Assembly: GCF_000376225.1 (NCBI RefSeq)
Contig: NZ_AQXL01000133.1
Span: forward strand, 62,001 to 126,000
DNA: 64,000 nt
Direction: 5' to 3'
Origin: Effusibacillus pohliae DSM 22757
Lineage (GTDB): Bacteria; Bacillota; Bacilli; Tumebacillales; Effusibacillaceae
Shown: in pieces, positions 1-64,000 of the stretch
How positions within the stretch are numbered: position 1 is the stretch's first letter
Layout: each line of letters begins with the position of its first letter
Translations under genes and position numbers: made by a program
The notes under the pieces: generated by a model
Database searches by the model: none
Told to the model about the DNA's origin: nothing
The model's input: only the letters and a program-made list of their open reading frames with translations

Positions 1-188
1 TGGTGCTGAGCTGGCTTCTGTTCATCCCCTTGAGCTACTTGCTGACGTTCGTCTTGGGGCTGCACAGTATCGGCGCCTGGCTGTCACTGTATATTTTTCT
101 GATGGTGTTTGGACTGACCATGATGATTCGCTATTACCGCGTCGACTGGGAAAATGTGCAGATGAAGTCGGCGGGGCGCGGGGTGTAG
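1..188 (+). CDS. C-terminal end of a membrane transporter (MATE-like), 5' part outside window
   Basis: Only the last 61 or so residues are visible, in a frame that is open to the left edge and stops with TAG at 186-188. They hold two hydrophobic segments with a Gly-Ala-Trp turn between them and a short basic tail (RYYRVDW). This looks like the last two helices of a MATE-type multidrug/Na+ antiporter, but the fragment is too short to be certain. The GTG at position 3 is very probably an internal valine, not the start. Confidence 0.5.
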   Translation, partial: VLSWLLFIPLSYLLTFVLGLHSIGAWLSLYIFLMVFGLTMMIRYYRVDWENVQMKSAGRGV

Positions 189-313
189 GGGATGCCGAAT
201 TGCAAAGCGGCCGGAATCGGAAGCAAGCGGTCAAATTCCTGCAAATGAAGGAGAAAACCAGGAAAAAACAGACAACACAGACAATCACCCGCACAGCCCG
301 CGTGTTTTTGGCG

Positions 314-343
314 TTGAGAAGCGGCGCCCAATTTTTTTATAGT
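314..343 (+). promoter_or_regulatory. Sigma-A-like promoter of the mannose operon
   Basis: TTGAGA at 314-319 and TATAGT at 338-343 are separated by 18 bases. The predicted transcription start falls near 350, inside the CIRCE element that follows. The leader to the first start codon at 583 would be about 230 nucleotides; apart from the CIRCE, no recognised RNA element was found in it. Confidence 0.6.
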
Positions 344-347
344 ATTG

Positions 348-374
348 CTAGCACTCGATGTAAATGAGTGCTAA
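348..374 (+). promoter_or_regulatory. CIRCE element (HrcA operator)
   Basis: CTAGCACTC (348-356), nine bases, then GAGTGCTAA (366-374). This matches the CIRCE consensus TTAGCACTC-N9-GAGTGCTAA in 17 of 18 arm positions and has the exact 9-base spacer. It sits on the predicted transcription start of the promoter at 314-343, the usual position for repression by HrcA. CIRCE normally controls groESL and dnaK operons; here the next gene is a sugar-1-phosphate nucleotidyltransferase. Confidence 0.88.
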
Positions 375-582
375 TAAATAAGCTGACTATTCGGATAATC
401 GCGTACATAGCCGATCGGGCAAACCGTTATCGTCCCTAGCACCTAGGAAAAACTGAATGTCTGTGCGACAGCAAGAAGGTTGTTCATATTGGAAGGTAGC
501 TGCAAGCTTTCACTATATGCGCAATGCTTCTTTTTTCATTTTTTCCAGGCGAATCCAATTCCAAATGGAGGAGGACGATACG

Positions 583-1623
583 ATGAAAGCATTGTTGTTG
601 GCTGGTGGTTTGGGTACCCGGTTGCGTCCGTTAACTGAAAATCTGCCAAAACCGATGGCGCCGGTCGGCAACCGCCCGTGGCTGGAACATCTCATTCTGC
701 ATTTGAAGCAGCAGGGCATCCAGGAGTTTGTGATCGCCGTCAAACATTATCCGGAAATCATCCAAAACCGCCTGGGCGACGGCCGATCCCTCGGTGTCCG
801 GATCGAGTATTCGGTGGAAGAATCGTTGCTCGGCACCGCCGGCGCGATCAAACATGCGGAGGATCTGCTGAGTGACCGGTTCCTTGTGGTCAATGCGGAC
901 ATCATTCACCAGGTGTCGATCCTGCCGCTGCTCGAATACCACATCCAGCACAAAGGGTTGGTCACGATCGGTTTGACCGAGGTGGAAGACCCTTCCCACT
1001 ACGGAGTGGTGGAGCAGAACGCGTTTGGCGAGATCCTTCGTTTTGTCGAAAAACCGGCTTTGCACGAAGCGCCTTCCAAACTGGTTAACGCCGGCATCTA
1101 CGTGATGGAAAAAGAAGCACTTCAGTGGATCCCGAAAAACAGGGAGGTGTCGATCGAGCGGGAGACGTTCCCCTTGCTGATCGAACAGAAGGCTGGCGTG
1201 TATGGGAAAACGATCGAGGGGTACTGGCTGGACATGGGCACGAAAGACCGGTACCGCAAGCTGCATTGGGATTTGCTGGACCGCAAGTTCGCGCTGCCTC
1301 TGAAAGAGAAACCGCAAGGCAACGGAATCTGGCTGGGCGAGCACACAACGGTCGGGTCCGGCGTGCTGTTCGTTCCACCTGTTGTCATTGGCGACCATGT
1401 ACATATCGGGGAACGCAGCGTGATCGGCCCGTACGCGGTGATCGGGGATCGGTGTGAAATCGGCAAGCATGTGCGCTGTTCGGAAACCATCCTGTGGGAC
1501 GACTGCAAAGTGCATGACGCCGCCCAGTTAAAAAATTGCATCTTCGGCTACGGCTTGGAGGTGGGAGCCAGCCACATTTTGCACGAGGCGGTGATCAATC
1601 GGATGGCGGGGGTGCAGCGATAA
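583..1623 (+). CDS. Sugar-1-phosphate nucleotidyltransferase (probable mannose-1-phosphate guanylyltransferase)
   Basis: A 346-residue enzyme expected to make an NDP-sugar, probably GDP-mannose, from a sugar-1-phosphate and NTP. The N-terminus has the nucleotide-binding signature GGLGTRLRP (about residues 8-16) followed by PKPM. The last ~100 residues are left-handed beta-helix hexapeptide repeats. The frame is open upstream to 457, but ATG 583 is chosen because GGAGGAGG lies at 567-574 and the family starts with MKALLLAGG. The stop TAA shares its last base with the next ATG. Substrate choice is inferred from the neighbouring phosphomannomutase and mannose-6-phosphate isomerase; glucose-1-phosphate remains possible. 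Confidence 0.88.
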   Translation: MKALLLAGGLGTRLRPLTENLPKPMAPVGNRPWLEHLILHLKQQGIQEFVIAVKHYPEIIQNRLGDGRSLGVRIEYSVEESLLGTAGAIKHAEDLLSDRFLVVNADIIHQVSILPLLEYHIQHKGLVTIGLTEVEDPSHYGVVEQNAFGEILRFVEKPALHEAPSKLVNAGIYVMEKEALQWIPKNREVSIERETFPLLIEQKAGVYGKTIEGYWLDMGTKDRYRKLHWDLLDRKFALPLKEKPQGNGIWLGEHTTVGSGVLFVPPVVIGDHVHIGERSVIGPYAVIGDRCEIGKHVRCSETILWDDCKVHDAAQLKNCIFGYGLEVGASHILHEAVINRMAGVQR

Positions 1624-2816
1624 TGCAAGTGGCATATGTCAGCACGTACGTTCCGAAAAAATGCGGTTTGGCAACTTACACACACCATTTGCGGCAAAAC
1701 GTGAAAGACGCGAGATGGTGGAAAGGGATGGATCCCGTAATTGTCCTCAGCGACGGCAACGATCAGACGGATCCCGGCAATCCGGCCCTCTGGCCGCTGC
1801 CGAAAGAGCAGCGTGACGCGTATGCAAAAATGGCCGACAAAATCAACCAAAGCGATGTGTCCCTGGTTTCTTTGCAGCATGAGTTCGGCATTTTTGGCGG
1901 GGAAGCGGGCGCTTACATTCTGGATTTTGTACGGCAACTGAAAAAGCCTTTGATCACCACTTTTCACACCGTATTCGAAAATCCGGCCGAACCCTACCGT
2001 TCCATCCAGCAAGCGATTGCGGAACGAAGTGACCGGATCATCGTCATGAACCGCAAAGCGGTCGCGTATCTGAGCAACGCCTTTTCGATTCCGGCAGAAA
2101 AAATCGCCTTTATCCCGCACGGAACGCCCGTTCCCAATCCGCAGGCGCGGGCTGAATTCCGCAATCGCCTGCGATGGGCGGATCGCAAGGTGATGATGAC
2201 GTTCGGCCTGCTCAGCCGGGGCAAAGGGATCGAACGGATCATTGAAATTTTGCCGGATGTGGTGCGGGCCGTTCCGAACGTTCTCTACGCGATCGTCGGC
2301 CAGACCCATCCGGAAGTGAAAAAGCGGGAAGGCGAGTCCTACCGGCAACAGTTGCAGAAGTTGATCCGCGAAAAACGATTGGAAAACCACGTGCTGATGA
2401 TCGACCGCTATATCAGCGAGGAGGAGTTGGTTGCGTACATCACCGCATGCGACCTGTATATCACGCCGTATCCGGGCATGCAGCAGATCACAAGCGGCAC
2501 GCTCGCCTACGCCGTCGGACTGGGGCGGCCTGTGTTAACCACTCCTTACAGCTATGCACAGGATTTACTGGGGGACTACAAGCAGTTGCTAATTCCGTTT
2601 GACGCCCGTTCGCAATGGGTGGAGATGATGAGCGAGCTGTTGTCCCATGATAGCGTCCTGCAGCAATGGGAAAAGCGGATGGCGCGTATCGGCAAGTCGA
2701 TGCACTGGCCGCTGGTCGGCAAGAAGCATGCCCTGCTGTTTGCCCGGACGGTCGAAATGGCGCAGGAAAAATGGCAGGCGGCGGGAGGGAAGCAGGTTGC
2801 ATCGGTCACCGGTTAG
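1623..2816 (+). CDS. GT4-family glycosyltransferase
   Basis: A 397-residue retaining glycosyltransferase with two Rossmann domains. The N-terminal part carries the GT4-like LVSLQHEFGIFGG and TTFHTV segments; the C-terminal domain has FGLLSRGKGIE and the donor-site region with TSGTLAYAVGLGRPVL. It starts on the A of the preceding stop codon (TAATG), so the two genes are translationally coupled. The likely donor is the NDP-sugar made by the gene before it, probably GDP-mannose. The acceptor cannot be told from sequence. No membrane segment or signal peptide is visible, so it should act in the cytoplasm. Confidence 0.85.
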   Translation: MQVAYVSTYVPKKCGLATYTHHLRQNVKDARWWKGMDPVIVLSDGNDQTDPGNPALWPLPKEQRDAYAKMADKINQSDVSLVSLQHEFGIFGGEAGAYILDFVRQLKKPLITTFHTVFENPAEPYRSIQQAIAERSDRIIVMNRKAVAYLSNAFSIPAEKIAFIPHGTPVPNPQARAEFRNRLRWADRKVMMTFGLLSRGKGIERIIEILPDVVRAVPNVLYAIVGQTHPEVKKREGESYRQQLQKLIREKRLENHVLMIDRYISEEELVAYITACDLYITPYPGMQQITSGTLAYAVGLGRPVLTTPYSYAQDLLGDYKQLLIPFDARSQWVEMMSELLSHDSVLQQWEKRMARIGKSMHWPLVGKKHALLFARTVEMAQEKWQAAGGKQVASVTG

Positions 2817-3918
2817 TTTTCGCCACTTGGAACGAATGACGGACGGAACCGGCCTGTTGGAACATTGCCTGGGGAAAATCCCCCGCCGCAAAGAAGGCTA
2901 TACCACGGACGACAACGCACGGGCGCTGTGGGCATGCGCGGAATGGCTGCAGCTCGTCGGGGCGGCGAGCGACCAAGCGCCACTGCGGGACAAGCTGCTG
3001 CAGCTGATCGACCGCTATCTTGCCTTTCTGCTGTGGGTGCAGCGGGCAGACGGCTCTTTTCAGAACAATATCGCATTCGACCGGACTCCGGAACCGGAGC
3101 AACCATCCGACGACTGTCTCGGAAGGGCGCTGTGGGCGTGTGCGGTGGCGTCCGTCCGATTGCAAAACACCGGCCGACAGCAGGCGGCCCAGCACATGTT
3201 CCGGAAAGCGGTCGAACGTACGGACAGCATGAAGTTCCCCAGAGGCTGGGCGTATGCCTTGTCTGCCTTCAGTTTGGTTCTGCAGCACGCGCAGGATTTT
3301 CCGCCAACGCCGGCGAATTCGTTCACCCAGTTTGTGTGCTCTGCTTTACCTGCTTATGTAGACCGGTTGGAAGAAAAATTGGTCTCGCTCTACCGGCAGA
3401 ACGCCGACCGGGAGTGGCGCTGGTTCGAACCGGCGATCACCTATGGAAACGGCGTGATGCCATGGGCGCTGTTTATGGCCTATCCCGTTACGCAGCGTCG
3501 GCAGACGCTGGACATCGCGCGGGAAAGCCTCGATTTTCTGATTGAAAAAATGACCGATCCGCAAGGAGTGATCCGCCCCGTCGGCAACCAGGGATGGTGC
3601 ACCCGCGAACACAGGAGCGACTGGGACCAGCAGCCGCTGGATGTGATGAAATTGGCGTTGGCGGCCGGGCAAGCGTACATCGTGCTGGAGCGTCCGGAGT
3701 ATCTGGAGATTGTCAAACGGTGCCGGGCCTGGTTTTACGGTGCCAACGATTTGAACATACCTTTGGCTGATGCGGAGGATGGAAGCTGTTGTGACGGTCT
3801 GCGGGCGGAAGGAGTGAACGACAACCAGGGAGCCGAATCGACTCTATCCTACTTGCTGACGGAAGCCATTTACACAAGTCTTGTGCAAACATCCACAGAT
3901 GTCCATCTTGCGATTTGA
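2797..3918 (+). CDS. (alpha/alpha)-barrel glycan protein paired with the GT4 enzyme
   Basis: A 373-residue protein of a family usually found next to or fused with GT4 enzymes. It shows conserved clusters typical of six-hairpin glycosidase-like folds: SFRHLERMTDGTG near the start, GYTTDDNARAL, DDCLGRALWACA, GWCTREH...DWDQQP, and NDNQGAESTL near the end. The start is TTG 2797, placed 9 bases after GGGAGG (2783-2788) and overlapping the upstream gene by 20 bases; ATG 2836 would cut off the conserved SFRHL block. The exact reaction is unknown: it may trim, transfer or bind the product of the GT4 enzyme. Confidence 0.75.
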   Translation: MHRSPVSFRHLERMTDGTGLLEHCLGKIPRRKEGYTTDDNARALWACAEWLQLVGAASDQAPLRDKLLQLIDRYLAFLLWVQRADGSFQNNIAFDRTPEPEQPSDDCLGRALWACAVASVRLQNTGRQQAAQHMFRKAVERTDSMKFPRGWAYALSAFSLVLQHAQDFPPTPANSFTQFVCSALPAYVDRLEEKLVSLYRQNADREWRWFEPAITYGNGVMPWALFMAYPVTQRRQTLDIARESLDFLIEKMTDPQGVIRPVGNQGWCTREHRSDWDQQPLDVMKLALAAGQAYIVLERPEYLEIVKRCRAWFYGANDLNIPLADAEDGSCCDGLRAEGVNDNQGAESTLSYLLTEAIYTSLVQTSTDVHLAI

Positions 3919-3961
3919 CACAAGCGAAGCGGCAATATACCAGCGCTGGAGGGGGATGTGC

Positions 3962-5383
3962 ATGTCTGTTATGACCGGCAGTGAAATCAGGATTCCTTCT
4001 CATGTCTTCCGGGAGTACGATATAAGAGGCAAGGCGGGCAAGGAGATCGACCAAAATTTTGCCTATCTGCTCGGCAAAGCTTTCGGCGAAACGATCAAGG
4101 CGGAAGGGTTTCACAAAGCGGTGGTGGGGCGGGACAACCGGAAATCGTCGCCGCTTTTGCGCCGGGCATTGGTGGAGGGGCTCACCCATGCTTTGTGCCA
4201 AGTGACCGATATCGGGGAAGTCACCACACCGATGTTTTATTACAGCCTGGAACACCTGAACATCCCGTGCGGGATCATGATTACCGCCAGCCACAACCCA
4301 GGCGACGAGAACGGGTTTAAAATCGCGATGCACAAAACTACCATCTACGGTGATGCGATCCAGGAACTGAAACGGGTCATGCAGCGGATGCTCGAACTGG
4401 AAGGTGTCCCGGAGACGTTTTGTGCCCAGCCGAATCTGCTGCAGCAAGTGGATATTGAAACACCCTATCTGGAAATGCTCCGGCGAAAAATCGTGCTGGG
4501 GCCAAGAAAATTGAAAGTGGTGGTCGATTGCGGCAATGGAACGCCGTCGCCGTTCGCCCCGAAAGCGCTGGCCGCCTGGGGATGTGAGGTGGTTCCGCTC
4601 TACTGCGAGTCGGACCCCAGCTTTCCGAACCACCATCCCGATCCGGTCGAACCGAAAAATCTGCGGGATTTGATTTCGACTGTAAAAGCGGAACAGGCCG
4701 ATTTGGGAATCGCGTTTGACGGAGACGGAGACCGGTTGGGCGTGGTGGACGAACAGGGACGGATTCTCTGGGGCGACCAGCTGATGATCCTGTTCTGGCG
4801 GGAGATTCTGCCGAAATATCCCGGCTGTGAAGCGCTGGTGGAAGTCAAGTGTTCGCAGGCACTGGTGGAAGAGATCGAACGATTGGGCGGCAAACCGTTT
4901 TTCCACCGGACTGGCCACTCGCACATCAAGGCGACGCTGAAGCGGTTGCAAACGCCGTTTACCGGCGAGATGTCGGGACACCTGTTTTTCAATGACGAAT
5001 ATTTCGGGTTTGACGATGCGCTGTACGCGGCGGGCCGATTGCTGCGCATTCTGTCCCATACCGATCGGCCGCTGTCCGGCCTGTTTGCCGGCGTTCCGAA
5101 CTACCCCGCCACCCCGGAAACCCGGGTTGCCTGCGAAGAAAGCAAAAAGCTAGCGGTTTTGCAAAAGGTGAAGGAGCATTTTGCGGACCGGTTCGAAGTG
5201 ATCGATGTGGATGGAGTGCGGGTTCTGTTCCCGAACGGCTGGGGCCTGGTGCGCGCCTCCAATACGCAGCCCGTTCTGGTGTTGCGGGCGGAAGCCGATT
5301 CGGAAGACGGCTTGAACGGCATTAAGGCGGAAATCGAGCAAGCGCTGCGATTGGCCGCCCCCGAGCTGAAGGTCGGTTGGTAA
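3962..5383 (+). CDS. Phosphomannomutase/phosphoglucomutase
   Basis: A 473-residue alpha-D-phosphohexomutase interconverting mannose-6-phosphate and mannose-1-phosphate (or the glucose pair). Four-domain signatures are all present: the phosphoserine loop TASHNPGDENGFK with catalytic Ser110, the metal loop DGDGDR at 253-258, the sugar-binding loop GEMSGH, and the C-terminal phosphate loop RASNTQPVL. ATG 3962 is chosen for its GGAGGGGG site at 3948-3955; ATG 3956 is too close. Gene order (nucleotidyltransferase, mutase, manA) favours a role in supplying GDP-mannose. Confidence 0.9.
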   Translation: MSVMTGSEIRIPSHVFREYDIRGKAGKEIDQNFAYLLGKAFGETIKAEGFHKAVVGRDNRKSSPLLRRALVEGLTHALCQVTDIGEVTTPMFYYSLEHLNIPCGIMITASHNPGDENGFKIAMHKTTIYGDAIQELKRVMQRMLELEGVPETFCAQPNLLQQVDIETPYLEMLRRKIVLGPRKLKVVVDCGNGTPSPFAPKALAAWGCEVVPLYCESDPSFPNHHPDPVEPKNLRDLISTVKAEQADLGIAFDGDGDRLGVVDEQGRILWGDQLMILFWREILPKYPGCEALVEVKCSQALVEEIERLGGKPFFHRTGHSHIKATLKRLQTPFTGEMSGHLFFNDEYFGFDDALYAAGRLLRILSHTDRPLSGLFAGVPNYPATPETRVACEESKKLAVLQKVKEHFADRFEVIDVDGVRVLFPNGWGLVRASNTQPVLVLRAEADSEDGLNGIKAEIEQALRLAAPELKVGW

Positions 5384-5465
5384 TCCCCGCTGCGGATCAT
5401 CGCCGGAAGGGCCGGTCCGCCGGTGATCCGGTCGCAGAGGGATTCAAGAAGGGGGAGTTCATCAG

Positions 5466-6428
5466 ATGAATCCATATCCGATCAAGTGTACGCCTTCCTA
5501 TCACGGGCGAATCTGGGGAGGCACGCGGCTGAACACTTTTTTTGGCTATCCGATTCCCAGCGAGCGAACGGGAGAAGCCTGGGGCATCTCCGACCATCCG
5601 CACGGCAAAAGCACGATTGCCAATGGGTACTATCAAGGCAGGACGATCGGCGAGCTGCTTGAGCAGCATCCGGACTGGTTTGCCAGCCGCAAGCTGAACC
5701 GGTTTCCGCTGCTGGTCAAACTGCTCGACGCGAACGACGATCTGTCAGTGCAGGTCCATCCGGATGACGCGTTTGCGGCCGTTTATGAGAACGGAGAACT
5801 GGGCAAGACCGAATGTTGGTATATTGTGCATGCGGAACCGGGAGCGCAAATTGTGTACGGTCACACGGCCCGGACGCGGGAAGAACTGGCGGAGATGATC
5901 GCGGCAGGCAGATGGGACGATCTGTTGATTCGGGTGCCTGTCCGCACGGGCGATTTTTTCTATATCCCGCACGGCACCATTCATGCGCTTGGAAAAGGGA
6001 TCGTCGTTTTGGAAACGCAGCAGAACTCCGATACAACGTATCGCGCCTATGATTACGATCGCGTCGATACGTCAGGCTGCAAGCGGGAATTACATATTGA
6101 GAAGGTCTTGCAAGTGACAAAAGTACCGTTTGAAAGACCGGTGATCGCACCCCGACGCATCGATCGCGGCGCTTTGCTGGTCACACAGTATCTGGCGGGA
6201 CCCTATTTTACGGTGGAAAAATGGACCTTGCAGGGCACCTGTGAAGCGCAGTCCCGGCAGCACAGTTTTACACTGCTGTCGATCCTGGCAGGAGTTGGCC
6301 GATTGCGCTGGGCGGACGGAGAACTCCCGCTGCGAAAAGGGGATCATCTGCTGATTCCGCGAACGCTCGGCGGGTACACATTGTCGGGGGAATGGGAAGG
6401 GATCGCGTCCTGTCTGCCCGAAGCGTAA
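5466..6428 (+). CDS. manA: Mannose-6-phosphate isomerase, class I
   Basis: A 320-residue zinc isomerase linking fructose-6-phosphate and mannose-6-phosphate, the usual size of short Gram-positive ManA. The cupin metal site is visible in QVHPDD (Q96, H98) and in the downstream IPHGTIHALG; the substrate side has IWGGTRL near the N-terminus. ATG 5466 follows GGGGGAG. It is the last gene before two terminator-like hairpins, so it closes the CIRCE-headed operon and completes the route from fructose-6-phosphate to GDP-mannose. Confidence 0.93.
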   Translation: MNPYPIKCTPSYHGRIWGGTRLNTFFGYPIPSERTGEAWGISDHPHGKSTIANGYYQGRTIGELLEQHPDWFASRKLNRFPLLVKLLDANDDLSVQVHPDDAFAAVYENGELGKTECWYIVHAEPGAQIVYGHTARTREELAEMIAAGRWDDLLIRVPVRTGDFFYIPHGTIHALGKGIVVLETQQNSDTTYRAYDYDRVDTSGCKRELHIEKVLQVTKVPFERPVIAPRRIDRGALLVTQYLAGPYFTVEKWTLQGTCEAQSRQHSFTLLSILAGVGRLRWADGELPLRKGDHLLIPRTLGGYTLSGEWEGIASCLPEA

Positions 6429-6483
6429 CACAGCCGCGTAAGGCAGTGGGGTGGGGGCTGTCCCACAAGTCATGAGACTGACG

Positions 6484-6502
6484 AAGGGGTAGCCCCTTTT
6501 TT
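6484..6502 (+). terminator. Rho-independent terminator after manA
   Basis: AAGGGG (6484-6489), loop TAG, CCCC plus a run of T (to 6502). A short, strong G/C stem with an uninterrupted T tract. Confidence 0.7.
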
Positions 6503-6597
6503 CTTTCGGTCAAAAAACATTCTGCAGCCAAAAGGTTCCCGATTAGTGCTCTCCAGACAGCCAACGGATATGATCTCCATCGGGGATCGAGTTGCCG

Positions 6598-6632
6598 AAC
6601 TCCTCCACTGACAGGTTGGAGGAGTTCTGTTT
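6598..6632 (+). terminator. Second hairpin downstream of manA
   Basis: A perfect 10-base inverted repeat, AACTCCTCCA (6598-6607) and TGGAGGAGTT (6617-6626), with a 9-base loop and a short CTGTTT tail. It is probably a back-up terminator separating the operon from lacI. The 363-base gap 6429-6791 holds this hairpin, the terminator at 6484-6502 and the lacI promoter, and no gene. Confidence 0.45.
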
Positions 6633-6665
6633 GCGGGCAGAATTACAGATTCCATTACAAATAAT

Positions 6666-6695
6666 TTTATTGTAACGTTACAAAATGTGTATAAT
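6666..6695 (+). promoter_or_regulatory. LacI-type operator and promoter for the regulator gene
   Basis: The perfect 14-base palindrome TTGTAACGTTACAA (6670-6683) overlaps the spacer of a promoter with -10 TATAAT at 6690-6695 (possible -35 TTTATT at 6666-6671). The central CG and A/T-rich arms are typical of LacI/GalR operators. A related core (TAACGTTAC) recurs at 7903-7911, before the GH130 remnant. Confidence 0.65.
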
Positions 6696-6791
6696 AAAAG
6701 CAAAGTAGCTCGACTGCAGGAGCGTTGGGCGGCCGTTGAGCGACGATCGTAAAACCCGGAGTTTGTAAGCGTATTGTAAAGGAGAATCGCG

Positions 6792-7814
6792 ATGCGCAAA
6801 CGAGTTACCATGCAAGATATTGCAGATGCGTTAAATCTATCTAAGAATTCTGTCTCGCAGGCGCTGTCCGGCCAGCCCGGCGTCAGTGAAGACACCCGGC
6901 GAAAAGTGATGGAGACTGCCAATCGGCTTGGCTACCGATACAATCCTGGAGGCAGAAACAGAGCGGCGGGGCGCAGCCGGAATATCGGGCTGATCGCTTC
7001 CGAGTTCGTGTTTTCGGAACATATTTTTTTCGGAGCGATTAACCTGAGCATTGAAAAAGAGGTGAAAGCCCGCGGCTACAGCCTGCTGATTCATGCAGTC
7101 GACAAGCAGAGCGAGGAACGGCAGGAGTTTGCTCCGTTTGTCCAGGAGAACAAAGTCGATGGGTTGCTGATTCTGTCACACCTCCACCCCGACTATATCC
7201 AACAGATCATCCAGTTGGGAGTGCCGACCGTCCTGATCGACCACCATCACCCGTCGATTAAAGCCGATTGCATTTTGACGAACAACCGGTTTGGCGCTTA
7301 TGAAGCGGTCAGACACCTGGTTGAACTGGGCCACCGGGAAATCGGATTTATCGGCAATATCAAAACATCGCCCAGCTACCAGGAACGGTTGGAGGGATAT
7401 CGCCTGGCGATGGCAGATTACGGGTTGTTGATCCGTGAGGATTTTCTGTTCCTCGATTCGGTTGATACGGAAGAAGCGATCGCCCGCTTTATCGAATCCA
7501 AACCGGTTGGTCCCAGCGCCTGGTTTTGCGTCAACGATACGCTCGGTTTTCTGTTGAATTCCTGCTTGACCAAATTGGGGAAGCGGGTGCCGCAGGATGT
7601 GTCGATTTGCGGCTTCGACAATCACCTTTTGTCCGAACTGGCCAGCCCGCCGCTGACGACGATCCATATCGACAAGGAATATTTCGGGAAGCGGGCGGTG
7701 GACCGGCTGTTCTGGCGAATGGACCACAGGGACGCGCCGGTCGAGGAGATTTTGCTGCCTGTTTCCTTGCTTGCAAGAGGCTCCACCGCAAAACCGCAAT
7801 CCACCCGCTCGTAG
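6792..7814 (+). CDS. LacI-family transcriptional regulator
   Basis: A 340-residue repressor. The N-terminal helix-turn-helix (about residues 6-25, VTMQDIADALNLSKNSVSQAL) and hinge helix are followed by a periplasmic-binding-protein-like sugar domain with the expected GYRYNPGG and FVCVNDTLGF-type segments. ATG 6792 lies 7 bases after AAAGGAGA. Matching palindromes before its own gene and after it point to autoregulation and control of the GH130 genes downstream. The effector is probably a mannoside or related sugar (inference from context). Confidence 0.88.
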   Translation: MRKRVTMQDIADALNLSKNSVSQALSGQPGVSEDTRRKVMETANRLGYRYNPGGRNRAAGRSRNIGLIASEFVFSEHIFFGAINLSIEKEVKARGYSLLIHAVDKQSEERQEFAPFVQENKVDGLLILSHLHPDYIQQIIQLGVPTVLIDHHHPSIKADCILTNNRFGAYEAVRHLVELGHREIGFIGNIKTSPSYQERLEGYRLAMADYGLLIREDFLFLDSVDTEEAIARFIESKPVGPSAWFCVNDTLGFLLNSCLTKLGKRVPQDVSICGFDNHLLSELASPPLTTIHIDKEYFGKRAVDRLFWRMDHRDAPVEEILLPVSLLARGSTAKPQSTRS

Positions 7815-7886
7815 GAGAACATGCGGCCGCTTTTTGTGCGGGTCAGCGGTCCTTGACCGGCTCATTTTGTCATGGAATAATAAGGT

Positions 7887-7912
7887 TACAATAATCATAT
7901 TATAACGTTACC
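7887..7912 (+). promoter_or_regulatory. Second LacI-type operator
   Basis: TAACGTTAC (7903-7911) repeats the core of the palindrome at 6670-6683 exactly. GGTTA at 7884-7888 and CGTTACC at 7906-7912 form a looser outer repeat. It lies just before the GH130 remnant, where the promoter of the mannoside phosphorylase genes is expected. Confidence 0.5.
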
Positions 7913-7917
7913 TTCTT

Positions 7918-8189
7918 CCGAGGCGGGCATCCAGGCGGCACTGGCGGGCGGCAACGCGCCCACCATCTCGCACAGCTGGGTTTGCCAGGTGCTGCTTTCC
8001 AAAGAAGATCCGGCGAAAGTGCTGAAGCGTACGGAGCAGCCGTTTTTTGCGCCGAGCACGCAGGACGAGGTGCAGGGGCAGGTCGACAACGTCATGTTTG
8101 TGGAAGGGCTTGTGGAATATAAAGGAGCCTATTCTCTTTATTACGGCATGGCGGATTCCAGGATCGGAGTGACGATCTTTCGTCCCTGA
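7918..8189 (+). pseudogene. C-terminal remnant of a GH130-family glycoside phosphorylase
   Basis: About 90 codons in one frame end at TGA 8187-8189 and show the end of a GH130-like fold: NAPTISHSWVCQVLLS, KVLKRTEQPFFAP, DNVMFVEGLV and LYYGMADSRIGV. There is no start codon with a ribosome site, and the operator region at 7887-7912 abuts the broken end, so the first two thirds of the gene were probably deleted. GTG 7989 could in theory start a 66-residue peptide, but no ribosome site supports it. An intact GH130 gene follows 47 bases downstream. Confidence 0.75.
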
Positions 8190-8236
8190 CGCGCAGGGTT
8201 GGCAAACGACAAACGGAAGATGCAGGGAGGGGAACC

Positions 8237-9295
8237 ATGAACGTATACAGGTATGAAGAAAATCCGCTGTTAAAGCCGGCCGATGTGAAGCCGCACCGCG
8301 AGGATTTTGAAGTGATCGGGGTGTTCAACGCGGGGGTGGCCAAATACCAGGATGAAATCATCCTGCTGCTGCGGGTGGCGGAACGCCCCGCCAGCAGCGA
8401 TCCGGCGATCGTCAAGGCGACGCAGCTGGATCGACCCGCCCGGCAGCTCAGAATCCTGGAATTCCGGCGGGACGACCCGAAATTCGATTACTCCGACCCG
8501 CGCGTGATCCAGGAGGCGGGCAGCCGCCGGTTCCAGGCCCTGACGTCGATTTCCTATTTGCGGATCGCGAGAAGCAAGGACGGACGCCGGTTCACGGTCG
8601 ATGACCAGCCGTTTTTGTTCCCTGAAACGGAATATGAAACGCTTGGCATTGAGGATCCGCGGATCACCCAGGTCGGGGATACGTATTACATCGTGTTCAC
8701 ATCCGTGTCCACGGTGGGAGTTGCCGTCGGCATGGCTTCCACCAGAGATTTCCGGCATGTGCAGCGGCACGGGCTGATTTTTGCTCCGGAAAACAAGGAT
8801 GTGCTGCTGTTCCCGGAAAAAATCAACGGCAAGTACTATGCCCTGCACCGTCCGGTGCCGAAAGGACTGGGCGCGCCGGAAATCTGGATTGCGGAGTCCG
8901 ACAACCTGCTGTATTGGGGAAACCATCGCTTTTTGCTGGGGCTGCGCGAAAACCGGTGGGAAACGGTCCGGCTCGGCGCCGGCGCCGTGCCGATCAAGAC
9001 GGAAAAAGGGTGGTTGGAGCTGTACCATGCGGCCGACCAAAACAACCGCTACTGCATGGGGGCGGTGCTGCTCGATCTGGAGCGGCCCTGGCAGGTCATC
9101 GCCCGGTCGGAACAGCCGATCCTGGAACCGGAAGCGGACTATGAACGGGCCGGATTTTTTGGCAATGTCGTCTTCTCCTGCGGCGCCTTGGTGGAGGGCG
9201 ACACCATCAAGATGTATTACGGTGTGTCGGACGACTCGATCGCCTGCGCCGAGTTGAGTTTGCGGGAAATTCTGGAGGCTCTCACGTTTTTCTGA
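8237..9295 (+). CDS. GH130 family phosphorylase (probable beta-mannoside phosphorylase)
   Basis: A 352-residue five-bladed beta-propeller enzyme. GH130 members cleave beta-mannosides with phosphate to give mannose-1-phosphate. Visible family marks are NPLLKPADVKP and FNAGVAKY at the N-terminus, LGIEDPRIT (the conserved ED pair), FPEKINGKYYALHRP, APEIWIAES and CMGAVLLDLERPW. ATG 8237 follows GGGAGGGG. With ManA, phosphomannomutase and the nucleotidyltransferase upstream, its product could be recycled directly. Relatives in Thermoanaerobacter act on beta-1,2-oligomannosides; the same linkage here is an inference. Confidence 0.85.
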   Translation: MNVYRYEENPLLKPADVKPHREDFEVIGVFNAGVAKYQDEIILLLRVAERPASSDPAIVKATQLDRPARQLRILEFRRDDPKFDYSDPRVIQEAGSRRFQALTSISYLRIARSKDGRRFTVDDQPFLFPETEYETLGIEDPRITQVGDTYYIVFTSVSTVGVAVGMASTRDFRHVQRHGLIFAPENKDVLLFPEKINGKYYALHRPVPKGLGAPEIWIAESDNLLYWGNHRFLLGLRENRWETVRLGAGAVPIKTEKGWLELYHAADQNNRYCMGAVLLDLERPWQVIARSEQPILEPEADYERAGFFGNVVFSCGALVEGDTIKMYYGVSDDSIACAELSLREILEALTFF

Positions 9296-9356
9296 TGCCG
9301 GGAACCTCCTTTACCGGCTCAATCGTGGAAAACCGCGGGAAACCCGTTTTGCAACC

Positions 9357-9386
9357 ACCCCTTCCCATTTTCAGGGAAGGGGTTCC
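9357..9386 (+). terminator. Terminator after the GH130 gene
   Basis: A 10-base perfect stem, ACCCCTTCCC (9357-9366) and GGGAAGGGGT (9374-9383), with a 7-base loop. The T tract is short, so termination may be partial. Confidence 0.5.
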
Positions 9387-9476
9387 TCCGTTTCCATCCA
9401 CTAGTGGGCGAGATGTTCCAGATTGTCATCCATGCGATTCGGCAGGGTATTGACAGTACCCCATCAAAAAAAGGGG

Positions 9477-9505
9477 TTGAAATCATATATGATTTCATAT
9501 ATGAT
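9477..9505 (+). promoter_or_regulatory. gntR promoter with two tandem palindromes
   Basis: TTGAAA (9477-9482), 17 bases, TATGAT (9500-9505). Two overlapping-type palindromes, ATCATATATGAT (9482-9493) and TCATATATGA (9495-9504), have centres 12 bases apart and cover the spacer and -10 box. They are a natural autoregulatory operator for the GntR protein. The predicted start of transcription coincides with the ATG at 9512. Confidence 0.65.
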
Positions 9506-9511
9506 TAGTGC

Positions 9512-10192
9512 ATGAATAGTCCGAAAACAACCCAGAACAAAAAACAGTATGCCTATGAAGTGATTCGCGCCCGGATTCTTGACGGCACATACGGTCCCGG
9601 ATATCGGATCGTCATCGACCAGGTGGCCAGGGAACTCGGGTTGAGCGCCATTCCGATCCGGGAGGCGATACGCCAACTGGAAGCGGACGGCCTGATCCAG
9701 TTCAAGCCTTACAGCGGGGCGCAGGTCAGTCCGATCAATGAGGTCGAGTATCTGGAAACCCTGTCTGTACTGGCCGTGTTGGAAGGGTATGCGACGGCCC
9801 TCAGTTCCCTCCGGTTTCCGAAAGAGAAGCTGCCGGATCTGGTAGCCATCAATGAGGAGATGGAACGATCGCTGGATGAATTCGATTTTTACAGATTCGG
9901 GCAATTGAACCGCGCCTTTCACACGGAGATTTACCGACAATGCGACAACGCCTATCTGGTGGAAAATATCATGCAAACCTGCCGACGAATCGATGCGTTG
10001 CGGCGGTCCGGCCAGCTGTTTGTGCCGGAAAGAGCCCGTCAATCGGTGCGCGAACACGAGACGATCATCCACATGCTGCGGGATCGCGCCTCATTTTCCC
10101 AGATTGAACAGTTTGTCCGGGAACACAAGCTGAACACGGTGCGTGCATTTATGAACCGGAAAGCGCAGCAGGGGAACCGGGAAGTCCAGTAA
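9512..10192 (+). CDS. GntR-family (FadR/FCD type) regulator of the aromatic operon
   Basis: A 226-residue regulator with an N-terminal winged helix (about residues 10-75; VARELGLSAIPIREAIRQLEADGLI) and an all-helical FCD ligand domain (AFHTEIYRQCDN, VREHETIIHML), which usually binds a carboxylate through a metal. It has no visible Shine-Dalgarno site, and the -10 box ends 6 bases before the ATG, so translation is probably leaderless. It lies upstream of, and in the same direction as, the 4-hydroxyphenylacetate genes and likely controls them in response to a pathway intermediate. Confidence 0.88.
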   Translation: MNSPKTTQNKKQYAYEVIRARILDGTYGPGYRIVIDQVARELGLSAIPIREAIRQLEADGLIQFKPYSGAQVSPINEVEYLETLSVLAVLEGYATALSSLRFPKEKLPDLVAINEEMERSLDEFDFYRFGQLNRAFHTEIYRQCDNAYLVENIMQTCRRIDALRRSGQLFVPERARQSVREHETIIHMLRDRASFSQIEQFVREHKLNTVRAFMNRKAQQGNREVQ

Positions 10193-10301
10193 TGCTTCGG
10201 TCAGGGAACCGGTGGAAGGAGGGAGGAGAAATTTTTTTTGAATAAATTAACTGACTAGTATGCAAAAGCAAAATAGTCCGATTAAAAGGAGGAACCTGTG
10301 C

Positions 10302-11228
10302 ATGTATCAGGAAATCAAGCAGCGGTTGCGCGGCTCGATTGCGCCGGTGGTCACACCGTTTGACAAAGACGGCAATGTGGATGAAACCGCTTTCGTCAAT
10401 CTGATCAACTGGCATATCGAATCGGGGAGCCACGGGATTTCAGTGACAGGAACCACGGGCGAGCCGAGTTCTCTCAGTTTGGCCGAGCGCGAGCGGGTGA
10501 TGGAACTGGCCTGCAAAACGGTGGCTGGCCGCGTGCCGTTCGTCCCGGGAACCGGGTCCACCAACCATCAGGAAACGCTGCACCTGACCAAGCTGGCGCA
10601 GGAGATGGGCGCCGATGCTGCGATGGTGATCGTTCCCTACTACAACCGCCCTTCCCAACACGCTTTGTACAAACATTTCCGCACGATTGCCGACGCTGTG
10701 GACATCCCGATTATCGTTTACAACATTCCCGGCCGGACAGCCGTCAATCTGGAGGTCAAGACATTGGCCCGGCTGGCCGAAGATTGCAGGAATATCATCG
10801 GCGTCAAGGAGTCGAACAAAGATTTTGAGCATGTCAACCGGGTACTTCTCCACTGCGGCAGAGATTTCCTCCTGTTTTCCGGCATCGAACTGCTTTGCTA
10901 CCCGATGCTCGCGATCGGCGGGGCCGGTTATATCAGCGCGACGGCCAATGTGATGCCGAAGGAAGTGGCTGATCTCTACAACTGCTGGGCGGCCGGAGAC
11001 GTCAAAAGCGCGCAGGATCTTCACTACCAGCTGATGCCGCTGAATGACGTCCTGTTTATGGATACCAACCCGGCTCCCTTGAAAGCGGCACTCGGCATGA
11101 TGGGCAAGATTCACCCGGCTTTGCGGCTGCCGATGGATCTGCCGACGGAGGAATTGCAAGCGAAAATCCGCAGTGTGCTGGAAAGTTACGGGTTGCTCAG
11201 CCGGGCGGCGGGGAGCCATGCAGGATGA
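10302..11228 (+). CDS. DapA-family aldolase/lyase of the aromatic operon
   Basis: A 308-residue class I aldolase of the dihydrodipicolinate synthase/N-acetylneuraminate lyase family. The Schiff-base lysine is K169 (IIGVKESN), the catalytic tyrosine pair Y113-Y114 (PYYNRPS), and GTTGEPSSL the carboxylate loop. ATG 10302 is preceded by AAAAGGAGG. It overlaps the hpaG-like gene by four bases and lies in a homoprotocatechuate operon with no HpaI aldolase in view, so it may split the 2-oxo-hept-3-ene-dioate-derived intermediate instead of making lysine precursors. This role is an inference. Confidence 0.82.
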   Translation: MYQEIKQRLRGSIAPVVTPFDKDGNVDETAFVNLINWHIESGSHGISVTGTTGEPSSLSLAERERVMELACKTVAGRVPFVPGTGSTNHQETLHLTKLAQEMGADAAMVIVPYYNRPSQHALYKHFRTIADAVDIPIIVYNIPGRTAVNLEVKTLARLAEDCRNIIGVKESNKDFEHVNRVLLHCGRDFLLFSGIELLCYPMLAIGGAGYISATANVMPKEVADLYNCWAAGDVKSAQDLHYQLMPLNDVLFMDTNPAPLKAALGMMGKIHPALRLPMDLPTEELQAKIRSVLESYGLLSRAAGSHAG

Positions 11229-11989
11229 AACAGGCCCGGTTTATTGCCCAAGGACGGATTCATACCGGAGTTGTCAATGGAACCACGGTGACGGATGAAG
11301 GGGGGCGGGAGTACCCTCTGGACGCGATCCGGGTCTGGCTGCCCCCGCTGATCCCGAACAAGGTGATCGGTCTGGCGTTGAACTACTCGGATCATGCCGA
11401 GGAACTCGGCCTGGAGAAACCGAAAGAACCGGTGCTGTTCATCAAGCCGAACAGTTCGCTGATCGGCCATCAGGCGCCGGTGGTCTACCCCGACGGAGCG
11501 ACCTACATGCATTATGAAAATGAGCTGGCGGTGGTGATCGGCCGGGCCGGGCGGAACATCAAGCATACGCATGCCTACGATTATGTAAGCGGTTACACGA
11601 TCGCCAACGACGTGACGGTTCGCGATTATGTCAACAATTTCTACCGGCCGCCCGTTCGTGCCAAGGGGCACGATTCGTTCGGGCCGCTCGGACCGTTTCT
11701 GGTGGATAAAGAAGATGTGCCGAATGTGGAAAATCTGGAACTGCGGACGTACGTGAACGGGGAACTGCGGCAGAGGGGCAATACGCGGGATTTGATGTAC
11801 ACGATCCCCGATCTGATCGAATTCATCAGTTCCTTCATGACGCTGGAGCCCGGTGATGTGATCCTGACCGGAACGCCGAAGGGAATTTCCCATGTGTATC
11901 CCGGGGACGTGATGCGGCTGGAAATCGATCGGCTGGGTGTGTTGGAAAATCCGGTGATCGACGGAAGAAACGGAAGCGAGGGGGTTTGA
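11225..11989 (+). CDS. hpaG: Fumarylacetoacetate hydrolase-family isomerase/decarboxylase (HpaG-like)
   Basis: A 254-residue FAH-fold enzyme. In the 4-hydroxyphenylacetate pathway, HpaG decarboxylates and isomerises 5-oxopent-3-ene-1,2,5-tricarboxylate. Metal-site motifs are visible: the HYENELAVVIGR glutamates, and further on GYTIANDVTVRD and LTGTPKGIS. It is one FAH unit, half of the two-domain E. coli HpaG, as is common for separate G1/G2 subunits. Its ATG overlaps the previous stop (ATGA), and the next gene starts 2 bases after its end. Confidence 0.82.
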   Translation: MKQARFIAQGRIHTGVVNGTTVTDEGGREYPLDAIRVWLPPLIPNKVIGLALNYSDHAEELGLEKPKEPVLFIKPNSSLIGHQAPVVYPDGATYMHYENELAVVIGRAGRNIKHTHAYDYVSGYTIANDVTVRDYVNNFYRPPVRAKGHDSFGPLGPFLVDKEDVPNVENLELRTYVNGELRQRGNTRDLMYTIPDLIEFISSFMTLEPGDVILTGTPKGISHVYPGDVMRLEIDRLGVLENPVIDGRNGSEGV

Positions 11990-11991
11990 GC

Positions 11992-13506
11992 ATGGAACAT
12001 CGGCAGGCGGAGCGGACGCTGCATTTTATCGACGGCCGGTTCTGTGAAGGGGTGGCCGGCAGGAACTTCATCAATCTGAATCCGTTTACCAATCAACCGA
12101 TCAACGAGGTGGCGGAAGGCAGCAAGGAAGATATCGACCTGGCGGTGGCAGCTGCCCGCCGCGCGTTCGATGAGGGGCCATGGCGCCGCATGAGCGTCAA
12201 AGACCGGTTGGCGATGATCCTCCGCATCGCCGAAGGAATCGAGGCTAACGCGGAAGAAATCGCCTATCTGGAGTCGCTGGATACGGGGCTGCCGATCAGC
12301 CAGACCCGCAAGCAAACGGCGCGTGCAGCCGAAAATTTTCGGTTCTTTGCCGAGATGGTGGCGGCCCGTCTGCACGGGGAAGCGTTTCCAGTCGACAGGT
12401 CGTTTCTCAACTATACGATTCACAAGCCGGTCGGCGTGGCCGGGTTGATCACGCCGTGGAACGCGCCGGTCATGCTGGAGACATGGAAAGTGGCTCCCTG
12501 TCTGGCGACCGGCAATACGTGCGTGCTGAAGCCGGCCGAATGGTCGCCGCTGACCGCCAGCAAGCTGGCGGAAATCATTCAGGAAGCGGGTGTGCCGGCG
12601 GGGGTGTTCAACATCGTGCACGGTTTCGGGGAGACGGCGGGCGCCGCCCTGGTCGCCCACCCCGACGTCCAGCTGATCTCCTTCACCGGCGAAACGACGA
12701 CCGGTATGGAGATTATGCGCAACGGTTCGGCAACGCTCAAGCGGTTCTCGATGGAGTTGGGCGGCAAATCGCCGGTGATCGTGTTTGCCGACGCCGATTT
12801 TGAACGGGCGTTGGATGCGGTGATCTTTGGCATCTATTCATTCAACGGAGAACGCTGTACGGCCAACTCGCGGCTGCTGATCGAGGAATCGCTGCATGAC
12901 CGGTTTGTGGCCGCTCTGGAAGAGCGGATCGCCCGCATCCGGGTCGGTGACCCGCTGGACCCCGCGACGGAAGTCGGACCGCTGATTCATCGCGAGCACT
13001 GGAAGCGGGTGAATGCCTACATCGAGCTGGCGAAAGAGGAAGGGGCCGTTGTCACCGGCGGTGGGTGTCCGGAAGAATTCCCGGATGGCAACTTTATCCG
13101 GCCGGTTCTGTTGACGGGTGTCCGCAATGAGATGCGGGTGGCGCAGGAGGAGATTTTCGGACCGGTGCTGGCGGTCATTCCGTTCCAAACGGAAGCGGAG
13201 GCGATCCGGCTGGCGAACGATGTGAAGTATGGACTGGCCGCCTATGTGTGGACGTCCGACCTGAAACGAGCGCACACCGTGGCGCAGGCGATCGAATCGG
13301 GGATGGTCTGGATCAACTCGCAGAATGTGCGGGATCTGCGGGCGCCGTTCGGCGGAACCAAGTACAGCGGGATCGGCCGGGAAGGAGGACATTACAGTTT
13401 CGAATTCTACACGGAAGTGCAAACTGTACACGTCGCCCTGGGCGAGCACCCGATTCCCAAATTCGGCCATAGCCCGCAACCGAAACAGGCGACGGTCAGC
13501 CATTGA
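11992..13506 (+). CDS. hpaE: Aldehyde dehydrogenase (5-carboxymethyl-2-hydroxymuconate semialdehyde dehydrogenase)
   Basis: A 504-residue NAD-dependent aldehyde dehydrogenase. The catalytic cysteine is C289 (GERCTANSR), the general base E255 (MELGGKSPVI), and the NAD-binding segment PWNAPVMLETWK is complete. Length and IPTAPFGG-type end (RAPFGGTKYSGIGREGG) are typical of the HpaE/BADH group. ATG 11992 follows GCGAGGGGG; TTG 11986 is in frame but less well placed. It would oxidise the ring-opened semialdehyde made by the HpaD-type dioxygenase encoded downstream. Confidence 0.88.
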   Translation: MEHRQAERTLHFIDGRFCEGVAGRNFINLNPFTNQPINEVAEGSKEDIDLAVAAARRAFDEGPWRRMSVKDRLAMILRIAEGIEANAEEIAYLESLDTGLPISQTRKQTARAAENFRFFAEMVAARLHGEAFPVDRSFLNYTIHKPVGVAGLITPWNAPVMLETWKVAPCLATGNTCVLKPAEWSPLTASKLAEIIQEAGVPAGVFNIVHGFGETAGAALVAHPDVQLISFTGETTTGMEIMRNGSATLKRFSMELGGKSPVIVFADADFERALDAVIFGIYSFNGERCTANSRLLIEESLHDRFVAALEERIARIRVGDPLDPATEVGPLIHREHWKRVNAYIELAKEEGAVVTGGGCPEEFPDGNFIRPVLLTGVRNEMRVAQEEIFGPVLAVIPFQTEAEAIRLANDVKYGLAAYVWTSDLKRAHTVAQAIESGMVWINSQNVRDLRAPFGGTKYSGIGREGGHYSFEFYTEVQTVHVALGEHPIPKFGHSPQPKQATVSH

Positions 13507-13558
13507 CCATCCAAAACGCAGAGGGACATTGAGGGACATTCCGACAGGGGGGATCGCA

Positions 13559-15070
13559 ATGCCTGCAAGAACCGGCAAGCAGTATGTGGAGGCGCTGGAC
13601 GCTGCGCAAAACAACGTCTGGATTCACGGCGAGAAAGTGGAGAAAGTGTCGGAACATCCGGCATTTCGCAATGTCGTCAGGAGCATGGCCGATCTCTACG
13701 ATCTGCAGCACAAACCGGAATTGAAGGACACCATGACCTATGTGTCGCCGGATACGGGCGACCGGGTCGGCATGTCCTTCCTGACGCCGAGGACGCAGGA
13801 AGACCTGGCGAAAAGGCGGCAGATGATGAAAATCTGGGCGGATCACACCGGCGGTATGATGGGACGCACACCCGATTACCTGAACGCGAGCATCATGGCG
13901 TTCGCCAACGCGTCCGATTTTTTTGCCCAAGATGATCCGATATTCGGCGAGAATATCAAAAACTACTACCGCTATGTAAGAGAAAACGATCTGTGCCTGA
14001 CCCACACACTGATCCATCCGCAAGCGAACCGTTCCAAAAACGCGGCTAGGCAAAATGACCCCTACCTCTCGGCGCGTATCGTCGAACGCAATGCGAAAGG
14101 GCTGGTCATCCGTGGCTGCCGGCTGCTGGCCACCCTCGGGGGCATCACCGACGAAATCGTTGTGTTTCCGTCCACCGTCAACAAAACCACAGCGGAAGAT
14201 GACCCGTACGCGGTTGCCTTTGCGCTCCCCAACAACACGCCGGGACTCAAATTTTTGTGCCGGGAGTCGTTTGATTATGGCAAAAATCAATGGGATCACC
14301 CGCTCGGGTCCCGGTTTGACGAAAGCGACGCGATCGTTGTGTTCGATGATGTGCTGGTTCCCTGGGACCGGGTGTTCATCGCGGGCAACAATGAGCTTTG
14401 CAACCGCGCGTATATGGAAACAAATGCGGTCGTGCACATGGCCCATCAGGTGGTCATCAAGAATGTCGCGAAAACCGAGTTCGTGCTGGGCGTCATTCTG
14501 AGGCTGATCGACGCGATCGGCATCTCCCAGTTCCAGCACGTGCAGGAGAAGGCGGCGGAAGTGATCGTCGCCCTGGAAGCGATGAAAGCGTTTTTAACCG
14601 CGGCGGAAGCGAATGCGTCGGTCGATGCGTACGGTGTCATGCTGCCCGATTTTGCCCCGCTGAATGCGGCCCGGAACTGGTATCCGAAGGTGTATCCGCG
14701 CCTGGCCGAAATTATCCGCCAGCTGGGCGCCAGCGGTCTGATGGCGATTCCGACGCAGGACGATTTTCAACATCCGGAGATCGGCGAATATCTCCACAAG
14801 TACACGCAAGGAGCGAACATCGACGGCTATGAGCGGGTGCAGCTGTTCCGGCTCGCCTGGGATATTGCGATCAGCGCGTTCGGCAACCGGCAGGTGCTGT
14901 ATGAATACTTCTTCTTCGGCGACCCAGTGCGCATGGCGGGCGCTCTGTACAACAGCTACAACAAACAACCCTACATGGACAAGGTGAGCCAGTTCCTGGC
15001 CCGCACGGGGTCGGCGGCACTGCAGGAGACAGAGGGGCATTCCGCCGCCTGGTCCAATCCGATTTTGTAA
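13559..15070 (+). CDS. hpaB: 4-hydroxyphenylacetate 3-monooxygenase, oxygenase component
   Basis: A 503-residue FADH2-dependent hydroxylase that converts 4-hydroxyphenylacetate to homoprotocatechuate. Family landmarks are MTYVSPDTGDRVGMSFL near the N-terminus, the HpaB core with TLIHPQANRS, the flavin-domain region DDVLVPWDRVFI, and LIPT-like GLMAIPTQDDF near the C-terminus. ATG 13559 is 6 bases after GGGGGGATC; the open frame upstream to 13325 overlaps hpaE in another frame and is not coding. A 10-base direct repeat (13521-13530, 13531-13540) precedes it. The reductase HpaC is not in the window. Confidence 0.92.
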   Translation: MPARTGKQYVEALDAAQNNVWIHGEKVEKVSEHPAFRNVVRSMADLYDLQHKPELKDTMTYVSPDTGDRVGMSFLTPRTQEDLAKRRQMMKIWADHTGGMMGRTPDYLNASIMAFANASDFFAQDDPIFGENIKNYYRYVRENDLCLTHTLIHPQANRSKNAARQNDPYLSARIVERNAKGLVIRGCRLLATLGGITDEIVVFPSTVNKTTAEDDPYAVAFALPNNTPGLKFLCRESFDYGKNQWDHPLGSRFDESDAIVVFDDVLVPWDRVFIAGNNELCNRAYMETNAVVHMAHQVVIKNVAKTEFVLGVILRLIDAIGISQFQHVQEKAAEVIVALEAMKAFLTAAEANASVDAYGVMLPDFAPLNAARNWYPKVYPRLAEIIRQLGASGLMAIPTQDDFQHPEIGEYLHKYTQGANIDGYERVQLFRLAWDIAISAFGNRQVLYEYFFFGDPVRMAGALYNSYNKQPYMDKVSQFLARTGSAALQETEGHSAAWSNPIL

Positions 15071-15097
15071 AATTCGGCCAATTTGAGGGGGAGCAAG

Positions 15098-16084
15098 ATG
15101 AATTTCAATATCATCCGCCTGCATCATGTGGAGTTGCATGTCACGGATCTTGCCAAGTCCAGGGATTTTTACGTCAACACGCTCGGTCTGATCGAAACGG
15201 AAGCGGACGAAACGCACATTTACCTGCGAGGTATCGAAGATACGAACCATCATTGCCTGGTCCTGACACAAGCGGACCGGCCGAGCGTCAATCACCTGGC
15301 CTACCGGGTTCGGTCGGAAGCGGATCTCAATCAGCTCGAACGTTTGTTGGCGGGGCAGGGGCTGCCCATCCGCTGGCTGGAGAGGGGGGAGGAGACAGGA
15401 CAGGGAAGAGCGCTTCGCGTGCAGGACCCGGTCGGATTGCCGGTGGAATTTTTCTGCGAGATGGAAAAAGCGGAACGGATGCTGCAACAATTTCATCTGC
15501 ACGGGGGAGCCAAAATCAAACGGGTCGACCATGTCAACTGCATGGTCCGGGACGTTGGGCGCGGGTACGACTGGTACCGGGAGCACCTGGGATTCCGCTG
15601 CTCCGAATATACGGTGACCGGCGGCGAAGATCCCGAGCTGTGGGCGGTGTGGCTGTACAGAAAGCCGAGTGTCCACGATCTGGCACTCACCAGCGGCAGG
15701 GGGCCGCGTCTCCACCACGTGGCTTTTTGGCTGGATGATGCGAAATCGATTTTGGACGCCTGCGATGTGCTGGCCGCCCGCGGCTATGCGAAACAGATCG
15801 AACGCACGCCCGGCCGGCACGGCCTGTCGAACGCGTTCTTTGTCTATCTGCGGGATCCGGACGGCCACCGGATCGAGCTGTACACGGGCGATTATTTCAC
15901 GGACGAACCGGATTGGGAACCGATTCGCTGGACCCTCGACGATCCACAGCGGGCCACGTTCTGGGGAGCGGAAACGCCCGCCAGCTGGAAGACGGAAGCG
16001 TCACCCGTGCAGGATGTCCGGACCGGACAGTTGCTGGAAGTCGGCGAGCCGACGATTCGGAAAGAGAAAGTCAAACATTATTAA
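15098..16084 (+). CDS. hpaD: 3,4-dihydroxyphenylacetate 2,3-dioxygenase (extradiol, type I)
   Basis: A 328-residue two-module VOC-fold dioxygenase that opens the homoprotocatechuate ring next to the hydroxyls. The likely iron ligands are H145 (VDHVNC), H207 (LHHVAFW) and E260 (RIELYTGDY), matching the 2-His-1-Glu pattern of Brevibacterium HPCD. ATG 15098 follows GAGGGGGAG. It ends the catabolic gene block; an 8-base perfect hairpin (16095-16114) lies between it and the transporter genes. Confidence 0.9.
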   Translation: MNFNIIRLHHVELHVTDLAKSRDFYVNTLGLIETEADETHIYLRGIEDTNHHCLVLTQADRPSVNHLAYRVRSEADLNQLERLLAGQGLPIRWLERGEETGQGRALRVQDPVGLPVEFFCEMEKAERMLQQFHLHGGAKIKRVDHVNCMVRDVGRGYDWYREHLGFRCSEYTVTGGEDPELWAVWLYRKPSVHDLALTSGRGPRLHHVAFWLDDAKSILDACDVLAARGYAKQIERTPGRHGLSNAFFVYLRDPDGHRIELYTGDYFTDEPDWEPIRWTLDDPQRATFWGAETPASWKTEASPVQDVRTGQLLEVGEPTIRKEKVKHY

Positions 16085-16094
16085 ACCGCCGGGG

Positions 16095-16114
16095 GCGGCC
16101 GGTTCTCCGGCCGC
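16095..16114 (+). other. Hairpin between hpaD and the ABC importer genes
   Basis: GCGGCCGG (16095-16102), loop TTCT, CCGGCCGC (16107-16114). There is no T tract, so it is more likely an mRNA-processing or stability hairpin that lets the lipoprotein gene be expressed at a different level. Confidence 0.4.
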
Positions 16115-16169
16115 TCGCAACGGCGAGAAAACGGCCTGGCCAAGCGGGCCAACCAAGGGGGCAAATCGT

Positions 16170-17348
16170 GTGAAAAAAGCGTTTGGTTTTCTCCTCTCTC
16201 TCTGCCTGGCGGGGGCGCTCACCGCCTGTCAATCGGCGGCCACGGGCGGCGGAAAGCAGGCCGGAAATGGCAATCAGGAACCGATCAAAATCGGCGCGGT
16301 GTTCTCCGCTTCCGGCGGCTCCTCGCCGCTTGGCAAGCCGGAGATGGATACGGTGCAGATGCTGGTCGACAAACTGAATACAGCCGGCGGCGTCAAAGGA
16401 CGGCCGATCAAGCTGATCGCCTATGATGACAAGTCGGATCAAAACGAAGCGGTACTGTCCATCAAAAAACTGATGGAACAGGAGAAAGTGGCGGCCGTGA
16501 TCGGCGGGACGTCGAGCGGCAACAGCCTGGCGATGATTCCCCAGGCGGAAAAGTCGAAGATCCCGTTCATCTCGGTGGCGGCCAGCAAAAAAATCGTGCA
16601 GCCCGTCCGCCAGTGGGTGTTTAAAACGGCGCCGAGCGACGATCTGGTGGTGCGCAAGGTGCTCGAATACCTGAAAGCGCAAAATCTGACGAAAGTCGCG
16701 TGGCTGAATGTGGACAACGCGTTCGGTTCCAGCGGTTATGAGGAATTTCAGGCGCTTGCCGGCCAATACGGGATCGAAGCTGTCAGCAAGGAAGTGTTTG
16801 AAGCGACCGTGAATGACGCCAAACCGATGCTGACCCGCGTCAAAAAAGCGAATCCGCAGGCGGTCATTATCTGGGGCACCGCTCAGGAATCGGCCGTTGT
16901 CACCAAGAATGTGAAAGAACTGGGGATCGATGTGCCGGTGATCGAAAGCCACGGCATCGCCACCAAAAAATTTGTCGAACTGAGCGGGGACGCGGCGAAT
17001 GGCGTGATTTTCCCGGCCGGCAAGCTGCTAGTGGTGGATCAGCTGCCTGACCAGGATCCGCAAAAACAGCTGCTCGCCGACTACAAGAAAGGGTTTGAAG
17101 CAAAATTCGGCTATGAAGCAAGCACGTTCGGAGGACATGCCTGGGATGCATTCCAGATTTTGATCAGGGCGATCCAGACGGCCGGTGACGATCCGACGAA
17201 AATCAGGGATACGATCGAACGGAACACAGTCGGGTTTGCGGGAACCGGCGGCATCTTCAACCTGAACGCCAATGACCACAACGGTCTCACCACCCAGGGC
17301 CTGGTGATGATCGAAATCCGGAACGGAACCTGGAAAATCAAACCGTAA
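16170..17348 (+). CDS. Branched-chain-amino-acid-type ABC transporter, substrate-binding lipoprotein
   Basis: A 392-residue LivK-type binding protein. GTG 16170 starts a signal peptide ending in the lipobox LTAC (Cys20), so the mature protein is lipid-anchored outside the membrane. The Leu/Ile/Val-binding fold is seen in IKIGAVFSASGGSSPLG, VIGGTSSGNSLAM and FGGHAWDAFQIL. The ligand need not be an amino acid: it lies directly behind the hpa genes, and related systems take up aromatic acids, so 4-hydroxyphenylacetate or a related compound is plausible. Confidence 0.88.
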   Translation: MKKAFGFLLSLCLAGALTACQSAATGGGKQAGNGNQEPIKIGAVFSASGGSSPLGKPEMDTVQMLVDKLNTAGGVKGRPIKLIAYDDKSDQNEAVLSIKKLMEQEKVAAVIGGTSSGNSLAMIPQAEKSKIPFISVAASKKIVQPVRQWVFKTAPSDDLVVRKVLEYLKAQNLTKVAWLNVDNAFGSSGYEEFQALAGQYGIEAVSKEVFEATVNDAKPMLTRVKKANPQAVIIWGTAQESAVVTKNVKELGIDVPVIESHGIATKKFVELSGDAANGVIFPAGKLLVVDQLPDQDPQKQLLADYKKGFEAKFGYEASTFGGHAWDAFQILIRAIQTAGDDPTKIRDTIERNTVGFAGTGGIFNLNANDHNGLTTQGLVMIEIRNGTWKIKP

Positions 17349-17364
17349 AAAGGGGAGGTTGCGC

Positions 17365-18246
17365 GTGGAAGCCCTCAGCCAGATCCTGCAGTTGCTGTTT
17401 TCCGGTTTGACGATCGGCAGTATTTACGCACTGATCGCGGTCGGCTTTGTGATCACGTACAACATCACGGGCGTGTTGAATTTTGCCCAGGGTGAATTCG
17501 CCATGCTGGGTGCCTTGATCAGCATCAGCCTGGCCGATGCAGGCGTTGTGCTGCCGGTGGCGGTTCTGTTGAGCGTTGCAGGGGTGGTGGCGATCGGAGG
17601 ATTGTTTGAACGGTTGGCGATTTATCCGGCCCGTAGGTCCCCCCTCACAACCCTAATCATCATTACGATCGGTGTCTCCATCGCCCTGCGGGGACTGGCG
17701 TTGTTCATCTGGGGCACAGAGCCGCATTCCCTGCGCCCGTTCAGCGGGCTGCCTTCCCTGCACTGGATGGGGGCAGTGTTGCTGCCGCAAAGCGTCTGGG
17801 CGGTCGCCGTCTCCTGCCTGATGATCGTCACCCTCTACCTGTTTTTTGAGCGGACCTATCTGGGCAAGGCGGTGACGGCGTGCGTGGTCAACCGGTTTGC
17901 GGCCAGACTGATGGGCATCCGTCCGGAGAAAATGTCGCTGGTGGCGATCACGGTCAGCGCCGGTTTGGGAGCGATCGCCGGGATCATCATCGCTCCCATT
18001 TCCGGAGCTTCGTACAACATGGGACTGATGCTGGGAATGAAGGCGTTTGTGGCCGCTGTGATCGGCGGATTGACGAATGCTCCGGCCGCCATTCTGGGCG
18101 GCTTCCTGATCGGAATCGTGGAATCGTTCACCGAAGGGCTGTGGACCACCGGATTCAAGGACGCGATCAGCTTTGGCATTCTGCTGCTGGTTCTGTTTGT
18201 GCTGCCCAACGGGATTTTTGCCAAAGCGACCGGAAAACGGGTATAG
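17365..18246 (+). CDS. livH: LivH-type ABC importer permease
   Basis: A 293-residue inner-membrane permease of the branched-chain amino acid family, with about eight hydrophobic segments. Typical features are the N-terminal GLTIGSIYALIAVGF and NFAQGEFAMLGA and the C-terminal EAA-like region AVIGGLTNAPAAILGG. GTG 17365 lies 6 bases after GGGGAGG; TTG 17359 overlaps that site. It should pair with the permease half of the following fusion protein. Confidence 0.9.
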   Translation: MEALSQILQLLFSGLTIGSIYALIAVGFVITYNITGVLNFAQGEFAMLGALISISLADAGVVLPVAVLLSVAGVVAIGGLFERLAIYPARRSPLTTLIIITIGVSIALRGLALFIWGTEPHSLRPFSGLPSLHWMGAVLLPQSVWAVAVSCLMIVTLYLFFERTYLGKAVTACVVNRFAARLMGIRPEKMSLVAITVSAGLGAIAGIIIAPISGASYNMGLMLGMKAFVAAVIGGLTNAPAAILGGFLIGIVESFTEGLWTTGFKDAISFGILLLVLFVLPNGIFAKATGKRV

Positions 18247-18261
18247 GAGGAGGGCAGTCGC

Positions 18262-20127
18262 ATGCGGAAGCCGGGTTTGTCCGCCGTATCCAGCCGCCGT
18301 TTCAAAGGGAGATGGCTGGTGGCGGGGATGCTGTTGCTGATCCCCGTCATCGCCCCTTCCTCTTATGTGGTGGGAACCTTGAATCTGATCGGTCTGTACG
18401 CTTTGGTCTGCACGGGCCTGACGTTGCTGATGGGGCTGGCCGGCCAGATTTCCCTTGGCCATGCCGCCTTTTACGGAATCGGAGCGTACGTATCGGCCAT
18501 TCTGTCCGTCAAGCTGTCGCTTTCGCCGTGGCTCGGGGTTGTGGTGGGCGCCGTCATCGCCGGGTTGGTGGCCCTGATTGTGGGGATTCCCACACTCAAG
18601 CTGAAGGAGCATTATCTGGCGCTGGCCACTTTGGGATTTGGCGTCATCCTGTTTATCTTCTTCAAACAATTGAAGGAACTGACAGGCGGACTGGACGGAT
18701 TTTACGGAATTCCACCGCTTCGCCTGTTCGGGTGGGAGGTCAACAGTGACGCCAAATTTTACTACCTGGTCTGGCTGTTCGTGCTGGCTGGCATCCTGTT
18801 CGCCAAAAATATCGTGCATTCCCGCGTGGGCCGGGCCCTCCGGTCGATTCACGGCAGTGAAATCGCCGCCGGTGCGGTTGGCGTCAACACGCACAGGTAC
18901 AAAGTCCAGGTGTTTGTGATCAGCGCCGTCTACGCGTCTGTGGCCGGGAGTTTGTACGCGCATTACGTGGCTTTCATCAGCCCGCCGTTGTTCGATGTGA
19001 TGACCTCGATTCATTTTCTGATCATGGTGATTATCGGAGGCGTCGGCCTGATCGAGGGGGCGCTGCTCGGTGCGGCGGTGTTTACTCTGCTGGGGGAAGT
19101 GTTGAAGGAAGTCGTGCCGCTCGTTGTTCATGATGCGGGCGGGGAGTTTGAAATTGTTTTTTTCGGCCTGCTGCTGGTGGTGCTGCTGATCTATATGCCG
19201 GACGGTTTGGGAACGGCGATAAAATCCGCGTGGGCGAAATACGGAAGCAGATGGAAGAAAAAAGGCACATTAAGCAATGCCGGTGGGGCTGTGCCGACGC
19301 CGGTCGCGCTCGCTGTACCGCCCAGACTGGAACGAAAAAAACCGACGGCTACTGCCCCGACTTTGCTGCAGGTCCGGTCGTTGACGAAATCGTTCGGGGG
19401 CGTGACGGCGGTCAAAGACGTTTCCTTTGACGTCAGACAGGGGGAGATCGTGGCGGTCATTGGCCCCAATGGAGCGGGCAAGACGACCCTGTTCAACCTG
19501 ATCACCGGGATTCTGCCTCCGACTTCCGGCCGCATCCTGTTCGAAAATCGGGACATCACCCGGCTGCAACCGTATCAGATTGCCAGCCTGGGGATCACCC
19601 GCACGTTTCAAAATCTGCAGGTGTTTCCTAACATGACGGTGGTGGAGAATGTGATGACCGGGTTCCACCGCCGGATGCGCACCGGCATGCTGAAAGCGGG
19701 ATTGCGCTGGAAAAGTGTGGATGCGGAAGAAACCGAAGCGTTGCACAGGGCGCTCGCGTGGCTGGACAAAGTCGACTTGTCCCACCGGGCGTATGAGAAT
19801 GCCGCCACGCTTCCCTACGGGAATCAGCGGTTGCTGGAGATCGCCCGGGCAGCCGTTTCGAACCCGAAGCTGATTTTGCTGGATGAACCGATGGCGGGTC
19901 TGAATCCGCAGGAATCCCGGGAACTGGTGGAGATCATCCTGAACATGCGGGAAGACGGAATCACGTTCCTGTTCGTGGAACATGACATGGAAACGGTGAT
20001 GTCGATTGCCGATACAATCGTGGTGCTCGACTACGGTGGAAAGATTGCGGAAGGAACGCCGGAAGCGATCGCTTCCGATCCGCGGGTGATCGCGGCTTAT
20101 CTCGGGGACGAAGAGGAGGTGGTGTGA
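18262..20127 (+). CDS. LivM-LivG fusion: ABC importer permease joined to ATPase
   Basis: A 621-residue protein joining two normally separate subunits. Residues 1 to ~330 are a LivM permease (GLAGQISLGHAAFYGIGAY; VGRALRSIHGSEIAA). After a Pro/Ala-rich linker at about 340-365, residues ~368-621 are a LivG ATPase with Walker A GPNGAGKTT (401-409), a LPYGNQR signature (517-523) and LILLDEPMAGL as Walker B. Frame and coding character are continuous, with no stop at the junction. ATG 18262 follows AGGAGGAGG. The gene overlaps livF by one base. Confidence 0.9.
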   Translation: MRKPGLSAVSSRRFKGRWLVAGMLLLIPVIAPSSYVVGTLNLIGLYALVCTGLTLLMGLAGQISLGHAAFYGIGAYVSAILSVKLSLSPWLGVVVGAVIAGLVALIVGIPTLKLKEHYLALATLGFGVILFIFFKQLKELTGGLDGFYGIPPLRLFGWEVNSDAKFYYLVWLFVLAGILFAKNIVHSRVGRALRSIHGSEIAAGAVGVNTHRYKVQVFVISAVYASVAGSLYAHYVAFISPPLFDVMTSIHFLIMVIIGGVGLIEGALLGAAVFTLLGEVLKEVVPLVVHDAGGEFEIVFFGLLLVVLLIYMPDGLGTAIKSAWAKYGSRWKKKGTLSNAGGAVPTPVALAVPPRLERKKPTATAPTLLQVRSLTKSFGGVTAVKDVSFDVRQGEIVAVIGPNGAGKTTLFNLITGILPPTSGRILFENRDITRLQPYQIASLGITRTFQNLQVFPNMTVVENVMTGFHRRMRTGMLKAGLRWKSVDAEETEALHRALAWLDKVDLSHRAYENAATLPYGNQRLLEIARAAVSNPKLILLDEPMAGLNPQESRELVEIILNMREDGITFLFVEHDMETVMSIADTIVVLDYGGKIAEGTPEAIASDPRVIAAYLGDEEEVV

Positions 20128-20855
20128 TGCTCCGGGTGGAAGGGATCCATACGTATCACGGGTACCTGCATGTTCTAAAAGGGGTCGATTTTCATGTGCG
20201 GCAGGGAGAAATTTTTGCGATTGTCGGCTCCAACGGCGCAGGCAAAAGCACGCTGATGGGCAGCCTGGCCGGCGTGTACCCGCCGCGTACAGGCAGCATT
20301 CTGTTCGAGGGGGAGCGGATTTCCGGCGATTCCGTGGAATCGATCGTCCGCAAGGGAATTTGCCTGGTACCGGAAAGACGTCAGATTTTCGACTCGCTGT
20401 CGGTTCGGGAAAATTTGCTGCTCGGCGCGTATCACCGGTACAGAAACGAGAAGCGGCAAGTGCTGGCCGATCTGGAGCGGGTATTGGCGATTTTCCCCAA
20501 GCTGCAGGAACTGCTGGACCGGCCGGGCGGGCTGCTGAGCGGCGGCGAGCAGCAGATGCTGGCGATTGGACGGGGGATGATGGCCAATCCGAAGCTGATC
20601 CTGTTGGATGAACCGTCTCTTGGGCTGGCCCCGCTGATCGTTAAATCGATCATGGGTGTGCTCAAGCAATTGCGGGATGAACTGGGCGTGACGGTGATTC
20701 TCGTTGAACAGAATGTGAAAGCGGTTTTGCGGATTGCAGACCGTGCCTGCGTGCTGGAACGGGGGGAAATCGTGCTCGCAGGCACCGCCGCTGAACTGAT
20801 GAACAATCCGGATGTGCAGGCGGCGTATCTCGGCAAAGGCAAAAAAGCGATTTGA
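20127..20855 (+). CDS. livF: LivF-type ABC importer ATPase
   Basis: A 242-residue ATPase of the branched-chain amino acid type with Walker A GSNGAGKST, signature LSGGEQQML and Walker B LILLDEPSLGLAP. ATG 20127 overlaps the stop of the fusion gene (TGATG); GTG 20124 is in frame but closer to the AAGAGGAGG site. It forms the second ATPase of the importer encoded from 16170. Confidence 0.9.
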   Translation: MLRVEGIHTYHGYLHVLKGVDFHVRQGEIFAIVGSNGAGKSTLMGSLAGVYPPRTGSILFEGERISGDSVESIVRKGICLVPERRQIFDSLSVRENLLLGAYHRYRNEKRQVLADLERVLAIFPKLQELLDRPGGLLSGGEQQMLAIGRGMMANPKLILLDEPSLGLAPLIVKSIMGVLKQLRDELGVTVILVEQNVKAVLRIADRACVLERGEIVLAGTAAELMNNPDVQAAYLGKGKKAI

Positions 20856-21005
20856 TCGAGGAAATCGCCGGAGTCCTTTGCAGCAGATGGCCGTGATTTA
20901 CCATGGATTGGATGCAGAACAATTTGCCAATACGATTCGCACCCCGAAGCGAGATTCACGTCCGGATTAAATCGAGCCAGTGTCTGCAGACTTTTGGACG
21001 GAGAT

Positions 21006-21034
21006 GTCCCGCGATTCAAGCGGGGCTTTTTTCT
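21006..21034 (+). terminator. Terminator after the ABC importer operon
   Basis: GTCCCGC (21006-21012), loop GATTCAA, GCGGGGC (21020-21026), then six T. The rest of the 287-base gap 20856-21142 shows no gene; an extended -10 promoter lies near its end. Confidence 0.7.
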
Positions 21035-21098
21035 TTTTAATATACTGGGCACTGTGTGTGAGGAGGGATGCGTGTGTGTTTTCCCCATACGCGTTTTT

Positions 21099-21107
21099 TG
21101 GTACACT
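21099..21107 (+). promoter_or_regulatory. Extended -10 promoter of the SWIM/SNF2 operon
   Basis: TGGTACACT (TG at 21099-21100, hexamer TACACT at 21102-21107) lies 35 bases before the start codon. No good -35 hexamer is seen, as usual for extended -10 promoters. Confidence 0.4.
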
Positions 21108-21142
21108 ATCGGTAACGATTTTATGTGACGAGGTAACCCCTT

Positions 21143-22810
21143 ATGTTCCGTTTAAGCATGGAGGATTTAACCAATCGGATTCGTCCCTATTTTCGGGATA
21201 CGATTTTAAAGAGAGGCTGGGACTACTACCTTGCAGATTCGGTAGAAGATCTCGAAATGGAAGGAAAAGCGGTGATCAAGGCGACGGTCTACGGCAGTGA
21301 ACCGTACCAGGTTCGGATCCATCTGGATGCTTTCCCGTCCAGCACGTGCAGCTGCCCTTACGGCGATTACTGCAAGCATATGGCTGCTGTGCTGTTCGAA
21401 GCTTGTGCCGCAGCCGGTTTAACGCCCCGGCAATTTCTGTCCCCGAAACGGAAACGAGCTGGCGGCGCGGACCAGGCCGACACGGATGCCACCGCAATCC
21501 AAGCGGAGGCGGAGATCGCAGCTGCCGCTGTAGAGGCTGCTGCATCCGCGGCTGCCGGGACGGCGCCTTCTCCCGTGCCGAAAACTGCGGGAAGGAGACG
21601 GATCACGGCTCCGCAGGAAACAGGTTCGGTTGCGGAATGGCACTCTTATTTTGAGAAACAGTTTGGCAAACATCCTTTTTACGGAGCGCATTTCTTGGAA
21701 ACGATAACCTTGCAGATCAGAGATCACCTGTTTCCGTTTGCCCAATCATGGAATCCAACGATTCGCTGCCTCTATCAACTGCATGTGAACCTGTTCGTCC
21801 TGAAACTGTGCAGCCAGTTCTATCAAAAATATGAAAATCCGTATGCGTACTACTCCGATCATTCGGCGTACTACAGGGAACAGTCGGTGCGATGCATCGA
21901 GGAGATCATTCGGCTTATCAATCAACCGGACGTTGTGGAAGTCCGGCGGCTGTATTCGCGGCACCTGGTTGAAACGGCCCATTTTTTGGCGGAACACGCT
22001 TTTCCCGGGAAACAAACGCCCATCAACTGGTCGTTTGTCTATCGTTTCCTATGGTGGAGTTGGTTGAATGTGTCAGAGTGGGTGCATGCGGAGCGTCTGC
22101 GGCTGCAGGCGGAACTGAAAAAGCCCGGTCTTCAGCCGATTCGCAAAGATGCGCTGGTGACGGCGTTGGTGCATTTTGAGATTATGGCCGGGAACGATCA
22201 GCAGGCGATGAAAATGGCAGACGAGCAGCTTTCTGTCAAAGATCCCGGCTCTTTTATGGGTTATCTGCATACGTTTTTTGACTTGCAGGAATGGGACAGG
22301 ATGGTCGCCTGGTTACGCTGGATGAAGCCGCTGGTCAAGCACGCGGGGCAACCGTACATGAGTTGGTACTTGCAGTATTGGAGGGAAGTGGGCAAGCAGA
22401 TTGAGACGGAAGCGGAGTGGGTTGAAACCGCGCTATACCTTCTGCCGGACAGTTACAGCTATTATGCCGACTATTTGATGGAGCGGAAACGTTACCGGGA
22501 ATGGGTGGATCTCAATCTGCTGTGCCGACTGTCTCCCTTGCAGGCTGACCCGACTGATTTGAAGCGGGTAGAAGCGCACGACCCGGCGCTGGTGCTCCCC
22601 CTCTATCATCAGGCGATCGACCGTTTTATCGCGGAGAAAAACCGGGATTCCTACAAACAGGCGGTCAAGCTGTTGAAAAAACTGAAACAGCATTACCGGC
22701 GCCTGAAGCAAGAGCAGCGCTGGAACAAGTATATCGCTTTTCTGACCAAACAGTATGCACGATACCGCGCTTTGCAGGAGGAATTAAAGAAAGGAAACAT
22801 CATCGGATGA
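21143..22810 (+). CDS. SWIM zinc-finger protein
   Basis: A 555-residue protein with a SWIM finger near residues 65-85: Cys-Ser-Cys followed by CKH (STCSCPYGDYCKH), a DNA- or protein-binding zinc site. After an Ala/Glu-rich linker (about 95-150) comes a long helical region rich in aromatic residues, without recognised catalytic motifs. Its stop overlaps the start of the SNF2 gene (ATGA), a pairing seen in many Bacilli, so the two proteins probably act together on chromatin-like or stalled nucleoprotein complexes. Confidence 0.82.
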   Translation: MFRLSMEDLTNRIRPYFRDTILKRGWDYYLADSVEDLEMEGKAVIKATVYGSEPYQVRIHLDAFPSSTCSCPYGDYCKHMAAVLFEACAAAGLTPRQFLSPKRKRAGGADQADTDATAIQAEAEIAAAAVEAAASAAAGTAPSPVPKTAGRRRITAPQETGSVAEWHSYFEKQFGKHPFYGAHFLETITLQIRDHLFPFAQSWNPTIRCLYQLHVNLFVLKLCSQFYQKYENPYAYYSDHSAYYREQSVRCIEEIIRLINQPDVVEVRRLYSRHLVETAHFLAEHAFPGKQTPINWSFVYRFLWWSWLNVSEWVHAERLRLQAELKKPGLQPIRKDALVTALVHFEIMAGNDQQAMKMADEQLSVKDPGSFMGYLHTFFDLQEWDRMVAWLRWMKPLVKHAGQPYMSWYLQYWREVGKQIETEAEWVETALYLLPDSYSYYADYLMERKRYREWVDLNLLCRLSPLQADPTDLKRVEAHDPALVLPLYHQAIDRFIAEKNRDSYKQAVKLLKKLKQHYRRLKQEQRWNKYIAFLTKQYARYRALQEELKKGNIIG

Positions 22811-25734
22811 TTGCTCAGGAGACTTTGGCGATTCATTGCAACAGGCTGCAGTCGGGAGATTTTTTTGTCTGGGGCACGGGGGGGAACGATCGGTCTGTAA
22901 GTCCCCACTCTTTCAAAACACAACTGTTCGCATGGCATTACCGGTCTTATTACGGAACGACGCTCGAAGAGGCACAATCGGACGGAAAATGGGGGCTGGT
23001 TCTCGATCCGTTGATGGCCCTCGATTTTTTCGCGTCTCCCGCCCCCTCACTATACGCGAAATTCAGCTGGAGCAGCGAGACGCTGCTGTTGCAGCGGGCG
23101 GCTCAGATCTATCGGACGGCGCTTGCCAACGGCTGGTTTGCTCCGTCATTTGAGAGCTGGCAAGCGGGACGGTTCGGTTGGAAGCTCCTCCTGCCGCCGG
23201 AACTGGAAGCGTCCTACCAACCGCTGTTGCAGGATGCGGAGCGGCAAGGCGTTTCCTATCTGCACGAATGGTTTGAGGCAGTGTTAGCGGAAATGTTACA
23301 GCAGGAACCGGAAGTGGCGGCCGCATGGGAGAAGCTGCAGCAGGAGCATAAGCTGTTGCAGTCGGCTGCGGAACCTGGACAATCGAAACCAGAACAGGCG
23401 TGTCTGGATGAGGAAGAAGAGTGGTTGATCGCAATCGGCTGGAAGCGCGACTCAGTTCCGTTTCGCACCTGCATTCAACTGGTTGAGCCGGAGGGAGAGG
23501 ACGATAGTTGGCAACTGCGGCTGATTTTGCAGGGTAAGGCGGATCCGAATCAGCTGGTGGAAGCCGATTTTCAGGGAACAACGCTGGCTGGAGAGTTGCC
23601 GCCCGAGTGGCAGGAATCTGCAGGTGACCGAATCGCCAAAGATACTGCCAGATGGGTTCGGATCGTCCCGTGGCTCCAATCGGATGATTCCGCCGCAGGC
23701 ATTCGAACGGAACTGAGCGACGAGGAGGCGTGGGAATTTCTCAACGAAAGCTGCCTGCGGCTGATGCAGGCAGGGTATTCCGTATTTTTGCCTGCTTGGT
23801 GGGAGGAGTTGAGGCGGCTTAAGCCGCGATTGAAGGCGAAAATTCAACCGTCAGTCGGTGCAGCGGGGAATTCCTTGTTCGGCTTGGACCAGCTTGTCGA
23901 GTTCGACTGGAAGCTGGCTGTCGGAGATATGGATCTCTCGGAAGCGGAATTCCTCCGGCTGGCTGAGGAGAAAAAGCGGCTTTTGCGGATTCGCGGCAGG
24001 TGGATTCAACTGGATCCCGCTTTTCTCAGCCAGGTGCAGCAGACGATCAAGCGGGTGCAGAAAAAGCAGGGACTGTCCTTGCGCGAAGTGCTGGAACTGC
24101 ATCTGTTGGGTTCCGGAGAGCCGGCGTCCGCTCACCCGGACGGGCAGGGCGGGACTGAGGGCGAATCTGGCGAGCAGGACCAGCTCCGGTTGGAAGTCGA
24201 GTTAAACAGCCATCTGAAAAAATTCATGAAGCAACTGCAGCGGCAGTCGGTTGCACCGCTGGTGCAACCCCCGGCCGAGTTGAACGCAAAACTGCGAACC
24301 TATCAGTTGGAAGGAGTCTCCTGGCTGCTGTTTTTGCGCCAATTCGGGCTGGGCGGTTGTCTTGCTGACGATATGGGGCTGGGCAAGACGATTCAGTTTA
24401 TCTCCTACCTGCTGCATGCGAGAAAAGAGACCTGCACGGGGCCGGCTCTGCTGATCTGTCCCACCTCCGTTTTGGGCAACTGGCAGAAGGAACTCCAGCG
24501 GTTTGCCCCTTCCCTGCGGGTCTATCTGCATTACGGATCACAGCGGGCCAAGGGGGAAGCGTTTGCCGAGACGGTCCAAGACGTCGATCTGGTCATCTCG
24601 TCCTATGCGCTTGCTCATCTCGATCAGGATGAACTGCGGTCGGTGAGATGGGACTGCATCTGTCTCGATGAGGCGCAAAATATCAAAAATCCGCACACCA
24701 AACAAGCCGCGGCGATTCGCAAGCTGGAGGGCGTCCATCGCATCGCCCTCACCGGCACGCCGATCGAAAACCGGTTGACGGAGCTGTGGTCGATTTTCGA
24801 TTTTCTCAATCCTGGTTATCTGGGCAGTCTTCGCTCTTTTACGGAAAAGTATGTCGCCCCGATCGAAAAGAAAAACGACCCTCTGCTGATCAGTCAGGTA
24901 CAGAAGCTGATCCGCCCGTTCTTGCTGCGGCGGGTCAAGAAAGATCCGGCGATTCAACTCGCTCTGCCGGAGAAAAATGAAGCGAAAACCTATGTGTCCC
25001 TGACTCCGGAACAAGCTGCCTTATATGAAAATGTGGTGCAGGATTTGTTCCGCAAGATCGATTCACTAACGGGCATGGAGAAACGAGGCCTGATTCTCGG
25101 CACGCTGACGAAGCTGAAACAGATCTGCGACCATCCGGCCCTGTTTTTGAAAGAGAGAAGTCCGGCATGGAAGCGCCGTTCGAATAAAATCGCCCGGCTG
25201 CTCGAAATGATCCACGAGCTGCGGGAGGAAGGCGACAAGTGCCTGATTTTCACCCAGTTCGTCGAGATGGGGCAATTGCTGCAGGCGATTCTCGAGAAGG
25301 AGCGGCGGGAGCCGGTTCAGTTTCTGCACGGCGGAGTCACGAAGACGGCTAGGGACCAAATGGTCGCCCGCTTTCAGGACGACTCGTTGCCCGCGGAGAA
25401 GCAGTGCGGAATTTTTATCCTGTCGCTAAGAGCGGGCGGAACCGGATTGAACCTGACCGCCGCCAACCATGTGTTCCATTTTGACCGGTGGTGGAATCCG
25501 GCTGTGGAAGATCAGGCCACCGACCGGGCGTTCCGGATCGGGCAGACGAAGGATGTGCAGGTTCACAAGTTCGTTACATTGGGAACGCTGGAAGAACGGA
25601 TCGATGAGATGATCGAACGCAAGCAGGGACTCAGCCGGCAAATTGTCGGAACGGGCGAAAACTGGATCACCGAAATGTCGACCGACGAACTGAGAGAACT
25701 GTTCGCCCTGCGCAAAGAATGGATCGGGAAGTGA
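22807..25734 (+). CDS. SNF2-family DNA-dependent ATPase/helicase
   Basis: A 975-residue Swi2/Snf2 protein. Residues 1 to ~480 hold a bacterial SNF2-associated region. The motor follows: motif I DDMGLGKT (521-528), motif II DEAQ (621-624), motif III LTGTPIENRL, and the C-terminal helicase half with LSLRAGGTGLNLT and the arginine-finger motif ATDRAFRIGQ. It should translocate on double-stranded DNA and displace proteins such as RNA polymerase (HepA/RapA-like role is an inference). It is translationally coupled to the SWIM protein. Confidence 0.92.
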   Translation: MIAQETLAIHCNRLQSGDFFVWGTGGNDRSVSPHSFKTQLFAWHYRSYYGTTLEEAQSDGKWGLVLDPLMALDFFASPAPSLYAKFSWSSETLLLQRAAQIYRTALANGWFAPSFESWQAGRFGWKLLLPPELEASYQPLLQDAERQGVSYLHEWFEAVLAEMLQQEPEVAAAWEKLQQEHKLLQSAAEPGQSKPEQACLDEEEEWLIAIGWKRDSVPFRTCIQLVEPEGEDDSWQLRLILQGKADPNQLVEADFQGTTLAGELPPEWQESAGDRIAKDTARWVRIVPWLQSDDSAAGIRTELSDEEAWEFLNESCLRLMQAGYSVFLPAWWEELRRLKPRLKAKIQPSVGAAGNSLFGLDQLVEFDWKLAVGDMDLSEAEFLRLAEEKKRLLRIRGRWIQLDPAFLSQVQQTIKRVQKKQGLSLREVLELHLLGSGEPASAHPDGQGGTEGESGEQDQLRLEVELNSHLKKFMKQLQRQSVAPLVQPPAELNAKLRTYQLEGVSWLLFLRQFGLGGCLADDMGLGKTIQFISYLLHARKETCTGPALLICPTSVLGNWQKELQRFAPSLRVYLHYGSQRAKGEAFAETVQDVDLVISSYALAHLDQDELRSVRWDCICLDEAQNIKNPHTKQAAAIRKLEGVHRIALTGTPIENRLTELWSIFDFLNPGYLGSLRSFTEKYVAPIEKKNDPLLISQVQKLIRPFLLRRVKKDPAIQLALPEKNEAKTYVSLTPEQAALYENVVQDLFRKIDSLTGMEKRGLILGTLTKLKQICDHPALFLKERSPAWKRRSNKIARLLEMIHELREEGDKCLIFTQFVEMGQLLQAILEKERREPVQFLHGGVTKTARDQMVARFQDDSLPAEKQCGIFILSLRAGGTGLNLTAANHVFHFDRWWNPAVEDQATDRAFRIGQTKDVQVHKFVTLGTLEERIDEMIERKQGLSRQIVGTGENWITEMSTDELRELFALRKEWIGK

Positions 25735-25739
25735 GAGAA

Positions 25740-25943
25740 ATGTCGAGACGAAAACGGGAAAAAACGAAACTGAAGCAGAAGCGGCATCAGAATAAACAGA
25801 AAAACGGTACTTTGCATGCCGGTGAAACAGCGGGCGGGCATGATGTTGCCGGGGCGTTTCCGGCGAACAGTCCGCATCTGCAGGGGATGTCGCCCGCCTG
25901 GCAGCAATTTTACGCGGCGGTGAGCAAAGCGGTGGCGGAGTGA
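25740..25943 (+). CDS. Small basic protein, unknown
   Basis: 67 residues starting at ATG 25740, 5 bases after the SNF2 stop, with a weak GGGAAGTGAG site. The first 25 residues are very basic (RRKREKTKLKQKRHQNKQ) and could bind nucleic acid; the end has a short aromatic segment (SPAWQQFYAAVSKAV). Position suggests co-transcription with the SWIM/SNF2 pair. An upstream in-frame ATG (25719) overlaps the SNF2 gene and lacks a ribosome site. Confidence 0.55.
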   Translation: MSRRKREKTKLKQKRHQNKQKNGTLHAGETAGGHDVAGAFPANSPHLQGMSPAWQQFYAAVSKAVAE

Positions 25944-26009
25944 AGTGTTGTGGGACACACCAGGTGATTGTCAGCCTGTTGAGTGGGCTGTTTTCGTGAG
26001 AGAGGAGAC

Positions 26010-27446
26010 ATGACAATGGCGGGTTCACACGCAGCGATCAACCCCAGGTTGATCTGTACCATTACTGGGTTAAAATCGGAAGATGTTCCGGACAAGCCGA
26101 CCGTCAACATGTTGCCCGGTCAATACGGGCAACTTGTGGCGCGCAGGAAAAACCGGTTTCGTCCTGCCTACCAGCCGAATAAACACTATCTGGTGTGCGG
26201 CCATTGCGGCCGAAAAGGACAGTATGACGTGGGGCATGTGGTGTTTGATTTAGACCGTTGGATGGCGGATCGGGCGAGGCAACAATCCATGAATTCCGAG
26301 GCGGAGGTGGAGTTGCTGGACTACATCCAGACGACTGCCTATTTTCGCTGTAAGCATTGTAACGGCGCAGGGAAGTGGGGGGATACATATTCCCTCGAGT
26401 TTGGCATTATGGTCGGGATGCTCCCAGTCCGACACATGGAAGACAGTCAGTATTCAGCAGGTGAAATCAGACTGTTTGACGGGAGCCGTCCCCGTTGGAT
26501 CAGCGACGGGGAAGAGCACTTTCTGCAGAAGTTGCAGACAGACGACCAGGATAGCTATTTATGGAACCGGCTTGGCAATCTGTACTATCAGGGCGGACGG
26601 CCGGATCTGGCGGCGGTTGCTTGGGAACAGTCGGTTCGTGTTGATCCGAAACAGATGGAGTCCCACTATTCCCTCGGCAATCTGCTGCTTCAGATCGGTG
26701 AGACGGAAAAAGCGGCTTCCCATTTTCGCACGGCGCTCGCCAGCGCCCGGTTTTACGAAAAAATGGAGGCTACCGCAATGCGGGACATGCTGACTGGCAG
26801 TTTGCAAAGTCTTTTCCAGATTCACCTGGAATCTCATCAGACCATCCCTTTTTTGCCGACCGAACAGGAACAGGAAAAGGCCGGACGGGGTGACGACCAT
26901 TCGGATGAGCGAGTGTTGACGTTGCTGGATTTTGAACTGTATAGTGACGATCCCGACTCGTTCAAGCCGCTGGCCGAAATGTTCATGGGGCCTCGCCGTC
27001 AGGAGATCCCGGACGATGAACGGACACTGGACAAGCATCTGTCCGCCGTAGGACGGCACCTTAAGCAAAAGGAGACGTTGCAACCTCGCGACCATTTTTC
27101 AAAACGGGCGAGATTGACTGGCGGGAGAATCGGTGTGACTTCCCTTGGATCTGAGCAGCGACCGGTCGTCATCGATGTGAACTCGGAAGAGCGAGCCGTT
27201 CGGATCGGGCAGGTTTGCGACCGGCTGGGGCTGCATTATGTGATCGGGTTTTCCGTCATAGAAGATTTGGCTGATCTGAAGCAAGCTATGCTTGCCAGAC
27301 TGGCGCCGGAAGACCCCTATCAACCCTGCCCGTGCGGGAGCGGCAGCAAGTTCAGATTCTGCTGTGCGAAAAAATGGAAATCAATGACGGCGGATGAGTT
27401 GTTGTCAGTCGCAGAAGAGCTCTATGACGGATACCTGTCGAAGTGA
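26010..27446 (+). CDS. Zinc-ribbon, TPR and SEC-C domain protein
   Basis: 478 residues with three parts. Near residues 50-125 two CxxC pairs ([19 protein letters not shown]) look like a zinc ribbon. The middle (about 165-245) carries TPR-like repeats ([40 protein letters not shown]). The C-terminus ends in a SEC-C zinc motif, [18 protein letters not shown], as in SecA and many accessory proteins. ATG 26010 follows AGAGGAGA. The role is unknown; such proteins often bind other proteins or ribosomal/secretion partners. Confidence 0.75.
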
Positions 27447-27528
27447 CGTTTTGGATGGGATGATTCACCATAGCTTTCTGCCTATTGAGGACTGCGGAAA
27501 GACTCAACTGCCAACGGAGGTTTTGATC

Positions 27529-29607
27529 ATGGCCGGTAAAGAAGAGAAAGAGCCGAACCGATTGATCCGCGAAAAATCCCCCTACCTGCTGCAGCACGCG
27601 TACAACCCGGTCGACTGGTATCCATGGGGGGAGGAAGCGTTTGCGAAAGCGCACCGGGAAGACAAGCCGATTTTCCTCAGCATCGGCTACAGCACCTGCC
27701 ACTGGTGTCATGTGATGGAAAGGGAGTCGTTTGAAGACGAGGAAGTGGCCGCCTGCCTGAACAAACATTTTATATCGATCAAGGTAGATCGGGAGGAGCG
27801 GCCGGATATCGACCACATCTACATGACGGTGTGCCAGGAGATGACCGGGCATGGAGGGTGGCCGTTGACGATCATCATGACGCCGGACAAGAAGCCGTTT
27901 TTTGCCGGAACCTATTTTCCGAAATTGCGCAAGTACGGACGACCCGGCCTGCTCGACATCTTGTCACAGATCGCGGAGAAATGGCACACGCAGCGGGAGC
28001 GAATCCTGTGGGCGGGGGAGCGGATCACGCAAGCGTTGCAACCCCGGTTCCAGGCTACCGATGGCGATGAATTGACGGAAGAGGTGTTGGAAGCGGCGTT
28101 CCAGCGGTTTGTTCACAAGTATGACCCAACATACGGCGGATTTGGGGCTGCTCCGAAGTTTCCGTCGCCGCACAATTTTGGATTTTTGCTGCGCTATTGG
28201 CGGAAAACGGGCGATGACAGAGCGCTGTCGATGGTGGAACATACGCTGGAATCGATGTATCACGGCGGCATCTACGACCATCTTGGGTTCGGCTTCGCCC
28301 GCTATTCGGTCGACGAGATGTGGCTGATTCCCCATTTCGAAAAAATGCTGTACGACAACGCGCTGCTCGCTATCGCTTACCTGGAAACGTACCAGGCGAC
28401 GGGCAACCCGTTTTTTGCGAAGGTGGCGCGGGATGTGTTCACCTACGTGCTGCGCGACATGACCAGCCCGGAAGGCGGTTTTTACTCGGCGGAGGATGCC
28501 GATTCGGAGGGGGAAGAGGGGAAATTTTACGTTTGGCGGCCGGAACAGATCAAGCAGGTGCTGGGCGAGCGGATCGGCGAGATTTTCTGCGCGTATTACG
28601 GGGTCACCGAACAGGGCAACTTTGAGCACGGAACCAGCGCGCTCAATCTGATCGAAACGGATCACCAGGCTGTTGCGAAACAGTTTGGCCTGAGTAGCGA
28701 GGACCTGTCGAGAATGCTGGAAGACGCCAGGAAAAAATTGTTTGAAGCACGGGACAAACGGGTGCATCCGGGCAAGGACGACAAGATTTTGACCGCGTGG
28801 AATGGCCTGATGATCGCCGCGCTGGGGAAAGGAGCGCGGGTGCTCGGGGATACCCGTTATGCGGATGCCGCACGAAAAGCGGTCGAATTCATTTTGACCA
28901 AACTGATTCGTGAAGATGGGCGGCTGCTTGCCCGCTATCGGGATGGGGAAGCGGCGTATCCCGCTTATCTGGACGATTATGCGTTCCTGATCTGGGGATT
29001 GCTCGAGCTGTATGAGACCGATTTTGATGTGCGGCATATCGACAGGGCAATCCGTCTGATTGACGATGGCATCCGGCTGTTCTGGGATGCGGAACATGGC
29101 GGTTTCTTCTTCTATGGCAACGACAGTGAACAGTTAATTGCCCGTCCGAAAGAAATTTACGACGGGGCGATTCCGTCCGGCAATTCCGTGATGACACTCA
29201 ACCTGTTGCGGTTGGCCCGACTGACCGGCAACCAGGCGTATGAAAAAATGGCCGGCCGTCAATTCAAAGCGTTTTCCGACAATGTTAAGTCGTATCCGCC
29301 CGGCTTCACCCATATGTTGATGGCCCTGCAGTTTGCGGTGTACGGCAGCAAGGAAATCGTGATTGCAGGCGATCCGGCCGCCAGCGATACACAGGAGATG
29401 CTGCGGATGGTGCGCGGCGAATTTTTGCCGAATGCCGTTGTGGTGCTGAATCCGACAGGAAAGGAAGCGGACATGGGGGAGCGTTTTCCGGTTGTCCAAG
29501 GGAAGAAGGCGATTGACGGAAAGGCGACTGTGTATGTATGTGAGAACTATGCCTGCCAGGCTCCCGTAACGGATGCAGCCGAATTGAAACAGCTTTTGCG
29601 GGTATAA
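27529..29607 (+). CDS. yyaL: Thioredoxin-domain protein, YyaL/SSP411 family
   Basis: A 692-residue protein of the conserved family found from bacteria to man (spermatogenesis-associated protein 20). The N-terminal thioredoxin-like domain contains [17 protein letters not shown] and the redox pair CHWC (C57, C60); the rest is an (alpha/alpha)6-barrel related to N-acylglucosamine 2-epimerase, with [10 protein letters not shown] and [15 protein letters not shown] 27529 follows CGGAGG; the longer open frame overlaps the previous gene. The molecular function is not established. Confidence 0.9.
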
Positions 29608-29613
29608 TCAGGC

Positions 29614-29658
29614 AAAAACCAGTGTGTTTTCCGTTGTTGGCAGACACACTGGTTTTTT
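29614..29658. terminator. Two-way terminator between yyaL and the micropeptide genes
   Basis: A 14-base perfect stem, AAAAACCAGTGTGT (29614-29627) and ACACACTGGTTTTT (29644-29657). The T/A runs on both sides let it stop transcription from yyaL (+) and from the micropeptide gene at 29684-29788 (-). Confidence 0.75.
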
Positions 29659-29683
29659 CATGGGGATGTCGTTGTGTTTTTCA

Positions 29684-29788
29684 TTAGCCGTCCATTCTGC
29701 CGTAGTAGTCGTTGATCATCTCGAGGATCGTCTCTTCTTCTTCTCTCTGGAAGTCCTCCGCTTGCAGCTCCGTGATTCTGGTTTCCAT
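29684..29788 (-). CDS. Micropeptide A (34 residues), paralogue of the next gene
   Basis: A 34-codon gene starting at ATG 29788 with GGGAGGCG 8 bases upstream and its own promoter (29825-29854). The peptide is acidic and helical: it begins METRITELQAEDF, carries four Glu in a row, and ends with ILEMINDYYGRMDG. The C-terminal INDYY core matches the neighbouring peptide at 29889-29996. No hydrophobic segment or signal peptide. Family not recognised; it could be a regulator that binds another protein, an antagonist peptide, or a precursor. Confidence 0.65.
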   Translation of the reverse strand: METRITELQAEDFQREEEETILEMINDYYGRMDG

Positions 29789-29824
29789 CTCCAGCGCCTC
29801 CCATCGGGATGTTTTGTTGTCATT

Positions 29825-29854
29825 ATTATATGCGCTGTGTTATAGTTCAGTCAA
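29825..29854 (-). promoter_or_regulatory. Promoter of micropeptide A
   Basis: On the minus strand: TTGACT (29849-29854), 18 bases, TATAAT (29825-29830). The -35 and following bases (TTGACTGAAC) and GCATATAAT are the same as in the micropeptide B promoter. Confidence 0.7.
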
Positions 29855-29888
29855 TGATTTTTTTATCTATTATAAAACAGTTTTGAGA

Positions 29889-29996
29889 CTACCGGCTGGT
29901 ATCCCGATAATAATCGTTGATCTGTTCTACAATAGCTTCCACCTCCTGCGGTTCTGCGAATTCCTCCGAAAAATCGTGTTGTCGCAAGGTTTCCAT
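29889..29996 (-). CDS. Micropeptide B (35 residues), paralogue of the previous gene
   Basis: A 35-codon gene starting at ATG 29996 and ending TAG 29889-29891. It begins METLRQHDFSEEF and ends VEAIVEQINDYYRDTSR. It shares with micropeptide A the MET start, an acidic middle and the I-E-x-INDYY core, but differs elsewhere, so both have been kept under selection after duplication. The ribosome site (GGGGTGGGAAG) is weaker. It has its own promoter at 30022-30051. Confidence 0.65.
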   Translation of the reverse strand: METLRQHDFSEEFAEPQEVEAIVEQINDYYRDTSR

Positions 29997-30021
29997 CCGC
30001 TTCCCACCCCTTTTTCTGAAA

Positions 30022-30051
30022 ATTATATGCAATGAATGCTCGTTCAGTCAA
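30022..30051 (-). promoter_or_regulatory. Promoter of micropeptide B
   Basis: On the minus strand: TTGACT (30046-30051), 18 bases, TATAAT (30022-30027). It has the same spacing and the same TTGACTGAAC / GCATATAAT blocks as the promoter of micropeptide A. Confidence 0.7.
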
Positions 30052-30157
30052 TGAAAAACTGCACTTGTTATATAACAAATTTGTGAACGTTTGTCGCTTA
30101 AGAAGCTGTACGATCGGTTTCTTGGTGCAGAGGATGATCCGGCGCTTGCGTCTGCCG

Positions 30158-30258
30158 ATAGGCCCCGACGTGCTAACGGTCGGTTTTGCCAGACGGTTTG
30201 CCACTTACAAACGGGGGCTGTTGCTGTTTGGCGATCGGAATCTTAGGAAAGTTTCGTC
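30158..30258 (+). pseudogene. Internal relic of alpha-glucan phosphorylase
   Basis: In one frame about 33 codons read GPDVLTVGFARRFATYKR followed by LLLFGDRNLRK, the highly conserved core of GT35-type alpha-glucan phosphorylases. Nothing before or after in the 837-base stretch 29608-30444 matches the rest of this roughly 800-residue enzyme. It is therefore a deletion remnant. It lies just upstream of an alpha-glucan-type gene cluster, which suggests the phosphorylase once belonged to it. Confidence 0.72.
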
Positions 30259-30444
30259 GTTTTTCGGCAGGCTTCGACATGGATGGGTTCTGTAAGCGGA
30301 ATGCCGGTTCGTGAAGACGCTTTCATTTGTCGATTGGCGGCGTTTATGAAAAATTCACGAACTCCCCGGTACGAAGGGATTTTTCAGGCATACGCGAAAT
30401 GAAAACGGCATAAATAAGAGAGCAGTGAGACTTTGGAGGGAACC

Positions 30445-31269
30445 ATGAGAAAGCGGGCAGTTGAGATTCGATGGCATGAGATTCTTGCAAGGATGGAGGC
30501 GGGAGAGAGTCAAACCCGCATCGCGGACGCGTTAGGGATGACGCGTGGCCAGTTTCGCTACCGGTTGCGGAAATATCTGGAACAGCAATCGGAGATGGAA
30601 GTTTACGCCACAACATCGTTGGCGGAGGAAGAGACGGAAGCTGCGAAGACGGAAGCTGCGAAAGAGCTGGAAGCGGGAACCGAGAGTGTGTTCGCTCCTT
30701 CCCTGTTTGACGAGTCGTGGACGCGCACGTGGCAAATGAACCGGTTGGTCGCGTTGGCAAAAGAACCGGGCACGATCTTTGTCTACTGGGAAGTCACGGA
30801 GCTGCGCAAACAGCTGATCAGCGAGCATTTTCAGTGCGATTGGCTGTCGCTTCCCTTTTTCCTGCAAGTGTATGATGTGACGCACATCCATTTCAACGGG
30901 TATAACGCCAATTCCACCCGCAGCATTCCGGTTCACCCGCTGTCCGACAACTGGTACATCCGCGGCGTGGAACCGGGACGCAACTATCAAGTCGACTTCG
31001 GAACGACCACTTTTGCCGGACAGTTCTTTGCAATTTTGCGGTCGAATGTGGTGGAGACTTCCGCTTTGCCAGGCAACCGGACCCATCAACCGACGGTTCG
31101 CTTCGCGACATTGCACACGGCGGCGGGTTGGCCGGCGGTCGATCCTCACCCGTTCGTGGCAGATTCATCCGGCCGGCAACAGCATTCTCTTCCCATCGGT
31201 CTGTCCGAACCGTGGCGGGATCAGTTTGCCGGGTACAGCCTGAGCGGGCAGAAAGGAGGCGGCAGGTGA
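30445..31269 (+). CDS. DUF4912 protein with N-terminal helix-turn-helix
   Basis: 274 residues. Residues ~5-45 look like a helix-turn-helix (SQTRIADALGMTRGQFRYRL); residues ~95-200 are a DUF4912 domain (LVALAKEPGTIFVYWEVT; NWYIRGVEPGRNYQVDFG), a beta-rich unit of unknown function often encoded beside GH57 and glycogen-type genes. ATG 30445 follows TGGAGGGA. The stop overlaps the next ATG (TGATG), so it is coupled to the GH57-GT4 gene. A structural or regulatory role in glucan synthesis is likely but not shown. Confidence 0.78.
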   Translation: MRKRAVEIRWHEILARMEAGESQTRIADALGMTRGQFRYRLRKYLEQQSEMEVYATTSLAEEETEAAKTEAAKELEAGTESVFAPSLFDESWTRTWQMNRLVALAKEPGTIFVYWEVTELRKQLISEHFQCDWLSLPFFLQVYDVTHIHFNGYNANSTRSIPVHPLSDNWYIRGVEPGRNYQVDFGTTTFAGQFFAILRSNVVETSALPGNRTHQPTVRFATLHTAAGWPAVDPHPFVADSSGRQQHSLPIGLSEPWRDQFAGYSLSGQKGGGR

Positions 31270-34097
31270 TGGCCAAAGGGTATCTGGCGCTTGTGCTGCA
31301 TGCCCACCTCCCCTACGTCCGGCACCCCGAAAGCGAACATTTTCTGGAGGAACGCTGGATGTTTGAAGCGATGACCGAGACGTACATTCCGCTCCTGCAG
31401 GTGTATCACGGACTGCTGCGGGACGGTGTGGATTTTCGCGTGACGATGTCGTTGACGCCGACGCTGGTCTCGATGCTGACCGATCCGCTGCTGCAGAAGC
31501 GATACTTGAACCATTTGAATAAGCTGATCGAACTGGCGGAAAAAGAGGTGATCCGCACCGCCGGGTCACCGGAATTCAATCGGCTGGCAGTCGGCTATCG
31601 GGAGAATTTTGCCGGGATTCGCGATTTTTACCGGCGGTATGATGGCAATCTGGTCACCGCTTTTCGCGAATTGCAGGAACTTGGCAAGCTGGAGCTGATC
31701 ACTTCCGCCGCGACGCATGCGTTTTTGCCGCTGGTGATGACGGAAGAAGCGATTCGAGCGCAAATTCGGACGGCGATCGATCTGCATGAATCTCACTTTG
31801 GCCGGCCGCCGCGCGGGATCTGGCTGCCGGAGTGCGGTTTCAAACCGGATCTCGACCGGATTTTGCAGGAATGCGGAATCGAATATTTCTTCACCGATTC
31901 GCACGGCGTAAAACTCGCGGACCCTGCGCCTGTGTTCGGCACGCTGTCGCCTGTGCTTACGCCGCATGGAGTGGCCGCTTTTCCGCGTGACGAGGAATCG
32001 TCGAAACAGGTGTGGAGTTCGCAGGAAGGATATCCGGGAGATTATGAGTACCGGGAATATTACCGGGATATCGGATATGATCTCGATTTTGACATCATTC
32101 AGCCGTACCTCCATCCGGATGGGATTCGAATCAACACGGGCATCAAGTACTATCGGATCACCGGGAAAGGGGACCACAAAGAGCCGTACGATCCGCACCG
32201 GGCGAGGGAAAAAGCGGCTGAGCACGCGGGCCATTTTATGTTCAACCGGCAAAAACAGGTGGAGCACTGGGCGTTTCGGATGGGACGCAAACCGATCGTG
32301 GTCGCTCCGTATGATGCGGAACTGTTCGGTCATTGGTGGTACGAGGGGCCGGTCTGGATCGACATGCTGCTGCGAAAAATCCACTTTGACCAGGACACGG
32401 TCAAGACGATCACTCCGTCCGAATACTTGCGGCTTTATTCCGACTATCAAGTCTGCCGATTGCCGATGTCCTCATGGGGACGCAACGGGTATGCGGATGT
32501 GTGGCTGCGCGGCGAGAACGACTGGATTTATCCGGCTTTACATGCGGCGGAACGGCGGATGATCGAACTGGCCAACCGGTTCCAGGAGCCGCGCCCTGTG
32601 CAGCAACGTGCGCTGAACCAGGCGGCCCGCGAGCTGATGCTGGCGCAAAGCAGCGACTGGGCATTCATCATGGACAACAAAACGATGGTCGATTATGCCG
32701 TGAAGCGCACCAAGTATCATATCAACCGATTCATGCGCTTGTACGGTATGTTGAAAAAAGGGGCGATCGACGAACCGTGGCTGATCCAGCTGGAACAATT
32801 GGATCGTCTGTTTCCTGACCTTGACTATCGGGTCTATCGGTCCAGGCATCCCGTAGCGCGCTTTGCTGCGACGCGGTCGCGCCCGCGGGTGCTGATGCTA
32901 ACTTGGGAATTTCCGCCAATGACAGTCGGCGGGCTGGCACGGCATGTGTATGATTTGTCCCGCTATTTGGTGCGGCATGGTTGGGAAGTGCATGTGGTCA
33001 CGAGCGAGATCGGAGAGTACCCACATGATGAAGTCGTCGATGGAGTGCACGTGCATCGCGTGCATGTGATGAAACCGGATGGCGGAGAATTCGTGCATTG
33101 GGCGTTCCAACTGAACCTGATGATGATCGATGCTTGTCAGATGTTGATCGACTCCGGGCTTACGTTCGATTTGATTCATGCGCACGATTGGCTGGTCTGT
33201 TATGCGGCGAAGACGATCAAGCATATGTATCATCTGCCGCTGGTTGCCACCATTCACGCGACGGAACATGGCCGCAACGAGGGGATTTACACCGATCTGC
33301 AGCAGTATATCAGCCACTTGGAATGGAGGCTGACTTACGAGGCGCAGCGGGTAATCGTCTGCAGCACCTATATGCGGCGGGAAGTGGAGACGATTTTTCA
33401 ATTGCCCGCCGACAAGCTGGATGTGATTCCGAACGGTGTGGACCCGGAATTGCTGCAGCCGAAAGCCGCTGTTGATAGGAGAGACAAACAGCGTTATGCG
33501 ATGGACCACGAACGGATCGTGCTGTTTATCGGCCGCCTGGTGCGGGAAAAAGGGGTGCATACGTTGCTGGAAGCCGCACCTGCAATTTTGGCCGAATTTC
33601 CCGATGTAAAATTTGTCATCGCCGGCAAAGGGCCTGCCGCCGGGGAATTGCAGCAATTGGCGGAGCGGATGGGCGTTCGGGAGAAGGTTCTGTTCACCGG
33701 ATTCATCCCGGATGACGAGCGGAACCGGCTGCTGCAGATCGCGGAAGTGGCCGTTTTTCCAAGCAGGTATGAACCGTTTGGGATCGTGGCGCTGGAAGCG
33801 ATGGCGGCCGGCACGGCGGTCGTGGTATCGGATGTCGGGGGGCTCGGGGATGTGGTGCAGCACGGGCACAACGGTTTGAAAATGTATCCGGGAGATGCCC
33901 ATTCCCTGGCCACCCAGGTGAAGGATCTGCTCCGCGATCCGCACTGGGCGTCGGGGCTCGCGCAAACGGCGCTTGCCGAAATCGGGAGGTTCGACTGGAA
34001 CCGGATTGCGGAACAAACAATCGGTGTCTACGGGAAAATTGCAAATGTGCAGCAGAGCAGCCGAGCCAGCTTTGAGACGGCGGCCGCCGCGGACTGA
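31269..34097 (+). CDS. GH57 branching-enzyme-like domain fused to a GT4 glycogen-synthase-like domain
   Basis: A 942-residue two-enzyme protein. Residues 1 to ~530 are a GH57/DUF1957 unit with LHAHLPYVRHPE at the start, nucleophile E188 (WLPECGF) and acid/base D349 (PYDAELFGHWW), as in GH57 1,4-alpha-glucan branching enzymes. Residues ~537-942 are a GT4 transferase (LTWEFPPMTVGGLARHVYDL, HAHDW, FIGRLVREKG, PSRYEPFGIVALEAMA). One chain could therefore both extend and branch an alpha-glucan. A 15-base hairpin overlaps its stop codon. Confidence 0.88.
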   Translation: MAKGYLALVLHAHLPYVRHPESEHFLEERWMFEAMTETYIPLLQVYHGLLRDGVDFRVTMSLTPTLVSMLTDPLLQKRYLNHLNKLIELAEKEVIRTAGSPEFNRLAVGYRENFAGIRDFYRRYDGNLVTAFRELQELGKLELITSAATHAFLPLVMTEEAIRAQIRTAIDLHESHFGRPPRGIWLPECGFKPDLDRILQECGIEYFFTDSHGVKLADPAPVFGTLSPVLTPHGVAAFPRDEESSKQVWSSQEGYPGDYEYREYYRDIGYDLDFDIIQPYLHPDGIRINTGIKYYRITGKGDHKEPYDPHRAREKAAEHAGHFMFNRQKQVEHWAFRMGRKPIVVAPYDAELFGHWWYEGPVWIDMLLRKIHFDQDTVKTITPSEYLRLYSDYQVCRLPMSSWGRNGYADVWLRGENDWIYPALHAAERRMIELANRFQEPRPVQQRALNQAARELMLAQSSDWAFIMDNKTMVDYAVKRTKYHINRFMRLYGMLKKGAIDEPWLIQLEQLDRLFPDLDYRVYRSRHPVARFAATRSRPRVLMLTWEFPPMTVGGLARHVYDLSRYLVRHGWEVHVVTSEIGEYPHDEVVDGVHVHRVHVMKPDGGEFVHWAFQLNLMMIDACQMLIDSGLTFDLIHAHDWLVCYAAKTIKHMYHLPLVATIHATEHGRNEGIYTDLQQYISHLEWRLTYEAQRVIVCSTYMRREVETIFQLPADKLDVIPNGVDPELLQPKAAVDRRDKQRYAMDHERIVLFIGRLVREKGVHTLLEAAPAILAEFPDVKFVIAGKGPAAGELQQLAERMGVREKVLFTGFIPDDERNRLLQIAEVAVFPSRYEPFGIVALEAMAAGTAVVVSDVGGLGDVVQHGHNGLKMYPGDAHSLATQVKDLLRDPHWASGLAQTALAEIGRFDWNRIAEQTIGVYGKIANVQQSSRASFETAAAAD

Positions 34098-34121
34098 CGA
34101 CTCGCGGTCGTCAGTCCGCGG
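34087..34121 (+). other. Long perfect hairpin over the stop codon of the GH57-GT4 gene
   Basis: A 15-base stem (34087-34101 with 34107-34121) and a 5-base loop TCGCG. It includes the TGA stop at 34095-34097 and has no T tract. It could protect the upstream mRNA, slow release of ribosomes, or act as a weak terminator before the next gene, whose ribosome site starts 10 bases later. Confidence 0.55.
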
Positions 34122-34151
34122 GGAAACATGGAGGGGAGAGGGGATTCTGCT

Positions 34152-36557
34152 ATGAAAGCTGTAATCATGGCTGGAGGAAAAGGAACTCGTTTGCGTCCGT
34201 TGACGTGCCATCTGCCGAAACCGATGGTGCCGCTGTTGGGGCGCCCGTGCATGGAATATAGTATCGATTTGCTGAAACGGTACGGGATCACCGAGATTGC
34301 GATCACGCTGCAGTATTTGCCGCAGGTGATCAAGAACCATTTTGGCGACGGATCGGAGTACGGCGTGCGGCTGCACTATTTTGAGGAGACATCCCCGCTC
34401 GGCACAGCAGGGAGCGTGAAGAACGCGGAGGAATTTCTCGATGAGACGTTTCTGGTGATCAGCGGCGACGCGTTGACCGATTTTGACCTGAACCGGGCGA
34501 TCGCGTTCCATCAGGCAAAACAGGCGATCGGGACACTCGTGCTGACACAGGTCGACGTGCCACTCGAATATGGTGTGGTGATGACAGAACAGGACGGCAG
34601 AATCATCCGCTTCCTGGAAAAACCGAGCTGGAGCGAAGTGTTCAGCGATACGGTCAACACCGGCATCTATGTGCTTGAGCCGGAGATCCTGAAATTGTTT
34701 GAACGAGGGCAGGAGTTTGATTTCAGCAAGGACCTGTTCCCGCTGGTGATGGGCAAGAACCTGCCGCTGTACGGGTATGTGGCGGAAGGGTACTGGTCGG
34801 ATATCGGAAATCTGGCGCAATACAGGCAGACGCAGTTTGACATGCTCGACGGCCGGGTGGACGTGAAAATCAATGGCAACGAAGTGTTCCCCGATGTCTG
34901 GATGGAGGATGACGTCACGATCCAAAAAGGAGTGCAAATCGTCGGTCCCGCGTTTATCGGAGAGGGAACGGTGATCAACGAACGGGCGAAAATCGGCCCG
35001 TATGCGATTCTCGGCCGCTACAACTGGGTGGAACCGGGCGCCGACATGGAACGGTCGGTGATGTGGGATCGAAATTACATCGGAAGTTCGGCCAGCTTGT
35101 CCGGCGCCACCCTCTGTCACGGCGTGCGGATCGGGGAAGGAGCGACCGTTTGCGAAGATGCGGTGGTCGGGGAGAAGAGCTGGATTGGCGATCTGGCGGT
35201 GATCAGGCCGGGAATCAAAATTTGGCCGCAAAAAGCGGTCGGTGCCAGCACCGTCCAGCAGTCGTCGCTGATCTGGGGAAAATCGGCCAGCTGCCGCCTG
35301 TTTGGCTCGGAGGGCATCTGCGGCATCCCCAATCTCGAAATCACGCCCGAACTGGCGGGAAAAGTCGCCTCCGCGTTCGGTTCCTGCCTGCCGCAAGGGG
35401 CGACCGTGTCGGTCAGTTGCGATGAACATCCATTCAGCAGCATCCTGAAATATTCGGTCATCTCCAGCCTGCTGGCGATCGGGGTTTGCGTCCGCGATAT
35501 TGGCACCACGTTGGCGCCGATCGCACGATATGAATGCAGGCGGTCAAACAGCCAGGGGGGCATCCACATCCGCAAGGCGGGGACGGGCAACGAGAAACGG
35601 GTGGTGCTCCAGTTCTTCGACCACGAGGGGCTGCCGATCGACAAGGGGATGGAACGGAAGGTGGAAAATGCGTTTGTGCAGGAAGATTTTCCCCGTCCGG
35701 ATACGAAATCGCTCGGGTTGTTGGAAACCAGCTTTCAGATCGCCGATCCGTATGTGTGGGAAGTGCTGTCACGGGCGGATGTGGAAGCGATTCGTAATCG
35801 TGGCTTCAAAGTGGTGTTCCACTGCGAAAGCCCGCAGGTCATGTCTGTCATGCATCCCGTGCTGGAGCGGCTCGGCTGCCACGTGATCACCGTTTTCAAC
35901 GGGGGAGCGATGCTGGAACATGTTGTCACCGACAACAAGGCGGATTTGGGCATCCAGCTTGACACCAGCGGCCAGACATTCCGCATCTATACGGAAACGG
36001 GTTACCGTTTGTCGGAAGCGGAAACGATCGTCTTGCAAACCCTAGTCGCCCTGAAAGACCAGTCGCCGATGGCGGTACCGGTGACCGCCCCGTCGATCGT
36101 CGAAGAAATGATCGAACAGGCAGGTGTCCCGATCATCCGGACGAAGGCGGTGTTCCGGTCACTTTTGGAAGTGGGCAAGCTGAATCCGCTGCAGGTCCAT
36201 TCCGATGGGGTCTACTCGCTGGTCTCGATCATGGAATATATCGCAAAATCGGACACCACCCTGCATGCGGCGATCGAACGGCTGCCGAAATTCCACATGA
36301 GCACGAACGAGGTGGCCTGCCCGGCGGAAGCGAAAGGCCGGGTGATGCGGCGGCTGATGGAGGAGATGCAAGGCCAGCAGCTGGAATTGATCGACGGCAT
36401 CAAAGTGCTGACGGAGGACGGCTGGGCGCTGATTGTGCCGGATTCCGAAAAAGCGCTGTTCAAAGTGGTCGCCCAGAGCAGTTCGCGCCGCAAGGCGGAT
36501 GAACTGGCGGAAGAATACAAAAACAAGATCGCGCTTTTCCAAAGCCAGGCCAACTGA
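34152..36557 (+). CDS. Nucleotidyltransferase fused to a degenerate phosphohexomutase
   Basis: 801 residues. Residues 1 to ~235 are a sugar nucleotidyltransferase (MAGGKGTRLRPLT, PKPMVP); ~245-370 are hexapeptide beta-helix repeats; ~380-801 have the fold of a phosphomanno/glucomutase. The mutase half lacks its catalytic motifs: GGIHIRKAGTGNEK stands where TASHNP with the phosphoserine belongs, and LDTSGQTFR where the DGDADR metal loop belongs. It is probably a non-catalytic, regulatory or structural half. ATG 34152 lies 8 bases after GGAGGGGAGAGGGG. It likely supplies ADP- or UDP-glucose (or GDP-mannose) to the neighbouring transferase. Confidence 0.85.
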   Translation: MKAVIMAGGKGTRLRPLTCHLPKPMVPLLGRPCMEYSIDLLKRYGITEIAITLQYLPQVIKNHFGDGSEYGVRLHYFEETSPLGTAGSVKNAEEFLDETFLVISGDALTDFDLNRAIAFHQAKQAIGTLVLTQVDVPLEYGVVMTEQDGRIIRFLEKPSWSEVFSDTVNTGIYVLEPEILKLFERGQEFDFSKDLFPLVMGKNLPLYGYVAEGYWSDIGNLAQYRQTQFDMLDGRVDVKINGNEVFPDVWMEDDVTIQKGVQIVGPAFIGEGTVINERAKIGPYAILGRYNWVEPGADMERSVMWDRNYIGSSASLSGATLCHGVRIGEGATVCEDAVVGEKSWIGDLAVIRPGIKIWPQKAVGASTVQQSSLIWGKSASCRLFGSEGICGIPNLEITPELAGKVASAFGSCLPQGATVSVSCDEHPFSSILKYSVISSLLAIGVCVRDIGTTLAPIARYECRRSNSQGGIHIRKAGTGNEKRVVLQFFDHEGLPIDKGMERKVENAFVQEDFPRPDTKSLGLLETSFQIADPYVWEVLSRADVEAIRNRGFKVVFHCESPQVMSVMHPVLERLGCHVITVFNGGAMLEHVVTDNKADLGIQLDTSGQTFRIYTETGYRLSEAETIVLQTLVALKDQSPMAVPVTAPSIVEEMIEQAGVPIIRTKAVFRSLLEVGKLNPLQVHSDGVYSLVSIMEYIAKSDTTLHAAIERLPKFHMSTNEVACPAEAKGRVMRRLMEEMQGQQLELIDGIKVLTEDGWALIVPDSEKALFKVVAQSSSRRKADELAEEYKNKIALFQSQAN

Positions 36558-36564
36558 TGAGGAA

Positions 36565-36594
36565 GTCCTGCAGCGTATGCTGTGGGACCTTTTT
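36565..36594 (+). terminator. Terminator between the fusion gene and the GH15 gene
   Basis: GTCCTGCAGC (36565-36574), loop GTAT, GCTGTGGGAC (36579-36588) with two wobble pairs, then C and five T. The GH15 gene downstream therefore probably has its own promoter in 36595-36660 or is expressed by read-through. Confidence 0.6.
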
Positions 36595-36677
36595 GTTGAC
36601 AAGTGCGTATAAAGAAGTACGGGGGTTAATCCGCTGGACAGTAGGTCGATACTGGTCGTAGAAGGGAGAGGATCAGA

Positions 36678-37688
36678 TTGGAAGCGCTTCACTCGGTGCT
36701 CGAATCAATGCGGCTGCCAAATGGAGCTTACATGGCAAGTCCCTCCGACGACTATTCGTATGTCTGGCTGCGGGATGTCGGATATACGGTGCTGCCCTAC
36801 CTGTATTCCGGCTGTGACCGGTATGCGAAAACCTATCATGCGTTACTAGACCTGTTTCTTCGATATGAATGGAAAATCGACATCCACACAAGGCAAAAGC
36901 CAGTGCTCCCCTATGAGTATATTCATGCCCGCTATTCCTGTGACCTGACCGAGTTGCCGCAGCCTTGGGGACATGCGCAGAATGACTCGATCGGGCTGTT
37001 TTTGTGGGGAGTCGGCGAAGGCATGCGGCACGGCAAACCGATTCTGCGGAGTGAGGCCGACCGCCGGATTTTGCAAAAATTGGTCGACTACCTGGCCTGT
37101 ATGGAATATTGGCAGGAGCCGGACAACGGGATGTGGGAAGAGAACGTCGAAGTGCACGCATCCAGCGTTGGCGCGTGCGTCGCCGGATTGACGGCGGTTC
37201 GCATACTGGTTGACGTCCCGGACGATCTGATCCGCAATGGGCAGGCGACGCTCGCCCGGCTGCTGCCGCGGGAAAGCGTTACGAAAAAAACGGATTTGGC
37301 CCTCCTGTCACTCATTTTTCCGTATCAGATCGTCTCCCGGGACATGGCGTTTCGAATTTTATACGACGTAACCACCAAACTGGAGCGAACATACGGGTGC
37401 ATCCGCTACCAGGGAGACCGGTATTTCAACGAAGGCCGGGAAGCGGAGTGGTGTTTCGGCTTCCCCTGGCTGGGACTTTGCTTTTCCGTGCTGGGGGAAG
37501 AGGACAAGGTAGAGGAATACTGGGAAAAAACGAAACGGATCGTCCCGCCGGACGGCCGGGTGCCCGAACTGTACATCGGCGGCACCAGCCAACCGAACGG
37601 CAACCGGCCGCTCGCCTGGGCGGTGGCGATGGTCATGCTGTTGCACGAACGAATGAAAAAAAGCAAGCGCGTCTCGTCCCTTAATTGA
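36678..37688 (+). CDS. GH15-like glycosidase
   Basis: A 336-residue (alpha/alpha)-barrel protein of the glucoamylase (GH15) group. It has YSYVWLRDVGYTVLPYLY near the N-terminus, a mid-chain GMWEENVEVHASSVG segment resembling the GH15 catalytic-acid region, and RYFNEGREAEWCFGFPWLG near the end. It is shorter than most GH15 enzymes (600+), because the N-terminal beta-sandwich is absent. TTG 36678 follows GGGAGAGG. No signal peptide is seen, so it should act on an intracellular glucan, in keeping with the genes just upstream. Confidence 0.75.
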   Translation: MEALHSVLESMRLPNGAYMASPSDDYSYVWLRDVGYTVLPYLYSGCDRYAKTYHALLDLFLRYEWKIDIHTRQKPVLPYEYIHARYSCDLTELPQPWGHAQNDSIGLFLWGVGEGMRHGKPILRSEADRRILQKLVDYLACMEYWQEPDNGMWEENVEVHASSVGACVAGLTAVRILVDVPDDLIRNGQATLARLLPRESVTKKTDLALLSLIFPYQIVSRDMAFRILYDVTTKLERTYGCIRYQGDRYFNEGREAEWCFGFPWLGLCFSVLGEEDKVEEYWEKTKRIVPPDGRVPELYIGGTSQPNGNRPLAWAVAMVMLLHERMKKSKRVSSLN

Positions 37689-37741
37689 TTCGGCTCGCAA
37701 ATCGGTGTAGGATAAAGAGAGAAACAGACAAGATAGGATCG

Positions 37742-38092
37742 ATGATGATGATGAAGTATCGTTTTGAATATGACGAGCGGCTCGGCATCCGGGTGCCGCA
37801 CCTGCTGGCAGAATGGGAAGAGCTGAGTGCGGACGAGCGGCATGACATGATCCTCGAGTGGGAGAGAATCAAAGCACGGATTCCCGACCGGATTCTCGAA
37901 TTGGAACGGGAGATCGAGGAGCGTCAGGCACGCGTCGGGCGGGAAGAGGATTGGGGTACGATTTGCGATTTGTACAGCGAAATCTTTTCGTTGGCCAGCA
38001 TCATCAACGATCTGCATCTCTGGATGCGGGTCAACCAGGATTTTGAGCCGAACCCCGGTATCGCCGAAGAACATGAAACCCGCGAGAAGTGA
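37742..38092 (+). CDS. Uncharacterised acidic helical protein
   Basis: 116 residues from the first of four consecutive ATG codons (37742-37753); the true first Met among them cannot be fixed. The protein is charged and mostly helical, with a probable coiled coil at about 50-75 (RILELEREIEERQARVGRE) and an aromatic pattern DLHLWMRVNQDFEPNPG near the end. No known family was recognised. It ends just before a large convergent hairpin. Confidence 0.55.
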   Translation: MMMMKYRFEYDERLGIRVPHLLAEWEELSADERHDMILEWERIKARIPDRILELEREIEERQARVGREEDWGTICDLYSEIFSLASIINDLHLWMRVNQDFEPNPGIAEEHETREK

Positions 38093-38107
38093 GGAAGCGA
38101 TCTAACA

Positions 38108-38181
38108 AAACAGCCACCTGCTTGAGGGAACTGGCGTCCGCTGGACAGACGGCAGCAGTCCCATCTGGCAGGTGGCTGTTT
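38108..38181. terminator. Large inverted repeat between convergent genes
   Basis: The arms AAACAGCCACCTGC (38108-38121) and GCAGGTGGCTGTTT (38168-38181) are perfect 14-base complements. The 46-base interior can form further pairs, including GTCC/GGAC around 38135-38145. It probably ends transcription from both sides; the interior is larger than a normal terminator needs. Confidence 0.55.
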
Positions 38182-38192
38182 GTTGCCGCTTG

Positions 38193-38813
38193 TTACGCTG
38201 CATTGGACGACGGCGGGGTGACCGGGGAAGATGGGGCGTGTTTCGCCGCGATCCGGTGTTTGAAGCTGCTGACGATTTTGCCGATCAGGTAGATCGACAG
38301 GATCGAACAGAGTCCGTGCCACCAGCCGACGCTGTAAATGCCGGACAGGACGACGGCGAAGTCAAACAGAAAATTGATTTTGCCCGGATCCCACCCCAAT
38401 TTTTTCTGCAAATAGAGGGCCAGGATGTTGGCGCCGCCGAGTGAGGCGCGATTCAGCAGGATCAGGCTGAGGCCAAGGCCGATCACGATGCCGGCGGCCG
38501 CACCGCCGATCAGCGGCGAAAGCGTAAAGTCGGGCAGCCACTGTTCAAGCCCGGTGATAAAAGACAGAATGGTGACGGCAAAGACGGTGGAAAGCGTGAA
38601 GCCCCATCCCATCCGCAGGATCGAGAGGGCATAGAACGGAATATTGATCAAAAAGAACATGGCAGAAAATGGAATTCCTGACAGATACGTCAAGCTGAGC
38701 GCCAACCCGGCAGTGCCGCCCGTCACCAGGTGGGAATGGTGGAGGAGGATGACTCCCAGGCTGACGATCATGCAACCGAGAATGACATTGATGATTCTGC
38801 TCAATTCGGTCAA
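38193..38813 (-). CDS. YitT/DUF161-type membrane protein, short form
   Basis: 206 residues with about five membrane helices. The YitT-type marks are LGVILLHHSHLVTGGTAGLAL near the N-terminus and GGANILALYLQKKLGWDPGKINFLFD further on. Typical YitT proteins are about 280 residues and end in a soluble DUF2179 domain, which is missing here; the chain stops after the last helix with a short Pro/Ser-rich tail. Substrate and function of the family are not settled. Confidence 0.8.
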   Translation of the reverse strand: MTELSRIINVILGCMIVSLGVILLHHSHLVTGGTAGLALSLTYLSGIPFSAMFFLINIPFYALSILRMGWGFTLSTVFAVTILSFITGLEQWLPDFTLSPLIGGAAAGIVIGLGLSLILLNRASLGGANILALYLQKKLGWDPGKINFLFDFAVVLSGIYSVGWWHGLCSILSIYLIGKIVSSFKHRIAAKHAPSSPVTPPSSNAA

Positions 38814-38875
38814 CCCCTTGCTGCCAAATCACAAAAAAATACAAATAATAATATAGCATCCAGGCGGTCATCAGG

Positions 38876-39373
38876 TCACGAGCGCGCGTTGGTGTATATA
38901 TGCTTTAAAGCGATGAAAAGAGACGGGGCAAGGCAGATCCTGTACTTCGCGTTGTGGTGGGCGATGATGGTGGGGTACCTGATGTTGCTACATTGGCTGG
39001 GGGTCTTCTCGATGCGGAAAGAGTGGACGACCGCCATGGCGGCTGTGGCACATGCTATCGATTTTGCAATAAACAGGAATGTATGCATCCACGACCAGTT
39101 TTCATACTGAATCAGGCGGGTATATCTCTCAAACCAATATTCCAGTATCGTGATCGGAACGCTGTACAGGATGGCCTGGCTGATGATCCCTGCCAGACCG
39201 GAACGATAGGAGGTTTGGTTATACAGCACATTGAGAACGGGAAACACCAATAAATCGAACATGATGTTGATATCGAACATGTTCGGAAGTAAACGGACCG
39301 GAATGTGCAGATAATTGCCAACTCCATACTGACACCTCTTGTTGCGGTCCCATTTGTTCGTCCCATCCCTCAC
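38876..39373 (-). pseudogene. CBO0543-like membrane protein, probably lacking its N-terminus
   Basis: The visible frame has RLLPNMFDINIMFDLLVFPVLNVLYN and an ILEYWFERYTRLIQY segment with three or four hydrophobic stretches, as in the CBO0543 family of spore-former membrane proteins. The first ~30 residues from GTG 39373 are hydrophilic and do not look like the membrane helices expected at the start, and no ribosome site is seen. The 5' part was probably lost, or a frameshift lies near 39320. A shorter working gene cannot be excluded. Confidence 0.45.
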
Positions 39374-39563
39374 AGGTGAAACAGTTTGGCAAGCTTCGGA
39401 TTTCTGTTAGTGTCCGCTTTCCTATCGGTGAACATGCAAAGAAAACCCCGCATCGCCCGATCCATAGGACGACGCGGAGCGGATCCGATCAGAACATCCT
39501 GATGCAAGTGAAAGTTGCCCTGACCGGCAGGGGGGGCAGGCAGTCGCTCAAGAGCCGGTTCGA

Positions 39564-40922
39564 TCAGCCGCGGAGCCGCTTCTCCAGTTCCGCTTGCTCG
39601 TTTTCAAATCCCGGTTTGCCGAGCAGCGCAAACATGTTTTTCTTGTAGGCCTCGACACCCGGTTGGTCAAACGGATTGACGCCGAGCAGGTAGCCGCTGA
39701 TGCCGCACGCCTTTTCGAAGAAATAGACGAGGTTTCCGAACGAATAGGGAGAGATCTCCGGCAGTTGCACGACCAGGTTGGGGACGCCGCCGTCGGTGTG
39801 GGCGAGCAATGTGCCTTCGAACGCTTTTTTGTTGACATAGTCGATCGTTTTGCCGGCCAGGAAATTGAGGCCGTCGATGTTGTCCGGGTCCTCCCCGATC
39901 ACCAGATCTTCCGCCGGCCGCTCGATTTGCAGCACCGTTTCAAACAGATGGCGTCTTCCCTGCTGAATGTATTGCCCCATCGAGTGGAGGTCGGTCGAAA
40001 AATCGACCGCCGCCGGGAAGATTCCCTTGTGGTCTTTCCCTTCGCTCTCGCCGTACAATTGTTTCCACCATTCCGATATGTAATGCAATGCCGGTTCGTA
40101 GTTGACGAACAGCTCGATCGTTTTTCCTTTCGCGTACAAAGCGTTGCGAACCGCCGCGTATTGGTATGACGGGTTTTCTTGCAAATGCGGGATCGAGTAT
40201 GCCTCGCGGGCAGCGGCGGCGCCCGCCATCATCGCTTCGATGTCGATTCCCGCAACGGCGATCGGCAGCAATCCGACGGCCGTCAGCACGGAAAAGCGGC
40301 CGCCTACGTCGTCCGGAATCACGAACGTTTCGTATCCTTCCGCCTCGGCCAGTTTGCGCAGTGCCCCTTTGGCGCGGTCGGTAGTGGCGTAAATGCGTTT
40401 GCACGCTTTTTCCTTTCCGTATTTTTTTTCCAGATACTCGCGGAAAATCCGGAAGGCGATGGCCGGTTCGGTCGTCGTTCCCGATTTGGAAATGACGTTG
40501 ACAGAGATGTCTTTTCCTTCCAGCAGATCGATCAAGTGTTTCAGGTAGGTGGCGCTGATGTTTTGTCCGGCGAAATAAATCTCCGGTGTTTTCCGTTTGC
40601 CTTTCGGCAACAGATTGTAAAACGAATGGGACAGCATCTCGATTGCGGCGCGGGCGCCCAGATACGACCCGCCGATGCCGATGACCACCAGGGCGTCCGA
40701 GTCCGATTGGATTTTCCTGGCTGCCTGTTGAATCCGGGCGAACTCCGCTTTGTCATAGGCGACGGGCAGGTCGACCCAGCCGACATAGTCGCTGCCGGCT
40801 CCTTTTTTCTCATGCAGCAATTGATGCGCCGTCCTCACCAGAGGCTCGAACTGGGCGATTTCATGTTCGGCGACAAACGGCAAAGCTTTTGCGTAATCGA
40901 ATCGAAGCAAATTGTTCTGCAT
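39564..40922 (-). CDS. pgi: Glucose-6-phosphate isomerase
   Basis: 452 residues, the usual length of Bacillus-type Pgi, interconverting glucose-6-phosphate and fructose-6-phosphate. Motifs: [17 protein letters not shown] near residue 75, the signature [14 protein letters not shown], and [19 protein letters not shown] 40922 has GAGGAGGGG just upstream; the open frame extends 48 codons further but without support. It supplies the fructose-6-phosphate used by ManA encoded at 5466-6428. Confidence 0.95.
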
Positions 40923-41101
40923 GGTACCCCTCCTCGTGTTCGGTCTGATGCCGCCCATCCAGCATATGGGAGACAAAACGGTCGGCATTCCAACTTCTAA
41001 AGATTCTATCGAATTTAACGGGAATATGCAATTATTGGGAGCGAAACAGGCGATCCGGCAGATCATTTTTTTAATTCCTTAACCACAGTAAACAGGGTTG
41101 A

Positions 41102-41110
41102 TGGTATAAT
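41102..41110 (+). promoter_or_regulatory. Extended -10 promoter
   Basis: TGGTATAAT: TG at 41102-41103 and TATAAT at 41105-41110, about 42 bases before the GTG at 41152. No strong -35. Confidence 0.45.
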
Positions 41111-41151
41111 TCACTTGGAAATGAAACGCTTTGGGATAGGGTGAGCTTTCG

Positions 41152-42582
41152 GTGATATCACGCATTGTGGGGGGCTGTTTGTTCGTTTTTTGTCTGGGCA
41201 TTCCCGCTGGGGTGATCGGCTTGCACCGGTTTGGAGTGCTGCCGGCGACGGCTGTCAATTTTCAGTTGGACGTGACGACTGACGATCGTGAATCGGTGGT
41301 CATCGAAGAGGAGACGCGGCCTGATGAGCGGCCGATTCCGCCGGACCGGGCGCGCGATCTTCGCAAATTCCCGTATCCGTACCGGGCGATGTTCGCGTTT
41401 GCAAGTGACATCGACGGCACCACGCCGCGCGAATTCGCGGTGTATCACCGGTTTCTGAACACGAAGGAGATGACGCCGGCAGGACCTGGCTTGGGGCTTG
41501 ATGTCGGGGACACGTTCTGGATGTACAACGGGAGCGATGACCGGTCGAAAGTCGACTTCCGCGGGGAGTCGGGAGACGCGGTGATGACGTTCAACCGGTT
41601 TTTGGATCCGCAAACGTACAAGAACGCCCACATGATCAAGCATTATTTTGACGCCGGATGGATCGACGGGATGCATACGTTTGGCAATTTCAGTCGGTCT
41701 GATAAGAACGATGTCGTGTTTTCGCGGGAGTTGGCGGTGGCCGCCTGGGAAAATTTGCGAAAATTTGGCATCCGGCCGGTCTATTGGATCAATCATGGGA
41801 ATGAAGCGAACAAGCAGAACTTCGGCGATTACAATCCGTTCAAATTCTCGCGCTACCAAGCGGGAGACGATCCGAAATCGCCCTATTACCACACCGATAT
41901 CACAATTCAAAACGGTGTGCGGTTTGTCTGGAATTCGGTGGGCGAGACCCAGTTTGGACAGGACAGTCCGATTTTTCCCATTCAGCTGCGAGACGGGCAG
42001 AAAATTTGGGGATTCCACCGCTTCACGCATGAACTGGTGAACGGCCGAATCAATTGGGCCTGGGCGGTGGAAAACGGGAATTTCGACCGCTATCTGACGA
42101 AAGAGCGGCTGGACGGATTGATGGCCAATCGGCAGTATTGCATTTTTGCCCAGCATTTTGGGGGAAGCACCAGTGAATTTCCGTTTTACTTGCCAAAAGA
42201 CGTGGAAGCGCTGCGCCGGCTCGCCGATTATCACTACAGCGGCAAGATCCTGGTTGCTCGCACGTCCAGGTTGCTGAACTACAGCGTCGCCCAACAGTTC
42301 GTGCAGTACAGGATCCACCGGAAAAACGGCAAGACCCACATCTCCATCCTGTCGATCAACGACCCGCTGTTCGGAAAACAAGAGGTGACCATCGACAAGG
42401 TGAGGGGACTCACCTTTTACGTAGACGATCCCGCGAACGCGAACATTTTAATCAACCGCAAACCGCTGCCGAAAGCGGAAATTCAGGTCAATCCGCCGGA
42501 TGAAACGGGCCGTGCCAGCATCGGGATCAAATGGTTTGCGCCCGATACGAAAGATTATTCGCAGACTGCGCCTGCCGATTAG
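41152..42582 (+). CDS. Exported or anchored protein, polysaccharide-deacetylase-like, unknown
   Basis: 476 residues beginning with one hydrophobic segment (about residues 5-25) that can serve as a signal anchor. The body starts FPYPYRAMFAFASDIDGTTP, where S-D-I-D resembles the metal-binding DD of polysaccharide deacetylases, and continues with HTFGNFSR, YWINHGNEANKQN and FAQHFGGS, all rich in His/Asn/Asp. The C-terminal 100 residues look like a small beta domain. GTG 41152 has GGGTGAG upstream. A cell-surface carbohydrate role is plausible, but the family was not recognised. Confidence 0.6.
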   Translation: MISRIVGGCLFVFCLGIPAGVIGLHRFGVLPATAVNFQLDVTTDDRESVVIEEETRPDERPIPPDRARDLRKFPYPYRAMFAFASDIDGTTPREFAVYHRFLNTKEMTPAGPGLGLDVGDTFWMYNGSDDRSKVDFRGESGDAVMTFNRFLDPQTYKNAHMIKHYFDAGWIDGMHTFGNFSRSDKNDVVFSRELAVAAWENLRKFGIRPVYWINHGNEANKQNFGDYNPFKFSRYQAGDDPKSPYYHTDITIQNGVRFVWNSVGETQFGQDSPIFPIQLRDGQKIWGFHRFTHELVNGRINWAWAVENGNFDRYLTKERLDGLMANRQYCIFAQHFGGSTSEFPFYLPKDVEALRRLADYHYSGKILVARTSRLLNYSVAQQFVQYRIHRKNGKTHISILSINDPLFGKQEVTIDKVRGLTFYVDDPANANILINRKPLPKAEIQVNPPDETGRASIGIKWFAPDTKDYSQTAPAD

Positions 42583-42595
42583 GAGGCGCTTTTTT
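42568..42595 (+). terminator. Terminator overlapping the stop codon at 42580-42582
   Basis: GCGCCT (42568-42573), 10-base loop, AGGCGC (42584-42589), six T. The stop codon TAG is in the loop. Confidence 0.65.
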
Positions 42596-42620
42596 GATCA
42601 CGGATGATCAACTCCTCGTT

Positions 42621-42685
42621 GCCCCATACGGGGCCCCAGCGAAGTACTCGGAGTAAGCTGCAAAGTGAAGCGACACTTCGCTGGG
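42621..42685 (+). other. Two adjacent stem-loops before the small HTH gene
   Basis: GCCCC-ATAC-GGGGC (42621-42634) is followed at once by an 11-base stem CCCAGCGAAGT (42635-42645) / ACTTCGCTGGG (42675-42685) closing a 29-base loop. More G/C-rich pairing follows to about 42765. It lies in the leader of the gene at 42802. It does not match T-box, SAM, TPP or cobalamin motifs I know. It may be an unrecognised cis-regulatory RNA or a small repeat. Confidence 0.4.
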
Positions 42686-42801
42686 TGATGTGGCGGGTGC
42701 TCTTAGCGGAGTTTCCTCGGTTCCCGGTTGCCGTCCGCGCATGGAAGCGGCCGTGAGCGGGAACGATAGAAGTGCAAAATTTGCAAACAAGGAGAATCGA
42801 C

Positions 42802-43008
42802 ATGCGGATCGAAGGTGTGCGCAGAGATCAGTATTACGATATTTGGACGCTGGCGGAACGGGCGCGGATGCCGATCGAACAAATCCGCCAGTTGGTAGAA
42901 CGCGGGCAAATCGACTCCCATATCACGGGTGGTGAACCGTATATTAACGGCAAGGATTTTCTGGAGTGGGCGGAAAAGCAAAAAGGCGAACAGCGCCATT
43001 ACGAGTAA
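42802..43008 (+). CDS. Small MerR/excisionase-like helix-turn-helix protein
   Basis: 68 residues. The pattern YYDIWTLAERARMPIEQIRQLVERGQID...GEPYINGKDFLEW matches the single winged-helix unit of MerR/Xis-like proteins, with the wing residues around GGEPYI. ATG 42802 lies 8 bases after AAGGAG. There is no effector domain, so it is either a minimal DNA-binding protein or an adaptor. Nothing nearby shows an integrase, so excisionase function is not supported by context. Confidence 0.65.
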   Translation: MRIEGVRRDQYYDIWTLAERARMPIEQIRQLVERGQIDSHITGGEPYINGKDFLEWAEKQKGEQRHYE

Positions 43009-43024
43009 AACGGAAGGGCCCCCG

Positions 43025-43177
43025 TCAATCGGAGGCCGGATTCAGCTTCAGAATCGTGCAGACCACTTTTTTGCCCTGCAAGGCGGCCTCGATTCGAATG
43101 GGAGAATCGCTGTTATTGGTGAACCGAAAATCCAGGTCCGGATAGCTGACGGTCGCATCCTGCAAATGAATCGATGC
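43025..43177 (-). pseudogene. C-terminal relic of a VanW-family protein
   Basis: On the minus strand about 50 codons end at TGA 43025-43027 and read DATVSYPDLDFRFTNN, then DSPIRIEAALQGKKVVCTI, the closing segment of VanW-family proteins. The frame continues upstream only to about 43177 with no start codon or ribosome site and runs into a terminator hairpin. The other ~85% of the gene is missing, so this is a deletion remnant. Confidence 0.65.
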
Positions 43178-43184
43178 AAATAAA

Positions 43185-43230
43185 AAAGACCTTGCCCGGG
43201 CCTGTCGACGGGCTGCAAGGTCTTTATTTT
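43185..43230. terminator. Terminator for the minus-strand gene ending at 43224
   Basis: AAAGACCTTGC (43185-43195) and GCAAGGTCTTT (43215-43225) form an 11-base stem with a G/C-rich loop. A/T runs on both sides allow use in either direction. It overlaps the stop codon of the histidine-rich protein gene. Confidence 0.65.
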
Positions 43231-43529
43231 TGCGGGCGCGATGGTTTGCGATGGGACACCAGCCGGCCCACCGGTGGCCGACCGAAGTGTCCGTACGGAC
43301 TGTGCGATCCGTGCAGGTGCGAACCTGTCCAATGCGGCGAGTCGATCGGAGTCGGGTAATGGTGTGGAATGTAGATCGGGACGAACACGTGCTTCGGGCG
43401 ATTTTTCTCCTGCTGTTCCTTGTAGTATTTGTAGCCGTTTTTCGCCATTCCGAACAATTCCTGCAAATCCTTGTTCTGCAGCAAACCGAACGTGTGGCTG
43501 CCCATTTTCACAAAATCGGAGAATTTCAC
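43224..43529 (-). CDS. Small protein with a histidine/proline-rich tail, unknown
   Basis: 101 residues from GTG 43529, which is 8 bases after GGGAGG; the upstream in-frame codons would need a start inside that site. The N-terminal half is ordinary (KFSDFVKMGSHTFGLLQNKDLQELFGMAKNGYKYY). The tail is rich in His, Pro and Gly (IPHHYPTPIDSPHW, GSHLHGSHSPYGHFGR). Such tails can bind metal ions or form part of a spore coat, but neither is shown. No family recognised. Confidence 0.6.
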   Translation of the reverse strand: MKFSDFVKMGSHTFGLLQNKDLQELFGMAKNGYKYYKEQQEKNRPKHVFVPIYIPHHYPTPIDSPHWTGSHLHGSHSPYGHFGRPPVGRLVSHRKPSRPQK

Positions 43530-43646
43530 TGTCGGCACCTCCCGGCATGTAGTTACTACATTGTATCGGCGGGAGGCGCCAGGCGGCACGGCGATTCCCC
43601 AGATCCGGCCGGGGATGGAGGAGCGAAAATCGCGCCAACCGGCCGA

Positions 43647-44042
43647 TCAGTCGTGAAACAGCCGGGCGATCTCCTCCGGCACCGGTCGGCTTTTGCGGGA
43701 CTCTGTATCGATCGTCACGATGGTGACCGCTGCATCGGCCGCCAAATCCCCGTTTTGTTTGCAAATTTCCTGCTGAAACACGAAGCTGGTGCGGCCCAGT
43801 TTCTGCGGCCGGGTTTTGATCTGCAACACATCCCCTTGCCGGCATTCTTTCCGGTAGTTGATATTGATGTTCACGGTAACGGTCTGCACTCCCATCGCAA
43901 GCAGACGGTCATAGTGCAAATCGTGCCGTTCAAACCATTCTTCCCGTCCCCACTCGAGATATTCGAGATACTTCGCGTTGTTCACATGACCGTTCACATC
44001 GATCTCGGTGGAACGGACGACGATTTCGAGCGTAACTTCCAT
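43647..44042 (-). CDS. Acyl-CoA thioester hydrolase (YbgC/FadM type)
   Basis: A 131-residue single hot-dog domain protein that should hydrolyse acyl-CoA thioesters. The family signature is visible as EIDVNGHVNNAKYLEYLEWGREEWF, where the Asp in D-V-N-G-H corresponds to the catalytic Asp of 4-hydroxybenzoyl-CoA-thioesterase-like enzymes. ATG 44042 has AGGAGGCG upstream. It forms a single-gene unit on the minus strand. Confidence 0.88.
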   Translation of the reverse strand: MEVTLEIVVRSTEIDVNGHVNNAKYLEYLEWGREEWFERHDLHYDRLLAMGVQTVTVNININYRKECRQGDVLQIKTRPQKLGRTSFVFQQEICKQNGDLAADAAVTIVTIDTESRKSRPVPEEIARLFHD

Positions 44043-44240
44043 ATGCGCCTCCTGTGCGTTTTTCTTTCATTGTAGCACAACACACGGCGGCCCGACCTCC
44101 ATCTGCATCCTCCCTCATCGAAATGTTGAGCCTGTTTGCGATCCGCTTACGGAGATGGTTATAACCTTTGATCGATGGTATTATTACCCTTTGTTATAAT
44201 AAAATAGTCGGGAACCTTGTGTGGATGGGAGGAGAAACGA

Positions 44241-45512
44241 GTGAGGGAAGAGTTGGTCGGACATTTCAAAACCATCTGGGACAACACGTTCGTCCGGATC
44301 TGGAATCCGACTGTGGCCGCCGTTTTTGTGGGGCTTTTGAGCGCATTTTATTTCGGCTTGACAGGAACCGTTTGGGCGGTCACCGGCGAATTTACGCGGA
44401 TAGGTGGGCATGTGTTGATCCTGTTGGGCGTCGACACTTCCGGTTGGTCGTATCTGACGCTGATCAAATTCAATCCGCAGCAGGCACCGTGGGAACGGAC
44501 AGACGGATGGATCGTGTTTGGCATGTTGTTTGGCGCCTTGATCAGCACGCTGTTTGCCAACAATTTCAAAATTCGGGTGCCGATGCAAAAACGCCGGCTT
44601 GTCCAGGGATTTGTCGGCGGCCTGCTGGCCGGGTTTGGCGCACGGCTGGCGATGGGCTGCAACCTGGCAGCATTTTTTACGGGAATCCCGCAGTTTTCGC
44701 TGCATTCTTGGCTGTTTATGCTGGGGACGCTGATCGGCAGCTATTTCGGCGTAAAAATCGCCCTGCACCCGTTGATGCTAGGGAAACCCGACTTGCGGAC
44801 GGGTGGGCGGGGGCCGGTTCGTCCGCCTGCGAAAAAACGGCGTTCGGTGCAACCGCTGCTGGGAGCAGGAATTCTCCTGCTGTATACCGGAATCTGCTGC
44901 TACTTTTTCCTGATGAACCAGTGGAAACTCGGCATCGCTGCGATCTTCGGCGGGCTGTTCGGGTTGGCGATCGACCGCGGCCAAATCTGCTTTACATCGG
45001 CCTTTCGCGACTTGTGGGTGAGCGGCCGGTCGGTGATGGCGCGGGCGCTGGCGGTCGGGATTCTGGTGGCAACGCTCGCGACGGCGGTGTTTCATTTTAC
45101 AGGCTTGAAACCGATCTCCTGGTGGGCAAGTCCTGGCGCGCTCGTCGGAGGCCTGTTGTTCGGTGTCGGCATCGTGATCGCCGGCGGTTGTGAAACCGGC
45201 TGGATGTACCGGGTGGTCGGCGGGCAGGTGCAATTTTTGGTGGTCGGCATCGGCAATATCGTCGGGGCAAGCCTGCTGGCGTGGGGGTGGGATCATCTGA
45301 ATCTGTACAACACGTTCCAAAACGGCTGGCCGAAAATCAACCTGCTGCAGCAATGGGGATGGGCAGGCGCGATCGGCGGCACCGTGCTGTTGCTGGTAGC
45401 CTGGTACCTATTCTCCCTGCTGTGGGGGGCGAAAGTCCGCTGCGATCTGCAGGCGAAAGGTAAAGCGGCCGATATGGAAGTGAAAATCGGGCGGGAGGTG
45501 ACCTTTCCATGA
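44241..45512 (+). CDS. yedE: YeeE/YedE-family transporter
   Basis: A 423-residue membrane protein with about ten helices in two homologous halves, the fold of the thiosulfate transporter TsuA. Conserved cysteines lie in AMGCNLAAFFTG (half 1), RGQICFTSAFRD and GGCETGWMYR (half 2). GTG 44241 follows GGGAGGAG. Its stop overlaps the next start (ATGA). In many anaerobes a YedE protein and a TusA-like YedF protein form a pair linked to selenium metabolism; the overlapping UGA-containing gene fits that pattern. Transport of sulfur or selenium species is the likely role. Confidence 0.85.
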   Translation: MREELVGHFKTIWDNTFVRIWNPTVAAVFVGLLSAFYFGLTGTVWAVTGEFTRIGGHVLILLGVDTSGWSYLTLIKFNPQQAPWERTDGWIVFGMLFGALISTLFANNFKIRVPMQKRRLVQGFVGGLLAGFGARLAMGCNLAAFFTGIPQFSLHSWLFMLGTLIGSYFGVKIALHPLMLGKPDLRTGGRGPVRPPAKKRRSVQPLLGAGILLLYTGICCYFFLMNQWKLGIAAIFGGLFGLAIDRGQICFTSAFRDLWVSGRSVMARALAVGILVATLATAVFHFTGLKPISWWASPGALVGGLLFGVGIVIAGGCETGWMYRVVGGQVQFLVVGIGNIVGASLLAWGWDHLNLYNTFQNGWPKINLLQQWGWAGAIGGTVLLLVAWYLFSLLWGAKVRCDLQAKGKAADMEVKIGREVTFP

Positions 45513-45763
45513 GCGACTGGCCGAACGAGGAAATCATGCCGGATTACACTCTCAACCTGGAAGGGGAACCCTGACCGTATCCGGTTGTGTATGCGCTGGA
45601 AGCGCTGTCCGCAATGAAGTCGGGGGAAATCCTGGAAGTGATCACAGATTGTCCGCAGTCGTTTGCAAGCCTGCCGGAAGAGGTGGTGGCCCACGGGCAT
45701 CGACTGGTGGTGCAACCGATCAAGGAAGGTCCGATGATGCGGTTTTACGTACGGGCGAAATAG
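45509..45763 (+). CDS. TusA/YedF-like sulfurtransferase with in-frame UGA at the catalytic Cys (probable selenoprotein)
   Basis: 85 codons from ATG 45509 (GGGAGGTGA upstream) to TAG 45761-45763, with one in-frame TGA at 45572-45574. Read through, codon 22 falls exactly where the TusA/SirA family has its catalytic cysteine: NLEGEP-[UGA]-PYPVVYALEAL, that is, C-P-x-P becoming U-P-Y-P. The remaining 62 codons keep the family pattern (GEILEVITDCPQS; VVAHGHRLVVQPI) with no other disruption, which argues against decay. A SECIS-like hairpin follows (45593-45605). If selenocysteine is not inserted, a 21-residue peptide results. The gene overlaps yedE by four bases. Confidence 0.8.
45585..45614 (+). 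promoter_or_regulatory. Bacterial SECIS-like hairpin
   Basis: GCGCT (45593-45597), loop GGA, AGCGC (45601-45605) is a perfect 5-base stem whose loop starts with G, 23 bases after the UGA. TTGTG (45585-45589) and CGCAA (45610-45614) can form a lower stem. Distance and G at the loop start agree with the general bacterial SECIS model (loop about 16-37 bases after UGA). It lies within coding sequence, as required. Confidence 0.6.
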
Positions 45764-45829
45764 AGGGGCAACCATGCCTGGCGAAACCTGAAGTCGAGTT
45801 GTCTCCAAAGCGAACGATTTCGTAAGTGT

Positions 45830-45857
45830 AGAGCGGCCGGGTTACGCCAGCCGCTCT
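45830..45857. terminator. Hairpin between the selenoprotein gene and leuD
   Basis: AGAGCGGC (45830-45837) and GCCGCTCT (45850-45857) are 8-base complements around a 12-base loop that includes the leuD stop codon. T tracts are poor. It probably acts between the two convergent genes. Confidence 0.45.
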
Positions 45858-46429
45858 TCGTATGCCCGAATTTTGTCTTCGTATTGCAGGGTGATTCCGA
45901 TGTCGTCCAACCCTTTCAGCAGCAGCTCCCGGCGATACGGGTCGACTTCGAATCCGGCGGAAAATCCGCGCTCGTCCGTGATCTTTTGATGTTCCAGATC
46001 GATCGTCAACCGATACCCTTCGTGGGCCGCGGTGCGGGCAAACAGCTCATCCACTTGCGATTGCGGCAGGCGGATCGGCAGAATCCCGTTTTTAAAACAG
46101 TTGTTGAAGAAAATATCGGCAAACGACGGGGCGATGATCGCCCGGAATCCGTAATCGAGCAGCGCCCAGGGCGCGTGTTCCCGTGACGATCCACAGCCGA
46201 AGTTTTGCTGCGTGAGCAGGATGGAAGCGCCTTGATAGCGCGGCTGGTTCAGTTCAAAATCGGGTCGCGGATTGCCGGTTTCATCAAACCGCCAATCGTA
46301 GAACAGAAACTGGCCGAACCCGGTCCGCTCGATCCGCTTCAAAAATTGTTTCGGGATGATCGCGTCCGTGTCCACATTCACCCGGTCCAACGGTGCGACG
46401 ATGCCAGTATGTTTGACAAAAGGTTGCAT
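45842..46429 (-). CDS. leuD: 3-isopropylmalate dehydratase small subunit
   Basis: 195 residues, the normal size, forming the swivel domain of the enzyme that isomerises 2- to 3-isopropylmalate in leucine synthesis. Motifs: [16 protein letters not shown] near the N-terminus and [22 protein letters not shown] 46429 lies 11 bases downstream of the leuC stop, so the two subunits are made from one transcript. Confidence 0.95.
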
Positions 46430-46440
46430 GCGGTTCCCCC

Positions 46441-47847
46441 CTATTCCCAGTTTCGTACGTCGACAAAATGTCCGGCGATCGCAGCCGCAGCCGCCATCGG
46501 CGGGGACACGAGATGCGTGCGTCCGCCGCGGCCCTGCCGCCCTTCAAAGTTGCGGTTGGAGGTCGACGCGCACCGCTCTCCCGGTTGCAGCACATCCGGA
46601 TTCATCGCCAGGCACATGCTGCATCCCGGTTCTCTCCATTCAAATCCGGCTTTCTTGAAAATCCGGTCCAATCCTTCCCGTTCCGCCTGTTCCTTCACGC
46701 GGTACGAGCCGGGAACGACCATCGCCTGTACGTGCGGAGCGACTTTTTTGCCTTGGACGACTTTTGCAGCCAGACGCAGGTCTTCGATCCGGCTGTTGGT
46801 GCAAGAACCGATGAACACACGGTCGATTTTGATTTCGGTCATCGGGGTGCCGGGCGTCAGCCCCATGTAAGCGAGTGCCGCTTCTGCCGCTTTTCGTTCC
46901 GCCGGGGTGGCAAAATCGGCCGGATCCGGCACGTGACCCGTGATGTCCGCACCCATGCCGGGACTGGTGCCCCATGTGACTTGCGGGACAAGGCTCGCTG
47001 CGTCAAATTCCACAACCGCGTCGTAGGTTGCCCCTTCGTCTGTCCGCAGTTGATTCCATTTTGCAACCGCGCGTTCAAACTCCTCGCCTTGCGGCGCGTA
47101 ACGGCGGCCGCGCAGATAGGAGTAGGTGGTCTCATCCGGGGCGATCAGGCCCGCCCGGGCCCCTGCTTCGATCGACATGTTGCACACGGTCATCCGCTCT
47201 TCCATCGACAGGGAGCGAATCGCTTCCCCGGTGTATTCGATCACGTAGCCGGTGCCAAAATCGGTCCCGTATTTGGCGATCATCCCGAGGATCAAATCTT
47301 TCGCCGTGACGCCAAACGGCAGCTTGCCGTTGACGCGGACTTCCATCGTTTTCGGTTTCGTCTGCCACAGACATTGGGTGGCGAGCACATGCTCGACTTC
47401 GCTCGTGCCGATACCGAACGCCAACGCGCCGAACGCGCCGTGTGTCGACGTATGGCTGTCGCCGCAAACGATCGTCATGCCCGGCTGGGTCAGCCCCAGT
47501 TCAGGCCCGATCACATGCACGATTCCCTGGTCGGGGCTGTGCAGATCGGCCAATCGGATCCCGAACTCTTCGCAGTTTCTCGCGAGCGTGTCCATCTGCT
47601 GTCTGGAAATCGGATCCTCGACCGGCAAACTGCGATCGGTGGTCGGGACGTTATGGTCCATCACGGCAAATGTGCGCTCCGGCCGCCGCACCCTGCGTCC
47701 CGCCAGGCGCAGGCCTTCGAACGCCTGCGGCGAAGTGACTTCGTGCACCAGATGCAGGTCGATATACAATAAACTCGGTTTTCCCGCTTCCGCATGAATC
47801 ACATGCGCATCCCAAATCTTTTCAAATAACGTGCGTGGCGCGGTCAT
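46441..47847 (-). CDS. leuC: 3-isopropylmalate dehydratase large subunit
   Basis: 468 residues of an aconitase-type [4Fe-4S] hydro-lyase. The cluster cysteines are visible in [17 protein letters not shown] and in the pair [31 protein letters not shown] is typical of the N-terminus. ATG 47847 (start [15 protein letters not shown]) has GGAGGCG upstream. The leuA and leuB genes are not adjacent, so leuCD is a separate unit here, divergent from an EamA transporter. The 128-base divergent gap holds a 17-base palindrome. Confidence 0.95.
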
Positions 47848-47939
47848 GCTGTCGCCTCCTCGCTTCTCACTTGTTTGAATCTTATTCATGTTGTACCATG
47901 AAATCATCAATAGGTCGAATATATAGTATTTATAAAATC

Positions 47940-47956
47940 TATAGGAATTTCCTATA
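47940..47956 (+). promoter_or_regulatory. 17-base palindrome between leuC and the EamA gene
   Basis: TATAGGAA-T-TTCCTATA, perfect arms of 8 bases around one central T. It lies 20 bases before the EamA start and has the interrupted dyad and T/A ends typical of LysR-type sites. The LysR gene in the same operon is the natural candidate to bind it. Confidence 0.5.
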
Positions 47957-47975
47957 AAAGAACGGGGGAGCGGAG

Positions 47976-48902
47976 TTGGAAAAGTATAAAGCCTGGCTGT
48001 TGCTGGTGTTGTGCAATCTGTTTTGGGCGGGCAATTACGTGTTTGGAAAGTATGTGGTGGCGGACGTGACGCCGCTTTGGATCACGTTTTCCCGTTGGCT
48101 GATGGCGCTGGTTGCGCTGCTGCCAATCGCCCATTTTTTCGAGAAACCGGACTGGCGACAAGCGGCAAAAGCCTGGCTGCCGCTGCTCAGTATGGGAATC
48201 CTTGGCGTTATTGGCTATAATTTGCTGCTCTACTCGGCACTTGTGTATACATCGGCCACCAATGCGGCTTTGATGAACGCGTTAAATCCCGGGGTGATCG
48301 TGCTGTTTTCGGTATTTTTGCTGCGGGAGCGGATTTCCGGATTCCAGGCGGGCGGCTTTGTCATTTCGCTGATCGGCGTGCTGGTGATTCTGACCAAGGG
48401 ACATCTCGCACAAATCCTGCAAACCCGATTTAATTTTGGGGATTTGCTGATGATCGCAGCGGTGGTCGTCTGGACGGTGTATTCGATCATCGGCAAACGG
48501 CTGTCCGGAGTTCCGCCGATCACCGCTACAGCGGTATCCACTTTGTGGGCAACTGTTGCAATGGCGCCGTTTGCGCTGGCGCACCCGGTCGCTGCAAGCC
48601 ACATCAGCCGGCTGGCGGTCATCGGGATTCTGTATATGGTGATTTTTCCGTCGATCGGCTCGTTTGTGTTCTGGAACGTGGCGGTGCGGATGATCGGTGT
48701 CAGCGAAGCGGGCATTTTTTTAAATCTGATTCCGGTGTTTACGGCGCTGCTCGGCCTGCTGCTCGGTGAACCGATCAGCTGGGCGCAAATCGTCGGCGGA
48801 CTGCTGGTGTTTGTCGGCGTGTATCTGACCACCGGCATGCTGGAACGAAAAATCGCCGCCAATACGGGGGCGAAAAGCAAACTGAACGCGGGAGGCGAAT
48901 GA
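47976..48902 (+). CDS. EamA/DMT-superfamily transporter
   Basis: 308 residues with ten predicted helices in two EamA repeats. The N-terminal repeat has [15 protein letters not shown] and [20 protein letters not shown]; the second has [21 protein letters not shown] and [22 protein letters not shown] 47976 is 6 bases after GGGGGAG. It likely exports a metabolite or amino acid. It overlaps the LysR gene by four bases. Confidence 0.88.
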
Positions 48903-49822
48903 AAATGGAAATTCGCCAGATGCAGTATGTGATCAAGGTGGCGGAAGAACGCAGTTTTTCCCGGGCGGCCGAAAAATTGCACATCTCGCAACCGTCGCTC
49001 AGCCAGCAAATCCTGAAGATCGAGCAGCAGTTGGGCGTCAAGCTGTTCGACCGGACCGCCAACCCGTTGGAACTGACGTATGCGGGGGAGCGGTTTGTCG
49101 CAACGGCTGCGCGAATCCTCGATCTGACCGAGCAATTACGGCGCGAGATGGAGGATGTGGCCGATTTTAAAAAAGGCCGGCTGGTAATCGGCAGTCTGCC
49201 GATTACAGGGGCGCATGTGCTGCCAGCAGCGCTGCCCATTTTTCAACAGCGGTTTCCCGGCATCGAGGTGGTGTTGGTGGAAGGTACCACATCCGAACTG
49301 GAGGAACTGACGGCGAAAGGGAAGACCGACTTCACGCTGCTCACCTTGCCGCTGCAGGATCCGGCTTTGCAGTATGAGCCGATTTTAACGGAGCGAATCC
49401 TGTTGGCAGTGCCGCCGCAGCATCCGCTTGCCAGGCGGACGAGGGATCCGCAGGGAGTGGGCGTTCGCTTGCCGGAATTGCGGGACGAGCCGTTTATCCT
49501 GCTGAAGCGGGGACAGGGGTTTCGCCAAATTGTACTGGAACTGTGCGGAAAGGCCGGATTCGAACCGCGCATCGCGTTTGAAAGCAGCAACATTGAGACC
49601 GTTCAGTCGCTTGTGGCGGCCGGCATGGGGATTGCGTTCGTGCCGGAGATGGTGGCGCGGTCCGGTTGGGCATCCGGCAAGCCGGTCTATCTGTCGCCGA
49701 CCGACCCTGTACCGACGCGCACCCTGGTGGTCGCATACCGGGAGGGCAATTATTTGTCGAGAGCGGCGATTGCGTTTATCGGCCTGCTGAAAGAGGTGTT
49801 TGCGGCACGACAGCAGGGTTGA
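48899..49822 (+). CDS. LysR-family transcriptional regulator
   Basis: 307 residues with an N-terminal winged helix (residues ~4-62: MQYVIKVAEERSFSRAAEKL, SQPSLSQQILKIEQQLG) and a C-terminal type-2 periplasmic-binding-fold effector domain, similar to CynR/YtlI/CysL-type regulators. The start overlaps the EamA stop (ATGA). It probably controls the EamA gene and perhaps leuCD through the palindrome at 47940-47956. Confidence 0.9.
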   Translation: MKMEIRQMQYVIKVAEERSFSRAAEKLHISQPSLSQQILKIEQQLGVKLFDRTANPLELTYAGERFVATAARILDLTEQLRREMEDVADFKKGRLVIGSLPITGAHVLPAALPIFQQRFPGIEVVLVEGTTSELEELTAKGKTDFTLLTLPLQDPALQYEPILTERILLAVPPQHPLARRTRDPQGVGVRLPELRDEPFILLKRGQGFRQIVLELCGKAGFEPRIAFESSNIETVQSLVAAGMGIAFVPEMVARSGWASGKPVYLSPTDPVPTRTLVVAYREGNYLSRAAIAFIGLLKEVFAARQQG

Positions 49823-49896
49823 AGCCCCCAGCTTGAATAGCAGATGATCGAAGCGGAAAACGGGTGCGGAAGCCGCTTCACTGGTAGACGCACCTG

Positions 49897-50448
49897 TCAC
49901 GGATAGTAGATCAACACTTGAATCCGGGTACGGGACTCGGTTCGGTTGCGATAAACGTGCGGCCGGTCGGCGGGGAACCGGATCGCGTTGCCAGGCCCGA
50001 CCGTGTACGTCTGTTCGTCGATGTCCAGTTGCAACTCGCCCTCGGCAACAATCACATATTCTTCGACACCCGGTTGATGAGCTTCCGACCGATGACTGCA
50101 GCCCGGCTCCAGCAGTACTGTAAAAATTTCAAACCGCTTCGCCCGGTCAAACGGAAACAGCGGATAGACTTTGTAGGCACCGGCTTCTTCCGCCAGCGGT
50201 TCGATCCGGTCGAGCGAAACGACCGTTACGGGGGACGCTTCTTCTTCAATGAAACAGGAAAAAGAAACGTTTAACCCGGTTGCGATTTTCCATAAGGTGG
50301 TGACGGTCGGATTGGATTCCCCGCGTTCGATCTGCCCCAGCATCGCTTTGCTGACACCGGTCAGTTCGGCTGTCTTGTCGAGGCTCAGCCCCCTGTTTTT
50401 GCGGATTCGCTGCAGATTTTTGGCAATTCGCAGATGGATCGGTTCCAT
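49897..50448 (-). CDS. XRE-cupin transcriptional regulator
   Basis: 183 residues: an N-terminal XRE/HTH_3 unit (residues ~10-65, GLSLDKTAELTGVSKAMLGQ, ESNPTVTTLWKIA) and a C-terminal cupin with HQPGVEEYVIVAEGELQLD and the conserved G-N-A-I-RFPADRPH. Such proteins sense small molecules, often amino acids or polyamines. It is divergent from azlCD, whose BCAA export function makes it the likely target. Confidence 0.9.
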   Translation of the reverse strand: MEPIHLRIAKNLQRIRKNRGLSLDKTAELTGVSKAMLGQIERGESNPTVTTLWKIATGLNVSFSCFIEEEASPVTVVSLDRIEPLAEEAGAYKVYPLFPFDRAKRFEIFTVLLEPGCSHRSEAHQPGVEEYVIVAEGELQLDIDEQTYTVGPGNAIRFPADRPHVYRNRTESRTRIQVLIYYP

Positions 50449-50482
50449 TTCGATCCTCCTTATTGTATATCATGACGCACAA

Positions 50483-50502
50483 TTGTATAATAAATCATAC
50501 AA
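50483..50502. promoter_or_regulatory. Inverted repeat in the regulator/azlC divergent region
   Basis: TTGTAT (50483-50488), eight A/T-rich bases, ATACAA (50497-50502). It lies between the XRE-cupin gene and azlC and is a candidate site for that regulator. Confidence 0.45.
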
Positions 50503-50527
50503 ACAGTATACGGGAGGCGGGAGGAAA

Positions 50528-51262
50528 ATGTCTATGGAGGGAGCGGCAAGCCAGGCAGGCGAGCGGTTAACGTTCCGGGACGGGGCAAAAGCGGGGATTC
50601 CGGTCGCCATAGGCTACATACCGATTGCCGTTACGTTCGGTTTGCTGGCAAAATCGGCCGGGATTCCGGATTCCATCGGCGTGCTGATGTCCTTGTTGGT
50701 GTTTGCAGGCGCCAGCCAGTTTGTGGGAGTCAACCTGTTGGCGGTCGGTGTGTCACACTGGGAAATTGTGTTGACCACCTTAATTTTGAACTTGCGCCAC
50801 TTTCTCATGACCGCGTCTCTTTCCCGCCGGATCGCGCCGGGGACGTCGAAAAAATGGATGGCGCTTCTGTCCTACGGCGTTACGGATGAGACGTTCAGCG
50901 TAGCCTCGTTCCGTCGGGAACAAAACCTTAGCCCCTCTTTTGTCCTCGGATTGAACCTGATCGCTTTCCTGGCATGGAATGCGGGTACATGGATCGGTCT
51001 GTTTTTGGGCGCCGGGTTGCCACAGTCGTTGCAGGCAAGCATGGGGATTGCGCTGTATGCGATGTTTATCGGATTGTTGGCTCCTTCCCTGAAAAAATCG
51101 CGCCCGATGCTGGTGATTGCCTTGTTGGCGGCGGCGATTCACAGCTGCTTGAAGTGGGTTCCTCTCTTCAAGGGATTGTCCGCCGGCTGGGGGATCATGA
51201 TCGCCACTGTTCTGGCGGCAACCGTTGGAGCCATGTTGTTTCCGGAGGAGGCGAGCGCATGA
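50528..51262 (+). CDS. azlC: Branched-chain amino acid exporter, large subunit
   Basis: 244 residues with about seven membrane helices, the AzlC/BrnF large subunit. Family marks: GIPVAIGYIPIAVTFGLLA, FAGASQFVGVNL and LNLRHFLMTASLSRRI, and FLAWNAGTWIG. ATG 50528 follows GGGAGGAAA at close spacing; the longer frame upstream overlaps the divergent regulator. Its stop overlaps azlD (ATGA). With AzlD it should export branched-chain amino acids or analogues. Confidence 0.92.
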   Translation: MSMEGAASQAGERLTFRDGAKAGIPVAIGYIPIAVTFGLLAKSAGIPDSIGVLMSLLVFAGASQFVGVNLLAVGVSHWEIVLTTLILNLRHFLMTASLSRRIAPGTSKKWMALLSYGVTDETFSVASFRREQNLSPSFVLGLNLIAFLAWNAGTWIGLFLGAGLPQSLQASMGIALYAMFIGLLAPSLKKSRPMLVIALLAAAIHSCLKWVPLFKGLSAGWGIMIATVLAATVGAMLFPEEASA

Positions 51263-51555
51263 TCGATTCGCTTTGGCTGCTGGTGCTGGGCATGGGAGCG
51301 GTTACCTACATTCCGCGCATGCTGCCGATGGTCACATTAGAAAATATCCAGTTGCCGCCGTTTTGGAACCGATTTTTACGGTTTGTTCCGTTTGCTGCTT
51401 TGAGTGCGTTGATCTTTCCGGGGATTTTGTCGTCCACCGGCAATATGAAATCGGCGCTGGCCGGCGGAGTGATCGCGGTTCTTCTGGCACTATTGCGCGT
51501 GAATCTGGTGCTGATTGTGCTGGGGGGCATTTTGGCCGCTTTTTTTTGTATGTAG
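51259..51555 (+). CDS. azlD: Branched-chain amino acid exporter, small subunit
   Basis: 98 residues, three or four helices, the AzlD/BrnE small subunit. It shows VTYIPRMLPM near the N-terminus, FLRFVPFAALSALIFPGIL in the middle and a hydrophobic end. It is coupled to azlC by a four-base overlap. Confidence 0.92.
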   Translation: MIDSLWLLVLGMGAVTYIPRMLPMVTLENIQLPPFWNRFLRFVPFAALSALIFPGILSSTGNMKSALAGGVIAVLLALLRVNLVLIVLGGILAAFFCM

Positions 51556-51580
51556 AGCCGCCCCCGTTGCGGGAGCGGCT
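51556..51580. terminator. Terminator between azlD and the protease gene
   Basis: AGCCGC...GCGGCT outer stem with an inner CCCG/CGGG stem and TTG loop (51556-51580, one C/A mismatch). A T-rich stretch follows on the plus strand. Confidence 0.55.
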
Positions 51581-51595
51581 TGAGACGATTGATCT

Positions 51596-53098
51596 TTATT
51601 TCTTTGTGCCGGTGAGGGCGTTGTAAGCGTTCGCTTCGCCGGCCCCGAACAGTTCATCCTTGCCAGGCTTGCCGTAATCATTTGCCGTCTGGCTGATAAG
51701 AGCGGCTACTTGCGGCGGGGTCAGTTCCGGATGAGCCGCCTTGATGACGCCCGCAATACCGGCCACTTTCGGCGAGGCCATCGAGGTTCCGTGCAGCAGC
51801 GCATAGCTTTTCAGGTTCGATGTGAAGTACGAAGGCAGGTAGGTCGGCCAGGTGCTCAGCGTACGGTAATGGAAGTCGCGCTTCATCAAGTCGCGCGTCG
51901 CGTCAAACACCGGACCGTTGTCGCCTCCGGGCCCTGCCACAGTGATGGTACTTTTACCGTAGTTGGAATAAAACGCAATTTTGTCGGTCGACCATTCAAT
52001 GGAGGACGATACGGTGATCACGCCCGGAATCTGACCGGGAACTTCAGTTGTCGGGCCCTTGAATTGCAGTCCAAGGTATCCGTATGTTGCATTCATATAA
52101 GCGGTTACCGCTTTTTTGTCGTCCAAATTGAGCGAATCATTGCCGGCTGCCGCCACAACCGTGACATTATGCTGGATGGCATATTGGATGGCCCGCTTCC
52201 AAAGCAGTATGTCGGCTACATCACTGTATTTGTTGCCTTGGTAGAAGTATTTGTGTGAATCGAATCCGCCAAGCGACATGTTGATGACGTCGACTCGATC
52301 ATTGGCAGCCTGCACGATCGCATCTACAATCCAGGCAGTCGGTGCTCCCGCATCTTTCGGGAATACTCGATACACACGGATTCCGAGCTCCGGACCTACT
52401 CCTTTTACCTTGCCGTTGCCGGCGATCGAACCGGCGACATGGGTTCCGTGTCCGTCGCGGTCCAGGATGTCGTTGGGGTCGCCTTTTTCCGTATCATCGA
52501 CGCCCGCCGGCACAAAATTGGCCCCTCCCAGCAGGTTGCCCTTCAGATCCGGATGGTTGGGATCGATACCGGAGTCGATGATGCCGACAACCGCTTTGTG
52601 CGTCACGGTTCCGTCAGCGTTTTTGGCGCCTCCCGTTTCCAGGCTGTAGGAAGCCCCGTTGTTGGTGATTCTTTGGATGTCCCATTGGTACTTCCAATAA
52701 CTGTCGATTTGGTCGGGTTGCGGGATGTCGGTGACTGGTTGGCCGTCCGCCGCAGTCGGATCATTCTTTTTGTAGTCAAGGCGATGCACCATTTCGACAT
52801 TTGCCGCCTGGATTTCGGCAACGCCTTTCAGATTGTCGAGGAACGACGGGTTGCTTGAAGCGACTTCCAGACCGCCCAGTTCGGGCAGGGCACGCAGGAC
52901 TTTTCCGCCGGCATCGGCTATGATAGAGTCATAGTTTGCCGGCAGCTCTTTCTGAAAAGCCACCATATACGTTTTGCCGACGGAAGCGTTGGAAGCCGGA
53001 GTGGTGTTGTTCGATGGAGCGGCCGAGAATCCGGTCCCGGCAAGTGCACCGACGGCCAACAGGGCTGTCAACGATGCAGCCGTCAATTTTCGTTTCAT
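51596..53098 (-). CDS. Secreted subtilisin-like serine protease (S8) with I9 propeptide
   Basis: 500 residues. A signal peptide covers about residues 1-27 (KRKLTAAS then TALLAVGALAGTGFSA), followed by an I9-type inhibitor propeptide (YMVAFQKELPANYDSIIADAG). The catalytic triad is D175 (VGIIDSGIDPNHPDL), H217 (GHGTHVAGS) and S439 (LLHGTSMASPKVAG), with the oxyanion Asn320 (AAAGN). Chosen start ATG 53098 is 6 bases after GGAGG; ATG 53104 touches it. It is an extracellular protease; a long loop between His and Ser (VTAYMNATYGYLGLQF) is a family insert. Confidence 0.93.
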   Translation of the reverse strand: MKRKLTAASLTALLAVGALAGTGFSAAPSNNTTPASNASVGKTYMVAFQKELPANYDSIIADAGGKVLRALPELGGLEVASSNPSFLDNLKGVAEIQAANVEMVHRLDYKKNDPTAADGQPVTDIPQPDQIDSYWKYQWDIQRITNNGASYSLETGGAKNADGTVTHKAVVGIIDSGIDPNHPDLKGNLLGGANFVPAGVDDTEKGDPNDILDRDGHGTHVAGSIAGNGKVKGVGPELGIRVYRVFPKDAGAPTAWIVDAIVQAANDRVDVINMSLGGFDSHKYFYQGNKYSDVADILLWKRAIQYAIQHNVTVVAAAGNDSLNLDDKKAVTAYMNATYGYLGLQFKGPTTEVPGQIPGVITVSSSIEWSTDKIAFYSNYGKSTITVAGPGGDNGPVFDATRDLMKRDFHYRTLSTWPTYLPSYFTSNLKSYALLHGTSMASPKVAGIAGVIKAAHPELTPPQVAALISQTANDYGKPGKDELFGAGEANAYNALTGTKK

Positions 53099-53222
53099 TT
53101 GCATCCTCCTTCATTGGTTTTATGCTTCCTCCATGATCATATTCGCGTTTCAGACGTAAATTCCTTTTCGAATGTTGTTTCTTTCGGGATATTGCAAGTG
53201 GATCGAAGAGCCGTGAGGAGGA

Positions 53223-53645
53223 TCAAAACGGTTTTGTCATCATCAAAGTACCAATCGACATCAGCAGGATGAACACGACGACGGTGGCGCACAGGTTTTC
53301 GATGCGCAGCTTGCGCAACTCTTCGTGGGCGTGGATTTTCTTGCTGGCTGCGACTTCTTCCATGCCGCGCAGCGCCACCCGCTTGATGATCCAGAACACG
53401 GCCATGTAGATCAGCATCGAGACGAGCAGCCACATTTGAAACAGCAGCCGGATGTTCGTCAGTAGCATCGCGCCGCCTGTCAACCAGAGCGTCCAGTTGG
53501 CGGCGGAGTCGAATTTTTTATATTTCGCCAGGAACGACTGCACTTGCGCGACGTTTTTCAGCCGCGGGATCATAAACAGCAGTCCCAGCTTGCATGCCAC
53601 AGCCGCCAGATGCAAGGCCAGCACCAGGTAAAAGGTGATTTTCAA
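53223..53645 (-). CDS. Small integral membrane protein, unknown
   Basis: 140 residues with four predicted helices (ITFYLVLALHLAAVACKLGLL; LWLTGGAMLLTNIRLL; LVSMLIYMAVFWIIK; ATVVVFILLMSIGTLMM) and a charged cytoplasmic loop EEVAASKKIHAHEELRKLR. TTG 53645 is 6 bases after GGGGAGGAG. The layout resembles DUF2269/CopD-like small membrane proteins, but no signature residue settles it. Confidence 0.65.
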   Translation of the reverse strand: MKITFYLVLALHLAAVACKLGLLFMIPRLKNVAQVQSFLAKYKKFDSAANWTLWLTGGAMLLTNIRLLFQMWLLVSMLIYMAVFWIIKRVALRGMEEVAASKKIHAHEELRKLRIENLCATVVVFILLMSIGTLMMTKPF

Positions 53646-53829
53646 TGGCGGCTCCTCCCCTCGTAACAAATGAAAATTGGTTTGCACCCTTATTGTAGCA
53701 GATTTACAAGTTGATTTCCTATCTTGCTATCGTTGGAAAATTAGAACTTTGCGAACTGCAAGAAACCCCTCTGTTCAACCGATCGGCCGGCGTGTAGAAT
53801 GTAAACAATTGGGAAGAGGGAGGGAGAAC

Positions 53830-55062
53830 ATGAGTCGATTTTCACTGCGAACCATCGTCAACCGGTATGATACGGCCATCTGGGTGAGGGTGTTCGGGAC
53901 GATCCTGACGACGGTGGCCGGTTTTATGATCAAGCCCTTTCTCGTCCTGTACCTGTACAACAAGCTGGGCGGAGCCGTGTTGTTGCCGATGGTGATTTTG
54001 GGACTGCAGTCGGCGAGCGGTGTGCTGCTGAATCTGTGGGGAGGGAGCCTCACCGACCGGTATGGCCGGAGACCGTTGATGCTGATTGCGTTATCGATTG
54101 AAATGCTGGCGATGATCGGCTTTATGTTTGCTGATTCGGTTTGGGAATTTGCCTTGTTTGCCACGCTCAACGGGGTGGGCATGGCGTTATTCTTCCCGGC
54201 GGCCAACGCCCAGGTGACCGATGTGGTGCCGGAGGAAAAACGGGCGGAAGTGTTTGCGCTGCTGCATACGGCATTGAACGTGGGAGCTGCTGCCGGACCG
54301 TTGTTGGGGCTAGCCGTGTTTAAGTACAGCCCGCAACTTGTATTTGCCATCTCGGCCGGCGCGTTCCTGATTTATACGTTGATCGTCTGGTGGAAAGTGC
54401 CGGAAACCCTGCCTGTCGGAGTCAGGGACAAGAAGCTCCGCAGCCAGGCGCCGAAGTTGCGGTTTCGTGAGCACCGAAAGCTGTTTTGGCTGACGTTGTA
54501 CGCTTTGCCGGTCGGGATGCTGTACGCACAGGTGGAATCCACGTTTCCCCTACACTTAAAGGACACGTTCGAAAATTACCAGTCGGTGTTCGCCTGGTTG
54601 ATGACCATCAACGGGACAACGGTGATCCTGCTGCAGATGTGGATCGCCAGATACACGGAACATCTGGCTCCGCACAAGGTGATTTTTGCTTCCTATTGCC
54701 TGTTCGCGATCGTGGCCGTCGGCTACGGGTTTGCGCCGGCCTTCGCGCTGCTCGTGCTGGTCGAGTTGGCGTTCACGCTCGGGGAGATGATGAACGGGCC
54801 GCATATTCAAAAAGCGGTGTCGCTGATGGCGCCGCCCGAAATGCGCGGACGGTATTTTTCAGTATTTAGCTTGAATTGGCAGTTGTCCAGGGCGGTCGGG
54901 CCGTTCCTGGGCGGACTGGTGCTGACCGAATGGGGCGGACAATCGCTGTTCGCGATTCTCGCGGGTTGCCTGTTGGCGGCCGGCTGGGCGCAATACCGGC
55001 TGATCCGTAGTCTGCAGGCCAAGCAATCCGAACCTGTCGGAATGGCGGTGGCGGCCGAGTAA
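53830..55062 (+). CDS. Major facilitator superfamily transporter
   Basis: 410 residues with 12 predicted helices. The MFS signature between helices 2 and 3 is visible as WGGSLTDRYGRRPLM, with a second-half counterpart around RYTEHLAPHKV. It resembles drug-efflux type MFS proteins of Bacilli, such as the YitG/MdtG-like group. ATG 53830 follows GGGAGGGAGA. Substrate unknown. Confidence 0.85.
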   Translation: MSRFSLRTIVNRYDTAIWVRVFGTILTTVAGFMIKPFLVLYLYNKLGGAVLLPMVILGLQSASGVLLNLWGGSLTDRYGRRPLMLIALSIEMLAMIGFMFADSVWEFALFATLNGVGMALFFPAANAQVTDVVPEEKRAEVFALLHTALNVGAAAGPLLGLAVFKYSPQLVFAISAGAFLIYTLIVWWKVPETLPVGVRDKKLRSQAPKLRFREHRKLFWLTLYALPVGMLYAQVESTFPLHLKDTFENYQSVFAWLMTINGTTVILLQMWIARYTEHLAPHKVIFASYCLFAIVAVGYGFAPAFALLVLVELAFTLGEMMNGPHIQKAVSLMAPPEMRGRYFSVFSLNWQLSRAVGPFLGGLVLTEWGGQSLFAILAGCLLAAGWAQYRLIRSLQAKQSEPVGMAVAAE

Positions 55063-55076
55063 CGAAAAAAATCGAA

Positions 55077-55100
55077 AACCCCGCTATTCACAGCGGGGTT
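55077..55100. terminator. Two-way terminator between the MFS gene and rplT
   Basis: AACCCCGCT (55077-55085), loop ATTCAC, AGCGGGGTT (55092-55100). T-rich on the minus strand (for rplT) and short T run on the plus strand. Confidence 0.75.
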
Positions 55101-55114
55101 GATTTTCGGAAGGA

Positions 55115-55468
55115 TCATCCTGCGTTTTTTGCTTTTTCGCAGATCGATGCGAAAGCTGCTTTGTCGTTCACGGCGAGATCAGCCAGCATCTTGCGGTTGA
55201 CTTCGATGCCCGCTTTTTTCAGGCCGTTGATCAGCTTGCTGTAGGACAAACCGTTGGCGCGCGCTTGTGCGTTGATCCGCGTGATCCACAACTTCCGGAA
55301 ATCGCGTTTGCGCTGACGACGGTCGCGGAACGCATACAGCAAGGATTTCATGACCTGGGCGTTCGCCGTCTTGAACAGACGATGTTTCGAACCGCGGTAG
55401 CCGCGGGCCAGTTTCAGGATTTTCTTATGACGACGGCGTGTAACCGTACCACCTTTGACGCGAGGCAT
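55115..55468 (-). CDS. rplT: Ribosomal protein L20
   Basis: 117 residues, standard length. Recognised by the basic N-terminus ([33 protein letters not shown]) and [17 protein letters not shown]. Besides building the 50S subunit, L20 is the known repressor of its own operon through a leader RNA, which is present upstream of infC. Confidence 0.98.
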
Positions 55469-55491
55469 TTGCCTTCACTCCTTCGACGAGA

Positions 55492-55689
55492 TTAGATGTA
55501 GGTAACGATTTGCTTGATCCGCTTGTAATCACCGGGCGAAACGAGCGCCGCTTTGCGCAGATGGCGCTTTTGTTTCTCCGATTTGTTCAGGAACAGGTGA
55601 CTGGTGTAAGCGTGCGAACGCTTCAGCTTGCCGGAGCCGGTGCGCTTGAAACGCTTGGCAGCGGCGCGTTTGGTTTTCATTTTCGGCAT
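55492..55689 (-). CDS. rpmI: Ribosomal protein L35
   Basis: 65 residues: [19 protein letters not shown], a standard L35 N-terminus, then [20 protein letters not shown] 55689 is chosen; the open frame upstream (to 55716) overlaps infC's end. It lies between infC and rplT as in most Bacilli. Confidence 0.97.
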
Positions 55690-55696
55690 GTGTATT

Positions 55697-56215
55697 TCAA
55701 CCCTTTCTTGGAGCAAGAATCATAATCATCTGGCGCCCGTCCATGTTCGGGGCACGTTCCACAAGCGCCAATTCGCTGGTTTGCTCGATCATGCGCTCGA
55801 GTACTTTCTTACCGATATCCGCGTGCGTTATCTGGCGTCCGCGAAAACGAACGGTGACCTTCACTTTGTCGCCATTTTGGAGAAACTTGACTGCGCTCCG
55901 GAGCTTGGTTTGAAAATCATGCTCGTCGATCGTCGGAGACAGCCGAATCTCCTTGATGTTGATCACTTGCTGATTCTTGCGAGCCTCTTTTTCTTTCTTT
56001 TGTTGTTCAAACTTGTATTTCCCGTAATCCATGATTTTACATACGGGGGGCTTTGCGGTGGGTGCAACATTGACCAGATCCAGGTTGCGTTCTTCTGCGA
56101 TTTGCAGAGCCTTGTGGAGAGGCATGATGCCAAGTTGTTCCCCTTTATCATCGATCAATCGCACTTCCCGTGCACGAATCCCTTCGTTGATCTGAACTTC
56201 GTGATCGCGACTAAT
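55697..56215 (-). CDS. infC: Translation initiation factor IF-3 (AUU start)
   Basis: 172 residues. The start is ATT at 56215, 6 bases after GGAGGTGA, giving [20 protein letters not shown], the normal IF-3 N-terminus; starting at the first ATG/GTG-type codon (56164) would cut 17 conserved residues. AUU starts are a known autoregulatory feature of infC because IF-3 rejects non-standard starts. C-terminal features include [20 protein letters not shown]. First gene of infC-rpmI-rplT. Confidence 0.96.
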
Positions 56216-56351
56216 AGTGAGTCACCTCCAAATAGAATGAAAAAGCGGACGCACGTGCGCCCGCGGAACATACGAACCATATCGTATCCCATCCGAAACC
56301 CGATCGCATGTTGCAGCGAGTAGGTGAGAAGCGAGCGCTTCTGCTTTCTAA
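56216..56351 (-). ncRNA. L20/infC leader with attenuator
   Basis: A ~136-base leader between promoter and infC. Near its 5' end lies AGAAGCGCTCGCTTCTCACC; near its 3' end a strong hairpin GCGG..CGCAC/GTGCG..CCGC (56245-56264) is followed by five T on the minus strand, a classic transcription attenuator. This matches the arrangement of L20 leaders in Firmicutes, where L20 binding promotes early termination. Confidence 0.7.
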
Positions 56352-56357
56352 TCAATA

Positions 56358-56386
56358 AGAATAGCGGAACGTTATGCGATTGTCAA
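56358..56386 (-). promoter_or_regulatory. Promoter of infC-rpmI-rplT
   Basis: Minus strand: TTGACA (56381-56386), 17 bases, TATTCT (56358-56363). Predicted start near 56351. It lies 9 bases downstream of the rpsR stop. Confidence 0.75.
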
Positions 56387-56394
56387 CGAAATTC

Positions 56395-56631
56395 TTACCC
56401 TTCGACCGTGTACGGCAGCAGCGCAATGATGCGTGCGTTCTTGATTGCTTTCGTGACTTGCCGTTGGTGGTGCGCACAGTTGCCAGAAATCCGCCGCGGC
56501 AGGATTTTTCCGCGTTCGGTGATGTACCGGCTCAAACGGTTGACATCCTTATAATCGACATGCTGCACTTTGTCAACGCACAGCTTGCACACTTTACGGC
56601 GTTTGCCGCGTTTTTTCTTGAAATCGCTCAT
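56395..56631 (-). CDS. rpsR: Ribosomal protein S18
   Basis: 78 residues. [15 protein letters not shown], then [20 protein letters not shown] and [17 protein letters not shown]. The CxxC plus a later Cys-x-His suggest the zinc-binding (C+) version. ATG 56631 follows AAGGAGA. It starts only 25 bases after the rpsF stop: the ssb gene that usually lies between them is absent. Confidence 0.97.
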
Positions 56632-56656
56632 GTTCAAAATCTCCTTCCTCGTAGAA

Positions 56657-56944
56657 TTAGCGCTCCGTCACAGTCGTCAGGATCCGAATCACGTCATCGC
56701 TGATGCGAAGAACGCGTTCGAGTTCCTGCGGGACTGTGGTGTCCGCCTTGTAGTTCAACTGGACGTAGTAGCCTTGCTTGAATCCTTCGATCTCATACGC
56801 AAGACGACGCTGGCCCAGCTCGGTCACTTTCTCGATTTCACCGCCGTTGTCGGTGATGACCTTGTTGAACTTCTCTACGAGGGCTTTGCGTGCTTCTTCA
56901 TCCAGATCGGGACGAAGAATGTACATCGTTTCGTAAGAACGCAT
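56657..56944 (-). CDS. rpsF: Ribosomal protein S6
   Basis: 95 residues: [36 protein letters not shown] and the C-terminal [16 protein letters not shown] are typical. ATG 56944 follows AAAGGAGGAAA; the upstream GTG/ATG codons in frame lack support. S6 forms a dimer with S18 encoded next. Confidence 0.97.
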
Positions 56945-57067
56945 TCGGCTGTTTCCTCCTTTTGGACATATGACCCTCACTCGGACGCAGCCCGCCAGGC
57001 AGTTCAGCGTGGCGTACCAGTGCCCTTATCGCAATAAGGGGTGAGAGTAAGGTGGGCTGATACACAG
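56945..57067 (-). ncRNA. Structured rpsF leader (S6:S18-type)
   Basis: From the promoter to rpsF the minus-strand RNA can pair ACTCTCAC (near 57050) with GTGAGGGT (near 56972) and form an inner ACCCCTTAT-GCGATAAGGG-like hairpin (about 57015-57046). Position and shape agree with the S6:S18 autoregulatory leader found before rpsF in many bacteria. The exact motif was not verified base by base. Confidence 0.5.
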
Positions 57068-57073
57068 ATTTAA

Positions 57074-57102
57074 ATTATATGCGGTTGTGGCGGGAAATGC
57101 AA
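57074..57102 (-). promoter_or_regulatory. Promoter of rpsF-rpsR
   Basis: Minus strand: TTGCAT (57097-57102), 17 bases, TATAAT (57074-57079). Predicted start near 57067. Confidence 0.75.
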
Positions 57103-57149
57103 GTGTGTATTTTGAGCTGTGTGTCAGCAGGTATCCAGCCGGGGGATTA

Positions 57150-57199
57150 TTGACAGAATAATCGGATAGAATTAAAATTTATATTGAACGTTCAATATA
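57150..57199 (+). promoter_or_regulatory. tetR promoter with 20-base palindromic operator
   Basis: TTGACA (57150-57155), 17 bases, TAAAAT (57173-57178), then the perfect palindrome TATATTGAACGTTCAATATA (57180-57199) at the transcription start. The placement is ideal for repression by the TetR protein encoded 16 bases downstream. Confidence 0.75.
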
Positions 57200-57214
57200 G
57201 AAAAGGAGACGCCT

Positions 57215-57841
57215 ATGCCAAAGATAGGAATGGAGCCAATCCGCAAGGAGCAGGTGATCGAAGCAACAAAGCGATGCATTGTCAGAAAGGGACTTGCCAA
57301 CCTGTCGATCAAGGATATTGCGGCGGCGGCCGGAGTGAGCACAGGAATCATCTATCACTACTTTGAAAACAAGGAGGATGTATTACTGCAGGTTCTGAAA
57401 GAATCATTCCGAACATCGCACGAGAAAGTCATGCAAACGGTGGAACCCTTGCCAAACCCAGTCGACAAATTTTTTGCACATCTGGAAAATATCAACGCAG
57501 TGCCAAAAGACAATCCCGAATTTTACATCGTGTTGCTGAACTACCTGGGACAGTCGACACACAATCCGCAGATCAGGAAAATTGTAACCAAATTTTTCTA
57601 TAACTTGCGGTCGTATACCGAGAACTATTTGCGCATCAAAACGGAAGCCGATCCGACAGCCGCGTGCCATCTGAAAAATCTGCCCGTCATTCTCTATGCT
57701 TTGGGGTTGGGGCTGGGCATCATGTGGACACTGGACAACGATTTCTATGATATCGAAGAAATGGGAGAGAGTCTGAAGGAATGGTTGGCCAAGTACCTCG
57801 ACCTCACCGGAAAGGGGCCTCAGGATGGAAGTGTTGGTTGA
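57215..57841 (+). CDS. TetR-family regulator
   Basis: 208 residues. The N-terminal HTH covers about residues 14-55 (ATKRCIVRKGLANLSIKDIA, AAGVSTGIIYHYFENKEDVL); the rest is a helical ligand/dimer domain of the fatty-acyl/acyl-CoA type. ATG 57215 follows AAGGAGACG. The gene overlaps the enoyl-CoA hydratase gene by 17 bases. It should bind the 57180-57199 palindrome and control this acyl-CoA operon. Confidence 0.88.
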   Translation: MPKIGMEPIRKEQVIEATKRCIVRKGLANLSIKDIAAAAGVSTGIIYHYFENKEDVLLQVLKESFRTSHEKVMQTVEPLPNPVDKFFAHLENINAVPKDNPEFYIVLLNYLGQSTHNPQIRKIVTKFFYNLRSYTENYLRIKTEADPTAACHLKNLPVILYALGLGLGIMWTLDNDFYDIEEMGESLKEWLAKYLDLTGKGPQDGSVG

Positions 57842-58592
57842 AAAAAAAGGAAAAGTTTGCACGATCACGATCAATCGGCCGCATGTGAAAAATGCTGTGA
57901 ACCGGGAAACCGCCAAGCAACTGGCCGATGCTTTCCGTACGTTTGAACGGGACGACGGGCTGCATGTGGCGGTTCTCTATGGGGTAGGCGGCACATTTTG
58001 CGCAGGTGCGGACCTCAAGGCGATTGCTGAAGGAAAGGGGAACCTTATGGAGACCGACATGACGAAGGACGGTCCGATGGGGCCGACCCGGATGCGTCTT
58101 TCCAAGCCGGTGATTGCGGCCGTTTCGGGGTATGCCGTTGCCGGAGGGCTTGAACTGGCTCTGTGGTGTGATCTTCGTGTGGTCGAACGTAACGCCGTTT
58201 TTGGAGTCTTCTGCCGCCGCTTTGGCGTACCTCTGGTGGACGGAGGAACACAACGGTTACCAAGGCTCATCGGGATGAGCAGGGCGCTGGATCTGATTCT
58301 GACGGGCCGTCCGGTGGGAGCGGAGGAAGCACTAGCAATGGGGCTGGCGAACAGAGTGGTGGAGCCCGGAATGGCGAAAGAAGAATCGGAAAAGCTGGCC
58401 GCCCAAATCGCGGAGTTTCCCCAACGATGCATGCGCAGCGACCGTGAAGCGGTTTACCGCGGGTTTGACCTGGATTTTGACAAAGCAATGGAGCTGGAGT
58501 TTCGACTTGGTTTGAACGTCATGAACAGCGGAGAAACGCAGCAAGGCGCGATCCGTTTTGCCGCCGGGGAAGGCAGGCACGGACAATTTTGA
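57825..58592 (+). CDS. Enoyl-CoA hydratase/isomerase family protein
   Basis: 255 residues of the crotonase fold. Visible: TINRPHVKNAVN, the oxyanion-hole segment GGTFCAGADLKAIA, and SGYAVAGGLELALWCDLRVV. The glutamate expected after GGLE... in hydratases is replaced in the second acid position by a RFGVPLVDGGTQRLPRLIG block typical of many acyl-CoA hydratases. Substrate unknown; paired with an acyl-CoA ligase (broken) and a TetR of the fatty-acid type. Confidence 0.85.
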   Translation: MEVLVEKKGKVCTITINRPHVKNAVNRETAKQLADAFRTFERDDGLHVAVLYGVGGTFCAGADLKAIAEGKGNLMETDMTKDGPMGPTRMRLSKPVIAAVSGYAVAGGLELALWCDLRVVERNAVFGVFCRRFGVPLVDGGTQRLPRLIGMSRALDLILTGRPVGAEEALAMGLANRVVEPGMAKEESEKLAAQIAEFPQRCMRSDREAVYRGFDLDFDKAMELEFRLGLNVMNSGETQQGAIRFAAGEGRHGQF

Positions 58593-58618
58593 TACACCCG
58601 ACAAAGGGGGAAACGGGA

Positions 58619-59632
58619 ATGGTTGTCAAAGAGTTGATTCAGCGGGGAACCAAGTTCTATCCTCGACAAACCGCCGTTTTATACCAGGGAGAGACGCTTA
58701 CGTTCGAACAGGTGTACAGCAACAGCAACCGGCTTGCAAATGCCTTGCTGAAACTTGGCTTGCGAAAAGGGGACCGAGTGGCGTTTTTACTTGCCAATTC
58801 ACTTCAGAGCATCGAAATCGATTTTGCTCTCCTGTTGAGCGGGTTGGTGAGGGTTCCTCTGAACACCCGTCTCTCGGAGGCAGAACATCTTCACATGATC
58901 CGGGAAACGGAGGCCAAAGCGATTCTCTTTACGGAAGAGTTCAGCGGTCGGGTAGTCTCGTTGCAGCCGAACCTGACGACTGTCCAATTTTATTGCCAGA
59001 CCAATGGAACGCCGAAATTTCCATGGATTCTGTCCATGCCGGATGTGGCCAGCTCGGTCACCGACTCGGAACCTGCCGTTAAGGTGGAGGAAAGCGATCT
59101 GGCTACGATCCAGTACACTTCAGGGACGACGGGAAAATTGAAAGCGGCCGTGCATACACAGGCAACATGGGTGGCCATCTGCAACAATATCCTGTCATCG
59201 GTTGATATTGAGCACGGGGACAGCATGCTGCATGCGGCGCCGTTGACGCACGCCTCAGGGACGTTGGTGCTGCCGCATTGGGTCAGGGGAGCGTCCAATA
59301 TAGTGCTGCCGGGTTTCAATCCGCAGGAATATTTGGAAACGGTTGATCGTGAGAAGCCGACTACCCTGAACCTGGTTCCGACGATGATCGTGATGCTCCT
59401 GAATTTTCCCGGAGTCGAACAATATTCGTTCGCATCGGTTAGAAACATCATTTACGGCGCTTCACCGATGCCGAGAGAAGCATTGCGGCGAGGGTTGGCC
59501 TTATGGGGTGCGAAGTTCGTCCAATATTATGGACAGACAGAAGCTCCCTTGATCCTTACACTCTTAAGCAAACGAGATCATCTCGCCGACGGGCCTGAAA
59601 GCGAGCGTAGACTGTTATCCTGCGGCCGTTGC
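58619..59632 (+). pseudogene. Acyl-CoA ligase (AMP-forming), 3' third deleted
   Basis: From ATG 58619 (AAAGGGGGAAA upstream) the frame matches acyl-CoA synthetases: TFEQVYSNSNRLANALLKLG, the P-loop YTSGTTGKLKAAVHT, TLNLVPTMIVML and the A5 motif YYGQTEAP. Homology stops after LLSCGR at residue 337 (59629), where a GC-rich terminator-like palindrome begins. The A7-A10 motifs and the C-terminal lid with its catalytic lysine (~170 residues) are missing. The frame stays open to 59983 but that part is antisense to bioY and not homologous. The enzyme is very probably inactive. Confidence 0.82.
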
Positions 59633-59638
59633 GACCGA

Positions 59639-59664
59639 AATCCCCCGCGGCTATGCGGGGGATT
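59639..59664. terminator. Terminator hairpin between the broken ligase and bioY
   Basis: AATCCCCCGC (59639-59648), loop GGCTAT, GCGGGGGATT (59655-59664), followed by CGTTTT on the plus strand. It serves the convergent bioY gene and marks the deletion point of the ligase. Confidence 0.65.
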
Positions 59665-59695
59665 CGTTTTCGCCCAAGCTGTGTATGCATCCCGC

Positions 59696-60274
59696 CTATA
59701 CGGAACGGTTCGTGTTTTGGCCCGTGATCTGTTCAATCGGGTACACGCGCCAGACGGCCACTGTGACGGCTGCACAGATCAGCGCTTTCAGGAAGTCGCC
59801 TGGCAGGAACGGCCACATGCCGGCAACCAGCGCCTTTGCCAGCGGCAGGTTCAGTTTGTGTGCCAGCCAGCCCACTCCTGTGGGATACAGGAACAAAGAC
59901 CCGAACAGGAAATTGACGGCGGTCAGCTTCCAGAAAGAAGGCCTGTCCGCCCGCATCCGCTCTGCAAAAAAACCGATCAATAACGCAGCGATTGGTTGTA
60001 CCCAAACAAACCCCCCGGTCGGCCCCAGCATCAAAGACACGCCGCCGCTCCCCCCGATCACCGGCAATCCGGCCGCTGCCACGCCAACCGCCAGCAGAAG
60101 CGCCAAAAATCCGTATCTCGCGCCGAGAATCGAACCGGCGATCATCGGCCCGAAGTTGATGAAGGAAATCGGAACCGCCGTAAAGGGCAGCTTGAATTTG
60201 AGAAAGCTGAATGCCATTGTGATCGCGGCGAACAAGGCGCTGAAGACAAGGCCGCGGATCGTCCATTTGCCCAT
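59696..60274 (-). CDS. bioY: Biotin transporter BioY (ECF S-component)
   Basis: 192 residues with six membrane helices. The BioY substrate region is visible as GPMIAGSILGARYGFLALLLA, GGSGGVSLMLGPTGGFVWVQP and GMWPFLPGDFLKALICAA. ATG 60274 has GGGGGC upstream. It is divergent from the ECF module genes at 60375-62929, with which it should assemble to import biotin. No biotin-operon repressor site was found in the 100-base gap. Confidence 0.92.
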   Translation of the reverse strand: MGKWTIRGLVFSALFAAITMAFSFLKFKLPFTAVPISFINFGPMIAGSILGARYGFLALLLAVGVAAAGLPVIGGSGGVSLMLGPTGGFVWVQPIAALLIGFFAERMRADRPSFWKLTAVNFLFGSLFLYPTGVGWLAHKLNLPLAKALVAGMWPFLPGDFLKALICAAVTVAVWRVYPIEQITGQNTNRSV

Positions 60275-60374
60275 TTTTTTGTTGCCCCCTTTATTGTTAA
60301 CCGATTAAGATTGATGTAGTTGACCAACCGAATCATACCATGTGCACCTTTTGGTTGTGAAGAGAGGATTTTCG

Positions 60375-61232
60375 ATGATCGACGTGCAAAACGTAACCTA
60401 TATATACCGCGACGGGACACGGAGAGTGCCCGCCCTGCGCGGCATCGACCTGCAGATCCGGCGGGGCGAATGGGTGGCGGTGACCGGTCCCAACGGATCG
60501 GGAAAATCGACCCTGGTGCACCTGCTCAACGGACTGGCGGTCCCGGCGGAAGGCCGGGTATCGGTGGCTGGCCTGGATCTGGCAGTGCCGGCGCACCGGG
60601 AACGGGTAAAGCAACATGTGCAGGTCGTGTTTCAAAATCCGGATGCGCAAACGGTCGGCACAACGCCAGCGGAAGACGTGGCGTTTGGCTTGGAGAACCG
60701 CGGCGTGCCACGGGAGGAGATGGAGAGCCGCGTCGAGCGGGCGCTGCGGCAAGTCGGGCTGCTGGACAAGCGGTTTGCACCGGTGTCCAGTTTGTCGGGC
60801 GGCCAGAAACAGCGGCTGGCGATTGCGAGCTGTCTGGCGCTAGAACCGGATTGCCTGATTTTTGATGAAGCGACTTCGATGCTCGACCCGGCCGGGCGCC
60901 GGCAGATTTACGCGATCGCCCGTTCCCTGTGGGAATCGGGTGTCACGGTCGTCTGGATCACCCAGCGTTTGCCGGAACTGCTGGAGGCCGGTCGGATCGT
61001 TGTGTTGGAAGCCGGCCAGATTGTATACGGCGGGGATGCGCGGACGCTTTTTTACGATTCGGACATTCCGCAACGTTGCCAATGGGACGTGCCGCCGCTT
61101 GTCAAAATCGGCCTGTGGCTGAAACAGCGCGGCCTGCCGCTGGAATCGCTGCCTCTGCGGGAGGAGGAGGTGGAGGAACTGCTATGCGCGTGGAGCTGTC
61201 AAACGCAGGATTTCGCTATGAAAAAGAGCTGA
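60375..61232 (+). CDS. ecfA1: ECF transporter ATPase, first subunit
   Basis: 285 residues with Walker A GPNGSGKST, Q-loop VFQNPDAQTVG (Q before the conserved NPD of ECF A-components), signature LSGGQKQRLAIA and Walker B CLIFDEATSMLDP. ATG 60375 follows AGAGAGGA. It overlaps the next gene by 49 bases. It pairs with EcfA2 to power BioY (and perhaps other S-components). Confidence 0.92.
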   Translation: MIDVQNVTYIYRDGTRRVPALRGIDLQIRRGEWVAVTGPNGSGKSTLVHLLNGLAVPAEGRVSVAGLDLAVPAHRERVKQHVQVVFQNPDAQTVGTTPAEDVAFGLENRGVPREEMESRVERALRQVGLLDKRFAPVSSLSGGQKQRLAIASCLALEPDCLIFDEATSMLDPAGRRQIYAIARSLWESGVTVVWITQRLPELLEAGRIVVLEAGQIVYGGDARTLFYDSDIPQRCQWDVPPLVKIGLWLKQRGLPLESLPLREEEVEELLCAWSCQTQDFAMKKS

Positions 61233-62929
61233 TTTTGCAACATGTAGACCTGCAGATTCTACCGGGCAGCCTGACGCTGGTTTGCGGGCAAACGGGCAGC
61301 GGCAAGTCGACGTTGCTGCAATTGCTGGCCGGGCTGGAGACTCCGACAGAAGGCCGGATTCTGTATGCGGCCAGGTCGGGAAAGCTGGCGGTACGGGTGG
61401 ACGATCAGAGGGATGCGGGCGGTCCGCATGCTGCGGGCGAGTCGGTGGTTCTCGATCGTCGCTTGGCCTGTGAGCGGATCGCGATCGTGTTTCAGATGCC
61501 GGAAACGCAGCTGTTTGCAGCCACGGTGCGAGAAGATGTCGGGTACGGATTGAAATTGCGGAAAGTGCCGCAGGAGGAACGGATGCGGCGGGTGGCAGCG
61601 GCGTTGCGGGCAGTGGGGCTCGAGCCGTCCGAATTTCTGGAGCGATCGCCTTTTTTGTTGAGCGGCGGCGAAAAACGGCGGGTGGTACTGGCTGGTGCGC
61701 TTGTTCTGCAGCCGGAAGTCCTCTTGCTCGACGAACCGACAGCCGGGCTCGATCCGCAGGCGCAGCGCGAGTTGCTGGAAGTGATCGTCCGGCTGCGGCA
61801 AACGGGGGTTACATTGGTCGTGGCGACGCACGATCTCGATTTGTTTTTCCCGTTGGCCGATCAGGTGGTCGTGCTGCAAAAAGGGCGGGTCGCGTTCGCG
61901 GGTTCGGTGAGGGAACTCGCGGCACAGCCGGATTTGTTGGAAAACGCCGGCCTGCAACCGCCGTTTGTCGCACGCATCGCCTATCGCTTGCGAAAAAAAG
62001 GACTCGATCTGGGAAATCCGCTGACTGTTGAGGAGTTGCTCGGGCGGCTGGAGGATTTTACCGCAGGCTGCGTGCCGTTTGATTCGCCTGCGCCCTCGTC
62101 GATAACAACGCCATCGTTGGCAGCGCGATCGCCTGCAGCACCATGGCCGGCGACGCGCAGCTTTCCGCCATTGCCCGTCGAATCGCCGATTCACCGGCTC
62201 GATCCACGCATGAAATGGTTTGCGATGATCGCTCTTTCGTTCGCCTGTCTCAACGTAACCGGTGGAATCGGACTGGCGGTGTCGCTTGGGGTTGTGATCG
62301 CCCTTTTCTGGTTGGCAGGCGTTTCGTGGCGCAAAACGCGGGCGTTTTTGCGTCCGTTTTGGCTGATGTTTCTGTTGTTGCTGGCGGTGTCGGCGATCAC
62401 TCTCAACCATCCGGACGTACCGCTGTTCGGCCCGGTCGGTTTCAGCTGGCAAGGAGCGGCATCTGGCGGTTTGGGCGTCGCCCGTTTTCTGCTGGTGATT
62501 CTGCTCGGATTGCTGTTTACCGAGACGACCACCGGCACACCCTTGCGGGAAGGGTTCGAATGGGCGATTCGTCCGCTCCGGAAGGTGAAGGTGCCGACCC
62601 GGGACCTGTCCCTGGCTGTTTCGATTGCGCTGCAGTTTGTCCCCTGGATTTTGCAGAAAATCGGGCAGCTGCAAAAAGCGCTTGCGGCAAGGGGGCAAGC
62701 GCCCATCGGCTGGCGCAAATGGACGCCGCGCCAGATTTCCGTACTGGTGGTGCCGCTGCTGATCTCCTTGCTGAAAATGGGCGACGAGTTGGCGACTGCC
62801 ATCGAATCGCGCGGCTACGACAGGCAAGCGGAACGCACCGCCTGGCACCCGCTGGAGTGGAACCGCAGTGATTCGCTCGCTTTGGTGGTGACAGCGGCGA
62901 TCGCCGGTTTTATCTGGTGGCTCGGATAG
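61184..62929 (+). CDS. EcfA2-EcfT fusion: ECF ATPase joined to the transmembrane T-component
   Basis: 581 residues. Residues 1 to ~285 are an EcfA ATPase (GQTGSGKST, VFQMPETQLFA, LSGGEKRRVVLAG, LLLDEPTAGLDP). A Pro/Ser/Ala-rich linker (~300-335) leads to the EcfT membrane unit (~340-581) with five helices, starting HRLDPRMKWFAMIA, with the coupling motif AARGQAPIGWRKWTP and the final AIESRGYDR. Normally these are separate genes. A ~35-residue insertion rich in Arg/Asp between Walker A and the Q-loop (ARSGKLAVRVDDQRDAGGPH) is also unusual. Confidence 0.9.
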   Translation: MRVELSNAGFRYEKELILQHVDLQILPGSLTLVCGQTGSGKSTLLQLLAGLETPTEGRILYAARSGKLAVRVDDQRDAGGPHAAGESVVLDRRLACERIAIVFQMPETQLFAATVREDVGYGLKLRKVPQEERMRRVAAALRAVGLEPSEFLERSPFLLSGGEKRRVVLAGALVLQPEVLLLDEPTAGLDPQAQRELLEVIVRLRQTGVTLVVATHDLDLFFPLADQVVVLQKGRVAFAGSVRELAAQPDLLENAGLQPPFVARIAYRLRKKGLDLGNPLTVEELLGRLEDFTAGCVPFDSPAPSSITTPSLAARSPAAPWPATRSFPPLPVESPIHRLDPRMKWFAMIALSFACLNVTGGIGLAVSLGVVIALFWLAGVSWRKTRAFLRPFWLMFLLLLAVSAITLNHPDVPLFGPVGFSWQGAASGGLGVARFLLVILLGLLFTETTTGTPLREGFEWAIRPLRKVKVPTRDLSLAVSIALQFVPWILQKIGQLQKALAARGQAPIGWRKWTPRQISVLVVPLLISLLKMGDELATAIESRGYDRQAERTAWHPLEWNRSDSLALVVTAAIAGFIWWLG

Positions 62930-62973
62930 AGGTGAAATGATCGGATAGAGCGAAACAGAAGGAGGGATCGCGA

Positions 62974-64000
62974 ATGACGACCCTTTTTGTCAATGGGCGG
63001 ATCTATACCATGGAGAGGCCCGGATCGTGCTATGCAACTGCGGTGGCGGTGCAGGAAGGGCGGATCGTCGCGGTGGGAGATACGGAGGAGATCAAGCTGC
63101 AATTGGGACGGGCCGGGACACGAGTCATTGACTTGGAAGGCGCCGCCGTTATCCCCGGGCTGATCGATAACCACTTGCATTTGGCGAGCTGCGGGATGAA
63201 ACTGGCGATGCTCGATTTGTCGGATGCGGCCGATTCGCGGGAGATGCTGCTCGCATTGCGAAGATGGGCGGAAAAAACGTCTGCCGGTGAGTGGATTGTC
63301 GGAATCGGGTGGAACGAAAACCGGTTTGCCGACAAACGGATTCCGACGATTGCGGAACTGGACGAAGCGGCACCGAATCATCCCGTTTTGCTGACCCGCA
63401 TTTGCAACCATGTGTACCTGGCGAATTCGCTTGCGTTTGCGCGGGCGGGCATCACCCGCGAGACGGCCGATCCGGCGGGCGGCGCATACGGCCGGGATAC
63501 CGCCGGCAACCTGAACGGACTGGTTTACGAAAATGCGAGTCAGCCGTTGCGGGACGCGATTCCGAAACCCGGCTACCAGGAACTGAAAGGGATGCTGCGC
63601 CGGAGCATCCAACACGCGCTGGCCAGCGGATTGACCTCGGTGCATACCGAGGATGTCCGCGAACTGGGCAGCTTCGCCGACGCCTGGCGGATGTTCCGGG
63701 AATTGGTGGTGGGAGAGAATCTGCGGTTGCGCAGCAATCTGCTGATTTACCACCCGCACCTGCCGGAGCTTCGGGAATTGGGACTGACGACCGGCGATGG
63801 GGATGAGTGGGTGTCGGTCGGCGCCCTGAAAATTTTTGCAGACGGAGCGCTGGGCGGACGTACGGCGCTGCTGTCGAGATCCTATGCCGATGCACCGGGC
63901 ACATACGGAACGGCGATCCACACCCGGGAGGAATTGAACGAGATTGCGGCCAAAGCGCGGGCGCACGGGATGCCGGTTGCGGTGCATGCGATCGGGGATG
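62974..64000 (+). CDS. Amidohydrolase, YtcJ-like (3' end outside window)
   Basis: 342 codons are visible from ATG 62974 (GAAGGAGGG upstream), still open at the window edge. The metal-dependent hydrolase marks are the N-terminal beta-strand MTTLFVNGRIYTMERPG, the HxH-type motif IPGLIDNHLHLASCG (His ligands), WIVGIGWNENRFADKR and the YtcJ segment GALKIFADGALGGRTALLS. The last part shows AVHAIGD. These enzymes hydrolyse imine/amide-type C-N bonds; substrates are mostly unknown. Confidence 0.88.
   Translation, partial: MTTLFVNGRIYTMERPGSCYATAVAVQEGRIVAVGDTEEIKLQLGRAGTRVIDLEGAAVIPGLIDNHLHLASCGMKLAMLDLSDAADSREMLLALRRWAEKTSAGEWIVGIGWNENRFADKRIPTIAELDEAAPNHPVLLTRICNHVYLANSLAFARAGITRETADPAGGAYGRDTAGNLNGLVYENASQPLRDAIPKPGYQELKGMLRRSIQHALASGLTSVHTEDVRELGSFADAWRMFRELVVGENLRLRSNLLIYHPHLPELRELGLTTGDGDEWVSVGALKIFADGALGGRTALLSRSYADAPGTYGTAIHTREELNEIAAKARAHGMPVAVHAIGD

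Follow-up and report, generated by a model that had tools for sequence, protein, structure and literature searches.

The yedF gene of Effusibacillus pohliae DSM 22757 is predicted to be a genuine selenoprotein gene, in which an in-frame UGA at codon 22 is decoded as selenocysteine (Sec). We set the probability of this reading at about 0.93, on comparative evidence and without evidence at the protein level. The gene lies in the 64,000-nt stretch of DNA analysed here (the window) and overlaps yedE, its upstream neighbour. The relevant features were as follows:

44241-45512, + strand: yedE, selenium metabolism membrane protein YedE/FdhT (NF033796, 495.5 bits, cut-off 350; PF04143)
45493-45501, + strand: Shine-Dalgarno sequence GGGAGGTGA, 7 nt 5′ of the yedF ATG (read from the sequence)
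45509-45763, + strand: yedF, predicted 84-residue selenoprotein (NF008242, 104.5 bits, cut-off 79; PF01206, 63.6 bits)
45572-45574, + strand: UGA, codon 22, predicted Sec at the reactive site GEP-U-PYP (read from the sequence; UGA at the same codon in 18 genomes, Cys in 27)
45588-45609, + strand: putative bacterial SECIS hairpin (inner stem in 18/18 versus 1/27 genes; RNAalifold; pair counts)
45650-45652, + strand: Cys48 codon, second conserved motif DCPQS (in all relatives except L070/L077)

yedF carries a UGA codon at its reactive site

The yedF frame runs from the ATG at 45509 to a TAG at 45761-45763 and its product reads MSDWPNEEIMPDYTLNLEGEP-U-PYPVVYALEALSAMKSGEILEVITDCPQSFASLPEEVVAHGHRLVVQPIKEGPMMRFYVRAK. 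The initial annotation had placed a UGA exactly at the reactive cysteine of a TusA/YedF-like protein, followed by 62 codons that stay in frame and end normally, behind a good ribosome binding site and overlapping yedE. All of this was found as described: the UGA is codon 22, aligned with a Cys in E. coli YedF (PDB 1je3, GEPCPYP) and in 27 relatives, 62 of the 84 residues follow it up to the TAG, GGGAGGTGA precedes the ATG by 7 nt, and this ATG and the yedE stop codon overlap in the sequence ATGA. The proposed membership of the TusA/SirA/YedF-like family also stood, but could be narrowed from a generic TusA to the YedF equivalog, as the protein scored 104.5 bits against the NCBIfam model NF008242, above its cut-off of 79. 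TusA itself, the tRNA thiolation relay protein, was rejected (32.3 bits versus an equivalog cut-off of 78), as was the thiosulfate protein TsuB/YeeD (26 bits versus a family cut-off of 147.5). Such a gene will probably be missed or cut short by ordinary gene calling, because the standard code ends the frame after 21 residues.

The likely start of yedE is the GTG at 44241 behind GGAGGAG, within a frame open from a TTG at 44217. The same arrangement, with yedE adjacent to and upstream of yedF, was present in 46 out of 46 loci examined. At one of them (L052, approximately positions 850-1000 with yedF oriented on the + strand), the yedE beside a UGA-containing yedF looks frameshifted in mid-gene, which may be a true break or an assembly error.

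The genome encodes the selenocysteine machinery

The genome assembly (135 contigs totalling 3.36 Mb, completeness 99.85%) was searched for the selenocysteine genes selA, selB, selC and selD; absence of the first three had been named as a refutation of Sec insertion. All four were detected: the tRNA-Sec gene selC (68.5 bits, anticodon TCA), SelA (528.7 bits), SelB (402.5 bits) and SelD (417 bits); MnmH is also encoded. The selD gene, with selA directly upstream, has an in-frame UGA of its own at KAG-U-GCKIG (contig C135; around 1531-1533 of locus L027), so the organism holds at least one recognised selenoprotein gene. In the proposed mechanism, SelB and tRNA-Sec(UCA) would decode the UGA of yedF, directed by the SECIS hairpin, and Sec would thereby be placed at the reactive position of the protein.

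The UGA recurs across relatives and is followed by a constrained sequence

Relatives were collected from the 30 of 399 sampled Bacilli genomes that have the protein, 7 further Bacillota genomes and 9 genome-contig loci. These gave 46 loci, or 45 distinct relatives including the window when one duplicate was counted once; no survey was made outside Bacillota. The codon aligned with the window UGA was UGA in 18 of the 45 and Cys (TGC or TGT) in 27, so that the orthologues bear exactly the alternatives, UGA or Cys, for which the initial annotation had proposed to look, with UGA in 17 genomes besides this one. All but one of the 18 UGA carriers are Bacilli; the exception is a Chloroflexi MAG (L040), so that the UGA spans two phyla. 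The placement of the UGA in yedF is not due to chance, as the same UGA is present in 18 distinct genomes. Within the genus, G002 (86% identity) and G001 (61% identity) have it as well; G003 gave no YedF match despite having SelA, SelD (with UGA) and MnmH, through either loss or an assembly gap. Plasmid records contained only YedF proteins below 60% identity, mostly enterobacterial. An error of sequencing or assembly that made TGA from TGC or TGT could be suspected in a draft of 135 contigs, but it is excluded by the presence of the same UGA in independent assemblies, including the single-contig G001. Since 17 other genomes share the codon, a TGC or TGT on resequencing, which would have refuted the prediction, is not expected.

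On a tree built from 78 columns, four changes between UGA and Cys are required, of which well-supported branches force at least three; with so short a tree and many unresolved forks, it is uncertain in which direction each change went. Within one genus, the gene at L062 has UGA and that at L065 has Cys and no hairpin, which looks like a change to Cys accompanied by loss of the hairpin. Downstream of the UGA, seven pairs of UGA genes gave pN/pS values of 0.05-0.20, indicating that this part of yedF is translated and constrained. Synonymous sites were near saturation in several of these pairs and, taken with the low pN/pS, this argues that the hairpin codons shared by the UGA genes do not merely reflect recent common descent.

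A SECIS-like hairpin is conserved in the UGA genes

The putative SECIS hairpin starts 13 nt after the UGA, with its apical loop 22 nt after it, and comprises an inner stem (45593-45596 paired with 45602-45605), the loop UGGAA (45597-45601) and an outer stem with a bulged U. Counted from the U of the UGA, bases 22-34 read GCGC-UGGAN-GCGC, or ACGC...GCGU in L067 and L068. All four inner pairs were present in 18 of 18 UGA genes versus 1 of 27 Cys genes (Fisher P = 1e-11). When codons +7 to +12 were randomly recoded with synonymous codons, weighted by the codon use of these same genes, the full stem was kept in a mean of 1.1 and a maximum of 6 of the 18 genes; codon choice does not account for the hairpin. 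At +7 and +10, all Ala codons were GCG, compared with 12 of 46 elsewhere after the UGA. RNAalifold, with no structure supplied, returned the same helix together with four outer pairs and the bulge, and pair counting gave 92.4% paired cells versus 15-54% in slid registers. Compensatory changes were seen in two hairpin pairs (G-C to A-U in one; G-C to U-A or C-G in the other).

The published bSECIS model describes a loop of 3-9 nt on a stem of 4-16 bp, 16-37 nt after the UGA, with a G in the first two loop positions and an MFE of at most -7.5 (PMC13188914). These criteria were met by a 5-nt loop with G in second place, a distance of 22 nt and a 4-bp inner stem in all 18 genes, plus the outer pairs; the MFE of the region ranged from -8.0 to -20.0 over 51 nt. 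The window copy has an intact inner stem and a weak outer stem, and its SECIS region folded alone was not exceptionally stable (z about -0.6 to -1.1). As the single-copy fold is not significant, the SECIS assignment rests on conservation over 18 genomes. RNAalifold also drew an extra helix next to the UGA (columns 1-4 with 13-16), which we do not claim, these columns being largely fixed by the coding sequence.

The predicted selenocysteine form of YedF is confined to genomes with SelA

SelA was detected in 18 of 18 genomes with a UGA-yedF versus 11 of 27 with a Cys-yedF (Fisher P = 2e-5). The Fisher P values reported here are too small, because the genomes are related and their independence is overstated; they serve as a guide only. 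The Sec form of YedF is thus restricted to genomes able to make Sec. SelD was found in 43 and MnmH in 40 of the 46 yedF genomes searched. Cys-yedF genomes without SelA have SelD and MnmH, with the exception of G160 and G718 (the loci pair L070/L077), which lack SelA, SelD and MnmH and whose YedF reads DHPPS where all other relatives have DCPQS or a close variant at Cys48. This suggests that the YedE-YedF homologues of L070/L077 form a non-selenium branch. From the pattern of SelA, SelD, MnmH and YedE, we therefore infer that YedE-YedF goes with the use of selenium in either form. Separately, G045, a fragmented MAG of 280 contigs (L046), has a UGA-yedF, SelA and MnmH without a SelD match; its selD is probably missing from the assembly.

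These results bear on two other readings of the UGA. If a nonsense mutation had inactivated yedF and the rest of the frame had not yet decayed, a UGA would likewise interrupt the frame; the initial annotation had judged this less likely than Sec insertion, and the comparison bears it out. Such a pseudogene is excluded by the recurrence of the UGA in 18 genomes, the purifying selection seen in the low pN/pS after it, the intact Shine-Dalgarno sequence, start and stop, the conservation of the SECIS only in UGA genes and the presence of SelA in every UGA genome. The second reading, which we consider very improbable, holds that the UGA is often or mainly read as Cys, by thiophosphate misuse or a near-cognate tRNA, and acts mainly as a selenium-sensing switch. 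Given thiophosphate, the Sec machinery can incorporate Cys, and Cys homologues are the commoner form of YedF; nevertheless, the strict retention of UGA and SECIS between deeply diverged genomes suggests selection for Sec itself, and the forced Sec/Cys changes on the tree, including that of L065, also speak against Cys insertion. Altogether, the machinery, the recurrence of the UGA, the link to SelA, the hairpin and the purifying selection make read-through by Sec insertion very likely.

A possible role of YedE-YedF in selenium uptake and delivery

A UGA/Cys pair is conserved at the reactive site of YedF, beside YedE, in selenium-using genomes. The initial annotation had suggested a dedicated pair for selenium or sulfur uptake and delivery. 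We somewhat favour a role of YedE-YedF in selenium uptake and delivery, inferred from genomic context and from the pair YeeE-YeeD; the transported or relayed compound is untested. YedE and SirA-like/YedF proteins have been linked to selenium by comparative genomics (PMC5322559; PMC2276186), and in YeeD the equivalent Cys is the catalytic centre at which thiosulfate is decomposed, with persulfide and thiosulfate adducts forming on it (PMC11073785). By analogy with this thiosulfate pair, YedE would move an ion containing selenium, or selenium and sulfur, and the selenolate of Sec22 in YedF might bind it as a per-selenide or selenosulfide. Cys48 could perhaps resolve the adduct, and YedF may then hand reduced selenium towards SelD, for the synthesis of selenocysteine and 2-selenouridine. 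Full-length Sec-YedF should accumulate only with selenium available, because its own synthesis needs selenium, and the same would be expected of the Sec-form SelD of this genome.

Accepting Sec decoding, YedF could instead be a redox or detoxification protein, involved in selenium export through YedE or in selenite reduction. Many Sec proteins are redox enzymes, and in the proposal of Lin et al. (2015) YedE may export selenium and the two-domain YedF has a redox link. Nonetheless, YeeE-YeeD, the closest studied analogue pair, carries out uptake, YedF accompanies SelD in 43 of 46 genomes, and FdhU is reported to act on the selenium-dependent formate dehydrogenase of Campylobacter (cited in PMC5322559). 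We thus regard this alternative as unlikely, although whether YedE imports or exports is not settled. For uptake and delivery, the importance of the pair is that YedE and YedF have long been candidates for the still unidentified step by which bacteria take up and deliver selenium. That Sec and Cys alternate naturally at the reactive residue, in a pair conserved in many Bacilli, points to this residue as the site where selenium is handled, and Sec22 would give YedF a handle that can be labelled with 75Se.

Comparison with known systems

E. coli YedF (1je3; NF008242, sulfurtransferase-like selenium metabolism protein) belongs to the same equivalog as the window protein, is of similar length and shares with it the GEP-x-PYP and DCPQS motifs and the yedE-yedF neighbourhood, but has Cys where the window protein is predicted to have Sec. 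Sequence similarity to this solved structure is enough to assign the fold of the window protein. YeeE-YeeD (TsuA-TsuB) likewise combines a Sulf_transp membrane protein with a TusA-like protein bearing one reactive Cys (PMC11073785), whereas YedE and YedF of the window score below the TsuA and TsuB cut-offs and their substrate presumably contains selenium. The two-domain YedF/EF_2566 (TIGR03527), linked to SelD, has the SirA-like N-terminal domain in common with the window YedF, but adds a second, DsrE-like domain lacking in this short form. In the same genome, SelD with Sec is another case of a selenoprotein that serves selenium supply, though as a selenophosphate synthetase it belongs to an unrelated family.

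A 2022 table of prokaryotic selenoproteins (16 verified and 71 predicted families) does not include TusA, SirA or YedF, and term searches of a 2026 review and of deep-Sep 2025 did not find a selenoprotein of these names. Neither did any paper in the literature searched name one, subscription literature and GenBank annotation being outside the scope. Although YedF was already linked to selenium, Sec-YedF is apparently an undescribed selenocysteine form of a known family, inside the selenium-supply pathway, since the reviews searched name no TusA, SirA or YedF. The wider proposal, to which we give slightly less than an even chance, is that YedF is an unlisted selenoprotein family in which the supply pathway builds its own carrier with selenium and, together with Sec-SelD, forms a positive feedback loop. 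If so, selenium would have to be present before full-length Sec-YedF, and hence selenium delivery, is switched on. The YeeE/YedE-family (GUxSG) and DsrE-like selenoproteins of the reviews also have Sec in families that handle sulfur or selenium, but they are different proteins. Canonical TusA-like genes with Cys (SCPMP), paralogues of the window yedF, were observed at L016 (4333-9353), where they belong to a sulfur cluster that also encodes rhodanese and DsrE-like proteins.
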